Below, piece after piece: positions 1 through 64,000 of a DNA stretch of 64,000 nucleotides. A model generated the notes under the pieces. That model worked only from the letters and a program-made list of their open reading frames with translations. It searched no databases and was not told the DNA's origin. The DNA lies in contig OX485803.1 of NCBI GenBank assembly GCA_950295325.1, forward strand, positions 14,632,001-14,696,000. The letters are read 5' to 3'. The position numbers were made by a program, and so were the translations under genes. Every line of letters begins with the position of its first letter. Within the stretch, counting starts at the first letter, position 1. The DNA comes from Polytrichum commune (lineage: Eukaryota; Streptophyta; Polytrichopsida; Polytrichales; Polytrichaceae).

Positions 1-737
1 TAAAATTGGACGTATTTTCAAAATCACATTTTTTTACTTAACTCAATTTTGTGGGCAAATTTGTTGATTCTCTCTCTACATAGATTTTTTGTTTTATGGG
101 AGACATGTGAATCATTAGTAATTATATCTTCTATTATGATATTGGAATATAAGGAATATATGAAATATGTTTTTTTTGACGTTAAATCTACATAAGTAAC
201 TGATAAATAATAGAATCCTAATCAAACTCTTTTCTAATATAATCATAATCACTTATGCATATTCTATCCTAGGTACAACATAACATGCTATTGCTATGGA
301 ATGGGCTTTAGTCTAGTTTTAGGGAAATACTAGTCAATCTCTCCTCTCTTTCGAATTTGTTGCACCCAACTTGTGGTATTCCATCCTCCAACGTGTTGTA
401 GGAGAAACCAACACTCATACCCCGATCATACCAAATTTTCCATCCGGTTCCAATTGTGAAATTGCTAGGGATTATGTCTAGAATTAGATGTTGGCCCACC
501 ACTTTTCACATTATTATAGCCGGAGATGCTGACGGAGGGTGCCAAAAAGTGGTTGGTGTGATCAACCCTTCAAATCCATGGCTTCTTGATACACCTCCAG
601 TGTTATGAATGCACTTTTGACCAGTAATTTAGACATCTACAATAATGAATTGATCACGAAGTGGAGGAGGAGGGAGGGAATTATTGTCTATGAGCATGCC
701 CTCTCATTCATCCAGCTTATAAACCTTGTTCAAAATA
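1..737. other. AT-rich intergenic DNA
   Basis: No coding region, RNA gene or clear repeat boundary is seen. Short open frames here lack homology signals and a believable start. Confidence 0.6.
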
Positions 738-897
738 GTATGTAGCCCGGAGGTTGCTTTTCTAAATTGATTTGACACCAAAATAAACTTTAAAGACCCC
801 AAATGAATCTTGTCAAGATCATTTGCGATGAATAAAAAACAAACATATAGAGGGTCCAGTTTTTTTTTATGTTGGATGAATGAGAGGTACGTTTGTA
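738..897 (+). repeat. Dispersed repeat, copy 1
   Basis: This segment runs from ATGTAGCCCGGAGGTTGC to ATGAGAGGTACGTTTGT. It is diverged but collinear with 3446-3600, which shares the TGTAGCCCGG start, a central GACACC block and the ATGTTGGATG end. The end motif also recurs in inverted orientation near 2617-2637 and 22899-22928, so this is a dispersed family. Its class is unknown. Confidence 0.6.
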
Positions 898-2590
898 TGC
901 GGTAACTCCCTCTCTCCAAGGGGGGGAGGGCAATTAATTTTCACGGGGTTGGCAAAATTAGTATGCGGTTGACATGTTTCCGGGTCTCATTCACGTGCAT
1001 TCAGCTTCAATTCTTCTCCAACATTCCTTGTCAACGTACTATGTTTAACTTAACCCCTTTAGCATTATTTTAAGTGACGTTTTACTAATTAGATTGCATA
1101 GATTACTGCAGCACCACTGTGACCCAGGACAAGCACATGGTTCAATTATTTCATGTTTTTAGAATTCCGTACTCTAGTGTTACCTCTTTAAGTGTTACAA
1201 TGCTATAAGTGTTGCATGTTTCATTTTGCCTTTTAAAATATACCACACCAAATATATCAATTCCTGAGGGTGGTACTAATTCAAGTCACATGCACAATCT
1301 AGCCAAATCTCAAAGTTATTGAGGGTTGAAGTTGTTACTGAGTGATACTAAATTCATGTCTACAATAAATTATAGTTTATTTACCATAGGGCATGCTTGT
1401 GATTAGTGAATAGCATTACCCTAAATCCTAAACATTATCTCCTCTTTGTTAATCTACAATGTAGCACTTGTTATTTGCATCAAAATCCATGAAACATATG
1501 TTAATATCCACACTATGATATTTCTCCTCCTTTTCTCTCACTATGGCTCATGTGCCACTCCACATGTAAGTCCAAGCATCCATGAGTCAAAGTTTTGGCA
1601 CAATCTTCTAAGACTCATCTTGGTCCTCTAGAAAGTTGTGAGTAAACAAGAAGTCCTTCTCCTTCTTGACAATTTTAGTGGACATAGTTGGGAATGAACT
1701 TCAAATTGATTGCTTATTACTAGGTGTGAGCTACTACCTCCCAACACTACTTCAATCTTCCAACAAATGGATGCAGGTACCATTAAATCTTTGAGGGCCC
1801 AATACCGTAAGTCATGCATTCAACGCATGATCAACTAATTGATGTCTCCATAAATAGTTGGCTCAAGCATTGACATCTACCTAGCAGTGAAGATGCTTGA
1901 GAAAGTCTGGTGTGTCAATGTCACTACTACAACCCTTTAGAAATGTTGGAAGCACGTTGGTACGATCTTTGGTGATATATTGACATAAGATTCCATTGAT
2001 ATATCATCAGTGATTGCTTCTCAAAATGTTGCTCGATAGACTTTCTCAATTATCAATTAAAGCTTCAAGGGACAGTGAGTATGTGGTGACAATGAGTGCA
2101 CAATAATAATAATATGTGCATTTTGAAGTTGGTTTCGATTTTAATCATCCTTATGTTATGTACTTATGTTATGATTGAAGAAGATATCTAACCCTATCTA
2201 CACAACAACAACAACAACAACAACAACGCAATATTAGTGAACTTGGGTCAAAGCTTTTGTCTTTGAAGAAGTCCATCACTCTTTCCCATATTCAAGAGTC
2301 TCATCAAACAACAATAAACTTAAAGTTTGGTCATTAAAACAATGTAAGTTTACTCTTATTAATATATGTGACAATATTTTATAAGTGTTACTAATGACTC
2401 TATTTTTATTACACAACGTATGTTATTCTCCTAAGTGTTTTGTTCAAATTGCCCACCCTCTCTAACAAGTACAATGTTACCATGTTCTAAGCGTTACAAA
2501 ATTTATACTCCCGAGAGGTAACATTATTTTGTTAGAGAAGGGTAGACTGTATTTCAATCCAAGCCAATGTTGGCTTTTAAGGAGCTCATA
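898..2590. other. Gene-free stretch with a CAA microsatellite
   Basis: AT-rich sequence with no supported gene. A perfect CAA trinucleotide run lies at about 2202-2227. No other structure was recognised. Confidence 0.55.
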
Positions 2591-2656
2591 TTAGTGTAGT
2601 TCAGGGCTTTATGTACCTCTCTTATTCATCCAACATAAAGCCCTGAACTACACTAA
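2591..2656. repeat. Perfect 23-bp foldback hairpin
   Basis: The arm 2591-2613 is the exact reverse complement of 2634-2656, with a 20-nt loop. With one bulged G the pairing continues outward through CATA/TATG. The loop carries the end motif of the dispersed repeat seen at 738-897. It could be two inverted copies of that repeat end or a small foldback element. It is too isolated to call a microRNA gene. Confidence 0.75.
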
Positions 2657-2726
2657 GTATGATATTTAGTGTCACCAATTCTAACTGTCTTGCTCAACAC
2701 TAATTGTAAACTTCAGTATAGTGTCA

Positions 2727-3143
2727 GAGCATCCCCACCAGATTGGGTACACGCCAAATAGAGTATATAATACTCTATACCTTTGGGGAGCCCTCCATCT
2801 TGGGCGGGGCAGCTCATCTTGAATCAAAGCCCACCAAAGCCTAGGCATACCCCCGGTATAATTAGGAAGTAATCAATAAGACAACGACACTTATTATTTG
2901 ACATGGGATAAAGTAGGATATCGGAGTATTTGATATTAAAGTAATCTCTTGGTGGGCTGGAGGAGGGCCGCTATATGAACCATTTATGGTGGGGGAAGGT
3001 CTTTACTATACCCAGGCCGGTTCTAAATTATGGGGGACCGGACACTGGTGGGGCTCAATTTATGCCAGTTCCACCACCTAAGAACCCGGGATACCCCATT
3101 TTTGGCGTTGGCATGCCCCATACCTGGTCTGGTGGGGACGCTC
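2727..3143. mobile_element. MITE, PIF/Harbinger-like by its 3-bp duplication
   Basis: The left end begins GAGCATCCCCACCAGA and the right end is its inverted partner TCTGGTGGGGACGCTC, 15 of 16 matching. Similarity extends to about 20 of 23 bases. The element is flanked on both sides by the trinucleotide TCA (2724-2726 and 3144-3146), as expected for a 3-bp target duplication. It is 417 bp long and has no transposase frame, so it is non-autonomous. Superfamily assignment rests only on duplication length; PIF/Harbinger usually prefers TWA. Confidence 0.7.
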
Positions 3144-3445
3144 TCACCAACACTAAATGTTAACCCAACATTATTTGACATTCCTTGTAATTTTTTTGGA
3201 GGATTATAGATTTACAGTGTTGCAATTATTGTCACTTAACAAGTGATGTTTCATCCAAATTGCAATCCTCTGTGACTATATTTCATCACAAGTTGTTGAA
3301 AAGAGAAGGGAGGGTTTTTGGCGAATGGATGAACTCATCCGTCATCCATGACAATATTTGTTCACTTATTCATAAAAAGTGTATCCAAAAAGTTACCATA
3401 GTGACATAAAATACCATATGACACCAAATTACATATTTATTGTGG

Positions 3446-3600
3446 CATGTAGCCCGGAAATTGCTTTTTTTGAGTTGTTTTGACACCGGAAGTAGTTATG
3501 AAGACCTCGAATAGGTGTACTTGAGGTCATTCAAGATGAACTGGCAATAAACTTACAGGAGGTAAAGTTTTTATGTTGGATGGATGAGAGGTACATTTGT
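3446..3600 (+). repeat. Dispersed repeat, copy 2
   Basis: Diverged second copy of the segment at 738-897, same orientation, starting TGTAGCCCGG and ending at ATGAGAGGTACATTTGT. Confidence 0.6.
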
Positions 3601-4168
3601 AGGGGTAGTAGAAAGTTGACCGCCTATAGATTTGTGGACTATTCATCCCAAAATGCGTTGCTTTAGACTAATCTTGGACTTCTAATGTTTATTTAATGGG
3701 GGAAGGAGTTGCATCATCTAGTTAGCTCTTGAATCCGGATTGGTACCAATTAGCATGTCGATGAATTATGCGGTGACACCTTCCTAACCCATTTGCAATC
3801 TAGGTTGAGAATTTATTTTTGAGGTTTTACTTGTTAAAACTTGATTCATATTTAAGGTCTTGACTATTTGAGTTGAAATTTTGTATGGTACTAGTGGTTG
3901 GCATTTGAAGAACATCTACTATTTAGATTCTCAAATCCATGTTTTTCAATGTCCATCCATCTAGTATGTTGAAGTTTTGGGCTCATTGGAGGCGACATCC
4001 AAGGTTAGGGCATTGCAAGCATCAGAAGGACAAAGTTTTGAATTGGATTTTTGATTGTTTCTAAGTACATTGGTATTGGGATAATGAAGAGATTCCTCAT
4101 GTTCTTTGGCAACTTCACTAATTTCATGAGGAAGTCACATTTTTTTCACCCCCGAAAAAAATGCCAAT
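3601..4168. other. Intergenic DNA before the solo LTR
   Basis: No gene or repeat recognised. Confidence 0.5.
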
Positions 4169-4173
4169 ATTGC

Positions 4174-5534
4174 TGTGAGCCCAAAATGATGCCCACATGT
4201 GGTGATTAACTCTTCGAAACCAATTTTAGTTTGACTTTGATGTGTTATGATTATTCACAAAACATAAAAAGAGTGAAGTGTGGTTTGGATTTAAGTTTAG
4301 GCTTTAGAATGTGTTGTGTGATTATTTCAAGGTTTGATTTCGATAAGAGAATGCCTTGATTATGTGAGTAAGGGGTAAGGTGAGGCAAGGCAAGCTCCAC
4401 GGGTTAAATGCCCACTTTTGGATCCACCTTGTTAGTTTAGGAAGAAGGAAGCTTGGTGGAAGGGGATTAGTCCCTACTTTAGAGGTGAAGGTTAAGGGAT
4501 TGTGATTGGAGGTGCTAATCCTCTCACCCTATCCTCACCTCTCTCTCCCTCTCTCCCTCTCTCCCTCTTTACTACTTAAGGTGTTTTCTCTCTCATTTTC
4601 CTCTCTCTCCATCAAGCGCTCTCAAGAGAGCAAACTCTTAAGAGCTTGAGCCATGTAGGTGGGTTACTAGTTGTAGTGAAGGTAGTTAGTTAAGCTCTCT
4701 CTCTCAATCTCTCTCATGTGGAGGGACCCCATTAGAATGACTAAGATAAACACTTGTGATTAGGGGTTAACTTGAGGACCTTAGTAGGATAGATTAAGTA
4801 TTAGTTAGAGGAAGGTTAGATTAAATAGTATAAGTTGAGAATGGTTTGTAGAATTGATTAACTTTCTGTTCAACCATAGCTAAGGGCCGAACCGAATTAG
4901 TGCTACTGGAGCAGCTGGGACCAACCGAATTAGTGCCACTGGAGCAGCCGAGACCAACCGAATTAGTTCTACTGGAGCAGCTGGGACCAACCGAATTAGT
5001 GCTACTGGAGCAGTTGGGACAAGCCGAATTAGTGGCTACCGGGGCAGCTTAAGGGCTTAAAACTAAGCCTAGGTCAAGTTATGCATTTTAGATTATTCTA
5101 GCACGTATGTAAGTGTTAGGTTTATTAGGCTAGTTAGCGTGAGGCGTGGCTTGCTAGTAAATGTGATTGGGGTAGATCATCAAGGACAATGTTTTTAAAC
5201 ACTTGCATCTTATTGATCAAAATAAGTTACTTGTTCAGGAATGGGGAATGTGGTTGATCCTAGCAATGGCAAGGTAAAGGAAGTAAAGATTATGGGTGCT
5301 AGAGGGATGTCTTTACGGGGATGCGTGGCCAAAGCCGCGGGATGGACCTTGGAGAAGGCTAAGGCCTCATTTGTTCAAGAAACAAGTATTAATAAAACAT
5401 CATGAACTTTAGAACTAGGGAGTTCACTGAGATGAAGGATACTTATTATATCATTGAGATTTGATACTACACATGTGATTCACAAACCCATCATCCGGAC
5501 TAGGACGCTTAAGGGTGGTGGGTTTGGCCTCACA
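4174..5534 (+). mobile_element. Solo LTR 1 of a retrotransposon family
   Basis: The element begins TGTGAGCCC and ends GGCCTCACA, giving the TG...CA ends of an LTR. It is flanked by a perfect 5-bp target duplication, ATTGC (4169-4173 and 5535-5539). The length is 1361 bp and no internal region or coding sequence is attached, so it is a solo LTR left by LTR-LTR recombination. It contains a CT-rich block near 4536-4570 and a minisatellite at about 4888-5049. It is inverted relative to the LTR at 6352-8123. Confidence 0.9.
4888..5049 (+). repeat. 33-bp minisatellite inside solo LTR 1
   Basis: About 4.5 imperfect units of roughly 33 bp, each containing ACCAACCGAATTAGT followed by ACTGGAGCAGC. The related LTR at 6352-8123 has an unrelated, longer minisatellite in its own interior. 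Confidence 0.8.
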
Positions 5535-5539
5535 ATTGC

Positions 5540-6346
5540 CTATTTCATATTACCTCTTATAAAAGTGTTGTAATCTACCTACGTAATACATGTGGATAGC
5601 CATTGAAATGGATGAATTTTGTAAACTACAAAGAGGTCATATTTGTAAAGTTACATTCCACTAAACATTTGCCGATTGCCTTCAACAATTCTCTAAACCC
5701 AAGGCACCAAGTTCACTGATTTTCACCCTAAAATGCCTAAGTGCAATTAGAGGTTAAGCTTTGTGTTTTAAATCTATTATTAGACTGGTGTTTTAGAAGA
5801 TTATTATAGCAATTGAAAGGGATTTTAACACACTGGTGAAAGGCAACAAGTTTATAATAGATACTTCCAACTCCATATACAAAATGGGCCGTTGAATGAG
5901 ATTGTAGATTGTCCCATTCAATTAGAAATTATGAATCATAAATAAAATCATTTCAAGTATCAAGATTGGAGTTGAGATACAAACGTTATCAGAGGTGAAG
6001 TATTTTTTTAAATAATTTAAAATCAAGCTATCATATAGGTCCTCCCATTTGTCTCAACTATTGAACCTAAAACAATGTCCTCATTTTGATCACATATTCC
6101 AATCTCCTTTGATTGACTTAAGTTTTAGGGGTGAGTGGGAACATGAATAGAGAAGATGGGGAAAGGAGGAGGAGGGAGTTAGTGTGAAGTATATAGTGGG
6201 CAGGAAGCGTTTAGATAGGGAAATTAGTTGATGACGTTTGTGTAATTTGCATTTTTCAAGTGTTAATAAGTGATCTACTTTATTAGCTCTCATAAGTTTA
6301 TGAATGTTGGGCATGGAGTTGCGAAGCGAGTCAAAGGTTATTGAGG
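5540..6346. other. Spacer between two inverted solo LTRs
   Basis: AT-rich sequence without a supported gene. It is not an internal retrotransposon region, because each neighbouring LTR has its own distinct target duplication. Confidence 0.6.
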
Positions 6347-6351
6347 TGTTG

Positions 6352-8123
6352 TGTGAGGCCAAATCCACCACCCTTAAGCGTCCTAGTCCAGGTGATGACT
6401 TTGAGAATCACATTTATCTATTACAACATTGAACCATGTGCAAGGTAATTTTCATGTCCAAATGAACATGTATTGTCTCACTCATTGTACTTTATTAATG
6501 TTGGCCTCTTGGCTTGTGCTAGAGTTGGCTTTCTCAAGAGTCCAACCCGCGGCCGTGGCCACACATGCCTTTAAAGACATCCCCCTCGCAACCTTTGGCC
6601 TAACCTCCTTTGTCTCGTCATCGCGGGGGCCATCCACCTTCTCCATTAATAATGCAAGTGATTTATTTGCCCAATAAGATGCGAGTGTTCAAAAACACTG
6701 TTCTTACTAGTCCACCCCAATTACATTTACTAGCAAGCCACACCTCACACTACCTAGCCTAATAAGTCTAAAACTTACACATGCACTAGAATAATCTAAA
6801 ATGCATAACTTGCCCCATGCTTAGTTTTAGTGATAATGTTCGATTTGGGCTAAGCTTTAGGCCCCTAAACCCATTCCTCGGTAACCCAGCTTAAACCAAC
6901 CATCCAGGTTCCCTTAAAGTCGACCTTCGCTTTCACCACTTCAATGAGCTGGTCTCGGCCCTTTCGGCTACTGAGATAACGAGCCTTGGGAGGCCCCTGG
7001 ACTAGCAGTCCCGGCAGCAGTTGAGCCTGGGAGGCCCTGGACTAAGTAGTCCCGGCAGCAGTTGAGCCTTGGGAGGCCCCTGGACTAGCAGTCCCGGCAG
7101 CAGTTGAGCCTTGGGAGGCCCCTGGACTAAGCAGTCCCGGCAGCAGTTGAGCCTTGGGAGGCCCCTGGACTAGCAGTCCCGACAGCAGTTGAGCCTGGGA
7201 GGCCCTGGACTAAGCAGTCCCGGCAGCAGTTGAACCTGGGAGGCCCTGGACTAAGCAGTCCCGACAGCAGTTGAGCCTTGGGAGGCCCCTGGACTAGCAG
7301 TCCCGGCAGCAATTGAGCCTTGGGAGGCCCCTGGACCAGCAGTCCCGGCAGCAGTTGATGAAATCAACACCAAACTAATTTCAACTCTAGTGCTTAATCA
7401 ATTGCTCATCTAAGCCTCTTAACTAATGAATGCACACCTCCCACTAAATTAATCCAATCTAACCACTACTCATGAGCTTAGTCCAATGACTCTAAGCTTC
7501 CCCTACTCATAAGAGGGATTAACTTCCTAACTTCACTATAACTAACTAATCCACACATAAGCCTCAAACTCTAAGAGCTCGCTCCCCTTGAGAGGATTTG
7601 AGAGGGAGAGCTGAACTACTTAACTTCACTAAAACTAATGACCCACACACGTGGCTCAAGCTCTTAAGAGCTTGCTCCCTTGAGAGCGCTTGATGGAGAG
7701 AGAGGCAAATGAGAGAAAAAACACCTTAAGTAGCAAAGAGGGAGAGAGGGAGAGAGAGGTGAGGATAGGGTGAGAGGATTAGCACCTCCAATCACAATCC
7801 CTTAACCTTCACCTTCAAAGTAGGGACTAATCCCCTTCCACCAAGCTTCCTTCTTCCTAAACTAACAAAGTGGATCCAAAAGTGGGCATTTAACCCGCGG
7901 AGCTCACCTTGCTTCACCTTACCCCCTACTCACATAATCAAAGCATCCTCTTATTGAAATCAAACCTTGAAATAACTACACAACACATTCTAATGCCTAA
8001 ACTTAAATCCAAACCACACTTCACTCTTTTTATGTTTTGTGAATAATCATAACACATCAAAGTCAAACTAAAATTGGTCTCGAAGAGTTAATCACCACAT
8101 GTGGGCACCATTTTGGGCTCACA
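6352..8123 (-). mobile_element. Solo LTR 2, same family, minus orientation
   Basis: Read on the minus strand it starts TGTGAGCCCAAAATGG and ends GGCCTCACA, matching solo LTR 1 along most of its length. A perfect 5-bp duplication, TGTTG, flanks it (6347-6351 and 8124-8128). It is 1772 bp; part of the extra length over LTR 1 is an expanded minisatellite at about 6984-7357. No coding region is attached. Small open frames inside it are products of the minisatellite. Confidence 0.9.
6984..7357 (-). repeat. About 41-bp minisatellite inside solo LTR 2
   Basis: About nine units of 40-43 bp on the plus strand, each carrying TTGGGAGGCCCCTGGACTAG and a CAGTCCCGGCAGCAG block. Two unit lengths interleave, differing in CCTTGGG/CCTGGG and CTAAGCAG/CTAGCAG. 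Confidence 0.9.
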
Positions 8124-8128
8124 TGTTG

Positions 8129-8950
8129 ATTGGGGCATGTCAAATGTTAAAAGGGTTCAAAATTTTAATGGTAGATGACCTCAAAAAAACCCAGGAGCTT
8201 GATGTTAAGGTGGCGGATATTCTCATATTCAACATGTGCTTAGGATGAAAAAATTGATGGTGTTGATTTGAGCACCATTTACCTGTGATCGCGTTGCTAG
8301 CTTATTTGAGTTGTACTCAATTTGGGGTCACATGAATGTCTTGAGGATGTGGTATGCATGAATGAAATAAAAGTGGTTATATTGGTATAAATGCATTATG
8401 TTTGATTGTGGGGAATATTCCATAAAATATTGTTCGTCCCACATAACATTGTTATGGATCTGAATAATGTTATGCCTTTCTCAGAACAATCAATATCTTT
8501 TAGAATGTACCACCGTGTCTATTCATACTAGAACACAATTTCTAGGGCGGTTGTAGATAGGTAGCCATTTTAGGAACGGTGTTTGTGATAGGCTGTTAGG
8601 TAGGCCTCTCCACCTCATGCGATGTTCATTCTAGCCCATAAAACTTCTAGATTAGAAATCATAGCTACATTGAACAAATGGGGAGAACTGACTGCTCCAC
8701 TAACTAGTCCTATTTGTGTGGGCCAAACTAATTTTATAGTCGAGGTGGAATTAACGTGGGTCCATGACTCCGAATCTTCCCCTAAGTCTTCATAAAGACT
8801 TCCAACCAGCACACTGAATATTACTTGTAGGAAAAAAGTACCACAAAATAAAATAATTGTCCACATTAGTTTTCTAAGAATACCAACTATTGTGGTCCAT
8901 ACTAATTCTTTTTTTTATAAGAATTAACATGGGTTGTAGAAAATTATTGT
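8129..8950. other. Intergenic DNA
   Basis: No supported gene or defined element. The motif ATTGTGG(C/T)CCA recurs several times near 8893 and 8947, close to the start of the direct repeat that follows. Confidence 0.5.
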
Positions 8951-9239
8951 GGCCCACAATAGTAGTTACAAAATGAATCGGTTAAGTTTGAGAAATAAGT
9001 AGTTGAAGTTCAAAGCTTCTGGAAAATTACCGATGATGATAGAGGAATCTATGGAATATTCTTCATTTAATAGACTAAAACCAAAAGACCACAACATGTA
9101 ACTGGTTGGACTTGGAAAACACTAGGATTTCAATCGATAATGTCCAAAAATCTACCTAGACACTAAGCTACATGCGGATGTTTATCAATACCTAGTAGTC
9201 AACAATATGCAATCGAGGTTGATCAAAATGGTAAGGAAG
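8951..9239 (+). repeat. Direct repeat, copy 1
   Basis: This 289-bp segment is about 85-90% identical by eye to 9874-10169, in the same orientation. Both begin GGCCCACAATAGTAG and end GGTAAGGAAG. Paired direct repeats 634 bp apart could be termini of a small TRIM-type LTR element or a tandem duplication. TG...CA ends, a primer-binding site and a target duplication were not found, so the class is open. Confidence 0.8.
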
Positions 9240-9873
9240 GGATGGAGGAGGTCGGATGGCTTGAGCAGCCGGCGGAGCCATAGTGCACATTGCAACCATA
9301 GGCCAGCTCAGATTCTTGATTGAATCCCGAGGATCCTTCATAAATGTGCACATTGGTGTGTAGAGTCTGGATCAGACTCCTGGGCGCAACACCCAAGTTA
9401 GGTGTGAGCGACAAACAAGGTGCATAACGACAACTCTTTGCATATTGTGGCCAAGACGGAGCTAAACAATATGAAGCAATGGTGGGAGTAATGTTGGAGG
9501 AACCAAAGGCGCAATTAATGGATTTACGTAGTGGAGTCAATGTGGTATCAATCAAATAGATTAGATCGTAGAATAGGTCATATCGGTTTCAATAGTAAGC
9601 AATGGTATGGGGAGATGAAATATGGGATAGGGATGAGAAAATACTAAGGGGTGAATGTCTAGAACAAGAAGGAATTAGATTGGATCGGATTCTGAACAAA
9701 AGAGGTGAAAAAGGTAGAACATGAATGCCAGGTGATGTAGATCAGATCAAGTGAAAATTAGCAAGACAAAGGGGTTTAGGGTAAAAAGGAGGGTAGTGAG
9801 ATAATATGGGGCATTGGGCTAAGAAACAAGTTTAGGTTAGGCTTATGTGAATGGACACAATAGTGAGAGGCAA
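9240..9873. other. Spacer between direct repeats
   Basis: 634 bp lying between the two repeat copies. A 110-codon minus-strand frame at 9223-9555 overlaps the repeat edge and shows no recognisable domain; I do not call it a gene. Confidence 0.5.
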
Positions 9874-10169
9874 GGCCCACAATAGTAGTTACAAATGGAC
9901 CGGTTAAGTTTGAGAAATAAGCGGTTGAAGTTCAAAGCTTCAAGTAAATTACTGATCATGGTAGAGGATTCTATAGAATTTTCTTCAAGTTAATAGAGAA
10001 AAACCGAAAAACCGAAAGACCACAACATGTAATTGGTTGGACTTGGAAACACTAGGATTTCGATCAATGATGTCCAAAAACCTACCCGGACATTGAGCTA
10101 CATTCGGATGCTTATCAATATGTAGTAGTCAATAGTATGCAATCGAGGTTGATCATAATGGTAAGGAAG
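9874..10169 (+). repeat. Direct repeat, copy 2
   Basis: Second copy of the segment at 8951-9239, with a few indels. Confidence 0.8.
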
Positions 10170-10230
10170 AATTTCATATGCCAAACTTGCCAACCAATTG
10201 CTATATCATCTGGTACTTGATTAATGAGAT

Positions 10231-10303
10231 TTTATAAGTGTTGCTATTGTGTAATGTAGAGGGTGCTAAAACCAACACCCCACCCAATAGCAACACTTAT
10301 AAA
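10231..10303. repeat. 19-bp perfect inverted repeat with nested stem
   Basis: The arm 10231-10249 (TTTATAAGTGTTGCTATTG) is the exact reverse complement of 10285-10303. The 35-nt loop has a small GGGTG/CACCC stem of its own. It could be the remains of a foldback MITE. No target duplication was seen. Confidence 0.7.
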
Positions 10304-12787
10304 CGCCCTCCCAACCACCAACTTTTTGTTACCTTGAACAATTCCCCATGGAAAATGAGTGTTGGGCCCATGGACTGATGGGTTTAGGTGTCATTAGTGA
10401 CGCCACCGCATATTGGCCTCAACTACCTCCATATAGGGTAAGTAACGGGCTCCACTCTATCTCGGGTCAATTCAAGGTGGGTTTAGGGTGGCTTGTCAAT
10501 GCTTATTCTAGCCATTCTACAACCAAACCGGCTGGGATCATGAAGGTGGCCATGTTGGGCTTTGATTTAGCTTGGGTCTAGTACCCAACTATATTGTGTT
10601 GGTTCTAGGCAATGAAGGTGGGGGTCCTCATCATGTGCAAGGTTGTCATACACGAGGCCTAGGGATCGGTTTAAGTAAGCTAGTGGTCTTGACTTTGAAT
10701 ATTCATCAAATATTCAATTCATGCTAGTTTTTTCCCTTTATACCTATCTTTAGCCCAAAGGCTAATATGAATATATATTTCTCATATCAACCACATAGCC
10801 TTACGTATGTGCAATAGCTTAAAGTGTTGGTTTAAGCATCCTCTACCTTAGGCACTACAGTTGGGGCTAGAAGTCTTGCTTTTTCTAAATGGGCTTTCAT
10901 CAATCTTACTGAGGTAAAAGGGGTCAAATAAATATCACCTCTTGAATAGCTTCATGGTTATTTTGTCCCAAATTAATCATGTTAAATAAATATGGGGTAG
11001 TTGCAAATGTGAGATTTTGGAGTCACACCAATATTAGAATATAATCTCATGTTATAAAATATTCATTGACACAATCACATCTATAAAGGAACAACTAGTT
11101 GGGTCCAGTTTACCATAACCTTACTCAGTTGATGAGTTGTGTTCAGCTACCCAAACTTCATATTCAATCTAAAGCACTTAGATTCCGACATCCAAAAGCT
11201 TTATTCTCAAATCTATTGCGGGACCCATAAACACACTTCATCATTTGAGTAATGTTATGACTCTAGTATGTAGTCATTTATTATCGTGTGGTGGGGCCTA
11301 GAAGAGACTAGATGGGGCAATATATCATGTCATGAAATGAAAGGTCATACATCACCATAAATAAGAGTGGCCAAGTGTAAGCACATCATGTGTATTATAT
11401 GATCCAAGCTCTTCGAAAACTTTGTGGGTCTTTCATTACTTTCTGGATTGCATAAGGTGTGAGAGAGAGCCTTTGCAAATGAATACTTTTCAATTGATTA
11501 ATGTGCAAAATTTATAGATATTACATTCTAAATTGAACACACACAAATACATACATACATACATACATATAACAATTTGGTTTTTTTTGAACCTCTTTAC
11601 AATCAATATCCATTTTAGGCTCACATATATGATGATATGTACATGTGGGGCATGAGCATCCACATGTATTTTACCATACACTTGAAGACAATATTACACG
11701 CTGTTGAATAGCAACCCATTGCAAATGCTTCCATCCTTAATATGCGGAGCTTTAAAGTGCAGAAAAACCAATAAGCTCTAAGTGGGTTCTTCATGAGTCC
11801 ATGTTACTTAGGTTTTGAATTAATTGGCACCGGTGATCACACTCTACATTAGCTATCTTTGAAGCAAGTTGTTAGTACATTTTGCTTTTAAATGTATGAA
11901 AGAAGCCATCACATATTGGTTCATGCCTATCAAGTTAGAACGGGGACTACTATCATATGAGCAGTGAGGGAGGAAAAAATAAAATGGAAATACATGCACT
12001 AATATCCTCTACATGTGGTAATCTGGTATAAGGAATATCTATTTTGTCTATAACAATATACAAACAAAGAGCGACTAGCCTAAATTATGTCTTAAAAAGT
12101 AATTAACTAATTAAAACAATTAAGGGTTGTATTTTTAAATTTAATTGATTAATGATCATTAATGTTAAGTCAATTAGGAAACCAATGAATAGAAGCCCTA
12201 AAACATTGGAAAACAAGAATGGGACTTTGGGGAACTCTCAATGCTCAAATTATTCTAGGTTTTAACAAAAGAAGAAGTATTTATAAGAAATGAGAAGTTT
12301 TTAAGTATACTACAAAATTGACGACAAATTATGTACAACAAGGGACATTGGGAGGTCTCCCCCATCCATATCACTTGAAGTAGAACACACCCAACATATA
12401 ATATACGATGAAGCACATGCAATGAATAGAAATTGGATTTAGGAAATATAACTTTATTTCATAAAATCTCTAACACAATTTGTGCAATGCATCAAACATT
12501 GCACAGTTGATCATAGAATGAACTACAATCTAAATAGCAATAGAAATCCTAAATTATATACTTCTACTATATCAACAAAAGATTGGGAGGGCTCCGGATG
12601 GCTAAGTAGTTCATGCATCAGCCATCATCTAACACTATATTCGTTAAATTGAGACTTTTTGGGCATTTTGAGACATTCATAGAAATAAGAACAAGGATAA
12701 ATGGAACACATATTGGTGAAGGTTGTAAGATGCGAACACTTTGAAGCGGGTGTTTAGACCAAGAACCCCATTAATAACTCATATTTG
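10304..12787. other. Gene-free AT-rich stretch
   Basis: No supported gene. A CATA tetranucleotide microsatellite lies at about 11547-11570. A short motif resembling a GGGAG/CTCCC dyad occurs near 12349 and 12583. Confidence 0.5.
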
Positions 12788-13205
12788 TGATGGTTTAGGG
12801 TGGGCAATTGAAACCTTAGACCAAATTGAAGGGGACATCTTAAAACATTCATATTAATGCACACAAAATATGAGAGCTTGTATGAATATGGTTTAGGTAG
12901 GGCAATCCAAACCATAGATCTTATTGAAGGGAAAATCTTAAAACATTCATATTAATGCACACAAAATATGAGAGCTTGTATGAATATGGTTTAGGTAGGG
13001 CAATCCAAACCATAAATCTTATTGAAGGGAAAATCTTAAAACATTCATATTAATGCACACAAAATATGAGAGCTTGTATGAATATGATTTAGGTAGGGCA
13101 CTCCAAACCATAGATCTTATTGAAGGGGAAATCTTAAAACATTCATATTAATGCACACAATAAGGCACTCCAAACCTTAGACCATATGGAAGGGGAAATC
13201 ATGTC
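12788..13205 (+). repeat. 98-bp tandem array with decayed palindromes
   Basis: Units start at 12842, 12940, 13038 and 13136, an exact 98-bp period, with partial units at both ends. Each unit carries ATGGTTTAGGTAGGGCAATC followed by CAAACC. This reads as a degenerate version of the GTTTGGGTCG dyad found from 15.6 to 26 kb, with CpG positions lost. The relationship is inferred from resemblance. Confidence 0.85.
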
Positions 13206-13341
13206 TAACTTATATTATTGCAAAAAAAAACATACAAAGTGTGGCATGTAAAATGCATATCATGCTAACACCACACATCCATTGGATAGTGCGACCCAAA
13301 ATGTTCTTGCCTATGGCCCAAAACCCTACGCCTACTATGGC

Positions 13342-14146
13342 CTATCTAGCCTCGGATACTACCTCTTTTTCTTTTGCTTCATTTTCTTTTGTTTTTTTTT
13401 CTTTTGCCTCTTTTTCTTTTGCTGCAGCTTCTTTTGCTCGCATTGCTTCAACATTCCTGAAAATCTCCGCCCCGCGACTATAGCCATTCTTGGGGTGACC
13501 GCCATCCATAACACATTTTGGAGTCCGTCGGCCGCCCGAAATATACGTCGAAGAATTCGAATACGATGAAGTGGATTGTCTCGCATTTCTGGTCATGGCG
13601 TACATACGCTCGAACTCGATGGACGCACTAGACCGCATAGGTTTACGGGTGGGAGCAACCTGCAACGCGTCAATGCAAGACCACATGTGTTAGTTTAGGG
13701 AGGAAGACCCAAACGTGTCACACGTTCATTTTTTAAGTGCAAAATGATTGTAATGCGCGGTTAACCAGGTTTTGGGGGGGGGGGGGGTTCACCTTGTCAC
13801 CGGGGGCGTTCCCGTCGGAGTCGGCGAGGAGGGGCAATGCGTCCCGCAAAGGAATAGGAAGGGTTCCACTCTTCGTTGGCCGAGCGTCCATCCGCAGCCG
13901 CCGTTGAGGTGTACTACTGCCGCCGGGCGGAGAGGGGGATGTCCGGACGCATTTGCGATTTATGCCCTTGAGCGGCGACGGGGACGGAGAATGCCGGAAG
14001 ATTTGCTTGGGTGGGGGGCTATCGACGACGCCGGCGTCAAGAGGCTCCTTGGAGTAGTCAATGGTCGACGCGGCGTCGTAGACGGTCTCGTAGAAGAAGC
14101 TCCCCAAGTCTGACTCGTTGACGATGTCAATCGAGGGCTCCAAACG
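13342..14146 (-). CDS. Putative two-exon 3' gene part, function unknown
   Basis: Two open blocks join cleanly. An exon at 14146-13793 (118 codons) follows a pyrimidine-rich acceptor ending GCGCCAG and ends at AAG before GTGAAC. An exon at 13659-13342 follows TTGCAG and runs to a stop, both in phase 0. The first block is proline- and serine-rich (SPSPSPLKG, TSPSPPGG). The second ends in a KEKEAKEKKTKENEAKEKE charged stretch that is probably coiled-coil or disordered. I recognise no domain. It lies just downstream of the phosphatase exon, which ends in its own stop at 14314, and no first exon fits in the 167-bp gap. It may be an alternative 3' end of the leftward gene or a fragment of another gene. 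Confidence 0.4.
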
Positions 14147-14263
14147 CTGGCGCAAAAAAGGAAACGAAACAAAACCCAAGGGAGGAGGGTTTGATAGAGC
14201 GCGTGAAAATCAAGATACATATGAAGCATATACTACACAAAATGAAAGGGCGCGCGCGCGCCC

Positions 14264-14305
14264 ACACACACACACATACATACATACATACACATACAAA
14301 CACAC
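14264..14305. repeat. CA/CATA microsatellite
   Basis: Runs of CA and CATA directly downstream of the phosphatase stop codon, preceded by a GC dinucleotide run at 14249-14260. Confidence 0.8.
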
Positions 14306-14313
14306 GTAGTGTC

Positions 14314-15126
14314 TCAAATGAGCTTGTTAAATTTCGCGTGAGATAACAACTCTCTGTACAAATGGTCTCGTGGATCCAAGTATCTCTCGCCTATCGGATT
14401 GTTCCTAACAAAATTATTTACGGGCAGTCCGCTTCCGCAGAGCGCCTGGAGGTATTTACCAAGGTCTAACAAAAATCGGTCCCGGACCTTCTCGACCGTC
14501 CAGGTAGGGCAAACTATGAGGTTGGCCGTCGGGTTCAACATGTTCTTTGCGGCGCTGTCGTCCACCATGAGCGTGTTCTCGCGGGTGGGACGGACGTCGT
14601 AGGGGACGCCTATCAAGGACGGCCGCTGGTCCCAAAAAATGGGCTTCAAGACCTTGAGGTATTGGGGGGAAGCGGGGTTGTTTGGTTTTTTGACGACTTT
14701 GCCGTCCGGTGTGTACAATATTCTACAGGCTTCCTGTGCTAGGACCATGCACGGGGGCTCGATGCCCTTGAAGATGAACTCCACGACGACATTGGTGTTC
14801 TCGGCCGTCATGGAGCTCCAAACGACCACCCACCATCGTTGTTGGGCCATCTGGAGGAAGGTCCGAAGCCACGGGCGGAGGTGAACTAGCTTGCTCTTTA
14901 TGAACGTGGGCGGGCCGTCGTAATTTGCGTCCTCGGGCTTGCAAAAGGGCACCGTGGGGGTCCTCGGGCAATGAACGCATTGGACGAGGACCCCGTTCAG
15001 GTCTAACACCAGGAATCATTTCTTCGGCCGCGGGGGCGGGGCGGGTAAAACCGGGGGTGCCGCCGCGCTGCCCTCTCCGCTCCTTGGAGAAGAGCGTCGG
15101 GGAGCCGCTACGCTATGCTCCGAGCC
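14314..15126 (-). pseudogene. FCP1/NIF-type HAD phosphatase exon with in-frame TGA
   Basis: HAD phosphatases of the FCP1/SCP (NLI-interacting factor) class dephosphorylate proteins through an Asp nucleophile. The frame shows LVLDLNGVLV (motif I), VVVWSSMTAEN (motif II region) and MVDDSAAKNMLNP (motif III). Motif I has DLN where active FCP1/SCP enzymes have DLD, so the first Asp is kept and the second is Asn. The exon follows a good acceptor (TATCCGCAG) and opens with an Ala/Pro/Arg-rich leader ending RPKK. A TGA at 15016-15018 then interrupts an otherwise continuous frame, directly before FLVLDLNG. The frame continues for 233 codons to a stop at 14314. The acceptor is in phase with the donor at 15639 of the ParB/methyltransferase gene, so this is probably a further exon of that gene. 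The TGA argues for decay. Confidence 0.6.
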
Positions 15127-15639
15127 CTGCGGATACGATCGAGAGAAAACGGTGGGCGACTTATGTCATGCTATGTCCAAACGAAGCATTAAAGAAACGA
15201 GTGTTCTCGGTGCAAACACAAAACCATTTGATTCATTTTGGAGGGGGTGCAACAAGGGACACAAGATAGGCAAGAGCATACAACATACATTCAAACACAG
15301 GATACGAGTATATAGGAGTAAAAAATGGTGATTATATTGTATACAATGCTCTATGTACATCTTGATTGGGGGGAGCCGCGTTGAACGATGCGTTCAAACT
15401 AGCCTACTTCTACATCTAGCAAAAATTGAAGAGACGGGCCGCCGTGATGAAGATTTCGTCGCAAGCCGGGGGGTATGTGGACGAACAAATGGTCGGGGGG
15501 AAGTGGCGAAGGGCGCGAGTGCCGGGGGGGCGACGTGTCCGTGAGTTTAGGGTAGTTAGGGGACACGACCAAGGCAAGAAGACAAAGACCCATGGAGTTT
15601 GGGTCGACCGACCCAAACTGAGTGGGGTCAGTGCATTAC
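15127..15639 (-). other. Probable intron joining ParB/methyltransferase and phosphatase exons
   Basis: On the minus strand the sequence reads GGCGAG then GTAATG (donor) and, 513 bp on, TATCCGCAG then GGC (acceptor); both sides are phase 0. A palindrome of the window-specific family lies at 15596-15619, only 20 nt inside the donor, as in the other introns of this gene. No transcript evidence exists here. Confidence 0.45.
15596..15619. repeat. Single dyad palindrome, centre AC
   Basis: AGTTTGGGTCG, two central bases, then its reverse complement; perfect arms. It lies 20 nt inside the putative intron donor. Confidence 0.95.
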
Positions 15640-16083
15640 CTCGCCTTGGTCGTGCCTTGACGACATGGATGCCGTCACCGCGTGCGCTGCCCCACCTCTG
15701 TCACCGCCGCCTCCGACGACGACGTCAGCCGCAACCTGCTCCTGCAAAGGCTGACTGTCAGGCCTTTCTCCCAACCCAACCTCCGCATGCGCATCATGCA
15801 TTGGTTCATCGACTGGGTTAGGAGTAGAGGTATCACCAGGCCCTTGCGGGCCTTCAACATCTAGCATGGGCTCGTCCACCGGGGTCTGATCGGGGACGGG
15901 GTTTGGGTCGGCCGACCCAAACCCTGCTGCTTGGCGAGCGTCGCTCTGGGACGCTGCAACGTCGGCACTGTTTGGGTCGGACGACCCAAACATGTGGGGG
16001 TCGTCCCGCTGGTGGTGTGGGGGCAAGAGGATGGGAGGCCGGAGCGGCGGGGGTGCCAACGGGCTGGAAGCTCCTGGGACGTG
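15640..16083 (-). pseudogene. In-frame continuation of the ParB/methyltransferase exon past TGA
   Basis: After the TGA at 16084-16086 the same reading frame stays open for 148 codons, ending at GAG before the donor GTAATG. The translation is proline-, aspartate- and glutamine-rich (PPPLRPPILLPPHH, VDEPMLDVEGPQGPG). It reads as a low-complexity linker and includes two palindrome-derived FGS(S/A)DPN segments. If the TGA is a recent mutation (for example from CGA), the ancestral exon 3 ran to 15640 and was spliced to the phosphatase exon at 15126. Confidence 0.5.
15900..15992. repeat. Two dyad palindromes within coding frame
   Basis: Perfect palindromes at 15900-15923 (centre GC) and 15969-15992 (centre GA). 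They lie in the frame that continues after the TGA at 16084. There they translate as FGSADPN and FGSSDPN, so the dyad has been tolerated as protein sequence. Confidence 0.95.
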
Positions 16084-19000
16084 TCAAAGGTTGGGGTCGT
16101 CCACCTGCTGGACGGGCACGTAAGGGCGGGCGTGCGGCTGCAGCAAATGCGCGAAGCTGAAGGATTGCTGCGGCGCCGGCCGCGGGCGGATATCCTGTGG
16201 AGGGAAGCCTGCGGGCAAGTGAGGGAATGAACTCGGGGGAGCCATCACCAATCCCTGCGCCAGCATGCCCTGGATCACTTGCGTGATCAGGTCCGCTTGG
16301 GACAGAGGTGGGGCCATCGCCTTTTGCCGCTCCTGCTCCAACAGGAGAGCCCTCAACTCCGCGACTTCGTTGCGGACCGAGGGCTCCTCGGCGGCGGCCT
16401 TTTGCAATCGGACGCGTTGCTCCTCGTCCCGGAGCATCTTCGCGTTGGCGTCCTCCACGGTGAGGACCTCGGGTTTCACCCTCACCATCCCGGCGAACGC
16501 TGTGGGGGAGGCAGGATCCGACCTCAGCCTCTTCGCGAGCTCCATGTCGTCCTCGTCCTCGGAGCTTATGGCGATCGTCTCCTCCACCGCATAGTCCCTG
16601 TACAACTTCTTCCCCTTCAGCATTCGCCGCTCCCTGAAGGTGGCCGTCGCGTCCCTCGAATACATGTCCTTCGCGTCGGCCACCGTTAGGACGGGTACTA
16701 GCTTGCTCTGCGGCGTTGCAGCCCGCCTGGCCTTCTTCCGCTGAGGGGCCTCGGATTCTTGAGTGAATCCTGTTGCCCCTTCCTCCACCTCCCCCTCCAC
16801 TTTCTCTGCTTCCTCCTCCTCCTCCTCTTCCTCCCCCTCCTCCGCAACCTGGCCACCTGCTCCCATAGAGGGATTGCCCGGATGCAACCCGATGAGCGGC
16901 TCTGGCAATTGAACGGGGGCTCGCATGGCGAATTCACCCGGGTTGATTCGCCTCGCCATATCCAAAGGATTCTCACCCCCCTCGACGATCTCTTCGACGT
17001 AGGATCCGGGTATCCAGTCGAGGATGTCCATCCTCTTGGCCAGCGCCTTCTGGGTCCTGTAGAATTGAACATCGACATCCTCCACATAGGAGTAGATGTT
17101 CAACCCAGACATCTGCACAATCAAAATCAATACTATTAGTATCACCAAATGAACAAATAATGGAAAGTGACATCCAAAACAAAATAAGAATAGTTAGTTT
17201 GGGTCGAGCGACCCAAACCATGCATGCCCTAGTTTGGGTCGAGCGACCCAAACAATGCATGCCCTAGTTTGGGTCGCTCGACCCAAACCGTCCATATAGT
17301 TCCTTCAGGTTATTTGCTTACCATGGCTGCGAAAACCGGTTTGGAGCCCCCGAAGACGTTGAAGATGCACTCCCCTCTCTTCGTGAGGGTCCTCATCATC
17401 CGCAGGTAGAACTCCATGCGCAGCTCATCCGCGGGGTAGTTGGCGTACTTTGCCTCGTCGTACAAGCTCCTGCTGGTGCCCAACCCTTCTTGGACTTGGA
17501 AGAGCTTCTCCATCCTGGCTATGGGATGGTTTGGCACCTTAAGCAGCTCAGCTTTGTACACAAAGTACAAGCACAACACGTTGACGATCTTCGTCTTCTT
17601 GTCTTTCAGCGTGTTGTACGCCCCCTCCGCCGGTGCAGCAACGTAGTGAGATTTTGAGACGGCGTACTCTGGCTGCAATTTCCGCACGATCTCGTACACC
17701 TGCTCTGCCCTCCTGTCCTCGACAATCCACAGCCAGACGTCGACCTCCCTGAATTTGGGACTGCCGTAATCCACAAACTTCGTGAAGAACGGCTTGTAGA
17801 ATGGGGTGCTCATTGTCCCCTCGAATGAGGCTCCAGGGATGTTCCTGAAGTCTATCATTCCGAAGGGGAAGCGGTCCCCGACTTTGGTCCTGATAGCCTT
17901 CCTGGCATCAGAGCCCGGCCATCCTTGGATCTTGGGAGGCTCGAGGGTGACCAAGTTGAAGTAGGCGTCGCCCTCGAAGCTGACGATCTTCTTCTCCTTT
18001 ATAAAGTTGGAGAAGGCACGCGCGGAGTGTTCGGGAAGCGCCCGGTTCCTCCCCCCCTTCACAAGCTTAGACTTCAGGAAGTCGTCTCCCGCCTCCCTGA
18101 TGAGTGCCGCCATTGACGCACTGGTGAACTTGTAGTCGGCTTTGAATGCCCTCCAGTGCGCCTCGTCGACCTCTCCATCCACTATGAGCTTCCTTTCCAG
18201 CACCAGCTTGTGCAGCTCCTGGACGATGGTCGTCTTCTTTTTCCTATTCTCCGTCCATTCCTTCATGGTGTAGCATGAAGGGACGAAGATGAAGACGATC
18301 TTCGGGTGGACCCAACATCTCTTCGCCGTCGGCTGCACGTGAAGGATGTGGGACGCCGCCTTTCCCATCTCTGTCTCCGAGAGACCTTGAAGAGCCCTGA
18401 AGAACTCCCTCACCAGAGGCTTCATCTGCTTGAAGCGCGCAGTCTGATTGAAGAGCATGCCGGTGTCGGGATCCATGAGGTCCCCCGTCTCGTGTTTCTC
18501 GAAAACACTCTTCCATCTCCTCCACACGGAGTCAGACGCTGTGATCAAATAAATTTCTCCTCTTAGCTCGTTGTACTTCTTCTGCTTGTGGGAAGCGTTG
18601 TCAATTGAGGAGAATTTGTTGATCATCTGGTATTTGAAGTCCTGCACATGAAGTAAATAACACACATTAGAAAACTGCGAATGCAAGAGTTTGGGTCGAT
18701 CGACCCAAATTATAAACCTCACGAGAAAAAGTAAGCAATGTTACAGTTTGGGTCGATCGACCCAAACTATAAACACGACGAGAAAAAGTAAACAATGTTA
18801 TAGTTTGGGTCGATCGACCCAAACTATAAACCTGAATAAAAAAGGTAAACAATTCAAGAGTTTGGGTCGATCGACCCAAACATACTCACCTCCCATTTTG
18901 GGTTCTTGTCTTTAGCATTCTCCCTTTCCTTGGGAGGCATGCCGTAAAACTCCCACACCTCCCTCGAGGCCATGATGTTTCGAATCCAGGATGCCTGGTA

Positions 19001-20215
19001 CGCCCTCTTCTTGTTTCCCATGTTGAAGAAACGTGAGATGTCGGTTAGTACGGTCTCGTTGTCAGACCAAACCACCAATGCCTTCCACACCTTTAGCTTC
19101 TCCTTTTGGTTGTTGGGGTCGTCCCACTCGGTCATCAGCTGAATTTTTTTAGACGCCTCCACACTGTGCTGGCCGTCAATCAGCCAGAAGTCGCCTTTGC
19201 ATATTGTTGGCCACATTTCAGGCGTCGGCATTCTCTTCAGCCCTTGCGGCATGACAACAATTGTCTGCCTGTCGTCTTTGAATTGCCCTCCCAAGATCTG
19301 AGCGACCATCCAGTCGACGTAGGCGTCCTCCTTGGCTCGGACACACTTCTCAGGTGGCGCAAGGTGGCACTGTGCAATGTTCACCTCGAACTTGAAGTCC
19401 CTGCCCATGAAGAAGCAATGCAGGCACTTCGTCTCGAAGTTATCATTGATTTTCTGTATCTCGCCTGCATCCACCTCTTGGCCAGGTTTCAGCATCCGCA
19501 GCTCCGGGGAAACTGGCTCGGTGGTCATGACGGAGGACTCTCTCGCCCTCTTCGACGGGGTCGTCTGCCGGCTTCCGGACGGTGTGGGCGTCTCGCTGTC
19601 AGCCGGCGTTCCTGTAGTGCTACGCCGTCTGGAGTCTGCAGGGACCGGACACGGTATCCTCGCAGTTTGGGGTCTGGACGACCCTGCGCCTTCTTCCGCC
19701 GTTGCCTTACGCCTCACAGGCTTCTGCGTTTTGGCTTTACTTTGCAGCGCCTTGTTGAGGACCGTGATGGCCTGTTTCAATTTTGTAAACCTACTTGCAA
19801 CCTTCGTGTTGGTTACATTGCCATCTATGAAAATTGTCTCCGGTTTAATTGTTTCAGGCTCTACGCATGACTCCTTGGCGTATATAGTGTCGAATGACTC
19901 GGAGAACTGGTGCATGAACATGTGGGCGTTCTGCACGGCGGAGTTCTCGAGAATTACGTCCACGTAATCCCCGAGGGCTTGGACGGACGCAACCTCCCAT
20001 CCTGTCAACGTTGTCCAAGTGTGGTTCTCGTGGGTCCCTACTTTTACCACGAACAGGAGCTTGAACTGGGAGCCCTTTACAACCTGAACTGACCACGCAA
20101 GGACAAGCCCATCCTTGGGCACGTATGAGTCGTCCTGGGGGGTTTCATACTCCTGCCATATTACGTCTGGCGCGAGCATAAAGAACCTTTCTCCAGGTCT
20201 CTTCTTGGGGGCCAT
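16084..20215 (-). CDS. ParB-like plus degenerate DNA methyltransferase-like protein, three exons
   Basis: Exons are 20215-18890, 18641-17322 and 17112-16084, all phase 0, with donors GTGAGT and GTAAGC and acceptors TGCAG; 1224 residues from ATG (MAPKKRPGERFF). Residues 1-130 are of unknown fold. Residues 160-235 are Ser/Thr/Pro/Arg-rich and probably disordered. Residues 275-425 resemble a ParB/DGQHR-type domain, with IVVMPQGL, then GDFWLIDGQHSVEASKK at 341-357, where ParB proteins have an [ID]G-[EQ]-R/H motif. Residues 670-910 follow the order of a class beta DNA methyltransferase: FNLVTLEPPK at the motif IV position, then GECIFNVFGGSKPVFAAM at the motif I position, then NIYSYVEDVDVQFY as motif II. 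The motif I to II join spans intron 2 exactly. Motif IV is EPPK instead of DPPY or DPPW, so catalysis is doubtful. The tail has an acidic run (about 973-994) and a QRKKARR basic cluster, suggesting a nuclear protein. I do not know a named homologue. Confidence 0.65.
17113..17321 (-). other. Intron 2 with a palindrome array
   Basis: Donor GTAAGC follows GCAGCCATG; the acceptor is TTGTGCAG before ATGTCTGGG. It splits the methyltransferase-like motif I/II region without loss of frame. Three palindromes begin 33 nt inside the donor. Confidence 0.8.
17197..17288. repeat. Dyad palindrome array, exact 35-bp period, 3 copies
   Basis: Palindromes at 17197-17218, 17232-17253 and 17267-17288, all with perfect arms. 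Centres are AG, AG and CT; CT is the reverse complement of AG, so the third copy is inverted. Spacers contain ATGCATGCCCTA. Confidence 0.95.
18642..18889 (-). other. Intron 1 with a palindrome array
   Basis: Donor GTGAGT follows TGGGAG; the acceptor ATGTGCAG precedes GACTTCAAA. It is 248 bp long and phase 0. The first palindrome starts 7 nt after the GT, and four copies fill most of the intron. Confidence 0.85.
18689..18881. repeat. Dyad palindrome array, exact 57-bp period, 4 copies
   Basis: Copies at 18689, 18746, 18803 and 18860, all with centre AT. The third extends to a perfect 30-bp palindrome (18799-18828). Spacers share CACGAGAAAAAGTAA-type sequence. Because 57 is a multiple of three, the array gives open frames on both strands that are artefacts. 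Confidence 0.95.
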
Positions 20216-20242
20216 TTGTAAGTCCAGAAATTAAAACTATTA

Positions 20243-20360
20243 GTTTCGGTCGATCGACCCAAAGTAGTCGACAATGCATTTAACATTTGGTGGAAATGGA
20301 ACAAATGTATTTTATTGACCAGCCCGAATTCAAGGTTTGGGTCGATCGACCGAAACCTTG
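20243..20360. repeat. Two dyad palindromes upstream of the ParB/methyltransferase start
   Basis: 20243-20264 and 20331-20360, both with centre AT and one mismatch each (TTTCGG in one arm). The second extends to CAAGG...CCTTG for 30 bp. They lie 28-145 bp upstream of the ATG at 20215. Confidence 0.9.
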
Positions 20361-20526
20361 AACACTTGGTGGCTCGTGCTCCTTGTGTGCTGAAATAGAC
20401 CTATGATGGTTCCTCGTTAGAGAGTTTGTGTGTATTTAGTATAATATATGTGTATGTACATGATTTCATCAATTTCAATTATGGACATCTGAAGGATTTT
20501 TTGATACTTTACTTGTTCAGACGTCG

Positions 20527-20617
20527 TGTTTGGGTCGGTCGACCCAAACATGAGGCTTTGTTTTGGGTTTAGGTTCCCAATCATGAGGCCATGTTTGGGT
20601 CGAACGACCCAAACATG
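20527..20617. repeat. Two dyad palindromes, centres GT and AA
   Basis: 20527-20550 and 20590-20617, with perfect arms apart from the central pair; the second extends through CATG on both sides. Both are followed by ATGAGGC and TTTGGGTTTAGG-type spacer sequence. Confidence 0.9.
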
Positions 20618-20688
20618 AGGCTTTCTTTTGTGTTTAGGTTCACAGACATGTGGCTTTCTTTAGGGGTCAGGGTCCCAAAATGAGGACA

Positions 20689-20840
20689 TGTTTAGGTCGG
20701 ACGACCCAAACAATAACCTGTGTTTGGGTCGACCGACCCAAACAAGAGGCTGTGTTTGGGTCGATCGACCCAAACAAGAGGATGTGTTTGGGTCGATCGA
20801 CCCAAACACAGCCTCTTGTTTGGGTCGTCTCCCCAAACAA
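20689..20840. repeat. Dyad palindrome array, exact 32-bp period, 5 copies
   Basis: Copies start at 20689, 20721, 20753, 20785 and 20817. Centres are GA, AC, AT and AT, and the last is degenerate in its right arm. The spacer is AAGAGGCTG-like and inverted in the last copy. The array lies between the ATG at 20215 and a possible donor (AAG then GTATTG) near 20957 on the minus strand, so it may sit in a leader intron. Confidence 0.95.
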
Positions 20841-20984
20841 TATTATTTTATTATATATTTTAAACTTGGCATGAAGCATATACATTGCTTATGCGTTGTG
20901 TATGCTACAAACCATGAATTAAACATCTCACATTGTGGATATAAGAAAACACAATACCTTTGAAAGATGTGTTGCAGACACTTT

Positions 20985-21400
20985 GGAGTAGATCTGGTTC
21001 TGTGGCTTCCAAACAATTATAAATTCTCTCAAACAACTCTTGAATTTCTCAACAAACTCCTGAATCTCTGAACGAACTCCTGAACCTCTGAACCAACTAC
21101 TGAATCTCACACACAACTACTATACCTCTGAAACGAATTCGAAATCTCTCAAGCACTCCTTAAACAACACAAACTCCCAAAACTTCAAAGATATAACCAC
21201 TCCTGAATCTCACAAAAAACTACTGAATCTATCAAACAAACCTAAAACAACACAAACTCACAAAACGTGCACCTCACAAACACTCCTGAATCTCACAAGA
21301 ACTCCTGGACACTCTTCCAACTCTCTTCCAACACTCTTCCAACACTTTCCAACACTCTTCCAACAACTCTTCCAACTCTTTCCTTCATCCTCACGCCCTA
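20985..21400 (-). repeat. Low-complexity short tandem motif, possible leader
   Basis: Repeated short units such as AACTCCTGAATCTC and ACTCTTCCAAC run through this stretch. On the minus strand it lies upstream of the ParB/methyltransferase gene and ends at CTTTCAAAG before GTATTG, a plausible splice donor. It could be a transcribed leader. That is inference. Confidence 0.45.
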
Positions 21401-21556
21401 AAACCTTCCTCCGTGTGTTTCTGGTTTTTTCTAAACTCTTCCTAACTTCCAAGGTTGCACAAGTGCTATTCTGTTGTAGAGCAAGAGAAAGGAGGGATAT
21501 AGAAGAATGAAATACAAGCAAAACGCGGGAGAAAGCAAACTAAAAGCTACACATGC

Positions 21557-21597
21557 GCCTGAATCGCCACGCCGCTTCGCGAAAGCGGCGCTTCAGG
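21557..21597. repeat. GC-rich hairpin
   Basis: GCCGCTT and AAGCGGC pair around CGCGA, and an outer CTGAA/TTCAG pair encloses them. It lies in a GC-rich patch (21550-21800) upstream of the leftward gene. A second perfect hairpin, GGGTGCCC/GGGCACCC, lies at 21724-21748. The patch may be the promoter of the leftward gene. No core element was identified. Confidence 0.5.
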
Positions 21598-21799
21598 AGA
21601 GGCGGCGCTTCCAAGCGAGGCGCGGAGCGTATGCTTGGCGCGGAGAGTAAGAGAGAAAGAATGAAATTTTGTGACGGTTGGGGTTTTGTTTGCCTCGGGA
21701 ATTGGCCCCCAACCGCGCGAATAGGGTGCCCACAAGATTAGGGCACCCACGGGAATAGGGCTATAGGGAACCCTAAATTCGAAAGCCCGACTCTAAACC

Positions 21800-24690
21800 C
21801 TTAGCGGGCCTACCTCTTTAAAAAGGCATAGGCAATTTCCCTCATGGCATAGGTTGCATACTACAATATCAAATTTTTGTAAGTTGAAAACCTTTTGAGC
21901 CTTTAAGTTACCCGCCAATTGCCTTCAAAACTAATTTTTAGTAGGTTAAAATCCTTCATATCTTTTAATGTTGTAGGTTTTAAATTCAATTACCCGCCAA
22001 TTGCATTCAAAATTTGAGTACTAAGTCGTATCCTTGGCAGGAATTGAACCTGGCTAAGCCTTTCACCACGTTTGAAGGCCAAGGATTAACCATCTGTTTT
22101 TTAAAGCGTTGATTATAAGTTATGAAAGGTTGCTTAAATTCAAATGAGTTCAAGGGTGAAAGTCCTCACCATCTTCTGATTCAACCTCTATTCTTCCTAA
22201 GATATAGCCTAAAGATATGTACTTAGGCCAACTAATTTCCTAATTTGAAGAAGGATGAATGGCCAAAATCCTCTATTTTAAACAAATTGTATGTAAAATT
22301 TCCTACATGTTTTTTATCACATAGGTTGATATCCTATGTTCTTAAATTGTGCATAGGCTCTTTGTCCTACACTTTCAAAATTTTATAGGCTAAGTCACTT
22401 ATTTTTTAGGCTACATTTGTATTAATCACTTTATTCGTTAATTTGTGATGGTTTAGGTAGGACGACCCAAACATTAGACTATGTTGTTGTGGTCTTACAA
22501 TAAATATGGTTCTAAGCCCTTGAAATAATTGGATGACTTTATGGTTCTATTCTCAAACCTAAGTTTGATCCTCGACTTCATGTATAACTCTACTATGATG
22601 TATAAAATGGCCCCCACCCCCACCTCGCACCCCACCAAAGCTTTTGTACAAGTTTCTCAAGATTTCAATCCCTTGTGCTTGTGATCATTTCCTAATCCAC
22701 TAGACTGTTTTCTCTAATTAGTGTGGGTTACCATTCGGAGCTACACATTTCTGTAACATTTAATAGAAAGTATTTTTTTCATCCAAATAACATAAGTAGG
22801 TAGTATGCACACGAAAGATTATGATCTGACTTAGTTGGTTAAAAACGATAATGTCGGTAAAAAGTTATAGCAAGACATAATTATGAAGTGCACAAGTGCA
22901 CCTCTCGTTCATCCAACATAAAGCCCTTAAATAGTATGTAACTTGATCTCTGGAGTACACTAAGGGTCTACATAAAATGTGTTATTCTACAAAACTAACC
23001 ATTTATATAGCCAATGCATTCTTACAACAAAACTTTATGCTAAACTATTACTTAACCCCTACATACATGACACCATACCCTCCCTTTTCCAAACACATTG
23101 AAGGCATTGGTTTCTCTTTTGTTTGACCATGTTAGGAAAACCATACAATTGCGTGATATTTGACGATGGAATCATTGACATCTAGACTTTACCAATGATG
23201 CCAACAACTCACACGATATTGAATGAATAAAAAAAGGGTCCCACACCCCCCAACATGTGGAACAATTTAGAATACGTGAGTGTGGAGCCTATTAAATGAA
23301 TACCTTCCCCAACTGCATTTTGTAAGGGTTTTGAAATGCATGATCCTTATTTGAAAATACTAACATGCGCAAGTTTTAAGTACATCCCTGAGATCGTGAC
23401 TTTGATGACTTCGCCAATAAACCATGGTTCACGATATATTTAATATATAGATTATGCTATAAGAGTAAATCGGATAAGCACAACATGAAATGAAACCATT
23501 CAAGCAATCATGTTGTTATTCATTGTTCCCTCCATGTATATTAGATGATGGCGCAAGATAAATTAGATGTTGTTTGTATATGGGGGCATCAGTGGACCAC
23601 AACTACATTTGGTGTTTAGGGTTTAGGGTTTAGGAGATATGGTTATAACATATTAATCTATCCAATGTCAATGTATAACATTGTCTTACTCGTGAGAAGA
23701 GTCTTATAGGAAGGTTATAGTGAAGACGATCTTGATTATGTTAATTTGTTATTTGAGACGTTTAAACGCGATATATTGATTGGTCGTGTGTTTATTCAAA
23801 TAACATGAAATATTGTGGATGTTAATAGGGGCTAGGGGTCCAACTTTGGATGTTTCGCTCACTTTAGGGAATCACATATTAGTCGCTAATAAACCATCGT
23901 TCATGATGTATTTCATATATGGAATGTGATGTAAAAGTAAATCGGAGAAGCACAACATCATGTTGTTATTCATTGTTCTCTCCACGTGTATTAGATAATG
24001 GAGGAAGATATAACAGATATTGTTTGCATAATATGAAGAAGAGTCCAATCGGAAGGTCATAGTAAATACAATCTTCATCATGTTAATATGATATATGGGA
24101 CGTTTAAACATGATATCCTAATTGGTTTTGTATGTAGTCAATGCGTATTTCATGTTGTGGATGTTATAAGGGTTTAGGGTCCAATCTTCGATGTTTTGCT
24201 CTCACACATTAGTAAACTTGAAGTGAACTTGAGGATGGATTCAAGTAACATTAAAAGATTGAACTAAAAAGGGACATTGGTAGTTAGTATCCCCTTAACA
24301 ACGTCCACATACGTTCGTCATTGCCACTCTTGCATGTGAGATAATAGAGCAAGGTTCTAGGGTTTAGGGTTTAGGGGAGACAAATAAATAATTCTATTCA
24401 TGATGACAATGGCCTCAAGCCTTGGAAACTCTCTCATAATTGCAGCCTCCAAATGGCCCAAACCCCACCTAAATAGGTTTACACTTGAAAGCATTGAATG
24501 GAGTTGTGTTTGGGTCTACATATTGGTTAAAATATACCTTGATGATACTTGAAAAAATTAATGTGGCCGCCACCCTTCCTCCCAACGGCGTATGTCATAT
24601 CCACACAAGACAAAAAAAAAAAAAGATTAAATATCATAGACTAAGTCATATGACGGCTGGGGTATGAGAGGGGCATTGATAGATGCGCAT
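21800..24690. other. Divergent intergenic region with one decayed palindrome
   Basis: AT-rich DNA between the two divergent genes. At 22450-22472 GGTTTAGGTAGGACGACCCA is a decayed palindrome copy. Two short runs of TTTAGGG (about 23612-23632 and 24357-24375) resemble plant telomere sequence but are only two to three units long. A segment at about 22715-22775 resembles an arm of the inverted-repeat element at 55781-56009. No gene is supported. Confidence 0.55.
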
Positions 24691-24696
24691 TTTCTA

Positions 24697-24703
24697 CTAT
24701 AAA
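24697..24703 (+). promoter_or_regulatory. Possible TATA box for the DUF7869 gene
   Basis: CTATAAA lies in an AT/GC transition about 1.5 kb upstream of the first good ATG (26199). If it is used, the palindrome array at 25077-26010 would be transcribed as leader, perhaps within an intron ending at GTGTGTAG (26193). There is no direct evidence. Confidence 0.25.
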
Positions 24704-25076
24704 CAGAAAACGGGGAATTATGTCAGGAGGTTTGAAAAAACCTATGCAGGAGAACAAGGCGGGAAAGGCATCCAATGAGGAAGTCGGAGAAACGGAGGTG
24801 GATAGTATAAAGGGACGCACCCCCCAAAAGTCTGTCCTTTTTTGCTCTTCTCCCACTCTTGAATTCGTAGAGAGAACTCTTAGTCAGAGCTATACTTCAA
24901 GGTTCGTGCATGCTGCCGTTCATTAGCACTTATCCACAGCATGCAAGTTCATGAGCACCTATCCACAGCATGGAAGCCCACCGGGAACTTTGCAATGAGC
25001 TCAAAATCATATGGGATTTCGGATTGTCCGCCGCATTATCCGCCGGATTTTGAGGGTTTCAGTGTGACTCTTATCA

Positions 25077-25869
25077 GGTTTGGGTCGGTCGACCCAAACC
25101 CCTCCACTAGTGTGGGAGGGTTTCAGCCTGACCCTTACCAGGTTTGGGTCGGTCGACCGAAACCCCTCCACTAGTGTGGGCGGGTTTCAGCCTGACCCTT
25201 ACACAGGTTTGGGTCGGTCGACCGAAACCCCTCCACTAGTGTGGGCGGGTTTCATCCTGACCCTTACCAGGTTTGGGTCGGTCGACCGAAACCCCTCCAC
25301 TAGTGTGGGCGGGTTTCAGCCTGACCCTTACACAGGTTTGGGTCGGTCGACCGAAACCCCTCCACTAGTGTGGGCGGGTTTCAGCCTGACCCTTACATAG
25401 GTTTGGGTCGGTCGACCGAAACCCCTCCACTAGTGTGGGCGGGTTTCAGCCTGACCTTTACCAGGTTTGGGTCGGTCGACCGAAACCCCTCCAGTACTGT
25501 GGGCGGGTTTCAGCCTGATCCTTACACAGGTTTGGGTTGGTCGACCGAAACCCCTCCAGTAGTGTGGGCGGGTTTCAGCCTGACCCTTACCAGGTTTGGG
25601 TCGGTCGACCCAAACCCCTCCAGTAGTGTGGGCGGGTTCAGCCTAACCTTTGCCAGGTTTGGGTCGGTCGACCGAAACCCCTCCACTAGTGTGGGTGGGT
25701 TTCAGCCTGACCCTTACCAGGTTTGGGTCGGTCGACCCAAACCCCTCCACTAGTGTGGGAGGGTTCAGCCTGACCCTGATCAGGTTTGGGTCGGTCGACC
25801 CAAACCCCTCCACTAGTGTGGGAGGGTTCAACTTGACCCTGATCAGGTTTGGGTCGGTCGACCCAAACC
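25077..25869. repeat. Dyad palindrome array, 63-65-bp period, 13 copies
   Basis: Palindromes start at 25077, 25141, 25206, 25270, 25335, 25400, 25464, 25529, 25593, 25656, 25720, 25783 and 25846, all with centre GT. Eight of the 13 carry the same C to G change in the right arm (CGACCG), showing homogenisation or recent amplification. The spacer includes CCCTCCACTAGTGTGGG, itself an imperfect dyad, then TTCAGCCTGACCCTTAC. The array lies just upstream of the DUF7869 gene. Overlapping open frames across it are repeat artefacts. Confidence 0.97.
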
Positions 25870-25924
25870 CCTCGACCAGTGTGGGCGGGCTTGACCAAAA
25901 CCCCTCGACCCCTTGACATACAAT

Positions 25925-26010
25925 GTTTGGGTCGACCGACCCAAACCCCAACCCCAGCTTGGGCGGCTAGAGGTTGACCATGAGAAGGTTTGGGTCGGTC
26001 GACCCAAACC
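25925..26010. repeat. Two further dyad palindromes
   Basis: 25925-25946 (centre AC) and 25987-26010 (centre GT), both perfect in the arms, with non-array spacers. The second is 189 bp upstream of the ATG at 26199. Confidence 0.95.
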
Positions 26011-26198
26011 CCCTCCCAAAATTTTTTTTGGAACTTGCGCAAAGTATTGGGAGTTCACATTGTAGTTGTGTTGCAAATGTCTTTATCCTCGGTGTCCCCA
26101 TTTATCATGATGTCTTGTATTTTTCGATATTTGATTCTTTTGAACCCTTACATGGTGTGCATGTTTGTTGAGGTTTCATGTGCATGTGTGTAGGCGAA

Positions 26199-29100
26199 AT
26201 GGAGGGAGTTGGTGGAAGAGGGGATGCCTTCTCTGATGACATGGGCAACTCCCATTTTTCGTCTGGGGATGACCTAGACATTGTTGGGGAGGATAGTTTT
26301 GGTGACAGTGCAGATGAAGGTCATTTGGGGAGTCCTTCGCCATCTGCCCCTTCTTGCCCCACTGTGGAATGTGTTGGGCTTTCACGAGCTTCATGGGTGA
26401 ATTTGGATGTGGTACTTGTTAATGACAGTGGAGTTGCTGTGGCGGAGGGTATTTGTCGTAACACACATCCACAAGATTGCATTGATGAAAACCCCTTGGC
26501 ACCGAGGACGTTGGAGTTGTTATATTGGAATCACTCGTACATTCCGAAGTGAATCCAACTCATAGGTTCTCGTTGCGAAGGTGGCCGTTGAGGAATGTGA
26601 CAATTGATGGGGTTAATTTGCATGAGCATGAGCGACGACACATCGAAATCCAACAAGAGCTCCAAGCAAACATTCGGCCACGCAAAGGCCTACGGAAGTA
26701 CGATACATTGGCACGTCCTATTCCGTCTGCAAATGAGTGTAAACGTCAAAGGTTGCTCTGTGAGGAGTCTATTAGAAAAGTTGCCACAAAGGATTGTTGT
26801 GTACATCGTTGTTGCCAATTGTTCCCAAGGGATAAATTGAAGGCCATCCGCGAGGAAATGTGGCTTAGAGATTTCCGTCTAAGATCCACCAAAAAGCTTG
26901 ATGTCCATAGGGCGATACATGTGAACGGAGCGGATCGCAAGGTCATCACCCTTGAGAGCATAGACGTGTGTTGTACGGCATGGTACACCATTCATGGTGT
27001 GTCGAAAGCGGAATTTTATAGACAAGCCGCGTATGCCAAGGAAGGACACCGGTCCCGTCACCATGGGAATACGGGCTTAAAGAAACCAAGGGAAGCAACG
27101 AGACAAGCAACAGCCACTCTGGCAACCATCATTGTCCCCCTTGCCGATGCAATGCCGCACAAAACACGCACACTCTCAACCGGTGAAAAGGTTGTGGAGA
27201 AGGTTCTTCCTACAGGCACGAAATGGAAAGACATATTGTTGGACGTAAACGCAGTTGGCGAGAAGGCCGGGCTGGACCCTATTTCGTTGTCGAAACTGAG
27301 TGCAATAAAAAAATCTCACTTTAGCGAATACATCACAAAAAGACGAGGTGACAAATTTGCCCGTTGTTCCAAATGCGAGAAGTTGAAACGCCTTCGAGAT
27401 GCACACACGATGGGGACAGAGTCCTATGCCGCACATCAAATGAACTATTTCAAGCATGTGAACATGCAAGAGGCACACCGTAATGATTACTACACAAATA
27501 GAGCTTTGTCCATCTCTAGGCCTTTGGAGGTCCTTACAATCATCCATGACAAAATGGACCATGCCAAAACAGCCTCACCATGTTTTGCAAATCGAATCAA
27601 AGCCACGGACGGCCTTTTTAAGCTTCCTGTTTCGGTTACAAGTGATTTTGATAACAATTGCATTGCATTGCATTACCTAAACACAAATTTGTGCGTTTAG
27701 GTTTGTACTTGGGGCCAAACATGTACATCATGTGAATTTTTTGGTGTTATAGTTGAATATTAAACCATTGGGTTGCCTTTGCAGGAATGATTGCACATGG
27801 GCATGGTGATGTCAAGTATGCTCATTATGCTCTTGATTTGTATCCGGCGGATTCAAACCACACGATAGGGTCATTTGCAAAGCTTTTACGTGATTTGGAG
27901 AAACCGCCGTCCTATTCATCAAGATTGTTATTTGAAAACTCGGGATCAACACCTCTATATGAAGCGGTCTTGGATGGAAGAGATGTATGCGTGCACTCAT
28001 TGCCGGAGCCACCAAGTGAAGATGTGATTGCGAAGAATTTGCCTCCAACTCTGCGTGTCCAATTGGACAATTGTGCGAAGGACAATAAAAGTAGATATAT
28101 TTTTGCATATTGGTCGTTGTTGGTTGCGAAAGACATTTTCAAGGAGGTTTTTGTGTCCTTTCTATTGGTAGGCCACACGCACGATGATATTGATGCGTCT
28201 TTTGGGCGGTGGAGCATGAAGTTGCGCGAGGAGGATTTTCCAACAATCCCATTGTTGATGAAGTCGTACATGGATTTGGAGAACATTCCCGTCATCCCCC
28301 ATATGATCGAGGAGGTTCCAAACTTCAAGGCATTTATAGAACCGTATATTCGAAGCGGAGCTCACCGATTGATCGGACATACGAAGGCACAACAATTTCG
28401 GTTCTATGTGCGTGACGATGGTGTCCCCGCCATGCAATACAAGTTGTTGTGCACGTCACAAGACTGGAGCCCACCGGAGGGTCTCCTTGTATGGCGTGTT
28501 GATGGGGAGGGAAGGACGATGTTGCCTGACGGAGAGCCTAAGCCTTGCAAACCAATACCCATAAAGAATTTGGAGGACATTTGTAAAGGCATATCAGGCT
28601 TCATACAATATTGGGAGAGTTTGAGGGTAGCGGATGTTGGTGGATCGTGTTGGCTTCGTTACGGAAGTTGGATACAATATTGGACACGTGTTCGTGGCGC
28701 TTTGGCAAACCTTCATCAAGATACACCCCTTACTTTAAGGCATGGGTTTTGGCCACAAACACGTGTCAACGTACAAGTTTCGGAGGCTAGTCTTTTGGGA
28801 AATGGAGAGGTTCGAGAGGAGTTTGATGTAGACGACCATTACGTGGGACCTGCTAGTAGTCGTCCGCCACCATCTTTCCGCATTGCAGTGGATTGTCATG
28901 AAGGTTATATGCTCATTTTGCGTCTTGGAGATGAGACATATGCAAAGCCAGTGTGGGTGGCAAGAGCTTTGTCCAAACCAAATTTTGTAACTTCCAGCCC
29001 TCATTTTCGACAAATACAAGTAGAGTACTACCGACCGACAGCACGGAATGAAAATGTTGTTCGGCATTATACAGGCTGGGATACAAACCCTAACTTTCGG

Positions 29101-29271
29101 TGGAAGGTGGATTCTGAGCACGGTCCATCTTGGGTAGATACAGATTCAATATTCATAGCATGGAAACCACGGAAAAATCATAGTGGATCAGTGTCCATCC
29201 CTCAAAAGTACATAACTTTTGCAAAAGACAACCTTGCTCGGATCGCAGAAGAAGCAACCCACGTTGAATGA
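26199..29271 (+). CDS. DUF7869-type protein, putative DDE/RNase H-like recombinase
   Basis: Coding runs from ATG 26199, changes frame by one base near 26525-26552, continues to 27641, and after a 143-bp intron (27642-27784, GTGATT...TTTGCAG) runs to a stop at 29271. The core reads VQLDNCAKDNKSRYIF and VSFLLVGHTHDDIDASFGRW. The paired D-N-(x)4-N-K and GHTH(D/E)DID motifs are those I associate with DUF7869. They look like acidic residues of an RNase H-like (DDE) active site, but a transposase role for this family is inference. The amino half has Cys pairs (CCVHRCCQLFPR and FARCSKCEKLKRLRDAH), probably metal-binding, plus IHDKMDHAKTA. The splice is supported because the ATG after the acceptor (MIAHGHGDVKYAHY) begins the conserved core and needs an upstream exon. 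The frame change suggests a one-base indel or an unseen small intron, so this copy may be defective. Confidence 0.7.
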
Positions 29272-29815
29272 GAAGTTGGTAGGATTGTGTTAGCATGATT
29301 ATAGTGTAATATGTAATTCGACGAATATATATTACTCATATGTGTGCTCCTCAAACTTGGGGCAAAGTTTGGGTAGAACTTGCGAATGCTATATTGTTTG
29401 GGGTTGGATGAATATCCATTTACTATATTTCAATACAGTTGTGAAGTTCATTTTTTATTAAGTTTGGGACTAAATTTTCCATTGAAGAAAAATGCATTTA
29501 TTGCATGTACTTTGTATGTTGCAATGTCTATATTTGATTGACCATGCTAATAATAGAAATCATTTAATATGTTTCTTGGGTGAAACTAGTTTGGAGTGCT
29601 CTACCCAAAGTGTTTTTGTTGATGAAGTTGGTGTTGAGTGCTCTACCATATGTGCTTATGTCCACACCCCATAGATTTGGGATATTAGAACATATAATAT
29701 ATTTGAGATTGTTCGCAATATAGTCTCGGAATACGGAATGTTGTTTGATCCATATATTAATTTGAGACTAGAGAAAGTCTCAATTTAACGAATATAGTGT
29801 TATCTCTAAAGTTGC
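29272..29815. other. AT-rich DNA after the DUF7869 gene
   Basis: Probable 3' untranslated and intergenic sequence. The phrase TTGGAGTGCTCTACC recurs in related form about 45 bp apart (29590, 29634). No gene is seen. Confidence 0.5.
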
Positions 29816-30028
29816 ATGGACGATGTTTGGAACGAGCAGTGGATTGAAAGAGCTCCCGGAGGCCATATAGTCCTTGTGCCTCCCATTGAATTTCGTACCA
29901 TCTATGTGGAAAAAGCAAAGGATTGGGAGACCCGTGTTGTCTAGGTAGTCTTTAGTGACTATTATCTAGAGTTGGCTGACTTCTATTTGGACAAGACCTT
30001 GAGGTATGATAAGCAAATGAAAACTTAG
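29816..30028 (+). pseudogene. Short coding fragment with internal TAG
   Basis: From ATG 29816 a frame reads MDDVWNEQWIERAPGGHIVL and ends ...KDWETRVV at a TAG (29942-29944). It then continues in the same frame as VVFSDYYLELADFYLDKTLR to a second stop at 30026. The composition is protein-like, unlike the surrounding DNA, so it looks like a broken exon of an unrecognised gene. Confidence 0.4.
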
Positions 30029-31919
30029 AAGGAGATGAGTTGGTTGAACCTACAAAAGAGAACAAACAAAAGATGTGAGGTTTTTTAAGGTATATTGACG
30101 TAGCACATAACATTAAAAAGAAAAAAATTATGAAATGAAAAGTTAGACTACCTCCCGAAAGTTGTAGATGTCATCTAACTCACAACCTCCTGCATTGTGG
30201 TGAGGAAAAACCAATTGCAATGATTTGGCTTAGACAATAAGCAACATAGGAGTTACACTTTCATAGCTTCGTGGGGTCGCAAGTCCACGCTCTTGTTTGG
30301 AGATTTCATGGGTTTCAAAAATTTGGTGCCTAACAATGCCACACTCATAGACACTTGATACAAAAAAAGAAAAAAAAGAAAAAAAAATATAGAGTGTGTT
30401 AATGTAATTAAATACAGAAAGAAAAAAATCGTAAAAAGATGGATCATGAGATCTCCCAGTCCATGGTAGAAAAAGGAAAAGAAAAATCAAACATGAATAA
30501 AGAGAGAATAGGAAGTACTCACTCAATGTGTTTCGATATTCTATTGAGATTGGCAAGCAATTGCCGGTCACAAATGGCCCAAATCATTTATGGTAACGTG
30601 AGATTGGAGATTGTCCATTTGTGATATGATTCCTAAATACAAAGGAACATTTGGTGCGTGTATAATTTTCTCAATATAGAGGTAACAAGTGGTGGTGATA
30701 TTGTCTATAACTCTAGGACTGGGCCAAGTGTGGCGATGTTGTGTTGATCATGTTTTAGTTTGTTATTTAGTTGAGAACCATACTTGAGTTCAAGACCGGG
30801 AGTGCTTGGTAGGGAGGACTTGAGGGTTAGGGAACGTTAGGGTTAACCAGCGGCAACGACCGTTACCTAGCTGCTTAGGATTCTTTAATGTCATGGACCC
30901 AATGATTTCTTACTGGCCAAAGAGGGAAAAGCGGTGAGGCAATTTTGTGAGCATTTTGGGGCCTTGACATTAGAAAGCGGTATTTTTGATGAATTTAAAA
31001 GGTTTTGTGTTTAGAGAGCTTATGAGGTTGACAAAATGAGTGTTTACAAGTGCTTAGAAAAGTTGAGGGCATTCAAGATACTTGGAGGAGTAAGGATATA
31101 CACTAGGCAAAGTGTTGTATCTTTTATATTTTCTTTATAAAGAAGGCATCATTTGGGTCTTGAGTTTTGGTCTATTGTGCATGATACGAGAAATATCTTG
31201 TTTTGATATTATGGAGGAATGTTCATAGTAAGGTGAATCATTTGTATGCAAAGATTGAGGGCATGATTTACATTGGAGAAGGAGCAATGAAGCGTTGAAC
31301 CAAAGGGGGTCTAGAAATTGTAGTTGCTAAGTATTCAAATTTTGAGGGTTTGGCTTTCCACAAGTATTGTAGCTATAAATGTGGGATCTTTAAAGATAAC
31401 TTGAGAGATACCCTATCTCAATTGTGGTGAAATTTCAGCTTCATAAGTGTTGTATATTGAGAGATTTGATCTTGATGCAACTGGATCTTGAAGGGACTTT
31501 TTAAGACAAATGTTAGTTTGATTAAAAATTACACCATGAGTTGTACATTTTGTTTTTTATTATGGAAATTAATATATGAATAACATATGAGGTATATAAC
31601 TACTTTGTCAAGTTTTGTAGGTATAACATAAAGGAGTTGAGAGTTGCATGAGGGTGAAATTGATTAGGTCAACATTGAAGATACTATGTGATTTGAATGA
31701 ACTTGGGCAAGAGTGAGGGTTGGTTTTTGGACAATTGAAGAATTAATGCATGTGAGGAGTAAGCTTAGAATTTAGAAAGATCCATCACAATAATAGACTC
31801 CTTGTTTTTCCGGACAAACCGCATTCTTCTTGGCACTATACACTGATTGGGTAAACAAGATCGTTTAGCATCAATATACCTCATGATGCAAGTCGTTCTA
31901 TGCAACTGCAACAAAAAAA
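30029..31919. other. Gene-free stretch
   Basis: AT-rich DNA with an A-rich tract at about 30361-30390. No supported gene or element ends. Confidence 0.5.
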
Positions 31920-31938
31920 TTGCTTTGCGAGACCACTC

Positions 31939-32245
31939 GATGCAAGAAGCTCAAACATAATGCAACAAAGCATCTTAATCATAAGTCCTTAAAGCATTTT
32001 TATCGAGAGTGCAAGAAGCTCAAACACATCGCAACAATGCGCCCTAGCCATAAATCCTCAAAGCATGTGCATTGGGAGGGCTTCCGATTCAAGAAGCTCA
32101 AACACAACGCAACAAAACACCTTAACCATAAACCCTCAAAGCATTTGCATTGGAAGGGTTCCATATACAAGAAACTCAAACACAACGTAGCAAAACATCC
32201 TAATTATAATTCTCAAAGCATTTTCATAAAGATGGCTCCTAATGC
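31939..32245 (+). repeat. About 75-bp tandem repeat preserving a reading frame
   Basis: Four units start near 31939, 32009, 32093 and 32168, each with CAAGAAGCTCAAACACAA and CTCAAAGCAT. One plus-strand frame stays open through all of them (31920-32261) and encodes units like KKLKHNATKHLNHKPSKHLH. It has no ATG start and no recognisable domain, so I call it a repeat, not a gene. Confidence 0.7.
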
Positions 32246-32261
32246 AATTATTAAGGAATAG

Positions 32262-33944
32262 GAATAATTAAACAATTTGCAAGATATACACATCACCTAA
32301 CGGATTGCAACTCTATGTAGATGACATTTAGACTATATTGCGTTATGAGTGGTTTTTGTCGAAGTTGTTTGTCTGTCATTGCCATTTTAAGAGATTAAAT
32401 TGCTAACAAACCATTAGCATTTCTTTAATGATCACGTCATGGATGTAATGACAACACCAACAACCCTCTTTCATAACACTATCCACACCAAAAGACCCCT
32501 TGAAATGTAATGTTAGTATCACATGTGCAATGCAAACTCAAATTGGGAAGTTACATTGGAATACTTATCCTCAACTTCAACTTTGATGAATTATTTGGAG
32601 AAGGTGACCATTCAAAGACAACAAACACAATGAACATAGAAACTTTGCACCAAAATAGTTGTCACATTGTCTTTATTATATATTGAAATAATTATTTTGA
32701 GATGCAAGTTACAATAAAATGTGAACAACATTTTTTGAAAAATCTATCGACCATTCTATGAAACACTAGTTGAATCATAAGATGTCAAAGTGGTGGAGTG
32801 ATATGAATGTGATATTGGTTCTTTGTGGTCTACAATACCATACTCTTCATTATTGTTGCAGAACCTTGCATTCCAATCGTCGTATGTACAAATGATTAAA
32901 AGGCCTAATTGTATGTGAATATGATACGCCTTCGATGTGGTTATTACCATGATACTTCTTGAAGAGTAATCATGTCTTGCACGGGGAAGTATCCCGATGC
33001 TATTATAAGTTGTCAACATGTTATTATTACTTGGCTTCAAATCAAGTTCTCTTAAGAAATGAACGTTTATTTGCATATCATAAATAATTCACACTATCTC
33101 ATTTATGACGTCCTTAGGCACAAATTAATCAGGTTTGGTTCAAGGAATATGATCCCTTCCGATCCTAACATAGGTGTCTATTATTTCATACACACGGATT
33201 ATGTGAATTTTTTGTAATTTGCAAACCTCCAAATCTTTTGGAATTCAAAAGGTCCCTCAATCAACCATAAGTCGCCTTCAGAACAATGTCTTCCGGAACA
33301 TAAACGTCCGGAAAGAAGGTTTCAATTTTTCAAAGTGCTCAAATGTGAACACTACAAGGACCTCATTGACGTGAGCATTAAAGGAAGTGAAGAGAGGGAG
33401 AATTTAAAGAAAGAGTTGAAAAAACACAACAATCACTAGGGTTCTTGCTGTAATTTGTACCATGGATGACACGAGTCTGAAATCAACCTACACAAGGTTT
33501 TGGCTATTATCTATGGCGGAATGGACACCAACAAAATTTAAATTTAATTTTTTTTTAAAATGTAAGTGACAACAAAATCCACTGCAGTATTGTTCTAACT
33601 ACATGTAAGCCTCACTACGCAACTGACTTATGGCCTAAAGATTCAAACTTCACCATATCATCTATGGCGAGGTGCCTTTACGCATTGGAAATATCTCGAG
33701 TGTGCATTTTCAAGAATCTATTTGATGAACTATCATTAAATGATTATTATGAAAAACCTTTATACTACAAAGTCAAATGGTCATTCTTTTTTAAAAGTTT
33801 TAAAAGTTCATTTTCTTTTACCTTCGAGTATTGGGATGGACCTAGTTTTAAGTCATTGGTTGTTATGCTACAATTTATATGGATAGGTTGGGTACCTCTT
33901 GGTGCATACTACACCAATATAGTTTTCATTGTGTTTATAAGTTG
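32262..33944. other. Gene-free stretch
   Basis: AT-rich DNA without a supported gene or repeat. Confidence 0.5.
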
Positions 33945-33949
33945 GCCTC

Positions 33950-35997
33950 TGTGAGCCCAAATTATGCGCCCACATGTGGTTTCGGGTTGGGAAGTCACCA
34001 GAAATTAAGGATGCGATTTTATTGATCAAATTAAAAACATAAACAGAGTGCATTGTGATTGGATTGTGATTTTTAGCTTTAGGCTAACATGTGGGTATTA
34101 TGGTTCAAATTAGGGGATAGGATTAATTAGGAGTTGGTCAACTAACATGGGGATTAGAAGCAAGGGTAAACGGCCGGGCTTAACTCAGCCAAAGCGGTAA
34201 CAGGCTAAAAATTAACTAAAGACCAGGGCCTAGGACGGGGGTGGGAAGCCCAGCCGGGAGGAATTGACCGAATTGCAACCTGTGGACACTCTTCTGGGGT
34301 CATGGCCACCGATCCCTAGCCTTTCTCGGAGCCTGGAACGGCTGAGTACTGAGGTGAGTGTGGCGACCAGGGGAAAAAGAGAGGATGGTTGCGAAGAAGG
34401 AAGAGAGAAGCAGGGGAATGCGGCGGCAGAGCAATGTGAGGATTTCCAGAGGGCAGAGAGATGTGGGTAACCGATGGGACTGGAGGGGGGTGCGCAATGC
34501 TACTGCCCACACAATTTTGGTCACTCACATTATACTCCTCCACAACCTGGTGACATTCAGCTGGGAATTTGGCACACCAGGACAATTTCTAGCACAAAAA
34601 AAAAACTCTGCCTGGATTTTAATGCCGAAGGTGGAAGTGGAATTGGCACGGGTAGATCACTTAGTGCATTTTAAAAACGACGTGCGGCATAATATAGAGA
34701 GGATTAAAATCATTTGAAATAAAAATTATAAAGGAATTCCAAATAATGAAGGGGCCATTAAATGTAGACCATCCCATTATAAGTAAGTTAGATGGACATA
34801 AAACGTGGGCCATTATTTTTTTGTAAAATTAATATAGGGGCTGAAGATAAGGATCCTAGAAGGTATGTTTAGTATGGTATGTAAATGGGTTTAGGACTCA
34901 CAGGGATGGATGATAATTGGGATTTCTGTCTGTCCAAAATTACTTAAAAGGAATATAGAGTACAAAAAATTGCAGTGACTTGGACAATATAAGTAATGGA
35001 AGGGTGCAAAAAAATGGGCCATTTTTGAAATTTAAGTAATTATAGGGAGGCTTTAATTCAACCCTTGAAGGTAAATAGCCCCAAAACAAAAAAACCCCCA
35101 GCCGCACGTGGTGCACAAAAATGCCTTAGAGTGATCTACCCGTGGGAATTGGACTCAGGGATGCATAATTCTGGTAATTGTTGTGGGGAAACAAGGGGAG
35201 TTGTGTGTGATGGAAGTTGATGCATTGGTGTGGAAGGGGCTGAAGTTGCGTGAGGTGGAGAAAGGACATGCGGACGACCTCAGCATTGTGCGGATCTGTG
35301 GGACTCATTTGAAGGGTGCTGAGGTGAAGGAGGGCTAAGCATTAAGCGGCCAGGTGAAGCTCGATGAGCAGCATCAGCTCATGCAGAGATCAGCAGTTGT
35401 CTCCGAAGAGCCTAACCTGGGACAAAGGGTGGGCGACTGTAATCGAGGATACACAGCTGCGAAGAGCCACCGAGGAGACTGGGCCAAGGCACCAGCAGAG
35501 GCACGGGTCCAAGAAGATGGTAACAACCTGTAATGGATCTTGACGGGAGATGACGGGCTTGGGCCCATGACCAAACAACGCGGAATTATGATCAGTGATT
35601 CGGGACTATGGGCAGTTAAGTAGGGCCTACCGAGAGAGAACAGGGCCATGCATTTGATATGCTCATAGTTAGGAGATTAGTCATTTTGATTGGGTAATTA
35701 GGAATTAGTGTGGGGGAGGCCAACCACAAACTGTGGACCCCTTACAACCTTAGCGCTTGAGTGTGAAATGTGTGGAGCAAGGATTTAATGAGTGAGAGTG
35801 TGGTGGTTCAAGGGAAGTTGCGAAAGGCATTTTTAAATGTTTGTACCATGCATCATGAAATAAACTTGTGGGTTTAAGATTGCTATCTGTGAACACTAGA
35901 GTGTTCTTGAAACACTGGGAGGTGTCAAAGGTGGTGTGTTTAGTCCCGACCCCCCACTCGGACTACGACGCTAAGGGGTGGGGGTTTAGGGCTGACA
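33950..35997 (+). mobile_element. Solo LTR 3, diverged member of the same family
   Basis: It begins TGTGAGCCCAAATTATGC, like LTR 1, and ends with CGGACTACGACGCT...GGGCTGACA, matching the LTR 1 terminal block (CCGGACTAGGACGCT). Flanks are GCCTC (33945-33949) and ACCTC (35998-36002), a target duplication with one change. At 2048 bp it is the longest of the three and has an unrelated interior including several small open frames with no recognised domain. No retroviral-type coding region is attached. Confidence 0.8.
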
Positions 35998-36002
35998 ACC
36001 TC

Positions 36003-36469
36003 CAAATGCCGAGCTTCAATTCCACCAGCAACCACTAGTACGGATGTTGTCTGATCTCTACTAAATAAGTTATATATACAGTTGGACAATTTGACTAGGG
36101 ATAATAGTAATCAATAGGTCATGGCATTTCTATCCATCTTGACAACTCAAAAGGTTTCTCAACAGATACATGTCATATTCCTACTCATGGATTACACTCA
36201 TGAAGATATAGACGGGTATTTCAACCACTTGTCCTAACAACTCAAAACAACAAACACGTTTGTCCTCATTGATAAGAATTTTGTGTCTATGTCCATCATA
36301 TCACGTCACATCCTATGATAGCAAAGTGATAGCGAACCAAAACATGCCACCTTAGCAGGGGATAAATCCGACAATTTACCCTGGGGTAAACTAACACGGT
36401 CAACCCCTTGGGTTAACTGCAAAAGAAGAAGATCTAACCGTCTAGATTTCTCATAAATTAAAAAAAAAT
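36003..36469. other. Gene-free stretch
   Basis: No gene recognised. Confidence 0.5.
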
Positions 36470-37080
36470 TGGCTTAGCAAAAGACTACTTTGGTTGACTA
36501 CTCTTGGTCAACTTCTACAGTCGATTTCTAGGAAAAGCCAAAAAAAAATTTAAATCATAGAAAAAATTTGGTCGGTTAGATTTTGCATTTTATAAGATCT
36601 AATGGTCCAAACAATTGATTTTTTTTGGAATTTTTTTACTTTTTGGTCTAATAGTCAAGTACTCTAGGTTGACTAGAGCAATCAACCATAGCATTCCACC
36701 AAGAGTAGTCGACTCATTGGTTAACTAATACTAGTAATTGACATTTATGAAAAGCCAAAAAACATTTTTAAAAAAATAAAAAAGTTCTAGACAACTAGAT
36801 TTAGCATCTAACAAGATCTAATGGTCCAAAAAATTCGGAAAACTTTGAAAACTTTAAATCTTTGGTTAGAAACCGATTACTTTGGTCAATTGTTACTAGC
36901 AGTCGACATCTAGAAAAAGCCCCCAAAAAATTAAAATTTTGAAAAAAAAATTAGATAGTTCATTTTTTTCATCTAACAAGATCTAATGGTCCATATTTTT
37001 TTGAGTTTTTTGTAATTACTAAAAAAAAATTGAAGTTGATTGCTAGTTGTAATTGACTAGAACAATGGACCAAAAAAATG
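36470..37080 (+). repeat. Degenerate tandem repeat around AAGATCTAATGGTCCA
   Basis: Three diverged units carry AAGATCTAATGGTCCA (about 36594, 36814, 36978), each preceded by AAAAAGCC and an A-rich run and followed by TTTTT and GACTAG/TCAAC blocks. Spacing is irregular (about 220 and 163 bp). Confidence 0.6.
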
Positions 37081-40000
37081 ATTGTTTTTACAAAAATTGG
37101 TGTAGTAAAACAAATTACCATGTCCTTGGGCATCACGTCCCAACGGGATGTGCCATGACAGCCAAGGTCCATGTCTCATTCATTTGCACATCCATGTTTG
37201 CTGACCTCATGAAACTTTCACGGAATCACAATTGTTTTCATTTAAGGTTTGATTTAGGAGGTTGTTGATTTTAGATCTTTCAGTATAGGTTATCCTAAAG
37301 GGCTTGTGTGACAGAAGGACATTAATGTTTTTTAGGTTTTCCTAGATAATGATGAATGACATGTTTTTCGATACAAAAATTTGCACTTGATCCAAAGTGG
37401 TCATTGTGGAACAATTTTGTTTACATGTGGCAGGATGATGGTCATAGGAGCAAATTGATAAGGAACACACCCAACAAAATTTAGAGTTGGCAAGCACTTC
37501 CAGCCAACCAACATAGGAAATATATCAGGAGCACTCTTGATGGTTTTGCTTATAAGTTTTTTTTGCACTTCTTGGAGTCATTTGTAATTACATTTTCATG
37601 TAAGTTGGGTATTTTTGATGTCCTACTAATACAAGGAAATCATTGGATGACTTTAAACTTATACTCATAGGTATTGATATTGCTGCTTCTATTTCAATAA
37701 AGCCATGTTATGGTTGGTTTTAAAATGCAACAATGCTTTTTTCTTCTAGTCATATATTGGGAGGGCTCCCGATATATTATTGTCCACACCTAATTTTATT
37801 TATTTATATTTTTTATGTCATGTTGAATTTGTCCACATTATGTCTTATGACTTGTGTCTTATGTTTATAAACTTCTCTCTTTAACTCATGAATTATGTCG
37901 TAAACTCTAATGTCTTAGATTCTTCTAGTTTATGTCTTAACCTCTTTTAATAAATATCAAAGTTTGTTGTCTAAACAATTATAGTTTGTGTCCTAAAGGC
38001 CACATCCGGGAAGTTGTTTCTCTTCTTGTAAATGTTCTCATAGTTTTATTTATGTAAATTCTCATTGGGTATGAAATTGGGAGATCTCCTAATGTGTCTA
38101 CTTACGTGATATAAGTGGATTCTCCAATATTGACCTTTGAAGCCACACCAAGAGATCCCCCATGACACCGTCAGATCTACTCACAATATACTTCAACATG
38201 TCTTTTAATTATGAACTAAGCGGTCTCCTCATTTTATGATTCACTACAATCAAAATATTTTGTACTAAGATGGGAGACCTCTTGGTCCAAAAGGCATTAA
38301 GAAATCTACCCATGCTATATGAAGTTTGTCTCCATATTATATTATATAAATAATTATAATTATCTTTGCTAAATGCACTTAAAGGTGATTTAAGATTATT
38401 TATTTATTACTTTAAACCCTAAATTTTAGTAAGCTATTGTTAATCTAATCCCGAATTAATTCAAAAGTCTACTTTTAGTTGAATGCTTGCTCTTTCCTCT
38501 ACTTTGAAAATTGATAAATGTGAGGCTGAAAAATATTTTATATATGAATTGAAATAATGTAGTCTAATGAATAATTCAAGAAAATGGAAAAATGTTAGCA
38601 CATGTAAGTTGGAGCAATGAAATGATGGATACAGTGCACACGAAATGACCTTAAGCTTCTTGGTATACACCTGGGGGATACATCTTTCATTAAAAATCAA
38701 GGACCATGTGCATTCGCAACATACTCTAAAATCCCATGTATACAATTTTGTTTTCATAGAATCAAGCAATACACGTACAAATTCAATGATAAAACTACAA
38801 GTGACAATATGTATATGTATAAATTACATCCATATATAGTCATTAACGTAAGTATACAATATACTTTTGAATAATAATGAACCCTTGTCATATGTAAATG
38901 TAAAACCCAAGCATCCATTGATGAAGTTATTGGAAACTTTTCCATCCGTGATGTAAATCCTAAGCATCTAAGTTTGCAATATATGCCATCGAAGCTAATG
39001 CCAACATTGTTTCAAAATTCAACATCAAATGATTTGTAAGATCAGAAGTCCACTTATTGGTGGTTACTTTTTGATACCAACATAAACCAATCTCCATGTG
39101 TTCGATGGATAGTCCATCAAGTTAATTGGATCCCTATACTTCCCCTAAAAAATTACCAATTTTTTACGCACCCTATTAACCCTCCCAACAAACCAATCCC
39201 TAATTGGAGATTATTTTTTTTGGTCTACCACATTTTTTGACAATTCTAGCTTCAAGTGTGTTCAATAAACATAGCCCACAATCATAACCAAGATTCCACA
39301 TAGTATCTTGATATACAGCGGTGTTGAATTAAACATTGCACAAACAAAACCCGAGGGAATAAAAAAATGCAATTGATGGAGTTATGTCACCCACCTCATT
39401 GTGATTGACATGGTCAATGTCACATTGCCATGCAGTAATCTTATGATTATCCTCTCAAATTCAAAGCATTTTCCTTTGAACACACCCTAATCATTGTCAA
39501 TGCATAAGAATAATTGAAAAGAATCGTTGATGAATCACTAGTCTCCTTCCCAAGATTCCTAGGTACCTTGGGTGACCTTCTCCACTTTCCTTGCATTGTC
39601 CTTGACGAAAATGTAACAAACCATGTCACCTTCATGGTATTCATTAACAAACTCATGTTTCTTACAATTGACCATCAACCGCCAATGTGGGTCTCACCAC
39701 AAGCAATGGCAATAAACGACATAGTGGCACAATAAAAATATATTTTGATGTAGGTTTCATGCACAAACTTCCAATCAACTTATTGAAAGTGGTCTTTTGC
39801 AATTTGAGCATGTAGCTAACAATGTAGCTAACAATGTCAATCACATTGTCCAATACTTAGGAAACTCTTGAGACTGAATATTGTTAACATCATCCTACAA
39901 ATGACAAGAGAATTGATGTTCAAAAATTAAGTTCTTCAGTTATGACCCTACAAACACATGGTTAGGAGAGGCTTGCCATCATTCCAAACCCTTCTTCACA

Positions 40001-40574
40001 CAAAAAACCATCAAACTCTAAATTAACTACACTCCAACACTTGAGGGATTTGAAATCATTTGAAGGGCTCCAAATGTAAGCCCTCTTTTAGGCAACAACC
40101 CCAAGCCTCAAAGGGTAGTATCAAGACACTCAAATATAGCATGTCAAAAATCCCCCCCCCCCCCCAAAACACCCCACACCCCATATGGCACGATAGTTGA
40201 GCATCAACAATATAGAGTTCAATCTCCATCCAAGACCTTTGAGGGCTGCAATATGAGCTTCTTTTACAACTCGAGGTCTTTGCCCTCGAGCCATTGAAGT
40301 AGTTGACCCAATTGGGAAGGGTTGGCAATAACCTCCAAGCCCCAACTCTAACCAAATGCAAGTTCTCAAAGGGCAACAACAAGGCACTCACGTACGGTAG
40401 TGGGGGTTGGTCTTGCGCCACCAAACCCCCCCCCCCAAGCATGCCATAAAAATAAACTAACTGTAATGCAAACAACGACCCTATAAATGGGCACAGGGTT
40501 GACAAAAAACAAAAAATGCTTTCTAAAATTTCTAAAACTATTTTATTCTATTTTATTCTACATTCTTGCCCCTT
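37081..40574. other. Gene-free stretch
   Basis: AT-rich DNA. Short GGGAG..CTCCC-type dyads recur near 37768, 38085, 38150, 38225 and 38274 without a fixed period. Homopolymer C runs lie near 40152-40165 and 40425-40437. No gene is supported. Confidence 0.5.
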
Positions 40575-41240
40575 CATAATTTCAAATATATTTGGATGCA
40601 GGGTTGGTCATCAACCTAGGCCCCCCTCCTACACAAAAACTTAAAAGTTCATACTTGACATTTGTGGGTCCATTGAAGTTTTGAAAGGCAATTGAAAGAG
40701 CCAAAATGTGGAAGGAAATTTTGAAACAAGTTATTAAAAATGTTGGACATTGTCTTTGCAGCACCAAGATGACAAACTCCAAAATTTGGATTTGTTTTTT
40801 TTTTTTTTGGTTAACTGGTTTTTTGCTGGACAATTTTTGGGGCCTACGAGAATTCAAATATCAAGTTTGGAAAATTGGTCATCAACCCATGTTCTACCTC
40901 CACATAACAAGAGGCTCATACTTGGCATTTGGGGGTCCATTGGCTTCTTGAATGGCCCTAGAAAAGGCCAAAACTTGGGAAAACAACAAAAAGGATAGTA
41001 TCCAAACTTTTGAAAATTGTCGTCTCAGCACCAAGACGACAATTTTCAAATTTCATAATACTTTTGTTTTTTATTTTTTTGTTAATCACATGACCACTTT
41101 TGGGGCCTACAAGAATCCAAATATTGCCTTTGGACGTGTTGGTCACCAACCCATGCCTCACCTTACACAACAAGAGGCTCATGCTTGGAATTTGAAGGTC
41201 CATCATATTTTTGAATTAAATAATAAGAATATTTAAAAAA
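40575..41240 (+). repeat. About 265-275-bp tandem repeat
   Basis: Three diverged copies start near 40575, 40850 and 41110, each with TTGGTCATCAACCCATG, then ACAACAAGAGGCTCAT, then a CCAAGATGACAA block. Confidence 0.7.
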
Positions 41241-41960
41241 AAAATTGAACCAACTTTTGTGTGCCCCGTACTTTGAAAAATTGTTGTCTTGGTTTCAAAA
41301 GGGCATTTTTCTAAAACCTTGGGAAACCCTATGAAGTCTTGTGATAGTCATTTTTTAAGAAAATAGAAAAATAAAATAAAATTTGGAACATACTTTCATG
41401 TGCCCAATATTTTTTTTAATTGTTTTCTTGGTTCCAAGATGACAATTTTTTAAAAAAATTGGGCATTTTTAAAGCCCTAGGAAACTTGGGAAGTGTTGCA
41501 AAAGTTATTTTTGATGATTTCATAAAAATAGAGTAAAATTTGGAACCAACTCTCATGTGCCTTACATTTTTAAATTATTTTCCATGTTCCCAGATGACAA
41601 TTTTCAAATTATCGAGCATTTTTCTAAAGCCTTTAGAAACCTTGAGAAGCACTACAAGAGCCATTTTTGACAAATTAGAAAAACTAAACCAACTCTCATG
41701 TGCCCAATATTCTCAAAATTATTGTCCTAGTTCTAAGATGACAATTTTCAAATTATGGGGCATTTTTCTAAAGCCTTGGGAAGCGTTGTATGGGTTTTTT
41801 TTTAATTTAGAAAAATAAGATGAATTTGGAACCAACTCTCATATGCCTAATATTTTCATAATTGTTGTCATGATTATGAGATGACAATTTTCAAATTTTT
41901 GGGAATTTTTTGAAAGCCTTAGGAAACCTTGGGGAGCATTTGGAAAGTTAATTTTGAAGA
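41241..41960 (+). repeat. About 148-bp tandem repeat, 5 copies
   Basis: Copies start near 41241, 41392, 41543, 41688 and 41832. Each begins AACCAACTCTCATGTGCC and includes AAGATGACAATTTTCAAA and AAAGCCTTGGGAAAC. The AAGATGACAATTTTCAAA block is shared with the 270-bp array upstream, so both arrays derive from one ancestral unit. Confidence 0.8.
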
Positions 41961-41979
41961 ATTTATACCACACAGCCAA

Positions 41980-42414
41980 TCAATATTTTGACTTACAATG
42001 AAGGTGATGCCATTGTACCAATGGGTGATCATGAATGTATGTGCTTATTCCCTTAATTTGCCAATTTGAATTAGATTCATATTGAACATGCCCTCCTAAC
42101 ACATGCCCTGACACTACATCACATGTTGGGGTGCTCTTCTGTAATCTTGTGGAAATTATATAGAAAGCATTGGACAACACAAAACTCATGGATGGGTACC
42201 GTGCCACTGGTGTCATAGCCATTCCATACCCATTATAAGAAGTCATCATTGCTATTGTTTCAATGGATGATAAACGTACCATGTTTTCATTCATTACATC
42301 CCGCAATACACACGCACTAAATTCACCAATATGGAGGCAATATGTGCTTTGTGTCTCTAAGAAGAAAAGGAAAGGTTTGTACTTTGAACACCTTTCATAC
42401 ACCATGCAAGGCAT
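41980..42414 (-). CDS. Hypothetical 144-codon open frame
   Basis: The frame starts with an ATG at 42414 and is unusually long for this AT-rich DNA. No domain is recognised. Cys and Met are frequent and no signal peptide or membrane segment stands out. It may be a decayed exon or chance. Confidence 0.2.
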   Translation of the reverse strand: MPCMVYERCSKYKPFLFFLETQSTYCLHIGEFSACVLRDVMNENMVRLSSIETIAMMTSYNGYGMAMTPVARYPSMSFVLSNAFYIISTRLQKSTPTCDVVSGHVLGGHVQYESNSNWQIKGISTYIHDHPLVQWHHLHCKSKY

Positions 42415-45400
42415 GATTCAACAACAATCAATCTCGGGTTGGGTGATTTTGGTCCTTTGAGAAATCACTTGGACAAATAGGTAGGATGATTCTTGTTCCT
42501 TGGAGCTAAAACCTACAATAATCTTAGTTCTCATAGAGTGTTGGAGAAATATGACATGTGTAGGTATAATTAAGATGGGATGAATGAAAAGATGAAGTAG
42601 CAAGGAGATTGGTATTGAAGTCAACATTGAATTTGACTAGGAATGGGTAGATCATTGTTATGCATATAACATCATTTATTTTGTGTAAAAAACTTGAGAT
42701 GTAATATTATTGTGTTTGGCCCGGTTTTCTGCTAGTTTTATTCTATCTTGCTAGATGTTGGTCATGCCGAGTATGCCTACGGTTTGCAAGGAATTGTGGC
42801 ACACCTCATCAAAGACTAGGATTTGCAACTTTTTTTAATGGAGTTTGTGCTGCTTAATTTATTGTTTGAAGGATTTGGTAATTATCATTATGTATACGCC
42901 TGTAAAATTTTGTGTCATGAATTTTTTTTTGATTTTGTGATTTTGAGCTTGGGCACTTTTATTTTTGGGGTTGCGATATGGACTTTTCGATGTAATGTTA
43001 TCCATTTTTTTTGGTTTGAATTACGAGTGATATTATGGTCTAGTCTTATTGTCTAGTGAGTTTTTTTTTCTTTGTTCAATATTGTGTTCTCTTAAATGCT
43101 AGCATGTTGTTGTCTCATTCTTGTATTTGTAAGCGTTGGAAAATGTCTATTGCTTGGGGTTTTAATCAACACTATATTATATCTAGTTGATCGACACTAT
43201 ATTATGTTATTATTTTATTATAGTAGATTACATTAAATTTTTGTATTCAACGGTGGTTACGACCAATAATCAATTTGGAATTCTAATAAATGCTTCATGA
43301 TTTGACCACACATACTTTCATGCATGATAATAGCACTATCATATGTGTAAAGATGAAAATCTAATATCCACATTTTATAACTCAATTGTCAAAATAGGTG
43401 TACAATTTACATTATAAACCCTATAACCGTGAGGATTTCATTATATTTAGCTCACCGCTCACATGTTACCGCTCATCACTCACAAGATATTGCTCACCGC
43501 TCACTACTCATGCCTTAGCTTCCCTGAAGTTAGAACTATTTTGAAGATGAAATCCAATTATCAACTTCAAGTGTTATCTCCATGAACCTCTTGCTGCCAA
43601 CGGGCATCAATTTATACATGGACATTAGAAGACCCCTAACATTACCCCATCCCCCCCTCACTTTGCATCCATGAATTTCTTGTGAACCCTAGGCGAGTTC
43701 ACTAGCGATTTACGTAGAAACAATGTGTGAGAAAAGGTAGGGTGGAAAGATATTTGTAAAACATGTTGTTAGATCTACATTAGCCTTTATTAAATGTCCA
43801 TAAGTAATTTGTATGTAACACATGGTACTATAGATTGTGCTAATTTATCTCTATTCTTTTTTAAATAGCCTTACAAAAATTGGAATGAATAACCTTTTTG
43901 GAGGATGAGTATGCTTAAAGGGCGAGTTAGATCATCTTAATTAAGACAATAGTGGGGATCCATTAACAACATTAATGGAATTACAATCATTATGAATTAG
44001 ATTTGGTTCATTGTGGATGAAACAAGGAACAAAAGTTTCTTTTAGGGTTAGGAACACGTTGAGCTAGATTTGTATTTCCATTGTCATTTTGCACCCACTC
44101 CCTTAGTCACATAATTACACCATCTTTTTGGACATAATGGACGTTTTGTCATTTTTCTATGTTCCTTACGTGACAAACACCAACAAAGAAGAAACTCCAC
44201 TCCTATACCATGAGGAGAAGATTGAATTCCTACTTCTCATAAATAAAATAGGATGCAATTTAATACATAATTATGGAATTTATAATCACCTTTAGGGTGG
44301 AGTAAAATGCTGATAAGTATGATTTTTAATAATTATAGGGTCCCAAAAATCCAAAAGACTAAGATAAATAACCCCCAAACAAATACTTGATTCTTGCATA
44401 TGTATGCCAATTTTTTGTAGAGGTGCCTTTCTAGGGTGCGAACCCTATCGAAGAACATTACACTCTCACTACATGCATATGAACTTTGGACAATTGCCAT
44501 GTGTTACTGGAAAATCTATAATCCTATCATAGTGGTAGATTAGCATCCTTCATTCACCAATACATGATGATTTCCTACAACTCGTATGCTAGTGTTGTCT
44601 AAGATTTCAAAACTTTAGTCAAATTCGCTAAATTTGGTCAACAACATGCCTAAATGAAAACTTCGGCAAACTAAAAATTGTCATACGTGCTAGAGACCCC
44701 TTTTACATTCAAAACCTTTGCCACATATGGATACAAAGAGAGGCAAAATTGCCATTAATTATGTCTCTCTCAAGATACATTCCATGAGACCCGGCAAGAA
44801 CCAAGAGACGAGAGCATTGATAGCTTTGGTTCCTATAGGATATCCACAAAAGGGGGTGAGGGATGTTAGCTACAAGTGCTTCACAATAATAGAACAACTC
44901 ATAATAGAACACTTTGTACTGGCGGGCTCGAAAAAACAAAGTCGTATTACTACGGTGGAGAATGAAATGAAACTCATTTTAAAGTCTCGGAGAACAAAAG
45001 GGCCAATGGGAACCAAAAGTGTGAAGATTTTTTAATTGAAGTAGAGTGGGAGGCAATGACCCACTGGTCTCCAAATCTACCATTTGCAGTGATGGAGGAT
45101 GCGTGTTACACTGTTTAGAGAATATGGTGTCGTTGGCGCAATAATGCTACTAAGGCCCGATTTGGATGAGTGCCCGGACAAAGCATGAACATTGACACTC
45201 CCGGTCAGTGTTTTCATCTCTCAAAGTGCTTCCACATCATCAAGTCGTTGTGTGCACTGTCCAACTCATCAAATGTGGCTTCAGACCTGCAGGCAACCCT
45301 GACCCATCCCTAATCAAACAAGCAGGAGCATTCCTCCACCGGAAAAGTTTGGAGCCACCTTCAGGCAAGACCCATAACTTCTCTAACTGAGGTGGCCACA

Positions 45401-48400
45401 TTAGTTGGTGACATGGCGGGTGGACGAAGTGGATAAACCCTCCTAGATTTGAGCAACGCATTGGATGAAGATGTTATTTCAACTAATGACCTTTGACAAT
45501 CTTTTGTCCATGCGCTCGTCTGAACCAAACCTTGCCTTAAAGTAAAGTCTATTTACATGTTCCACTAATCTTCAAGATGCTTATGATTAGTGTCCCAACA
45601 AAATCTAAGGTCAACCAAAATAAAACGATTCAAAAAATGATCAAACTCGGTTATATGGGTCACTAACATAAATGTTTATCTTGGTAGTAGTTAAAGTAAA
45701 ATAATAATAAGAAGAAGAATAAGAAGAAAATAAATAAATAAATAACCAACATCGGGCAATCCGACATGTATTTGAGCCCGTTGTCCCTACCTTGCTTAAG
45801 AATCCTCTTGGTGCAGGGTGGGGTTTACTGCCTACCTTGCAATGGGTGGGCTCTTGGCTTCCTACTTACCTAGCTTCTTCTTTTTTTTCCCTCAAGAGAG
45901 AGAAGATTTCATAGTAGGAATTGAACTACCAACCACTCCATTCGGAAACGGGTACCTCTCCACTATCACATGGTAATTAAGGTCATCTTGGACCAAATAC
46001 TAAACATCGGTGTAGTAATGTAACATAGTAATTATCTTAACACTAAAAATTTGTAGAGGTCTCACATATGTGGTGGATTGTTCTTCAATTGACATTTGTT
46101 GACAATTAGTGGATGTGAGATTTCGTGGAGTTGTAGACAATTCAGTGTAACCCTTCTCAAAGAGTTCACATGGCACTAAATACCATACACAATGTAGTAC
46201 TACCATATGTTTTAGTGTTTTGTTCAACAATATGAGTGTCGCAACACAATTTCCACGTGGGAATGAGTCAAGGTTCCAATTCAATGTGATAACAAACTTT
46301 ATGATAGCAATTTGCGCATTAGTCTAATCTCCTTGTAAAACATGTAATTATGGTGTTTATTCTTATTTCAAGCATTGTCATACACTAGTAGAAACTTGAT
46401 TACATTCACACCTTTCTAAACATCATGCTTGTAAAATTGGCACCACCGATTTAAATATTAAAAAAAGGTTCAAACTTGATATGTTGGTATAGCCAAAATT
46501 TATTTGAACAAGTTGTTTGGGACCATTTTTTCTACTACACTAAATATCTCATTTAGTGTGGCATTAAGATCGGTGTGTCATGTCAATTAGGTTGGTCTTT
46601 GTGACACGTCATGTGGCACCAAGTGTCTGTTAATTTGGGGGGTGGACCCTTTACATACAAACTAACATGAGTGTAAGAAGGGGCATTCTTTGAGGCATTA
46701 ACATACATAATATACATAAATCATATAGTAACAGTCCCCTATGACTACCTTGTTCATTCTTATGAGGCTTTGCATGTGGGTTCAAGATTTTTACAAAATG
46801 GAGGCTCTTAGAGTGCTCACGGGCTCCCTTATGTTTTGCTCTCTAGATTGCGGCTAAGTTATGTTACTCTTGTGTTTCTTTGTTTGATGCAATCGTTGAG
46901 GTACATACTATGGATGAAAAAAATGTTCAATCAATTTCTCATTGGAAAGTGAAAGTGGATTTTATATGTAATAAAGGCCTATCTAATTCATGATTTATAT
47001 TTTGTATACATAGTGAGGCATTTATCACATTAGATTAGAAAGCTTACTTTAGATACATGTGTTCATTTTCTTGCATGCCATTAGTAGGTATACATTTGTT
47101 TCTCTTTATAAACTTCTTGTATATAGAGGGTTTGATTTCATGATGACCCATGCATGTCATGTAGGTTTGCAATGAAGAGTGCAGCCCCCGGGCCTTTAAC
47201 ACCATCTCTAGTTTCCACCCAATGATTGCAGGACAATGGATGTGGGTCGATAGTCAATAGTGTGGGCTGGATTATTACATATTTAAGATCAAATATAAGC
47301 AAATATACCCTATTTAGTCCTACAAAGCCCTCCAAGGCCTTCCTTTCCTAAGAAAGCCCACCTCTAGGCCTTGTCATGTGGCCAAGGTAGTATCCATCTT
47401 GAAGTACACAATTTTTTTTATGCCAACAACAAACTCATGAAAAGCTTCATCAATTTGACTTTGAATAGAAGGAGAATGATCATCTCATATGTGGTTGGAG
47501 CTCGTAAGAGATCACCGAGGCTTGAGGGTGGGGCTAAGTTATTTTACCCATGGTCATTGCCCATTATAAGATTTAGCTATTTTGAGTATTTTGGGCAACA
47601 CCCCATACCAAACATGTTTCAAACATACCCCAAATATAACCCTCAAGCGCAATATGAGAGACACTTGATCACCATCTAGTCAACAAAGTTTGACCCTCTT
47701 TAGAATAAGCATATGAACTCCAAATTTTAAATTCAAAATTTCATATGTGTGTATCCTATTCCCAAAACAAAACAAAAAACTTATTTTTTTATAATTATGT
47801 TCCATACCATCATCCAAAATCAACAAAACAAACTTCTTAGTTACTCCTACATAAAAACGTTTACAATCATTAGATCTTCTTGATTTTGAGCTATGTTGTG
47901 GAATTTTATTTATCAGAGATGTTGATTGAAGTTAGCTATGAAGTGTGAATGATTAATCCCATAAAATACATTAGCAAATGAGATGAAAAAACCCTCAATG
48001 AATGAAATTTGATTTTAAAGGCTAATGGGATTGAAAGCACATCACGATGGTTTCAAACCAACTAATTCCCTAGAGTGGCATAGTGCAGTTTCCTCTATGA
48101 AATGAAGGCTAATGTCAACTCGATGGTCCAATTGAAAGAAAGACTTGAAGCTCCTCAGAACTACATTCTCAAATAGTGATGGAAACTCATCTCTAACGGG
48201 GTTATACAGGGGACACTCCAACACAAAAGTGTCTCATTTTCAACTACATTGTAGGAGCAAAAATAGGATAGTCTATTATCTATAACAATAGGGATAGTCA
48301 CTCATCATCTAGTTTCAATGACAAGTCTACGGTTCGAGGTGCAATAAGCAACAATGATCTTGCATTGTGGAGAAATACGCCTTTTTGCCAATGAAAGTAT

Positions 48401-50143
48401 ACATGTAGGAGAGAGAAAAAAAGGTTAAGAAGAGTGACCACATACATACACACACACATATATATATATTATATACCTTTTGACAACTCACTTGGGAACC
48501 TTGTGATTAATCTGTAGTTCACCCAATCCAAAGTCAGAGAGGCTCCATTCATTAGGAGACATTAAACAGGAAACAGCCCACCTAAGTGAACTTAAATGAG
48601 ATGATGAGCAATGATGGGTTGCTTCCCACAAGCCCTACAGCATATGCAAATCTTTATTATATAGCTTGCAACATTCAGGTTCCCAGTAAGCTACTCTAAT
48701 AATTTCTTACACATGACAAAGTTCAAAGGCACTAAAATAATGCCACTAAATGTCACTTACATTTGGCATACAATATTAACCCCTATTTAAAGTCCATAGG
48801 GATCGTTATGGGCCACTTGACACACGAGCCAAGAGCCATGACTATGAAGTTGTGAGAGTCCAAAGAAAGTGTCCAAAGGCCGTCCCAAGATACCTCCAAA
48901 ATCATGTAGTGTGGTCACGGATCCTCAAGTGTAGTGTGAAGTCATACGTGACCGGGCCTGCAACCATATGCTATTTCAATGAATTTTTATTCATGCGGGT
49001 CCTCAAACATGGTAAAACAGAGTAAACCAACGGTTGTGAGCGTTCGGAGTGCCATGGTCTCCCGGTTTTGTGTTAGGCCTACCTCCAAGAGGTGATTTTT
49101 GAAAATGATCCAAGTGACCACGAAACATGATCCAATTGATGCCATGTAGGAATCCATGTAGACTTTACATCCATCTTGCATTCACATACTCCGTTGATCC
49201 CTCAAGCGTAGTGTGAAGTGAACTTGGACCGGCTCCGGCTTTTCCACCAATGAGAGTGCTTGAAGTGTAATGGTCACGGGCTCTCATTCTCGTGTGTGAA
49301 GTGGCCCTAAGTTTAGGGCTCATGTTTATGCTATTACTCTTCTCAAGGTCTTTACACAAAGCTATCACATAAAAAATTGACCCAATTATCTGAACACAAT
49401 GAGTCCTAAAGCTCTTACATACAACAAGTTGTATGTTGTATGTCTGGCTAGACTTTTGAGGGCTCAAGACTACTCTAGAAATGTAAAGAAAAGAAAATGA
49501 TATGAAATTTTTATATGTAAAAAAATTAAGAACTAACACACCATTAGTGTCACATGCATAATAGTGTCACTCACCATGTTTTGAGGCGTATGTGAGCTTA
49601 CACTAATGACCAACAACTTCACCAGTAGTGTCACCTCATGATACTTGATGTTCATGTGCGCTTACTAATATCTTAAAGTGAGTATGTTCAAAAGTGTTAT
49701 AAGGTTTATGTCTATGTTACACCATGGTTTACAAGTTGACTAAAATGTACATAAATGACACTTGGCATTAGTATGCTCAAGAATATCTTCCTCTTGTACA
49801 ATAATTTGCAAATCTATCACTTCAAGCATCCCGATTTGCTATCCTAAATGTCATAATGTAAACAAACTTTTACTTAAAGGAGTTACTTATGTTGATGAAT
49901 AGTATAATATTGATAATTAACGGATGTGACACTTTGAGACCTATTGGCATCTAGTTTAGGCCCTTTGCGAATAGTGTATGTGACACTAAGTTTCATAAAC
50001 TTTGTAGTTCTTGTGCACATTGTAGAATGATTCATTGGAATTGGCATGACATCGGAAATAGACCATTGCAACCAAATACAATACACGAGGGATGTATCAT
50101 TCAAATGTAACTAATATAGTGATTCCTTTAAAAAAAACATTAT
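42415..50143. other. Long gene-free stretch
   Basis: AT-rich DNA with no supported gene. Minor items: a GCTCACCGCTCAC short tandem at about 43449-43510, an AAT/AAG/AAAT microsatellite at about 45694-45744, and a CA/TA microsatellite at about 48443-48477. Several open frames of 60-105 codons show no domains. Confidence 0.5.
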
Positions 50144-50219
50144 ATGTATAAAATATCAAAATGCATCATAATCTTTCAAGTTTGCAACTAGATTGTGATG
50201 TATTTTGATATTTATATAT
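50144..50219. repeat. Imperfect 29-bp foldback hairpin
   Basis: The arm 50144-50173 pairs with 50191-50219 with few mismatches around a 17-nt loop (right arm begins GATTGTGATGTATTTTGATA). The arms are AT-rich. This could be a small MITE remnant or a hairpin RNA source. Confidence 0.6.
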
Positions 50220-53200
50220 ATTATGCTTGTTAAGGAATTGTTTGTCATGAAGAGGTGTTATGTATATTACAAAACAAAGATTATAGTAACAAGGAGGCCA
50301 CCAATTAGGCGAGACACCCAAGAACCACCACCCATCATGAGGGCATGTCTTACAACAATATGTATATGCCCCAAGTATAGAATTAGCAAAAATAGCTATG
50401 TCAAGCAAAGGTCCAAGCATGTATTTGTACGCCAACTTATTGTTGGGTCTACGAGTCTATGCATGTCTTTATCCCATTGACATGTACTACGGTCTATATG
50501 TAGTTGGGCCTAAAGATACAATGTGTACAACGTACATGTAGTTGGATGTATGATCCAAGACGCTATGTATAGCTAGGTTTATGGTCATAATATACTATGT
50601 ATTGTATGAGGCCCACAATGGGCCTCCATGCCTTTAGGGATAAAATGTGTGTGAATGCCCTCAAATATGAAGGGCTTTCAAATCGTGGACAACATGGGAG
50701 CTTCCCTTCAAACCGTAAATAGGTCCTTTGAAAGAAGTTTGTTGCATGTTAAAATGAATTGACCCACTTCAAGTGTGCAAAAACATCCAATGAAGAAAAC
50801 TATGTCCTCGTTTGTGCTTACTCTCCGTATTTGACTCTTCTTTTGGGCTAAGGTTTCGGGATATCATTTTCCAACACCTACTATCAAGGGTGTGGTAAAA
50901 AAAATCACATAGGTTTGTTGGGTTTCCAACAATTTCACTTTAGACTTACATGGGGGCCACAAGACCTTAGGTAAATATGAGGTACATTCAATATGATTGG
51001 ATCTACAAAACTCTGTCTAAATCAAAAGGAATTTCAAATTTAATGCGATCTCAATTTGATGAAATTGTGCAACTTGAATTGCATGAGTTGTTATGGACAT
51101 GGCATGATTGCATGGAAACAAACACTATGTGTTTGCAAGGTGTTACATGACATGGTTGCTTATTAAGAAACATGTGTTCCTAGAGGCATCATGTGCGCTT
51201 GTATCAAGGACATCGGTCGCTAGGCTCACTATATTGCCTACAAATGAAGGTGTGCATGGTGATCTACATCTGTGAAGAGTTGGTAGGAGTTCATCATGCA
51301 ATTGTGAGACATATTATTTTTTAATTTCTAAACTAACAACCAACTTATGGGGAAGTCGGTGGTCATTGCCAATGTAGCTATGGCTCTTGGTTCATTTGTA
51401 GTTTGCACTTAGTCTAGTGTTGTTGATGCACCCGAGTTTGCAACTTAGTTTGTGACTTCCTAGATTGGTTTCCCTCTTGAGTTTGGGTCCAGATAATTGG
51501 GTGCATGAGTGGTTCATTTTGAATGAATATACATGCATCTGATTGGATATATCAATATTTTCCATCCATTCTGTGCATTGCTAATCACATGATTGGTTTT
51601 TTTAATCCAAAAATATGTCTAGTGTGGCCATTCTTTTTTTTGGTTGGTATGTTGTCATTGAGCAACTTAAAATAGGTTGGGGAAAAGTTGCCCACTCACA
51701 AAATGATGGGGATGGTTATTTGCCATGGGATTGTTGGCCCCAGGTCCCAAATTGCCTCCACATGGCAAGATGGTGAGGGCCTAAGCTGTCATAACACTTT
51801 ATTAGTCTGGCCATCAGCACCAATGGGGTTTGCCTTCCTTTTGTCACTCCCAACATGCCATTTGTAAGTCGCAACACCTCTTGGTCTCTACACTCTCGCC
51901 ACCATGACCTTCCCACCAATGGGCACCATCGCTAGTTTCACGATGCACTATAGTCAGAGGTTGTCATCATGGTTTTGGACAATGGCACGTTGTGACTTGG
52001 GCCTGCTACTTGCTTGCATTGATGGAGTCAAGATTTGGGGTTTTGGGGGCTAGAATGTTGTGAGGCAAATTAATTTGGTAATCAACTACATGGCCATGGT
52101 GCAAATTGCATATAGGGCTCTAGACTAATGCAATGATACATTTCTTGGTTGCCATATGTTCCCAAAGGGAAGAGGCCCAACTTCATAATCACCTTTTGGG
52201 CAATTTGAGGAGATTTGACCTTGATTTTGGTGGTTTCAATTTTCATGATAGGATGCAAGCGCAAGAAACAACAACCATCTTCATTGTCACAATGGTAGAG
52301 GTAAGCCCCTTGATTCTTCAATCCTTATACATTCAATTTTGAACTAAAGTTGTTATTCAAGCTTCATCGTTCAGTACATTCACTCTTGAGTTTGCATTAT
52401 TTTGCACATTTTGCATGGGAAGTTGAAGCATATTCTAGAATCTAAACCCATTGTTGGAGTCCAAAGTTTAGAGATGGCATGTGTGGATTGATCAAAGTTG
52501 GTGTTTTATGGAAGGTACATGGTGTTGGCTACTTGTGGGGATCGGGAATCAATGGATATGCAATTGCAAGGATAAATACTAAGTTATTGTGCCTTTTTTG
52601 AACCTTTGCTTGCCATGTACGTTGATGTCCCCTCCAAGTTCGCATTTCATTGTAGTGTAATGATGGTTTATGTGGTCTTAGCTTTGTTGAGGTTTTCAGG
52701 GGGTGTCTGTTGGAGTTGTGGGTGTGTCATGTGGTTGGTGTAGTTGTCTCAAGGTAGTTAAGGTCCTATCTCTACCATGAGTGTGCTCTATATAATAGCA
52801 AGGTGGAGTTTTGAGGTTTGGAGCTTGCAACTAGTTGGGTTGTTATGTTTCTAAGTGAGGTCCCAAACTCCCTAGCCCTTTTATGTCACCACTTGAGATC
52901 ACCACTTGGGATTGCCACTTGTGATTGTGTCCCTCTAGTCTATGTCACTACATGTGGGGTCTTGGGTTTATCTTGCATCCCTTTTTTGTTTGTGCAAGTG
53001 TGGTTTGGCGTGAGTCCAATGGATATGGGGCTACCTATTAATTTGCCTAGACGATGTAGATGACCGAGTGCATATTTGGGTGTGAAGTGATTTATGTTTG
53101 GTAGAAATGGAGTTGTCAAGTGTGTGTGGCATTGTCATGCATTTGTAGGTTCTTTTCTTGGCTACAAAGGTGATTATTTACATGATGGAGCCCTATGTTT

Positions 53201-55617
53201 TTAAATCATTGTGCAATGTGGGTGATAATTTGTTGGAGGTTGCTTGTTCTTTGAGCATTGAAAATGTGGTTTGTCAATTGAAAGTGGATTTGGCTGCACA
53301 CCCTAGATTAACCATAGCAAGCATGTTTTGCATGAAATAAAATCATGTTTCATCAAAATTGTATATAGTTAATTATTATGTTTGCACTTCAGATCATATT
53401 ACACCCACACAATGCCTTGGAATTAATTCATCATTTGTGACAATGAGAGTTAAGCTAAACCTACATGTGGTTGTGCATATTCTAATTGGATGCAAACATG
53501 GATGCACTTAATTGGCATGCTCTATATCTATTGGGGGGGGGGTTGGCACCTCATCAGGCTTATGATGAGGCTAGTTCTAGCAAGAGGCCATTTGTGCAAT
53601 GAGGTTGGCTTTACCAATCTGGCTCCTTCTTTGTCAACTTTGATGGAATATTTTAGAGGGAGGTGATAACCCCTTACACTTGAAAAGCTAGATGCCAGAA
53701 AAAAAAAGGTTTGTGATTGTCGCTTTCAAGATGTTTGGGTTGCATGTTCCCTTGATGCAAGCAAGGGGTGAACTTCAACCGGCATGTGGATATGGTGCAA
53801 TGTCGTGTGTGCACACACATAGAAGTTCTATCACAACCTAAGTTAATGGCCTTTGGAAACACCAATGGTGGCAGACAATAACGGAGGATGAGCATGAGGT
53901 AAAAAAAAGGTGAATTCTAGATGAACAAAAACAATTCTCATTATCGGAATGAGAGATTATACACTACTAGAGGACTTGATTCAATTTTGGAGCTTGTGGA
54001 GCTTTAAGGTGGATTGTAAGAAGAAGCTCGAGCGATCATTTGCCCTTGTGTTCCATGTTTTGCAGTAAGGTTGCCCCATTGTGGAATTCGAGGCGATGCT
54101 TGTAAATTTATGGGTATTTGAGGCTTGAAAACATGCTCAAGAAACATTCTTTTGACTCCTTTGGTTGGAAGGTTGCAGGTTCATTGCAACAATGGGTGCT
54201 TGAGAAGATGCGCGAGGTGGTGTTAGAAGTCAAGACAGAGCTATTCCATGAGACAAGTTCAACAACTTAATCTACATTTGATGTTGATGTACATTGTATA
54301 AATATAATATAATAATACTTGCTTAGGATTTATAACAATCGTGCAATGAGTCTGGTAAAAGGCTTCCCCTCTATAGGTTTATGGCATATTCATCCCAACT
54401 TGATGTTACTATACTAAGTAATTTGGGGTCTCTGGTGTTGATTATGGGGATGAATTTGCTGATCTTGAAAAAACAATTGAGTTATGAACATTGTCATCGT
54501 TTGAAATTTTCTCCTTCAACTTACATGGATCATTGGTTGATACAAATCATTGGTCATATATGCACTTTCCTCTACATATGCAGATTATACACCTAATTTT
54601 AGGCTCATAGCATATGAACAACACTCAACTTCACTATGACCTGGAAGTTGTTGACATGAATATATTATACCATAATTTATAGTAAAGTTTTTAACTTGTC
54701 ACTGTATGCATAACGTTATAATTAAGTTTAATAAGAGTGTTTGGGCCATGGGACCAAGGCTAAAAGGCACTTCACTGCGAAGAAGGAAAAAAAGAAGAAT
54801 AAAGAAAAGTAAGAGACTGTTGTGCAAATTTAAGTCCTAAAGTGAGAATGTGAAGGCTTTATGTTTTGACACTTGGCTACATGACTAAGCTTGACATTCA
54901 TTCCTAGAAATGTAGATCCTGATTCTTGGAATTTTCTACATTTGAAAGACTAAATAGAAAAGGAATGAGCTCACAAGGTTTAATAATGTTATGCATGGAT
55001 TTGTAGTTCTAGATATGTACTAGATAATTGATAATATGTGCAATTAAGTTGCCCCAAAATAATATATCGACAATCCACACCAGTTTAAATATTTGTCACA
55101 TTAGTAGAAAAATGTAATAACTATTCTTGTATAATGGTTATACAGTTGAATAAACAAAGTTATAAGTTTTTGTAATCTGATTTTGATCCAAGATAATTTC
55201 CGTGCTTAAAAGGGGCAACCAACCTATTCATGGAGGTAACCTAATTGCACATAGCAGTGTAGCTCAGAGTCAAGACTTGCTCATGAGGAAAACTTACTAC
55301 TACATACACAATTAAATATTAGCATTATCCAAAGGATCCAAAATCAAAGGAAATCTAGAGGATCAAGCAAATCTTTGAATGACAATTTGGTAAGGTGGGG
55401 TCTTATTTTTTGGCTATGAGAGTTGATGCACATTGTATCAGTGAACAACACATGAGCTTGCTCCTCTCTACACAAATACGTGTACAAATCCACCTGCCAT
55501 TACCATTACCTAAAACGAGCATAACCTAATATTGGACACAATGATACTCTTGAAGGCAATAGGGGGATGTATTTATAAAACTAGCCTTTGGACTCTTGTG
55601 GTAGGAACACAATTGTG
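50220..55617. other. Gene-free stretch
   Basis: AT-rich DNA without a supported gene, RNA gene or bounded element. Confidence 0.5.
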
Positions 55618-55618
55618 G

Positions 55619-56171
55619 GCGCTTTAGATGGGGGTCCAAGGGACAGGGTCCAACGAAATGGAGCAATTCTATTGGCCAAGAGATGTAAATTGGACCGAAT
55701 GCCTTTAGATGAGGGTCCAAGACAAAGAAGAGACAAAGTGAGGTGTCTCTTACATTGCATCATTCTAAAGGGAAACACTACATTGTTTTTTTATCTAATT
55801 AATGTGGGTACCATTCAGAGCTAAGTGTTGCTATAACTTTTTAATGGCATTATAATTTTTTTTATCAACTAAGCTATATCATATTCTTTGGTATGCATAC
55901 TAATTACTAGTGTTATGTAAATAATATTGATACTCTCAGTATAATGTCCTAGCAATGCATACTGTAACTCCAAATGGTAACCCACACTACTTAGACAAAA
56001 CAATGTAATGATCCGAACCATGAAATAAAGCTCAAAGAAGGGCTCATGGTTTGGAAAACCACTATGGAAGATAGGGTCCATGGGAGGATCTAGTTCAAGG
56101 GATTAATTTGCCTCAAATTGCTGCAAACATGTGCCTATGTTCTTGGACGGTGGACCCCCATCTAAAGCGCT
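55619..56171. mobile_element. Inverted-repeat element with GCGCTTTAGATGGGGGTCCA ends
   Basis: The 20-bp sequence GCGCTTTAGATGGGGGTCCA at about 55619 occurs as an exact reverse complement ending at about 56170. A diverged direct copy (CCTTTAGATGAGGGTCCA) lies near 55700. No clear target duplication flanks the termini, so the class is unresolved; non-autonomous DNA transposon is most likely. Confidence 0.55.
55781..56009. mobile_element. Nested foldback MITE-like element
   Basis: Inside the larger inverted repeat, the left arm (ATTGTTTTTTTATCTAATTA then TGTGGGTACCATTCAGAGCT) is matched in inverted orientation by AGTTACCAT-type sequence ending at AAAACAATG near 56009. A related single arm occurs at about 22715-22775. 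It is about 230 bp with no coding sequence. Confidence 0.55.
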
Positions 56172-57394
56172 CCTTAACAAATAATATGTGCATGATATTG
56201 AAAAGGTATTATGCTATATAGGTGTTCAAGTACCCATGAGCTGGTTTACTACTCATTACTGAACAAATACTACATAAGTAAATACACCCCGCCCCAAACC
56301 ATAGCCAGAGGCTAGCATCAAGACAAACATAGGACAACATAAGTTATTCATCAACCAATCAATCTCCGGCAGCTAACTAGGCTTAACTTATTAAGCCTGG
56401 ACGTGACATGAGAAGCCTAGTGTGCCAGTAGTAATTAATTACTAGTGGACGTGGAGAGTGATTAATAGAGAGTGAATGCAAGAAGGGGACCGTGAATTAT
56501 GGAAGGGAAGAACAAGGGGACAACTTACTTACTTACAACAACATGCATATGAGTGATAACACATTCACAAGTAATTAATTATGTGGTCGATATTCCTACT
56601 AAGGTAGATGGGTCTTAAGTGGCCACTTGTCTTAGTCGGACCCCTAGATTTGATTGGTATGTGGTTCCATGTGGATCAAAGAACAAACATCATAAAAACA
56701 CATGTTTAAAAGAGATTGGACAACATCTCCAAGTATTACTCACTACTCTACTCTCTACAAAATTGGGAGAACCCATGTATCTAATTAGAACATCAACAAA
56801 CATGCACTTCCGACAACCAGAACTAAATTAGGGGAGGTCCGACTTCCAATCCGATTCGTGCGGGTGTTTCCTCATATACTTGCTAATGCAACACGCGTGT
56901 AAATCTCATCGGTAGAAAGTTGGAGAGAACATGAAGAAAGGACCTCAGTTAATCAAGCCTAGCAAGCACATATGGGGTGACTCTTGGGAGGAGAAATCCT
57001 AGCTAGCTAGCTACATAGATAGCTAGCTTGATAGGAGGATCATGATTCATGAATATATGATATCCATGATCATCATCCCAGGCAGGCAAATTTAGGGTTG
57101 CTCAATGAATGCGGAGGGTGTTGTCGACTCATCACGCACGTCGACCTTCCTCCGACCACCCTCCAGGCAAAGGCAAAGCATCGCATCGCCTCGCCTTGCC
57201 TCGCATGACATGAAGGCTGCTGCAGCAGCAGCAGTAAGCAGCTTGGGCCTGCGGTAGGGCCCCCCGGGCCCCCCTCCCCCCCTGGTGCTGCTTGGCTGTT
57301 TATAGTGGCCGACGCTGGGATCCTGCCTCGCAATCCGCCAATTCCTCTCTCGCCCCGCGTGCAGGGTAGCAGCGATCGAGGGGAAGCCTGCAGT
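56172..57394. other. Upstream region of the RSL gene
   Basis: No gene is seen. GC content rises from about 56.9 kb. A TTTATAG at 57299-57305 is a weak TATA candidate. A canonical root-hair element was not identified by eye. Confidence 0.4.
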
Positions 57395-57434
57395 AGGGAG
57401 GGAGGGAGGGAGGGAGGGAGGGAGGGAGGGAGGT
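57395..57434 (+). repeat. GGGA tetranucleotide run
   Basis: About nine consecutive GGGA/GGAG units on the plus strand. It can form G-quadruplexes in DNA or, if transcribed, in the leader of the RSL gene. Confidence 0.85.
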
Positions 57435-60221
57435 AGCTTAAGTTAAGGGTAAGGTAAGGTAGGCCGCGATCGATCGGCAGCTCGCTACTGCAGGCCGAGA
57501 GAAGGCAGCAAGTACGCGCTTTTCTTGACCCCAGGGTAAACCCAACGTCCGCCTGCTGTTATTTCCCCCCTGATCAACTTCTCTCCCTTTCATTTTCCTC
57601 TTTTCACTTGAGTAGATAGTCACTTCGACTCCAGGCTTGCGTTTCGATCGCCTTCGTCCCTCATTTTTCACTTCTCTTCAGCGGTGTAGGAGCGCGTATG
57701 TTGATCTCTGCATGCAGTTAGTTGCATGGGGGCCGAAGGCAGGGAGTAATAATAAGTTTGCAGGAGGAGCTATGTAGCCGGAGGGGGCGAGGAGTGGAGT
57801 GGAGTGGAAGAGAGTGGGACTTATTACTGTCCGAGCCTACCGCTGAGAGGAGTCTTTCTTTGGATAGCTAGAAAGTGAGGAGCTTGCAGGGGCATCCAAA
57901 TCATCGACGTTTTTGTAGGTAGCCCAGAGGATCGGACCGGGTTGACTTGCTTATTCTCTGGTGACTTCCGGAATTTCAAATGCTAACCTCTGATGTTATG
58001 TAAAAGCTTAGTTGTGGCCCCTGGGTAGTGTTCTTGTTGTTGATGATGTTGATGATGATGGTGGTGATCTGGCTGGCTGGGGGAGGGAGCGCGAGCGAGC
58101 GTTGGAGCTCGTGACGATGGCATTGTTGTTGTAGCTTAAGTTGGCAGCTGGGTTCAGGCTGCTGGTAGGTGGTAGGTAGTGCGCAGATCGGGGAGTTTGG
58201 TTTTGTCCTAAGGACGACACCTAAAGCTGCTCAAAGCTTGAATTGGGGTAGGAATGCGCTCCGACCGCGGAGATGCTGGAGTGGAATTTGGACTAAAGTG
58301 GTTGGCGCCACTTTCAGCAGCAGCAATCCACCCCCAATGATTTTCTCGGTCGGTCGGTGCAGGCAGGCGGAGTGAGTGAGTGAAAACTTTCGTGAGGAGC
58401 GAGCTAGCTGGCTAGCTAGCTCAAGACGTTCCCATTTGTATCTTGCGGTATCACGCACTGAAGACTTGCAGTAGTCTGGTCAGTCTATAAGGCTCCCACC
58501 CAGTTAGTTCCTGCTAGTCAAAACTTTTTCGATCAGCTTCCCGTCACCAGCCCTGCTGGCATTCAACAATGAGCTTGTACCTAAGTAGCATTGAATTCAA
58601 GAACAAAGCCGAGTCTCAGATATTTAGTTTTAGACCGGTAACTAGCTAGGTCTCTCGGGAATTCAGCCCTTAGCAACAGCCAGCCTCCGAAGCACCAGTG
58701 ATAGTTGCTACATTGTTGCAATTCAGGATAGAGACTACTCGACTAGGCTTGTCGACCGTGGCCTCTGACACGAGCCCATCTTTTGGCGCTGGAACCGTGG
58801 CCTGCTTCTTCAGCACTAACTAGAGGGTCATGTGTGTCGAGCACCTCAAGAGTGGTGATGACCGTTTGATCTGCAGCTTCGTAACGCTTCGATAGAAATG
58901 GTGGGTGAAAAGGGGATCCTCGCCAATGTCATGAAGCAGCTCCCGCTGCACATTGTGATGATACTTTGCTATTTCCACTGTAGTACTCTCTATTTTCAGA
59001 TTGTGTGGTCTTTCCTAGCAATGAGTGCCCCGAAGCATCTTCACAGCTAGCTAACCGGCGCTTAGAGTTGTGCAGGTCGCGGGTTGGTTGCCCTAATGCT
59101 CCTAAGTGCAGCGATATTAATGCCCATCGCCGTGACCCAGTGAGGGCTAGGCGGTTGTTTAGCAGTGGAAGTAGTTTTCAGGTCGCAGTTCTTACAGTAG
59201 TGGGTGGTGCATTCAACATTTAGAAGTGTTAGTAGCTCCTCGAAGCGAACGGTTCCGCATGTACACAATTGTTGGTTCGAGAGATGGTGCAGATGACAAC
59301 TAGAGCGAGCAATCTTAGGGTGGTAAGCACTATCTTGGCCGAGTTGGGTAGAGAGCTGCATTTGGTTCCTTTTTATTGCTCATGTAGTGCTGCTGCTTTA
59401 TTAGAGTGTCTCCTTCCAGATCTGAACGCACAAGAAGTTTACTACTGTACACAGGAAATTATGGGGGTTAATCCTGGAGCCTTTGTGAACAAGTGTAATG
59501 CCCTTGAAGTGTACCGCTAGTGTCAAAGGAAGCATCTCCTGCGACCGGCCCGCGGTATCAGCAACACATTCTTTCCCAGAATGTGCTTAAGGATCATTTG
59601 ATGGTCAAATCACTTTGCCAACTGATAGTTATACATTGCGGAGCCTGAGGCAAACCGAAGGATTCCTGAATCCAGAACTCCAACTCTAGCGCCTGGCAGG
59701 CTTTCCTCATTCACCTGTGACCTCCTTAAGCCGGCCGGCTCACCCAGTTTCTGATATCTTACACATTCTTGTCATAATTCATCCTTTCGAGATGTCCTTA
59801 CTTTCGAGAGGAGGGCACAAGTGATGATAAATTCCACCCAGCTATGTCTTGTAACTGACTGAGCTCGGAAGCTTCAAAGCCCTCGAGAATGTAGAATATC
59901 CTTCGACAAGTAGTTAATGCTGTGGTACTACTACTGGGCCTGCTCAGGCCCTTCCACGCACAATTGATGGACACCTGCAGGCACCCCGCCCTCCCCCCCC
60001 AGGGCCCGGAGGGTTAATGGTTGCATGTCAAGGTTTTTGTGAGGTGCTCTGGCAATGCACATTGCTTCCACTGGCAAGAGTTTTGGTTTCGGTTTTCGTT
60101 ATGGTGCTGACTGCCAACTCTGTTGTTTGGTGGTGTTTCAACAGGGTCAGGCTACTCGAAAGTAGTGATCCAAGGAGCTGGGTAAGGAAAATTTCAATCC
60201 ACTTTGGCAAAAGCTGAAACC
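57435..60221 (+). promoter_or_regulatory. Long GC-richer leader/promoter of the RSL gene
   Basis: 2.8 kb of sequence less AT-rich than the rest of the window, directly upstream of the bHLH start, with GA/CT-rich and CAG/CTG short repeats. Several short open frames with ATG occur (for example 59269-59520) and none has a domain. It is likely promoter plus 5' untranslated region, perhaps with leader introns. Exact transcription start and splice sites could not be fixed. Confidence 0.45.
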
Positions 60222-63200
60222 ATGGCAGATCGAAACTCGGCCAGCATGGAGTCGGGGTCCACCTCCGCAGAGGAGGGAGCTGGATCATGCGTGGTGCACC
60301 CCACGGCAAACAACAACGACGACAGCAACAACAACGCCAATGCATGCGAGACGTCCATGTGGGAGGAATGGACACAAGCCACAAACTCCAACGGCGATGA
60401 AGTCTCCACCAGCAACTTACAGCTGCCGGAGCTTTGCAACACTTCCTCCTCTCGCAGCTTGACCTCCTCGTTTCATCATCATCATCAGCAGGCGGGCGAC
60501 ATGATGCAGCTGTCCAGTTGGTTGTCCGGGTTCCAGCCGCTGAACATCTCCTGCAGCAGCAACACCTTAAGCTTAGACCTTACCCATAACCCTGACCCCG
60601 CAATCGACAACCCTCCAACCTTCATGCAATTAGAGGCCGGTCTGGTCATCAATCCCGACCACCACTCACATGAGCAACCTTCGGGAACTGGAGTTAACTC
60701 CCTGTACCCCAACAACCAGAGCAGCGAAGTCAAGGCAGAGCCCACGGCCCACGACAACAACAATAATATTGTGTATGGGAAATCCGCTGTTCACCCTTAC
60801 CAGATGCAAACTTTGGGTCCCGAATCGCCGTCTTCTCCTCTGGCATTTCACAACGGCTCTGTACACCCCTTCAGTGACCACTGGGACAGTAGTAGTGGTG
60901 CAGCAGTTCGCCCCACCTTGATGCCTTGGCGATCAGGAGCTGCAACCGCTCAAGGTTATGCAGGAGGCGCCACCGCTTTTGGTATCCCAGATCACTCTCC
61001 CACTGCCATAAACCATCTGGAGGGATTTAATGCGACCAGACTATACGGGCATCATCATCATCACACACCTGGGGTGAGGCTCTGTTTCAAATTCCTCCCT
61101 TCCACTGATGATGGTTCTAATGCATTGATGATGCTTTCTTATTTCATCACAACCAGGAGCATTTTAACATGCTTCTAAGGAAAGTCGAGGGAAGGCATTG
61201 AGAGTACCCACCCCCTGACATTACCATTCCATGTGTCTGTCTAAGTCTGAATTGATTGTTAGAGAAGGTGAACTCACACTTTCAAATGTCGATGATGATG
61301 CTTTTAGAACTACCAGCTAAGAAGCAGGAGCTCGTCTTTAGAACTTGATGGTTTCAAGCCGCATCTTAAATTTCTACGAAAATAACAATCGTTGCTACAG
61401 ATGAGTGGCAGCCCGGGGGTGATGAGGCCCCGCCACACCGACATCTTCGTCGGCCCCGATGGGAATTTCGAAGCGGCGCCTGCTGGATGGGCACCTCCAC
61501 ATCAGTTGTATAGCTACAAAGGGGATCATCATCACCTGTCAGGGGGGGTTTCTGTTGTGAGACCTCTGAAACTGATGGCATCGCTGCGGGAAGCTCACGG
61601 TGGAGGAGTTACCCCTATGTGTACAGATCAGAGCAATCATCGCAGCTTTGGCCAGGATCACATCGATTTCTTGAAAGAAGAAAGAAAGGGCACTGAATCA
61701 TCGAATGTGGAGCAATCGTGGCCCGGGAAACACCGCTTGGAACTCATGGAGGCCGACTGTGAAGATGACAAGATCACTAGCCCACCCCTCAAACGGCCAA
61801 ACCTTGCAGTAAGTTAATTCACATCCAGGTTCTTTGCAACATATTTCACCGAAATGGACTTGAGATTAAACTAGAAATCCATGTGAAGGCTTCCTGCTAG
61901 TTTGAACAGAAGTAAATAGAGTTATGTGGAACTTGGGGAGCTATGATGGAGGAGAGGCAGGTGAGCAGCAAGACAACGATCTCAAGCTTATGGGTGGTGG
62001 GGTAATTTTGGCTCAACCTCTCCAATAGACATAGGCTTTTAAGACTTGAAATTATTGTGACATTCTTACGGAGCGTCGTCCTTTACAAACTGCCAGGCTG
62101 AACGGCCGTTTACACTACAAAGGTGGTCGTGGCTGTGATTAACCACCCCAAACAACTACAACTACGGGTTTTTTCATTCACACTTGTCTTGTGCGGATCC
62201 TTGTGGTTGATAGTGGCATCGAGTCATCAAAATCACAATCCATCATTAGTTTAGGTCTTGGGTTCGAGAGGAAATTAAAGTGATTATTATTTTTGTTAGC
62301 TTTGGATTTTAGTGTTAATAGAGTTGTCTCCTCAACTTTTTCCTAAAGACTTGGCCTTGAAACTCCCAAATGATTCCATATGAGCATAAACGACCATCCC
62401 AAGAGTGGCTAACATGGAGGTTGGTTTAGCATTTGTTATGCCTTTTCCATCAATATAGAACCAAAGAAAGAAAACCATGACCACAACCACCCCTAATGTT
62501 TTAACGTCTACAGGTTTGATATGTACCTTCTCATGTTGTAATTGGCATTCGATCGCGAGCTGAATTTTTGTACAAGTGTCAACCCTAAATGATGTCACCT
62601 TGTGGTGGTTGCAATTCGGCAGGTAGATGATGCCACTGCAGCATTGTGGACAAGTCACAGGATGGGGAAACTGGAGTACACGCCCAGCAGCTTGACAGCA
62701 TCTCAAGCATTGGATATGATGGCAATCGGCCCTGCGTTGAACACGAATGGGAAGCCTCGAGCACGGCGTGGATCAGCCACCGATCCGCAGAGTGTTTATG
62801 CAAGGGTAAGATCTAATTAATATCTGTCTCACCTGAAGCTCATCTAACATGTTGATGGATCATCTGTGGGAAACCCTGTTTTGGAATGTTAACAATTGAT
62901 ACTCACCCTTTGCTATCTCAACTGGCCTGATCTCATTTTGCTAACTGGTTTTCACCCGATATGTATATATATTTCTTGTATGCCACTTGCAGCATAGGCG
63001 AGAAAGAATCAACGAGCGCTTGAAAACGCTGCAACACTTGGTGCCTAATGGAGCGAAGGTCAGTCAACCCTAGCTGTTGCTACCACTATTGACGAGCGTC
63101 TTGAAGTTGTGTTTTTGCTGGACAACAAATGGCGTGTATGTTAATTTCAGAGCCACATGCACACATAAATGACAAGAAAAATTCGAGTCTAGTAGAAAGG

Positions 63201-63593
63201 GGACCAGAATCTTAACCTATTTTTCTGTGCTTTGTGAAGCAGGTGGACATAGTGACCATGCTTGAGGAAGCCATCAGCTACGTCAAGTTCTTGCAACTTC
63301 AAGTCAAGGTGCGTACTAATTAGACTTATACACCTACAGCATCTCATATTCCATATTTCGTAGTTAGTTAATGTCACAATGCAATATAGACAAATCAGAT
63401 GCCGAAAAGAATGTTGGTTTCTTTTTTAGTTTATTCTACTTAACTAATTCCTCTTGCTGCTTTTAATCATGATGGTTTGTTGCAGTTGTTGAGGTCAGAC
63501 GAGTACTGGATGTATGCAACTCCAAACACTTACAATGGAGTCGATATCTCGAATCCACCCTTACAGACGCAGGGATTGGAGTCGAGTGCATAG
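60222..63593 (+). CDS. RSL class II bHLH transcription factor, six exons
   Basis: Exons are 60222-61073, 61401-61808, 62623-62805, 62993-63058, 63243-63308 and 63486-63593, all phase 0 with GT-AG borders, giving 560 residues. I start at ATG 60222 (context GAAACCATGG). The first 470 residues are low-complexity and probably disordered, with Asn, Ser and His runs and an acidic, tryptophan-containing region. The bHLH spans about 474-525: DPQSVYAR, HRRERINERLKTLQHLVP on exon 4 and VDIVTMLEEAISYVKFLQ on exon 5. As in other RSL proteins, Ala stands where canonical bHLH proteins have the E-box-contacting Glu. The end, LLRSDEYWMYATPNTYNGVD, matches the WMYAP.AYNG.D tail of RSL class II proteins (the RSL2/RSL4 group). 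These act in the nucleus and drive growth of root hairs and rhizoids, binding DNA as dimers. The split of the bHLH over three exons is typical of the family. No frame damage is seen, so the gene looks functional. Confidence 0.95.
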
Positions 63594-64000
63594 GGAGAAG
63601 CTTCCGTGATCATCACCATTTTTGACACGATCAAGTGCAGCTAGTACAACAACCTCATCGGCTCTTACCACAACATTCAAGTGGCTTAGGAGGGAGCGAT
63701 CTAGGCAGCAAGCTGTTCACATTGGCTGGCCTCAAAATTCATACCCATCATCTGCCCGGTTTTGATAGCTTCAGCTGTTGCTTCCTCAGATCAGAAAGTG
63801 GTTCCCCAAAACCTGATTGATCAAGAGTGGCTGAAGCAATCAAAACTGAAATTGAGCAGTCTTTTGTACAGTCAATCTTAATTGCACATATGATTTACTT
63901 GATCTAATTAATTACTCTAACATCATTTCGGGATCTCATTTTAATTCATCATCTCATACATACATACATACATACATACAAAGCAGGCCATATATATGGC
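63594..64000 (+). other. 3' untranslated region and downstream DNA of the RSL gene
   Basis: Sequence after the stop at 63591-63593. No other gene is seen. A CATA microsatellite lies at about 63956-63979. A clear AATAAA was not found. Confidence 0.45.

Follow-up and report, generated by a model that had tools for sequence, protein, structure and literature searches.

The window analysed here, a 64-kb stretch of the Polytrichum commune genome, contains a DNA transposon of a family that we call F1. Its genes and palindromic sites are arranged as follows; the transposon and the sites were given no strand.

12631..29801: family F1 DNA transposon, 17,171 bp, with inverted ends and the target duplication ATCT on both sides
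12631..12658, plus strand: left terminal inverted repeat AACACTATATTCGTTAAATTGAGACTTT, of 28-bp perfect inverted ends
13733..14179, minus strand: ORF x14, 148 aa, no assigned function, conserved between copies
14314..15009, minus strand: NLI-interacting-factor-like (CTD-type) phosphatase ORF (PF03031, E=6.5e-13), conserved in copies R4, R5, R6 and R9
15597..15618: one site 3' of the exon-3 tail, as in each of the four complete copies
15663..16083, minus strand: exon-3 tail, open in R5 and R6, cut off by a stop in the window copy
15901..15991: a pair of sites 69 bp apart within the exon-3 tail, reading FGSxDPN in the exon-3 frame
16084..17112, minus strand: exon 3 of the ParB-like gene; in the window copy an in-frame stop at 16084-16086 precedes the tail
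17113..17321, minus strand: intron 2 (GT-AG) of the ParB-like gene, from the gene model
17197..17288: three sites in intron 2, 35-bp unit
17322..18641, minus strand: exon 2 of the ParB-like gene, from the gene model and relatives
18642..18889, minus strand: intron 1 (GT-AG) of the ParB-like gene, from the gene model
18689..18881: four intron-1 sites with a 57-bp unit, the first beginning 8 nt past the end of exon 1
18890..20215, minus strand: exon 1 of the ParB-like gene, with a beta-rich N-terminus and a predicted ParB/Srx-like domain with DGQHS, from the gene model
20243..20807: eight sites upstream of the ParB-like gene, from the palindrome search
22451..22472: lone degenerate site GTTTAGGTAGGACGACCCAAAC, with identical letters in copy R6
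25078..26009: 15 sites upstream of the transposase-like gene, unit of about 64 bp
26525..27700, plus strand: upstream coding part of the transposase-like gene, from the ORF and the comparison of copies
27787..29271, plus strand: DUF7869 (PF25273) part of the transposase-like gene (E=3.7e-40), with relatives in Ceratodon and Physcomitrium
29774..29801, minus strand: right terminal inverted repeat, of 28-bp perfect inverted ends

Elements of the F1 family measure 17-18 kb, and a preliminary search for exon 2 gave 1,224 candidates. We also retrieved the ends of another five copies, of which two had both ends within the retrieved stretches. Ends with CACTATA first suggested a CACTA element, and this assignment was dropped because the copies have 4-bp target duplications. 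Diverged 98-bp repeats lie near the left end, where the palindrome motif occurs at 4-7 mismatches. From its place in the element, the DUF7869 gene is probably the transposase of F1; we found no literature on DUF7869. Sola transposons, as far as they are described in the part of PMC10741241 used here, duplicate 4 bp of their target, reach lengths above 15 kb and occur in Physcomitrella. F1 is similar to them in its 4-bp duplications, found in all six copies with both ends seen (the window copy, R4, R5, R6 and two more); its putative transposase is recognised by DUF7869 only.

The gene that hosts many of the sites may encode a ParB/sulfiredoxin-like fold, as a weak structural model suggests. The fold comparison behind this assignment was run on the relative P0122, and a second structure prediction had a mean pLDDT of 40. 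The motif DGQHS, which has no arginine, was invariant in all ten aligned proteins; we read it, from the letters and not from a structural alignment, as a possible equivalent of the nucleotide-binding arginine motif of ParB. A sequence search of the PDB gave no match for the exon-1 ORF and one chance match (E=0.16) for alignment A1. No N6_N4 methyltransferase profile matched the F1 protein, the resemblance being one seen by eye. Pfam gave no DUF1985 or DUF287 match for the ORFs of exons 1-3, P0122 or P0123, and no ParA-like match among the F1 ORFs scanned, which were a part of all its ORFs. In IMG/VR, eight stretches fitted a pattern for relatives of exon 2 and none was confirmed; the palindrome was found on none of its contigs.

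The original prediction described about 33 dyad palindromes within 10.4 kb, and this was borne out by our search. Allowing three mismatches, we found 34 sites of 22 bases with the form GTTTGGGTCG-NN-CGACCCAAAC at 15597-26009 (21 perfect, ten with one mismatch and three with two), and no match in 100 dinucleotide shuffles of the window. That intact copies occur nowhere else in the 64 kb also holds, the best matches outside the 17-kb element having 6-7 mismatches. Near-invariant arms around a variable centre were seen again in 211 sites from ten genomic regions, in which 12 different centre dinucleotides occurred and the arms were constant between copies while the spacers were unrelated. The most frequent departure was at arm position 18 (22 of the 211 sites, with G in 17 of these), followed by the outermost positions 22 (11) and 1 (9) and by position 5 (9).

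With up to two mismatches, the 408-Mb genome contained 13,295 sites, compared to none for the same pattern read backwards, and the palindrome family is therefore dispersed. Exact arms separated by 3-12 bp occurred just 169 times, and the 2-bp spacing is strongly preferred. The genome-wide count rules out a locus-specific family, as had been supposed; the sites are part of a DNA transposon present in many copies. A scattered satellite without a link to genes was not seen in the nine regions fetched around genome-wide sites from the initial 4 Mb of contig C1, each of which holds sequence of one of two transposon families. A simple satellite is also ruled out by the unrelated spacers.

The same compartments are filled in all four complete F1 copies, namely the divergent promoter region, introns 1 and 2, the exon-3 tail and the 3' flank. 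All 136 sites of these copies fall in the interval bounded by the phosphatase ORF and the beginning of the transposase-like gene. The divergent promoter region alone holds 99 of them (24, 30, 18 and 27 per copy). Exons are avoided, with the exception of the one tail, which was counted as coding in all four copies although just two of them, R5 and R6, keep it open in the exon-3 frame. En/Spm (CACTA) elements have many short subterminal TNPA sites for an element protein, and a 3-bp target duplication. F1 likewise has many short sites for a candidate element protein within a DNA transposon, and binding by the transposase would agree with many dyad copies in one element and with the motif-like letters of the 98-bp repeats near the left end. 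However, the target duplication of F1 is 4 bp, and none of the 136 sites is in the outer parts of the element, which rules them out as subterminal transposase sites; we consider that transposase binding is improbable.

The first site in intron 1 is 8-9 bases past the splice donor in all four complete copies, and this proximity recurs in several relatives. It would suit a site that acts in RNA, in hairpins that regulate splicing or feed small-RNA pathways. However, the divergent intergenic region holds most of the sites, a centre of two nucleotides leaves no loop unless the inner pair opens, and the strong spacing preference and the dyad symmetry are those expected of a DNA-bound dimer. A role in RNA thus appears very doubtful.

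Among 18 public protein relatives, 66-80% identical, 15 had the site, in translated form, in the corresponding introns, a few of the public relatives with symmetric variants of the arms. In P0133, which comes from another source, the site also reads as a symmetric variant, and this variant was absent from the P. commune genome searched. Tandem duplication does expand the arrays, in units of 32 to 85 bp, and it is possible that a palindrome spread by its own mechanism could seed new arrays. The sites could then be functionless selfish or neutral repeats, an explanation with little probability in our view, given that the arms are constant though the spacers are unrelated, that site positions are kept in the relatives and that exons are avoided. 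A binding site under selection, the other part of the original prediction, is well supported by the conservation of the arms across unrelated spacers, the strongly preferred spacing, the conserved gene positions and the relatives' introns, which keep the site, sometimes with symmetric arm changes.

The second transposon family, F2, carries the same palindrome and is apparently unrelated to F1. Its target duplications, read by eye from the ends, are 10 bp in R7 and R8. Mutator-like elements have target duplications of 9-11 bp, and that of F2 falls within this range; two F2 exons, in which a MULE transposase domain was sought, gave no Pfam match of any kind at E<=1. By tblastn we found no relative of the DUF7869 transposase-like gene in F2, which, together with the 10-bp duplications, is a further point against transposase binding. 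The F2 gene encodes a DGNHR motif and a DNA-methyltransferase-like domain, which matched Pfam PF01555 (E=3.9e-4, profile 30-218 of 221) with 20.9 bits, under the curated cut-off of 26.7, and PHROG DNA methyltransferases (E=6.4e-5 and 2.2e-4). There was no match to the F2 protein in the protein collection. When whole profiles of F1 and F2 were compared, a reversed F2 control scored above the true F2; by domain, scores as high were reached in 8 of 60 shuffles for the ParB part and in 32 of 60 for the methyltransferase part.

A half-site common to two transposon families and one short inverted-repeat element is what a shared host factor predicts. A DNA-binding protein of the host could recognise the palindrome, the transposons having acquired the arrays as promoter or enhancer or the host silencing them through the arrays, and the concentration of sites in the divergent promoter region would fit this. 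However, all nine fetched regions hold one of the two transposon families, introns and a protein tail also carry sites, and the P0133 variant fits a co-evolving element protein better. We regard a host factor as rather unlikely.

Instead, we suggest with moderate confidence that the palindromes are self-targeting sites of a DNA-binding protein encoded by the element, most likely the one with the predicted ParB/Srx fold, and most likely with an anti-silencing role. Sites in non-coding parts of F1's own genes would be targets of a sequence-specific, dyad-symmetric DNA-binding protein. The ParB/sulfiredoxin-fold protein is the most likely binder, as the introns and the 5' and 3' flanks of its gene carry the sites, and we infer that it binds the palindrome. 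Through the arrays of the introns and the common promoter region, the protein would be brought to all members of the family, most likely shielding them from silencing by the host in the way that VANC protects VANDAL elements.

The anti-silencing role is suggested by analogy with VANC/VANDAL of Arabidopsis. In the parts of PMC5735166 and PMC10398659 that we draw on, VANDAL elements carry a short anti-silencing motif in tandem repeats of introns and intergenic non-coding DNA, with rapidly changing repeat units, motifs that differ between related families and recently moving copies; the VANC21 motif is the 9-base YAGTATTAY. F1 is similar in that its motif is multiplied in tandem repeats of non-coding regions, introns included, and in its rapidly changing units, family-specific motif variants, TE-encoded candidate binder and recently moving copies. 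It differs in its 22-bp dyad with a 2-bp centre and in a candidate protein that is ParB/Srx-like and lacks a DUF1985/DUF287 match. Moreover, F1 is not a VANDAL element (4-bp duplication, DUF7869), and its palindrome is common to F2. Genes of the TET/JBP type, possibly anti-silencing, are found on different fungal DNA-transposon superfamilies according to the abstract of PMC12730594; this is similar in that such a gene may be carried by more than one DNA-transposon lineage, but the protein is unlike that of F1 and the abstract mentions no target-site arrays.

F1 resembles ParB-parS systems in its clustered dyad-symmetric sites, combined with a possible ParB/Srx-like fold from a weak model. It differs in being a eukaryotic DNA transposon, in having DGQHS where, on our reading, the arginine motif is expected, and in the absence of ParA among the ORFs scanned; the letters of the palindrome also differ from those of bacterial parS. 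The arrangement in F2 is similar to the fusions of ParB folds to N6_N4 methyltransferases that occur in phages, as described in PMC12704722, whose main text contains neither 'transpos' nor 'plant'. We can only tentatively propose a wider scheme, in which unrelated superfamilies of plant DNA transposons took up a eukaryotic module of the ParB-parS kind, at least one version of which includes a methyltransferase-like domain. The ParB-fold protein would load on the palindromes in the non-coding DNA of every copy, spread along the element, and keep it open or mark it by unusual base methylation, and site and protein would co-evolve between species by symmetric changes.

To our knowledge, few plant transposons defend themselves with their own sequence-specific protein and marked targets, VANC being the model, and we found nothing in the literature on this motif or module in mosses. 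If our reading is true, an anti-silencing system would have been invented independently of VANC, probably in mosses, using a protein of bacterial or phage type. It would have a very clean 22-bp target with thousands of natural sites in two transposon families, and it could provide a new sequence-specific DNA-binding module. The arms race over anti-silencing would then become testable beyond Arabidopsis.

The original prediction of about 33 dyad palindromes, confined to one stretch of the window and intact nowhere else in it, held on both points. Allowing up to 3 mismatches, we found 34 copies of GTTTGGGTCG-NN-CGACCCAAAC at 15597-26009 (21 perfect, 10 with a single mismatch, 3 with two), while 100 shuffles of the window gave no match at this threshold. 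The sites are carried by a DNA transposon, F1, outside which the best matches in the window carry 6-7 mismatches.

Features of F1 in the window
12631-29801: F1, 17,171 bp, bounded by perfect 28-bp inverted repeats (29 bp counting one flanking base)
20215-18890, minus strand: exon 1 of the ParB-like gene
18641-17322, minus strand: exon 2 of the same gene
17112 on, minus strand: exon 3 of the same gene
16084-16086, minus strand: in-frame stop in exon 3 of this copy, preceding the exon-3 tail
14314-15009, minus strand: CTD-type (NIF) phosphatase ORF, conserved in other copies
Plus strand: DUF7869 gene

The three exons are linked by GT-AG introns and followed by the phosphatase-domain ORF, possibly a captured host gene, and then by a small ORF. 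From its place in the element we take the DUF7869 gene as the F1 transposase; among its relatives listed, the named ones come from the mosses Ceratodon and Physcomitrium, and the genome is thus probably that of a moss. A weak remnant resembling the DUF7869 protein (30%) lies outside F1 at 36007-36303 and has no sites. Near the left end of F1, at 12790-13160, 98-bp tandem repeats carry the site in diverged form, at 4-7 mismatches. At 22425-22472 an internal stretch that resembles the F1 end (7 mismatches) is followed by a degenerate site, a layout that is similar in the F1 copy R6 (14249, 14411) and inverted in the copy R5 (12127, 12147).

The genome (407.8 Mb, 64 contigs) was searched, and nine regions (R1-R9) were fetched around sites from the genome-wide listing, all within the first 4 Mb of contig C1. 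F1 was present in four of the nine, with genes as in the window, being complete in R4, R5 and R6 and rearranged in R9 (C1:3956001-3982000; stretches L025-L027), where two F1 ends point the same way and the phosphatase segment is inverted. In R5 and R6 the position of the window stop is open and exon 3 continues into a proline-rich tail ending GEVIH; R4 and R9 have the tail in a different reading frame. All six copies whose two ends were seen had 4-bp target duplications, all different (ATCT, AAGT, CCTT and ATAA, plus CATT and AAGG from another two copies). For exon 2, the genome gave 1,224 first-look candidates, and the 96 scored were 91-100% identical and all on seven contigs, C1-C7. Eight copies on three chromosomes had equal scores, and two of these differ in target duplication. 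The F1 family thus appears to have moved recently.

In the four complete copies (window, R4, R5 and R6, respectively) we counted 136 sites, with 24, 30, 18 and 27 in the divergent promoter region, 4, 4, 3 and 3 in intron 1, and 3, 3, 2 and 3 in intron 2. Each copy also had two sites in the exon-3 tail and one 3' of it, and none of the 136 lay in other parts of F1, subterminal parts included. Sequence counted as coding held only 8 sites, compared to 60 expected by length (binomial figure 8e-24, which ignores the grouping of sites in arrays). In all four copies, intron 1 has its first site beginning 8-9 nt past the exon-1 end. The two tail sites, in frame in R5 and R6, read FGSTDPN and FGSGDPN; the 47 bp separating them are 53% identical between subfamilies, and the 69-bp site distance is kept.

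Across 211 sites from ten regions (1,206 sampled pairs), arms were 96% identical between regions and spacers 35%, compared to 33% for shuffled spacers, although the comparison favours the arms, by which the sites had been found. Within arrays the values were 97% and 71%, and array units of about 32, 35, 57, 64, 78 or 73/85 bp differed in letters. The genome-wide count with any centre, suggested by the original prediction, returned 13,295 sites with a 2-bp centre at up to 2 mismatches, whereas arms 3-12 bp apart occurred 169 times, a count that required exact arms and thus differs in stringency. The 2-bp centre appears to be the preferred spacing. Among the places listed of the 169, all were one 31-bp hairpin or its one-base variant, with arms 11 bp apart. 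In the three loci inspected, four such hairpins sit within mutually related inverted repeats; three of these repeats measure about 380 bp, and the fourth survives in part (about 240 bp). Their ends are like GGCCGGTTCACACTATG, and their centre, GTTTGGGTCGAGCAAAATGCTCGACCCAAAC, has the palindrome half-sites.

Places of the inverted-repeat element of about 380 bp
L028:1527
L029:1379 and 6842
L030:1841

The site also accompanies the ParB-like protein in other sources. We found 18 relatives in public genome and metagenome sets, in which gene callers had read into introns, so that the site is visible as translation (VWVxRPK, FGSxDPN or LGRxTQT, one substitution allowed). A translated site was present in 15 of the 18, past the end of exon 1 or exon 2, and in none of the DUF7869 relatives that were listed (120 of 207). 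Extra sites occur upstream of the start in P0128 and P0130 and in the tail of P0123. P0133 has FGPVGPN, FGPTGPN and a GRPAQT cut by the protein start; in our reading, from the protein alone, these back-translate to GTTTGGGCCG-NN-CGGCCCAAAC, a form in which both arms would be altered symmetrically, and identically in the two complete sites and the truncated one. This variant has no match in the present genome. In P0132, SFGRPTET corresponds to both arms altered at position 5/18 and SLGRATET to one arm, and P0135 and P0136 show no clear translated site.

The other five fetched regions (R1, R2, R3, R7 and R8) share flanks of a second transposon, F2, and tblastn found no F1 genes in them.

Copies of F2
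C1:3438314-3449586 (R7; L021/L022): 11.3 kb, with 31-bp inverted ends, 30/31 alike
L023/L024 (R8): second copy

Both copies have 10-bp target duplications, read by eye from the ends, and a palindrome array followed by a gene with the motif WDGNHRF; R1, R2 and R3 hold parts of F2. In a six-exon model of this gene, the last two exons encode a methyltransferase-like domain (Pfam N6_N4_Mtase, E=3.9e-4, most of the profile covered, below the curated cut-off; PHROG DNA methyltransferase, E=6.4e-5). The gene has two in-frame stops in R7 and frame changes in R8. In R3 (L011, 5306-8029) the array is apparently split by an insert of about 2.3 kb, also present in R1 (L009). That the site is common to F1 and F2 is firm. 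Profile comparison found no likeness between their proteins, and the score of the best local match, FWLIDGQHSVEASKK with FFIWDGNHRFLAWKN, was equalled by 8 of 60 shuffles; a common protein type may thus be regarded only as a lead.

The palindromes are a real, conserved, transposon-borne family of dyad sites. We suggest that a dimeric, element-encoded protein would recognise them and thereby find copies of its own family, because the dyad has a preferred 2-bp centre with free letters, the sites have multiplied in non-coding DNA of every compared copy, and they co-occur with the ParB-like gene. In phages, fusions of ParB folds to N6_N4 methyltransferases are described (PMC12704722). In Arabidopsis, VANC proteins find their own VANDAL family and take away its methylation (PMC5735166; PMC10398659). 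We claim no membership in VANC/VANDAL, since a Pfam search found no VANC domains in the F1 exon 1-3 ORFs, P0122 or P0123, nor among ParB systems, for which the tests covered part of the ParB features. With its predicted binding and effect, the palindrome family would work most like VANC-VANDAL, but with a different type of protein.
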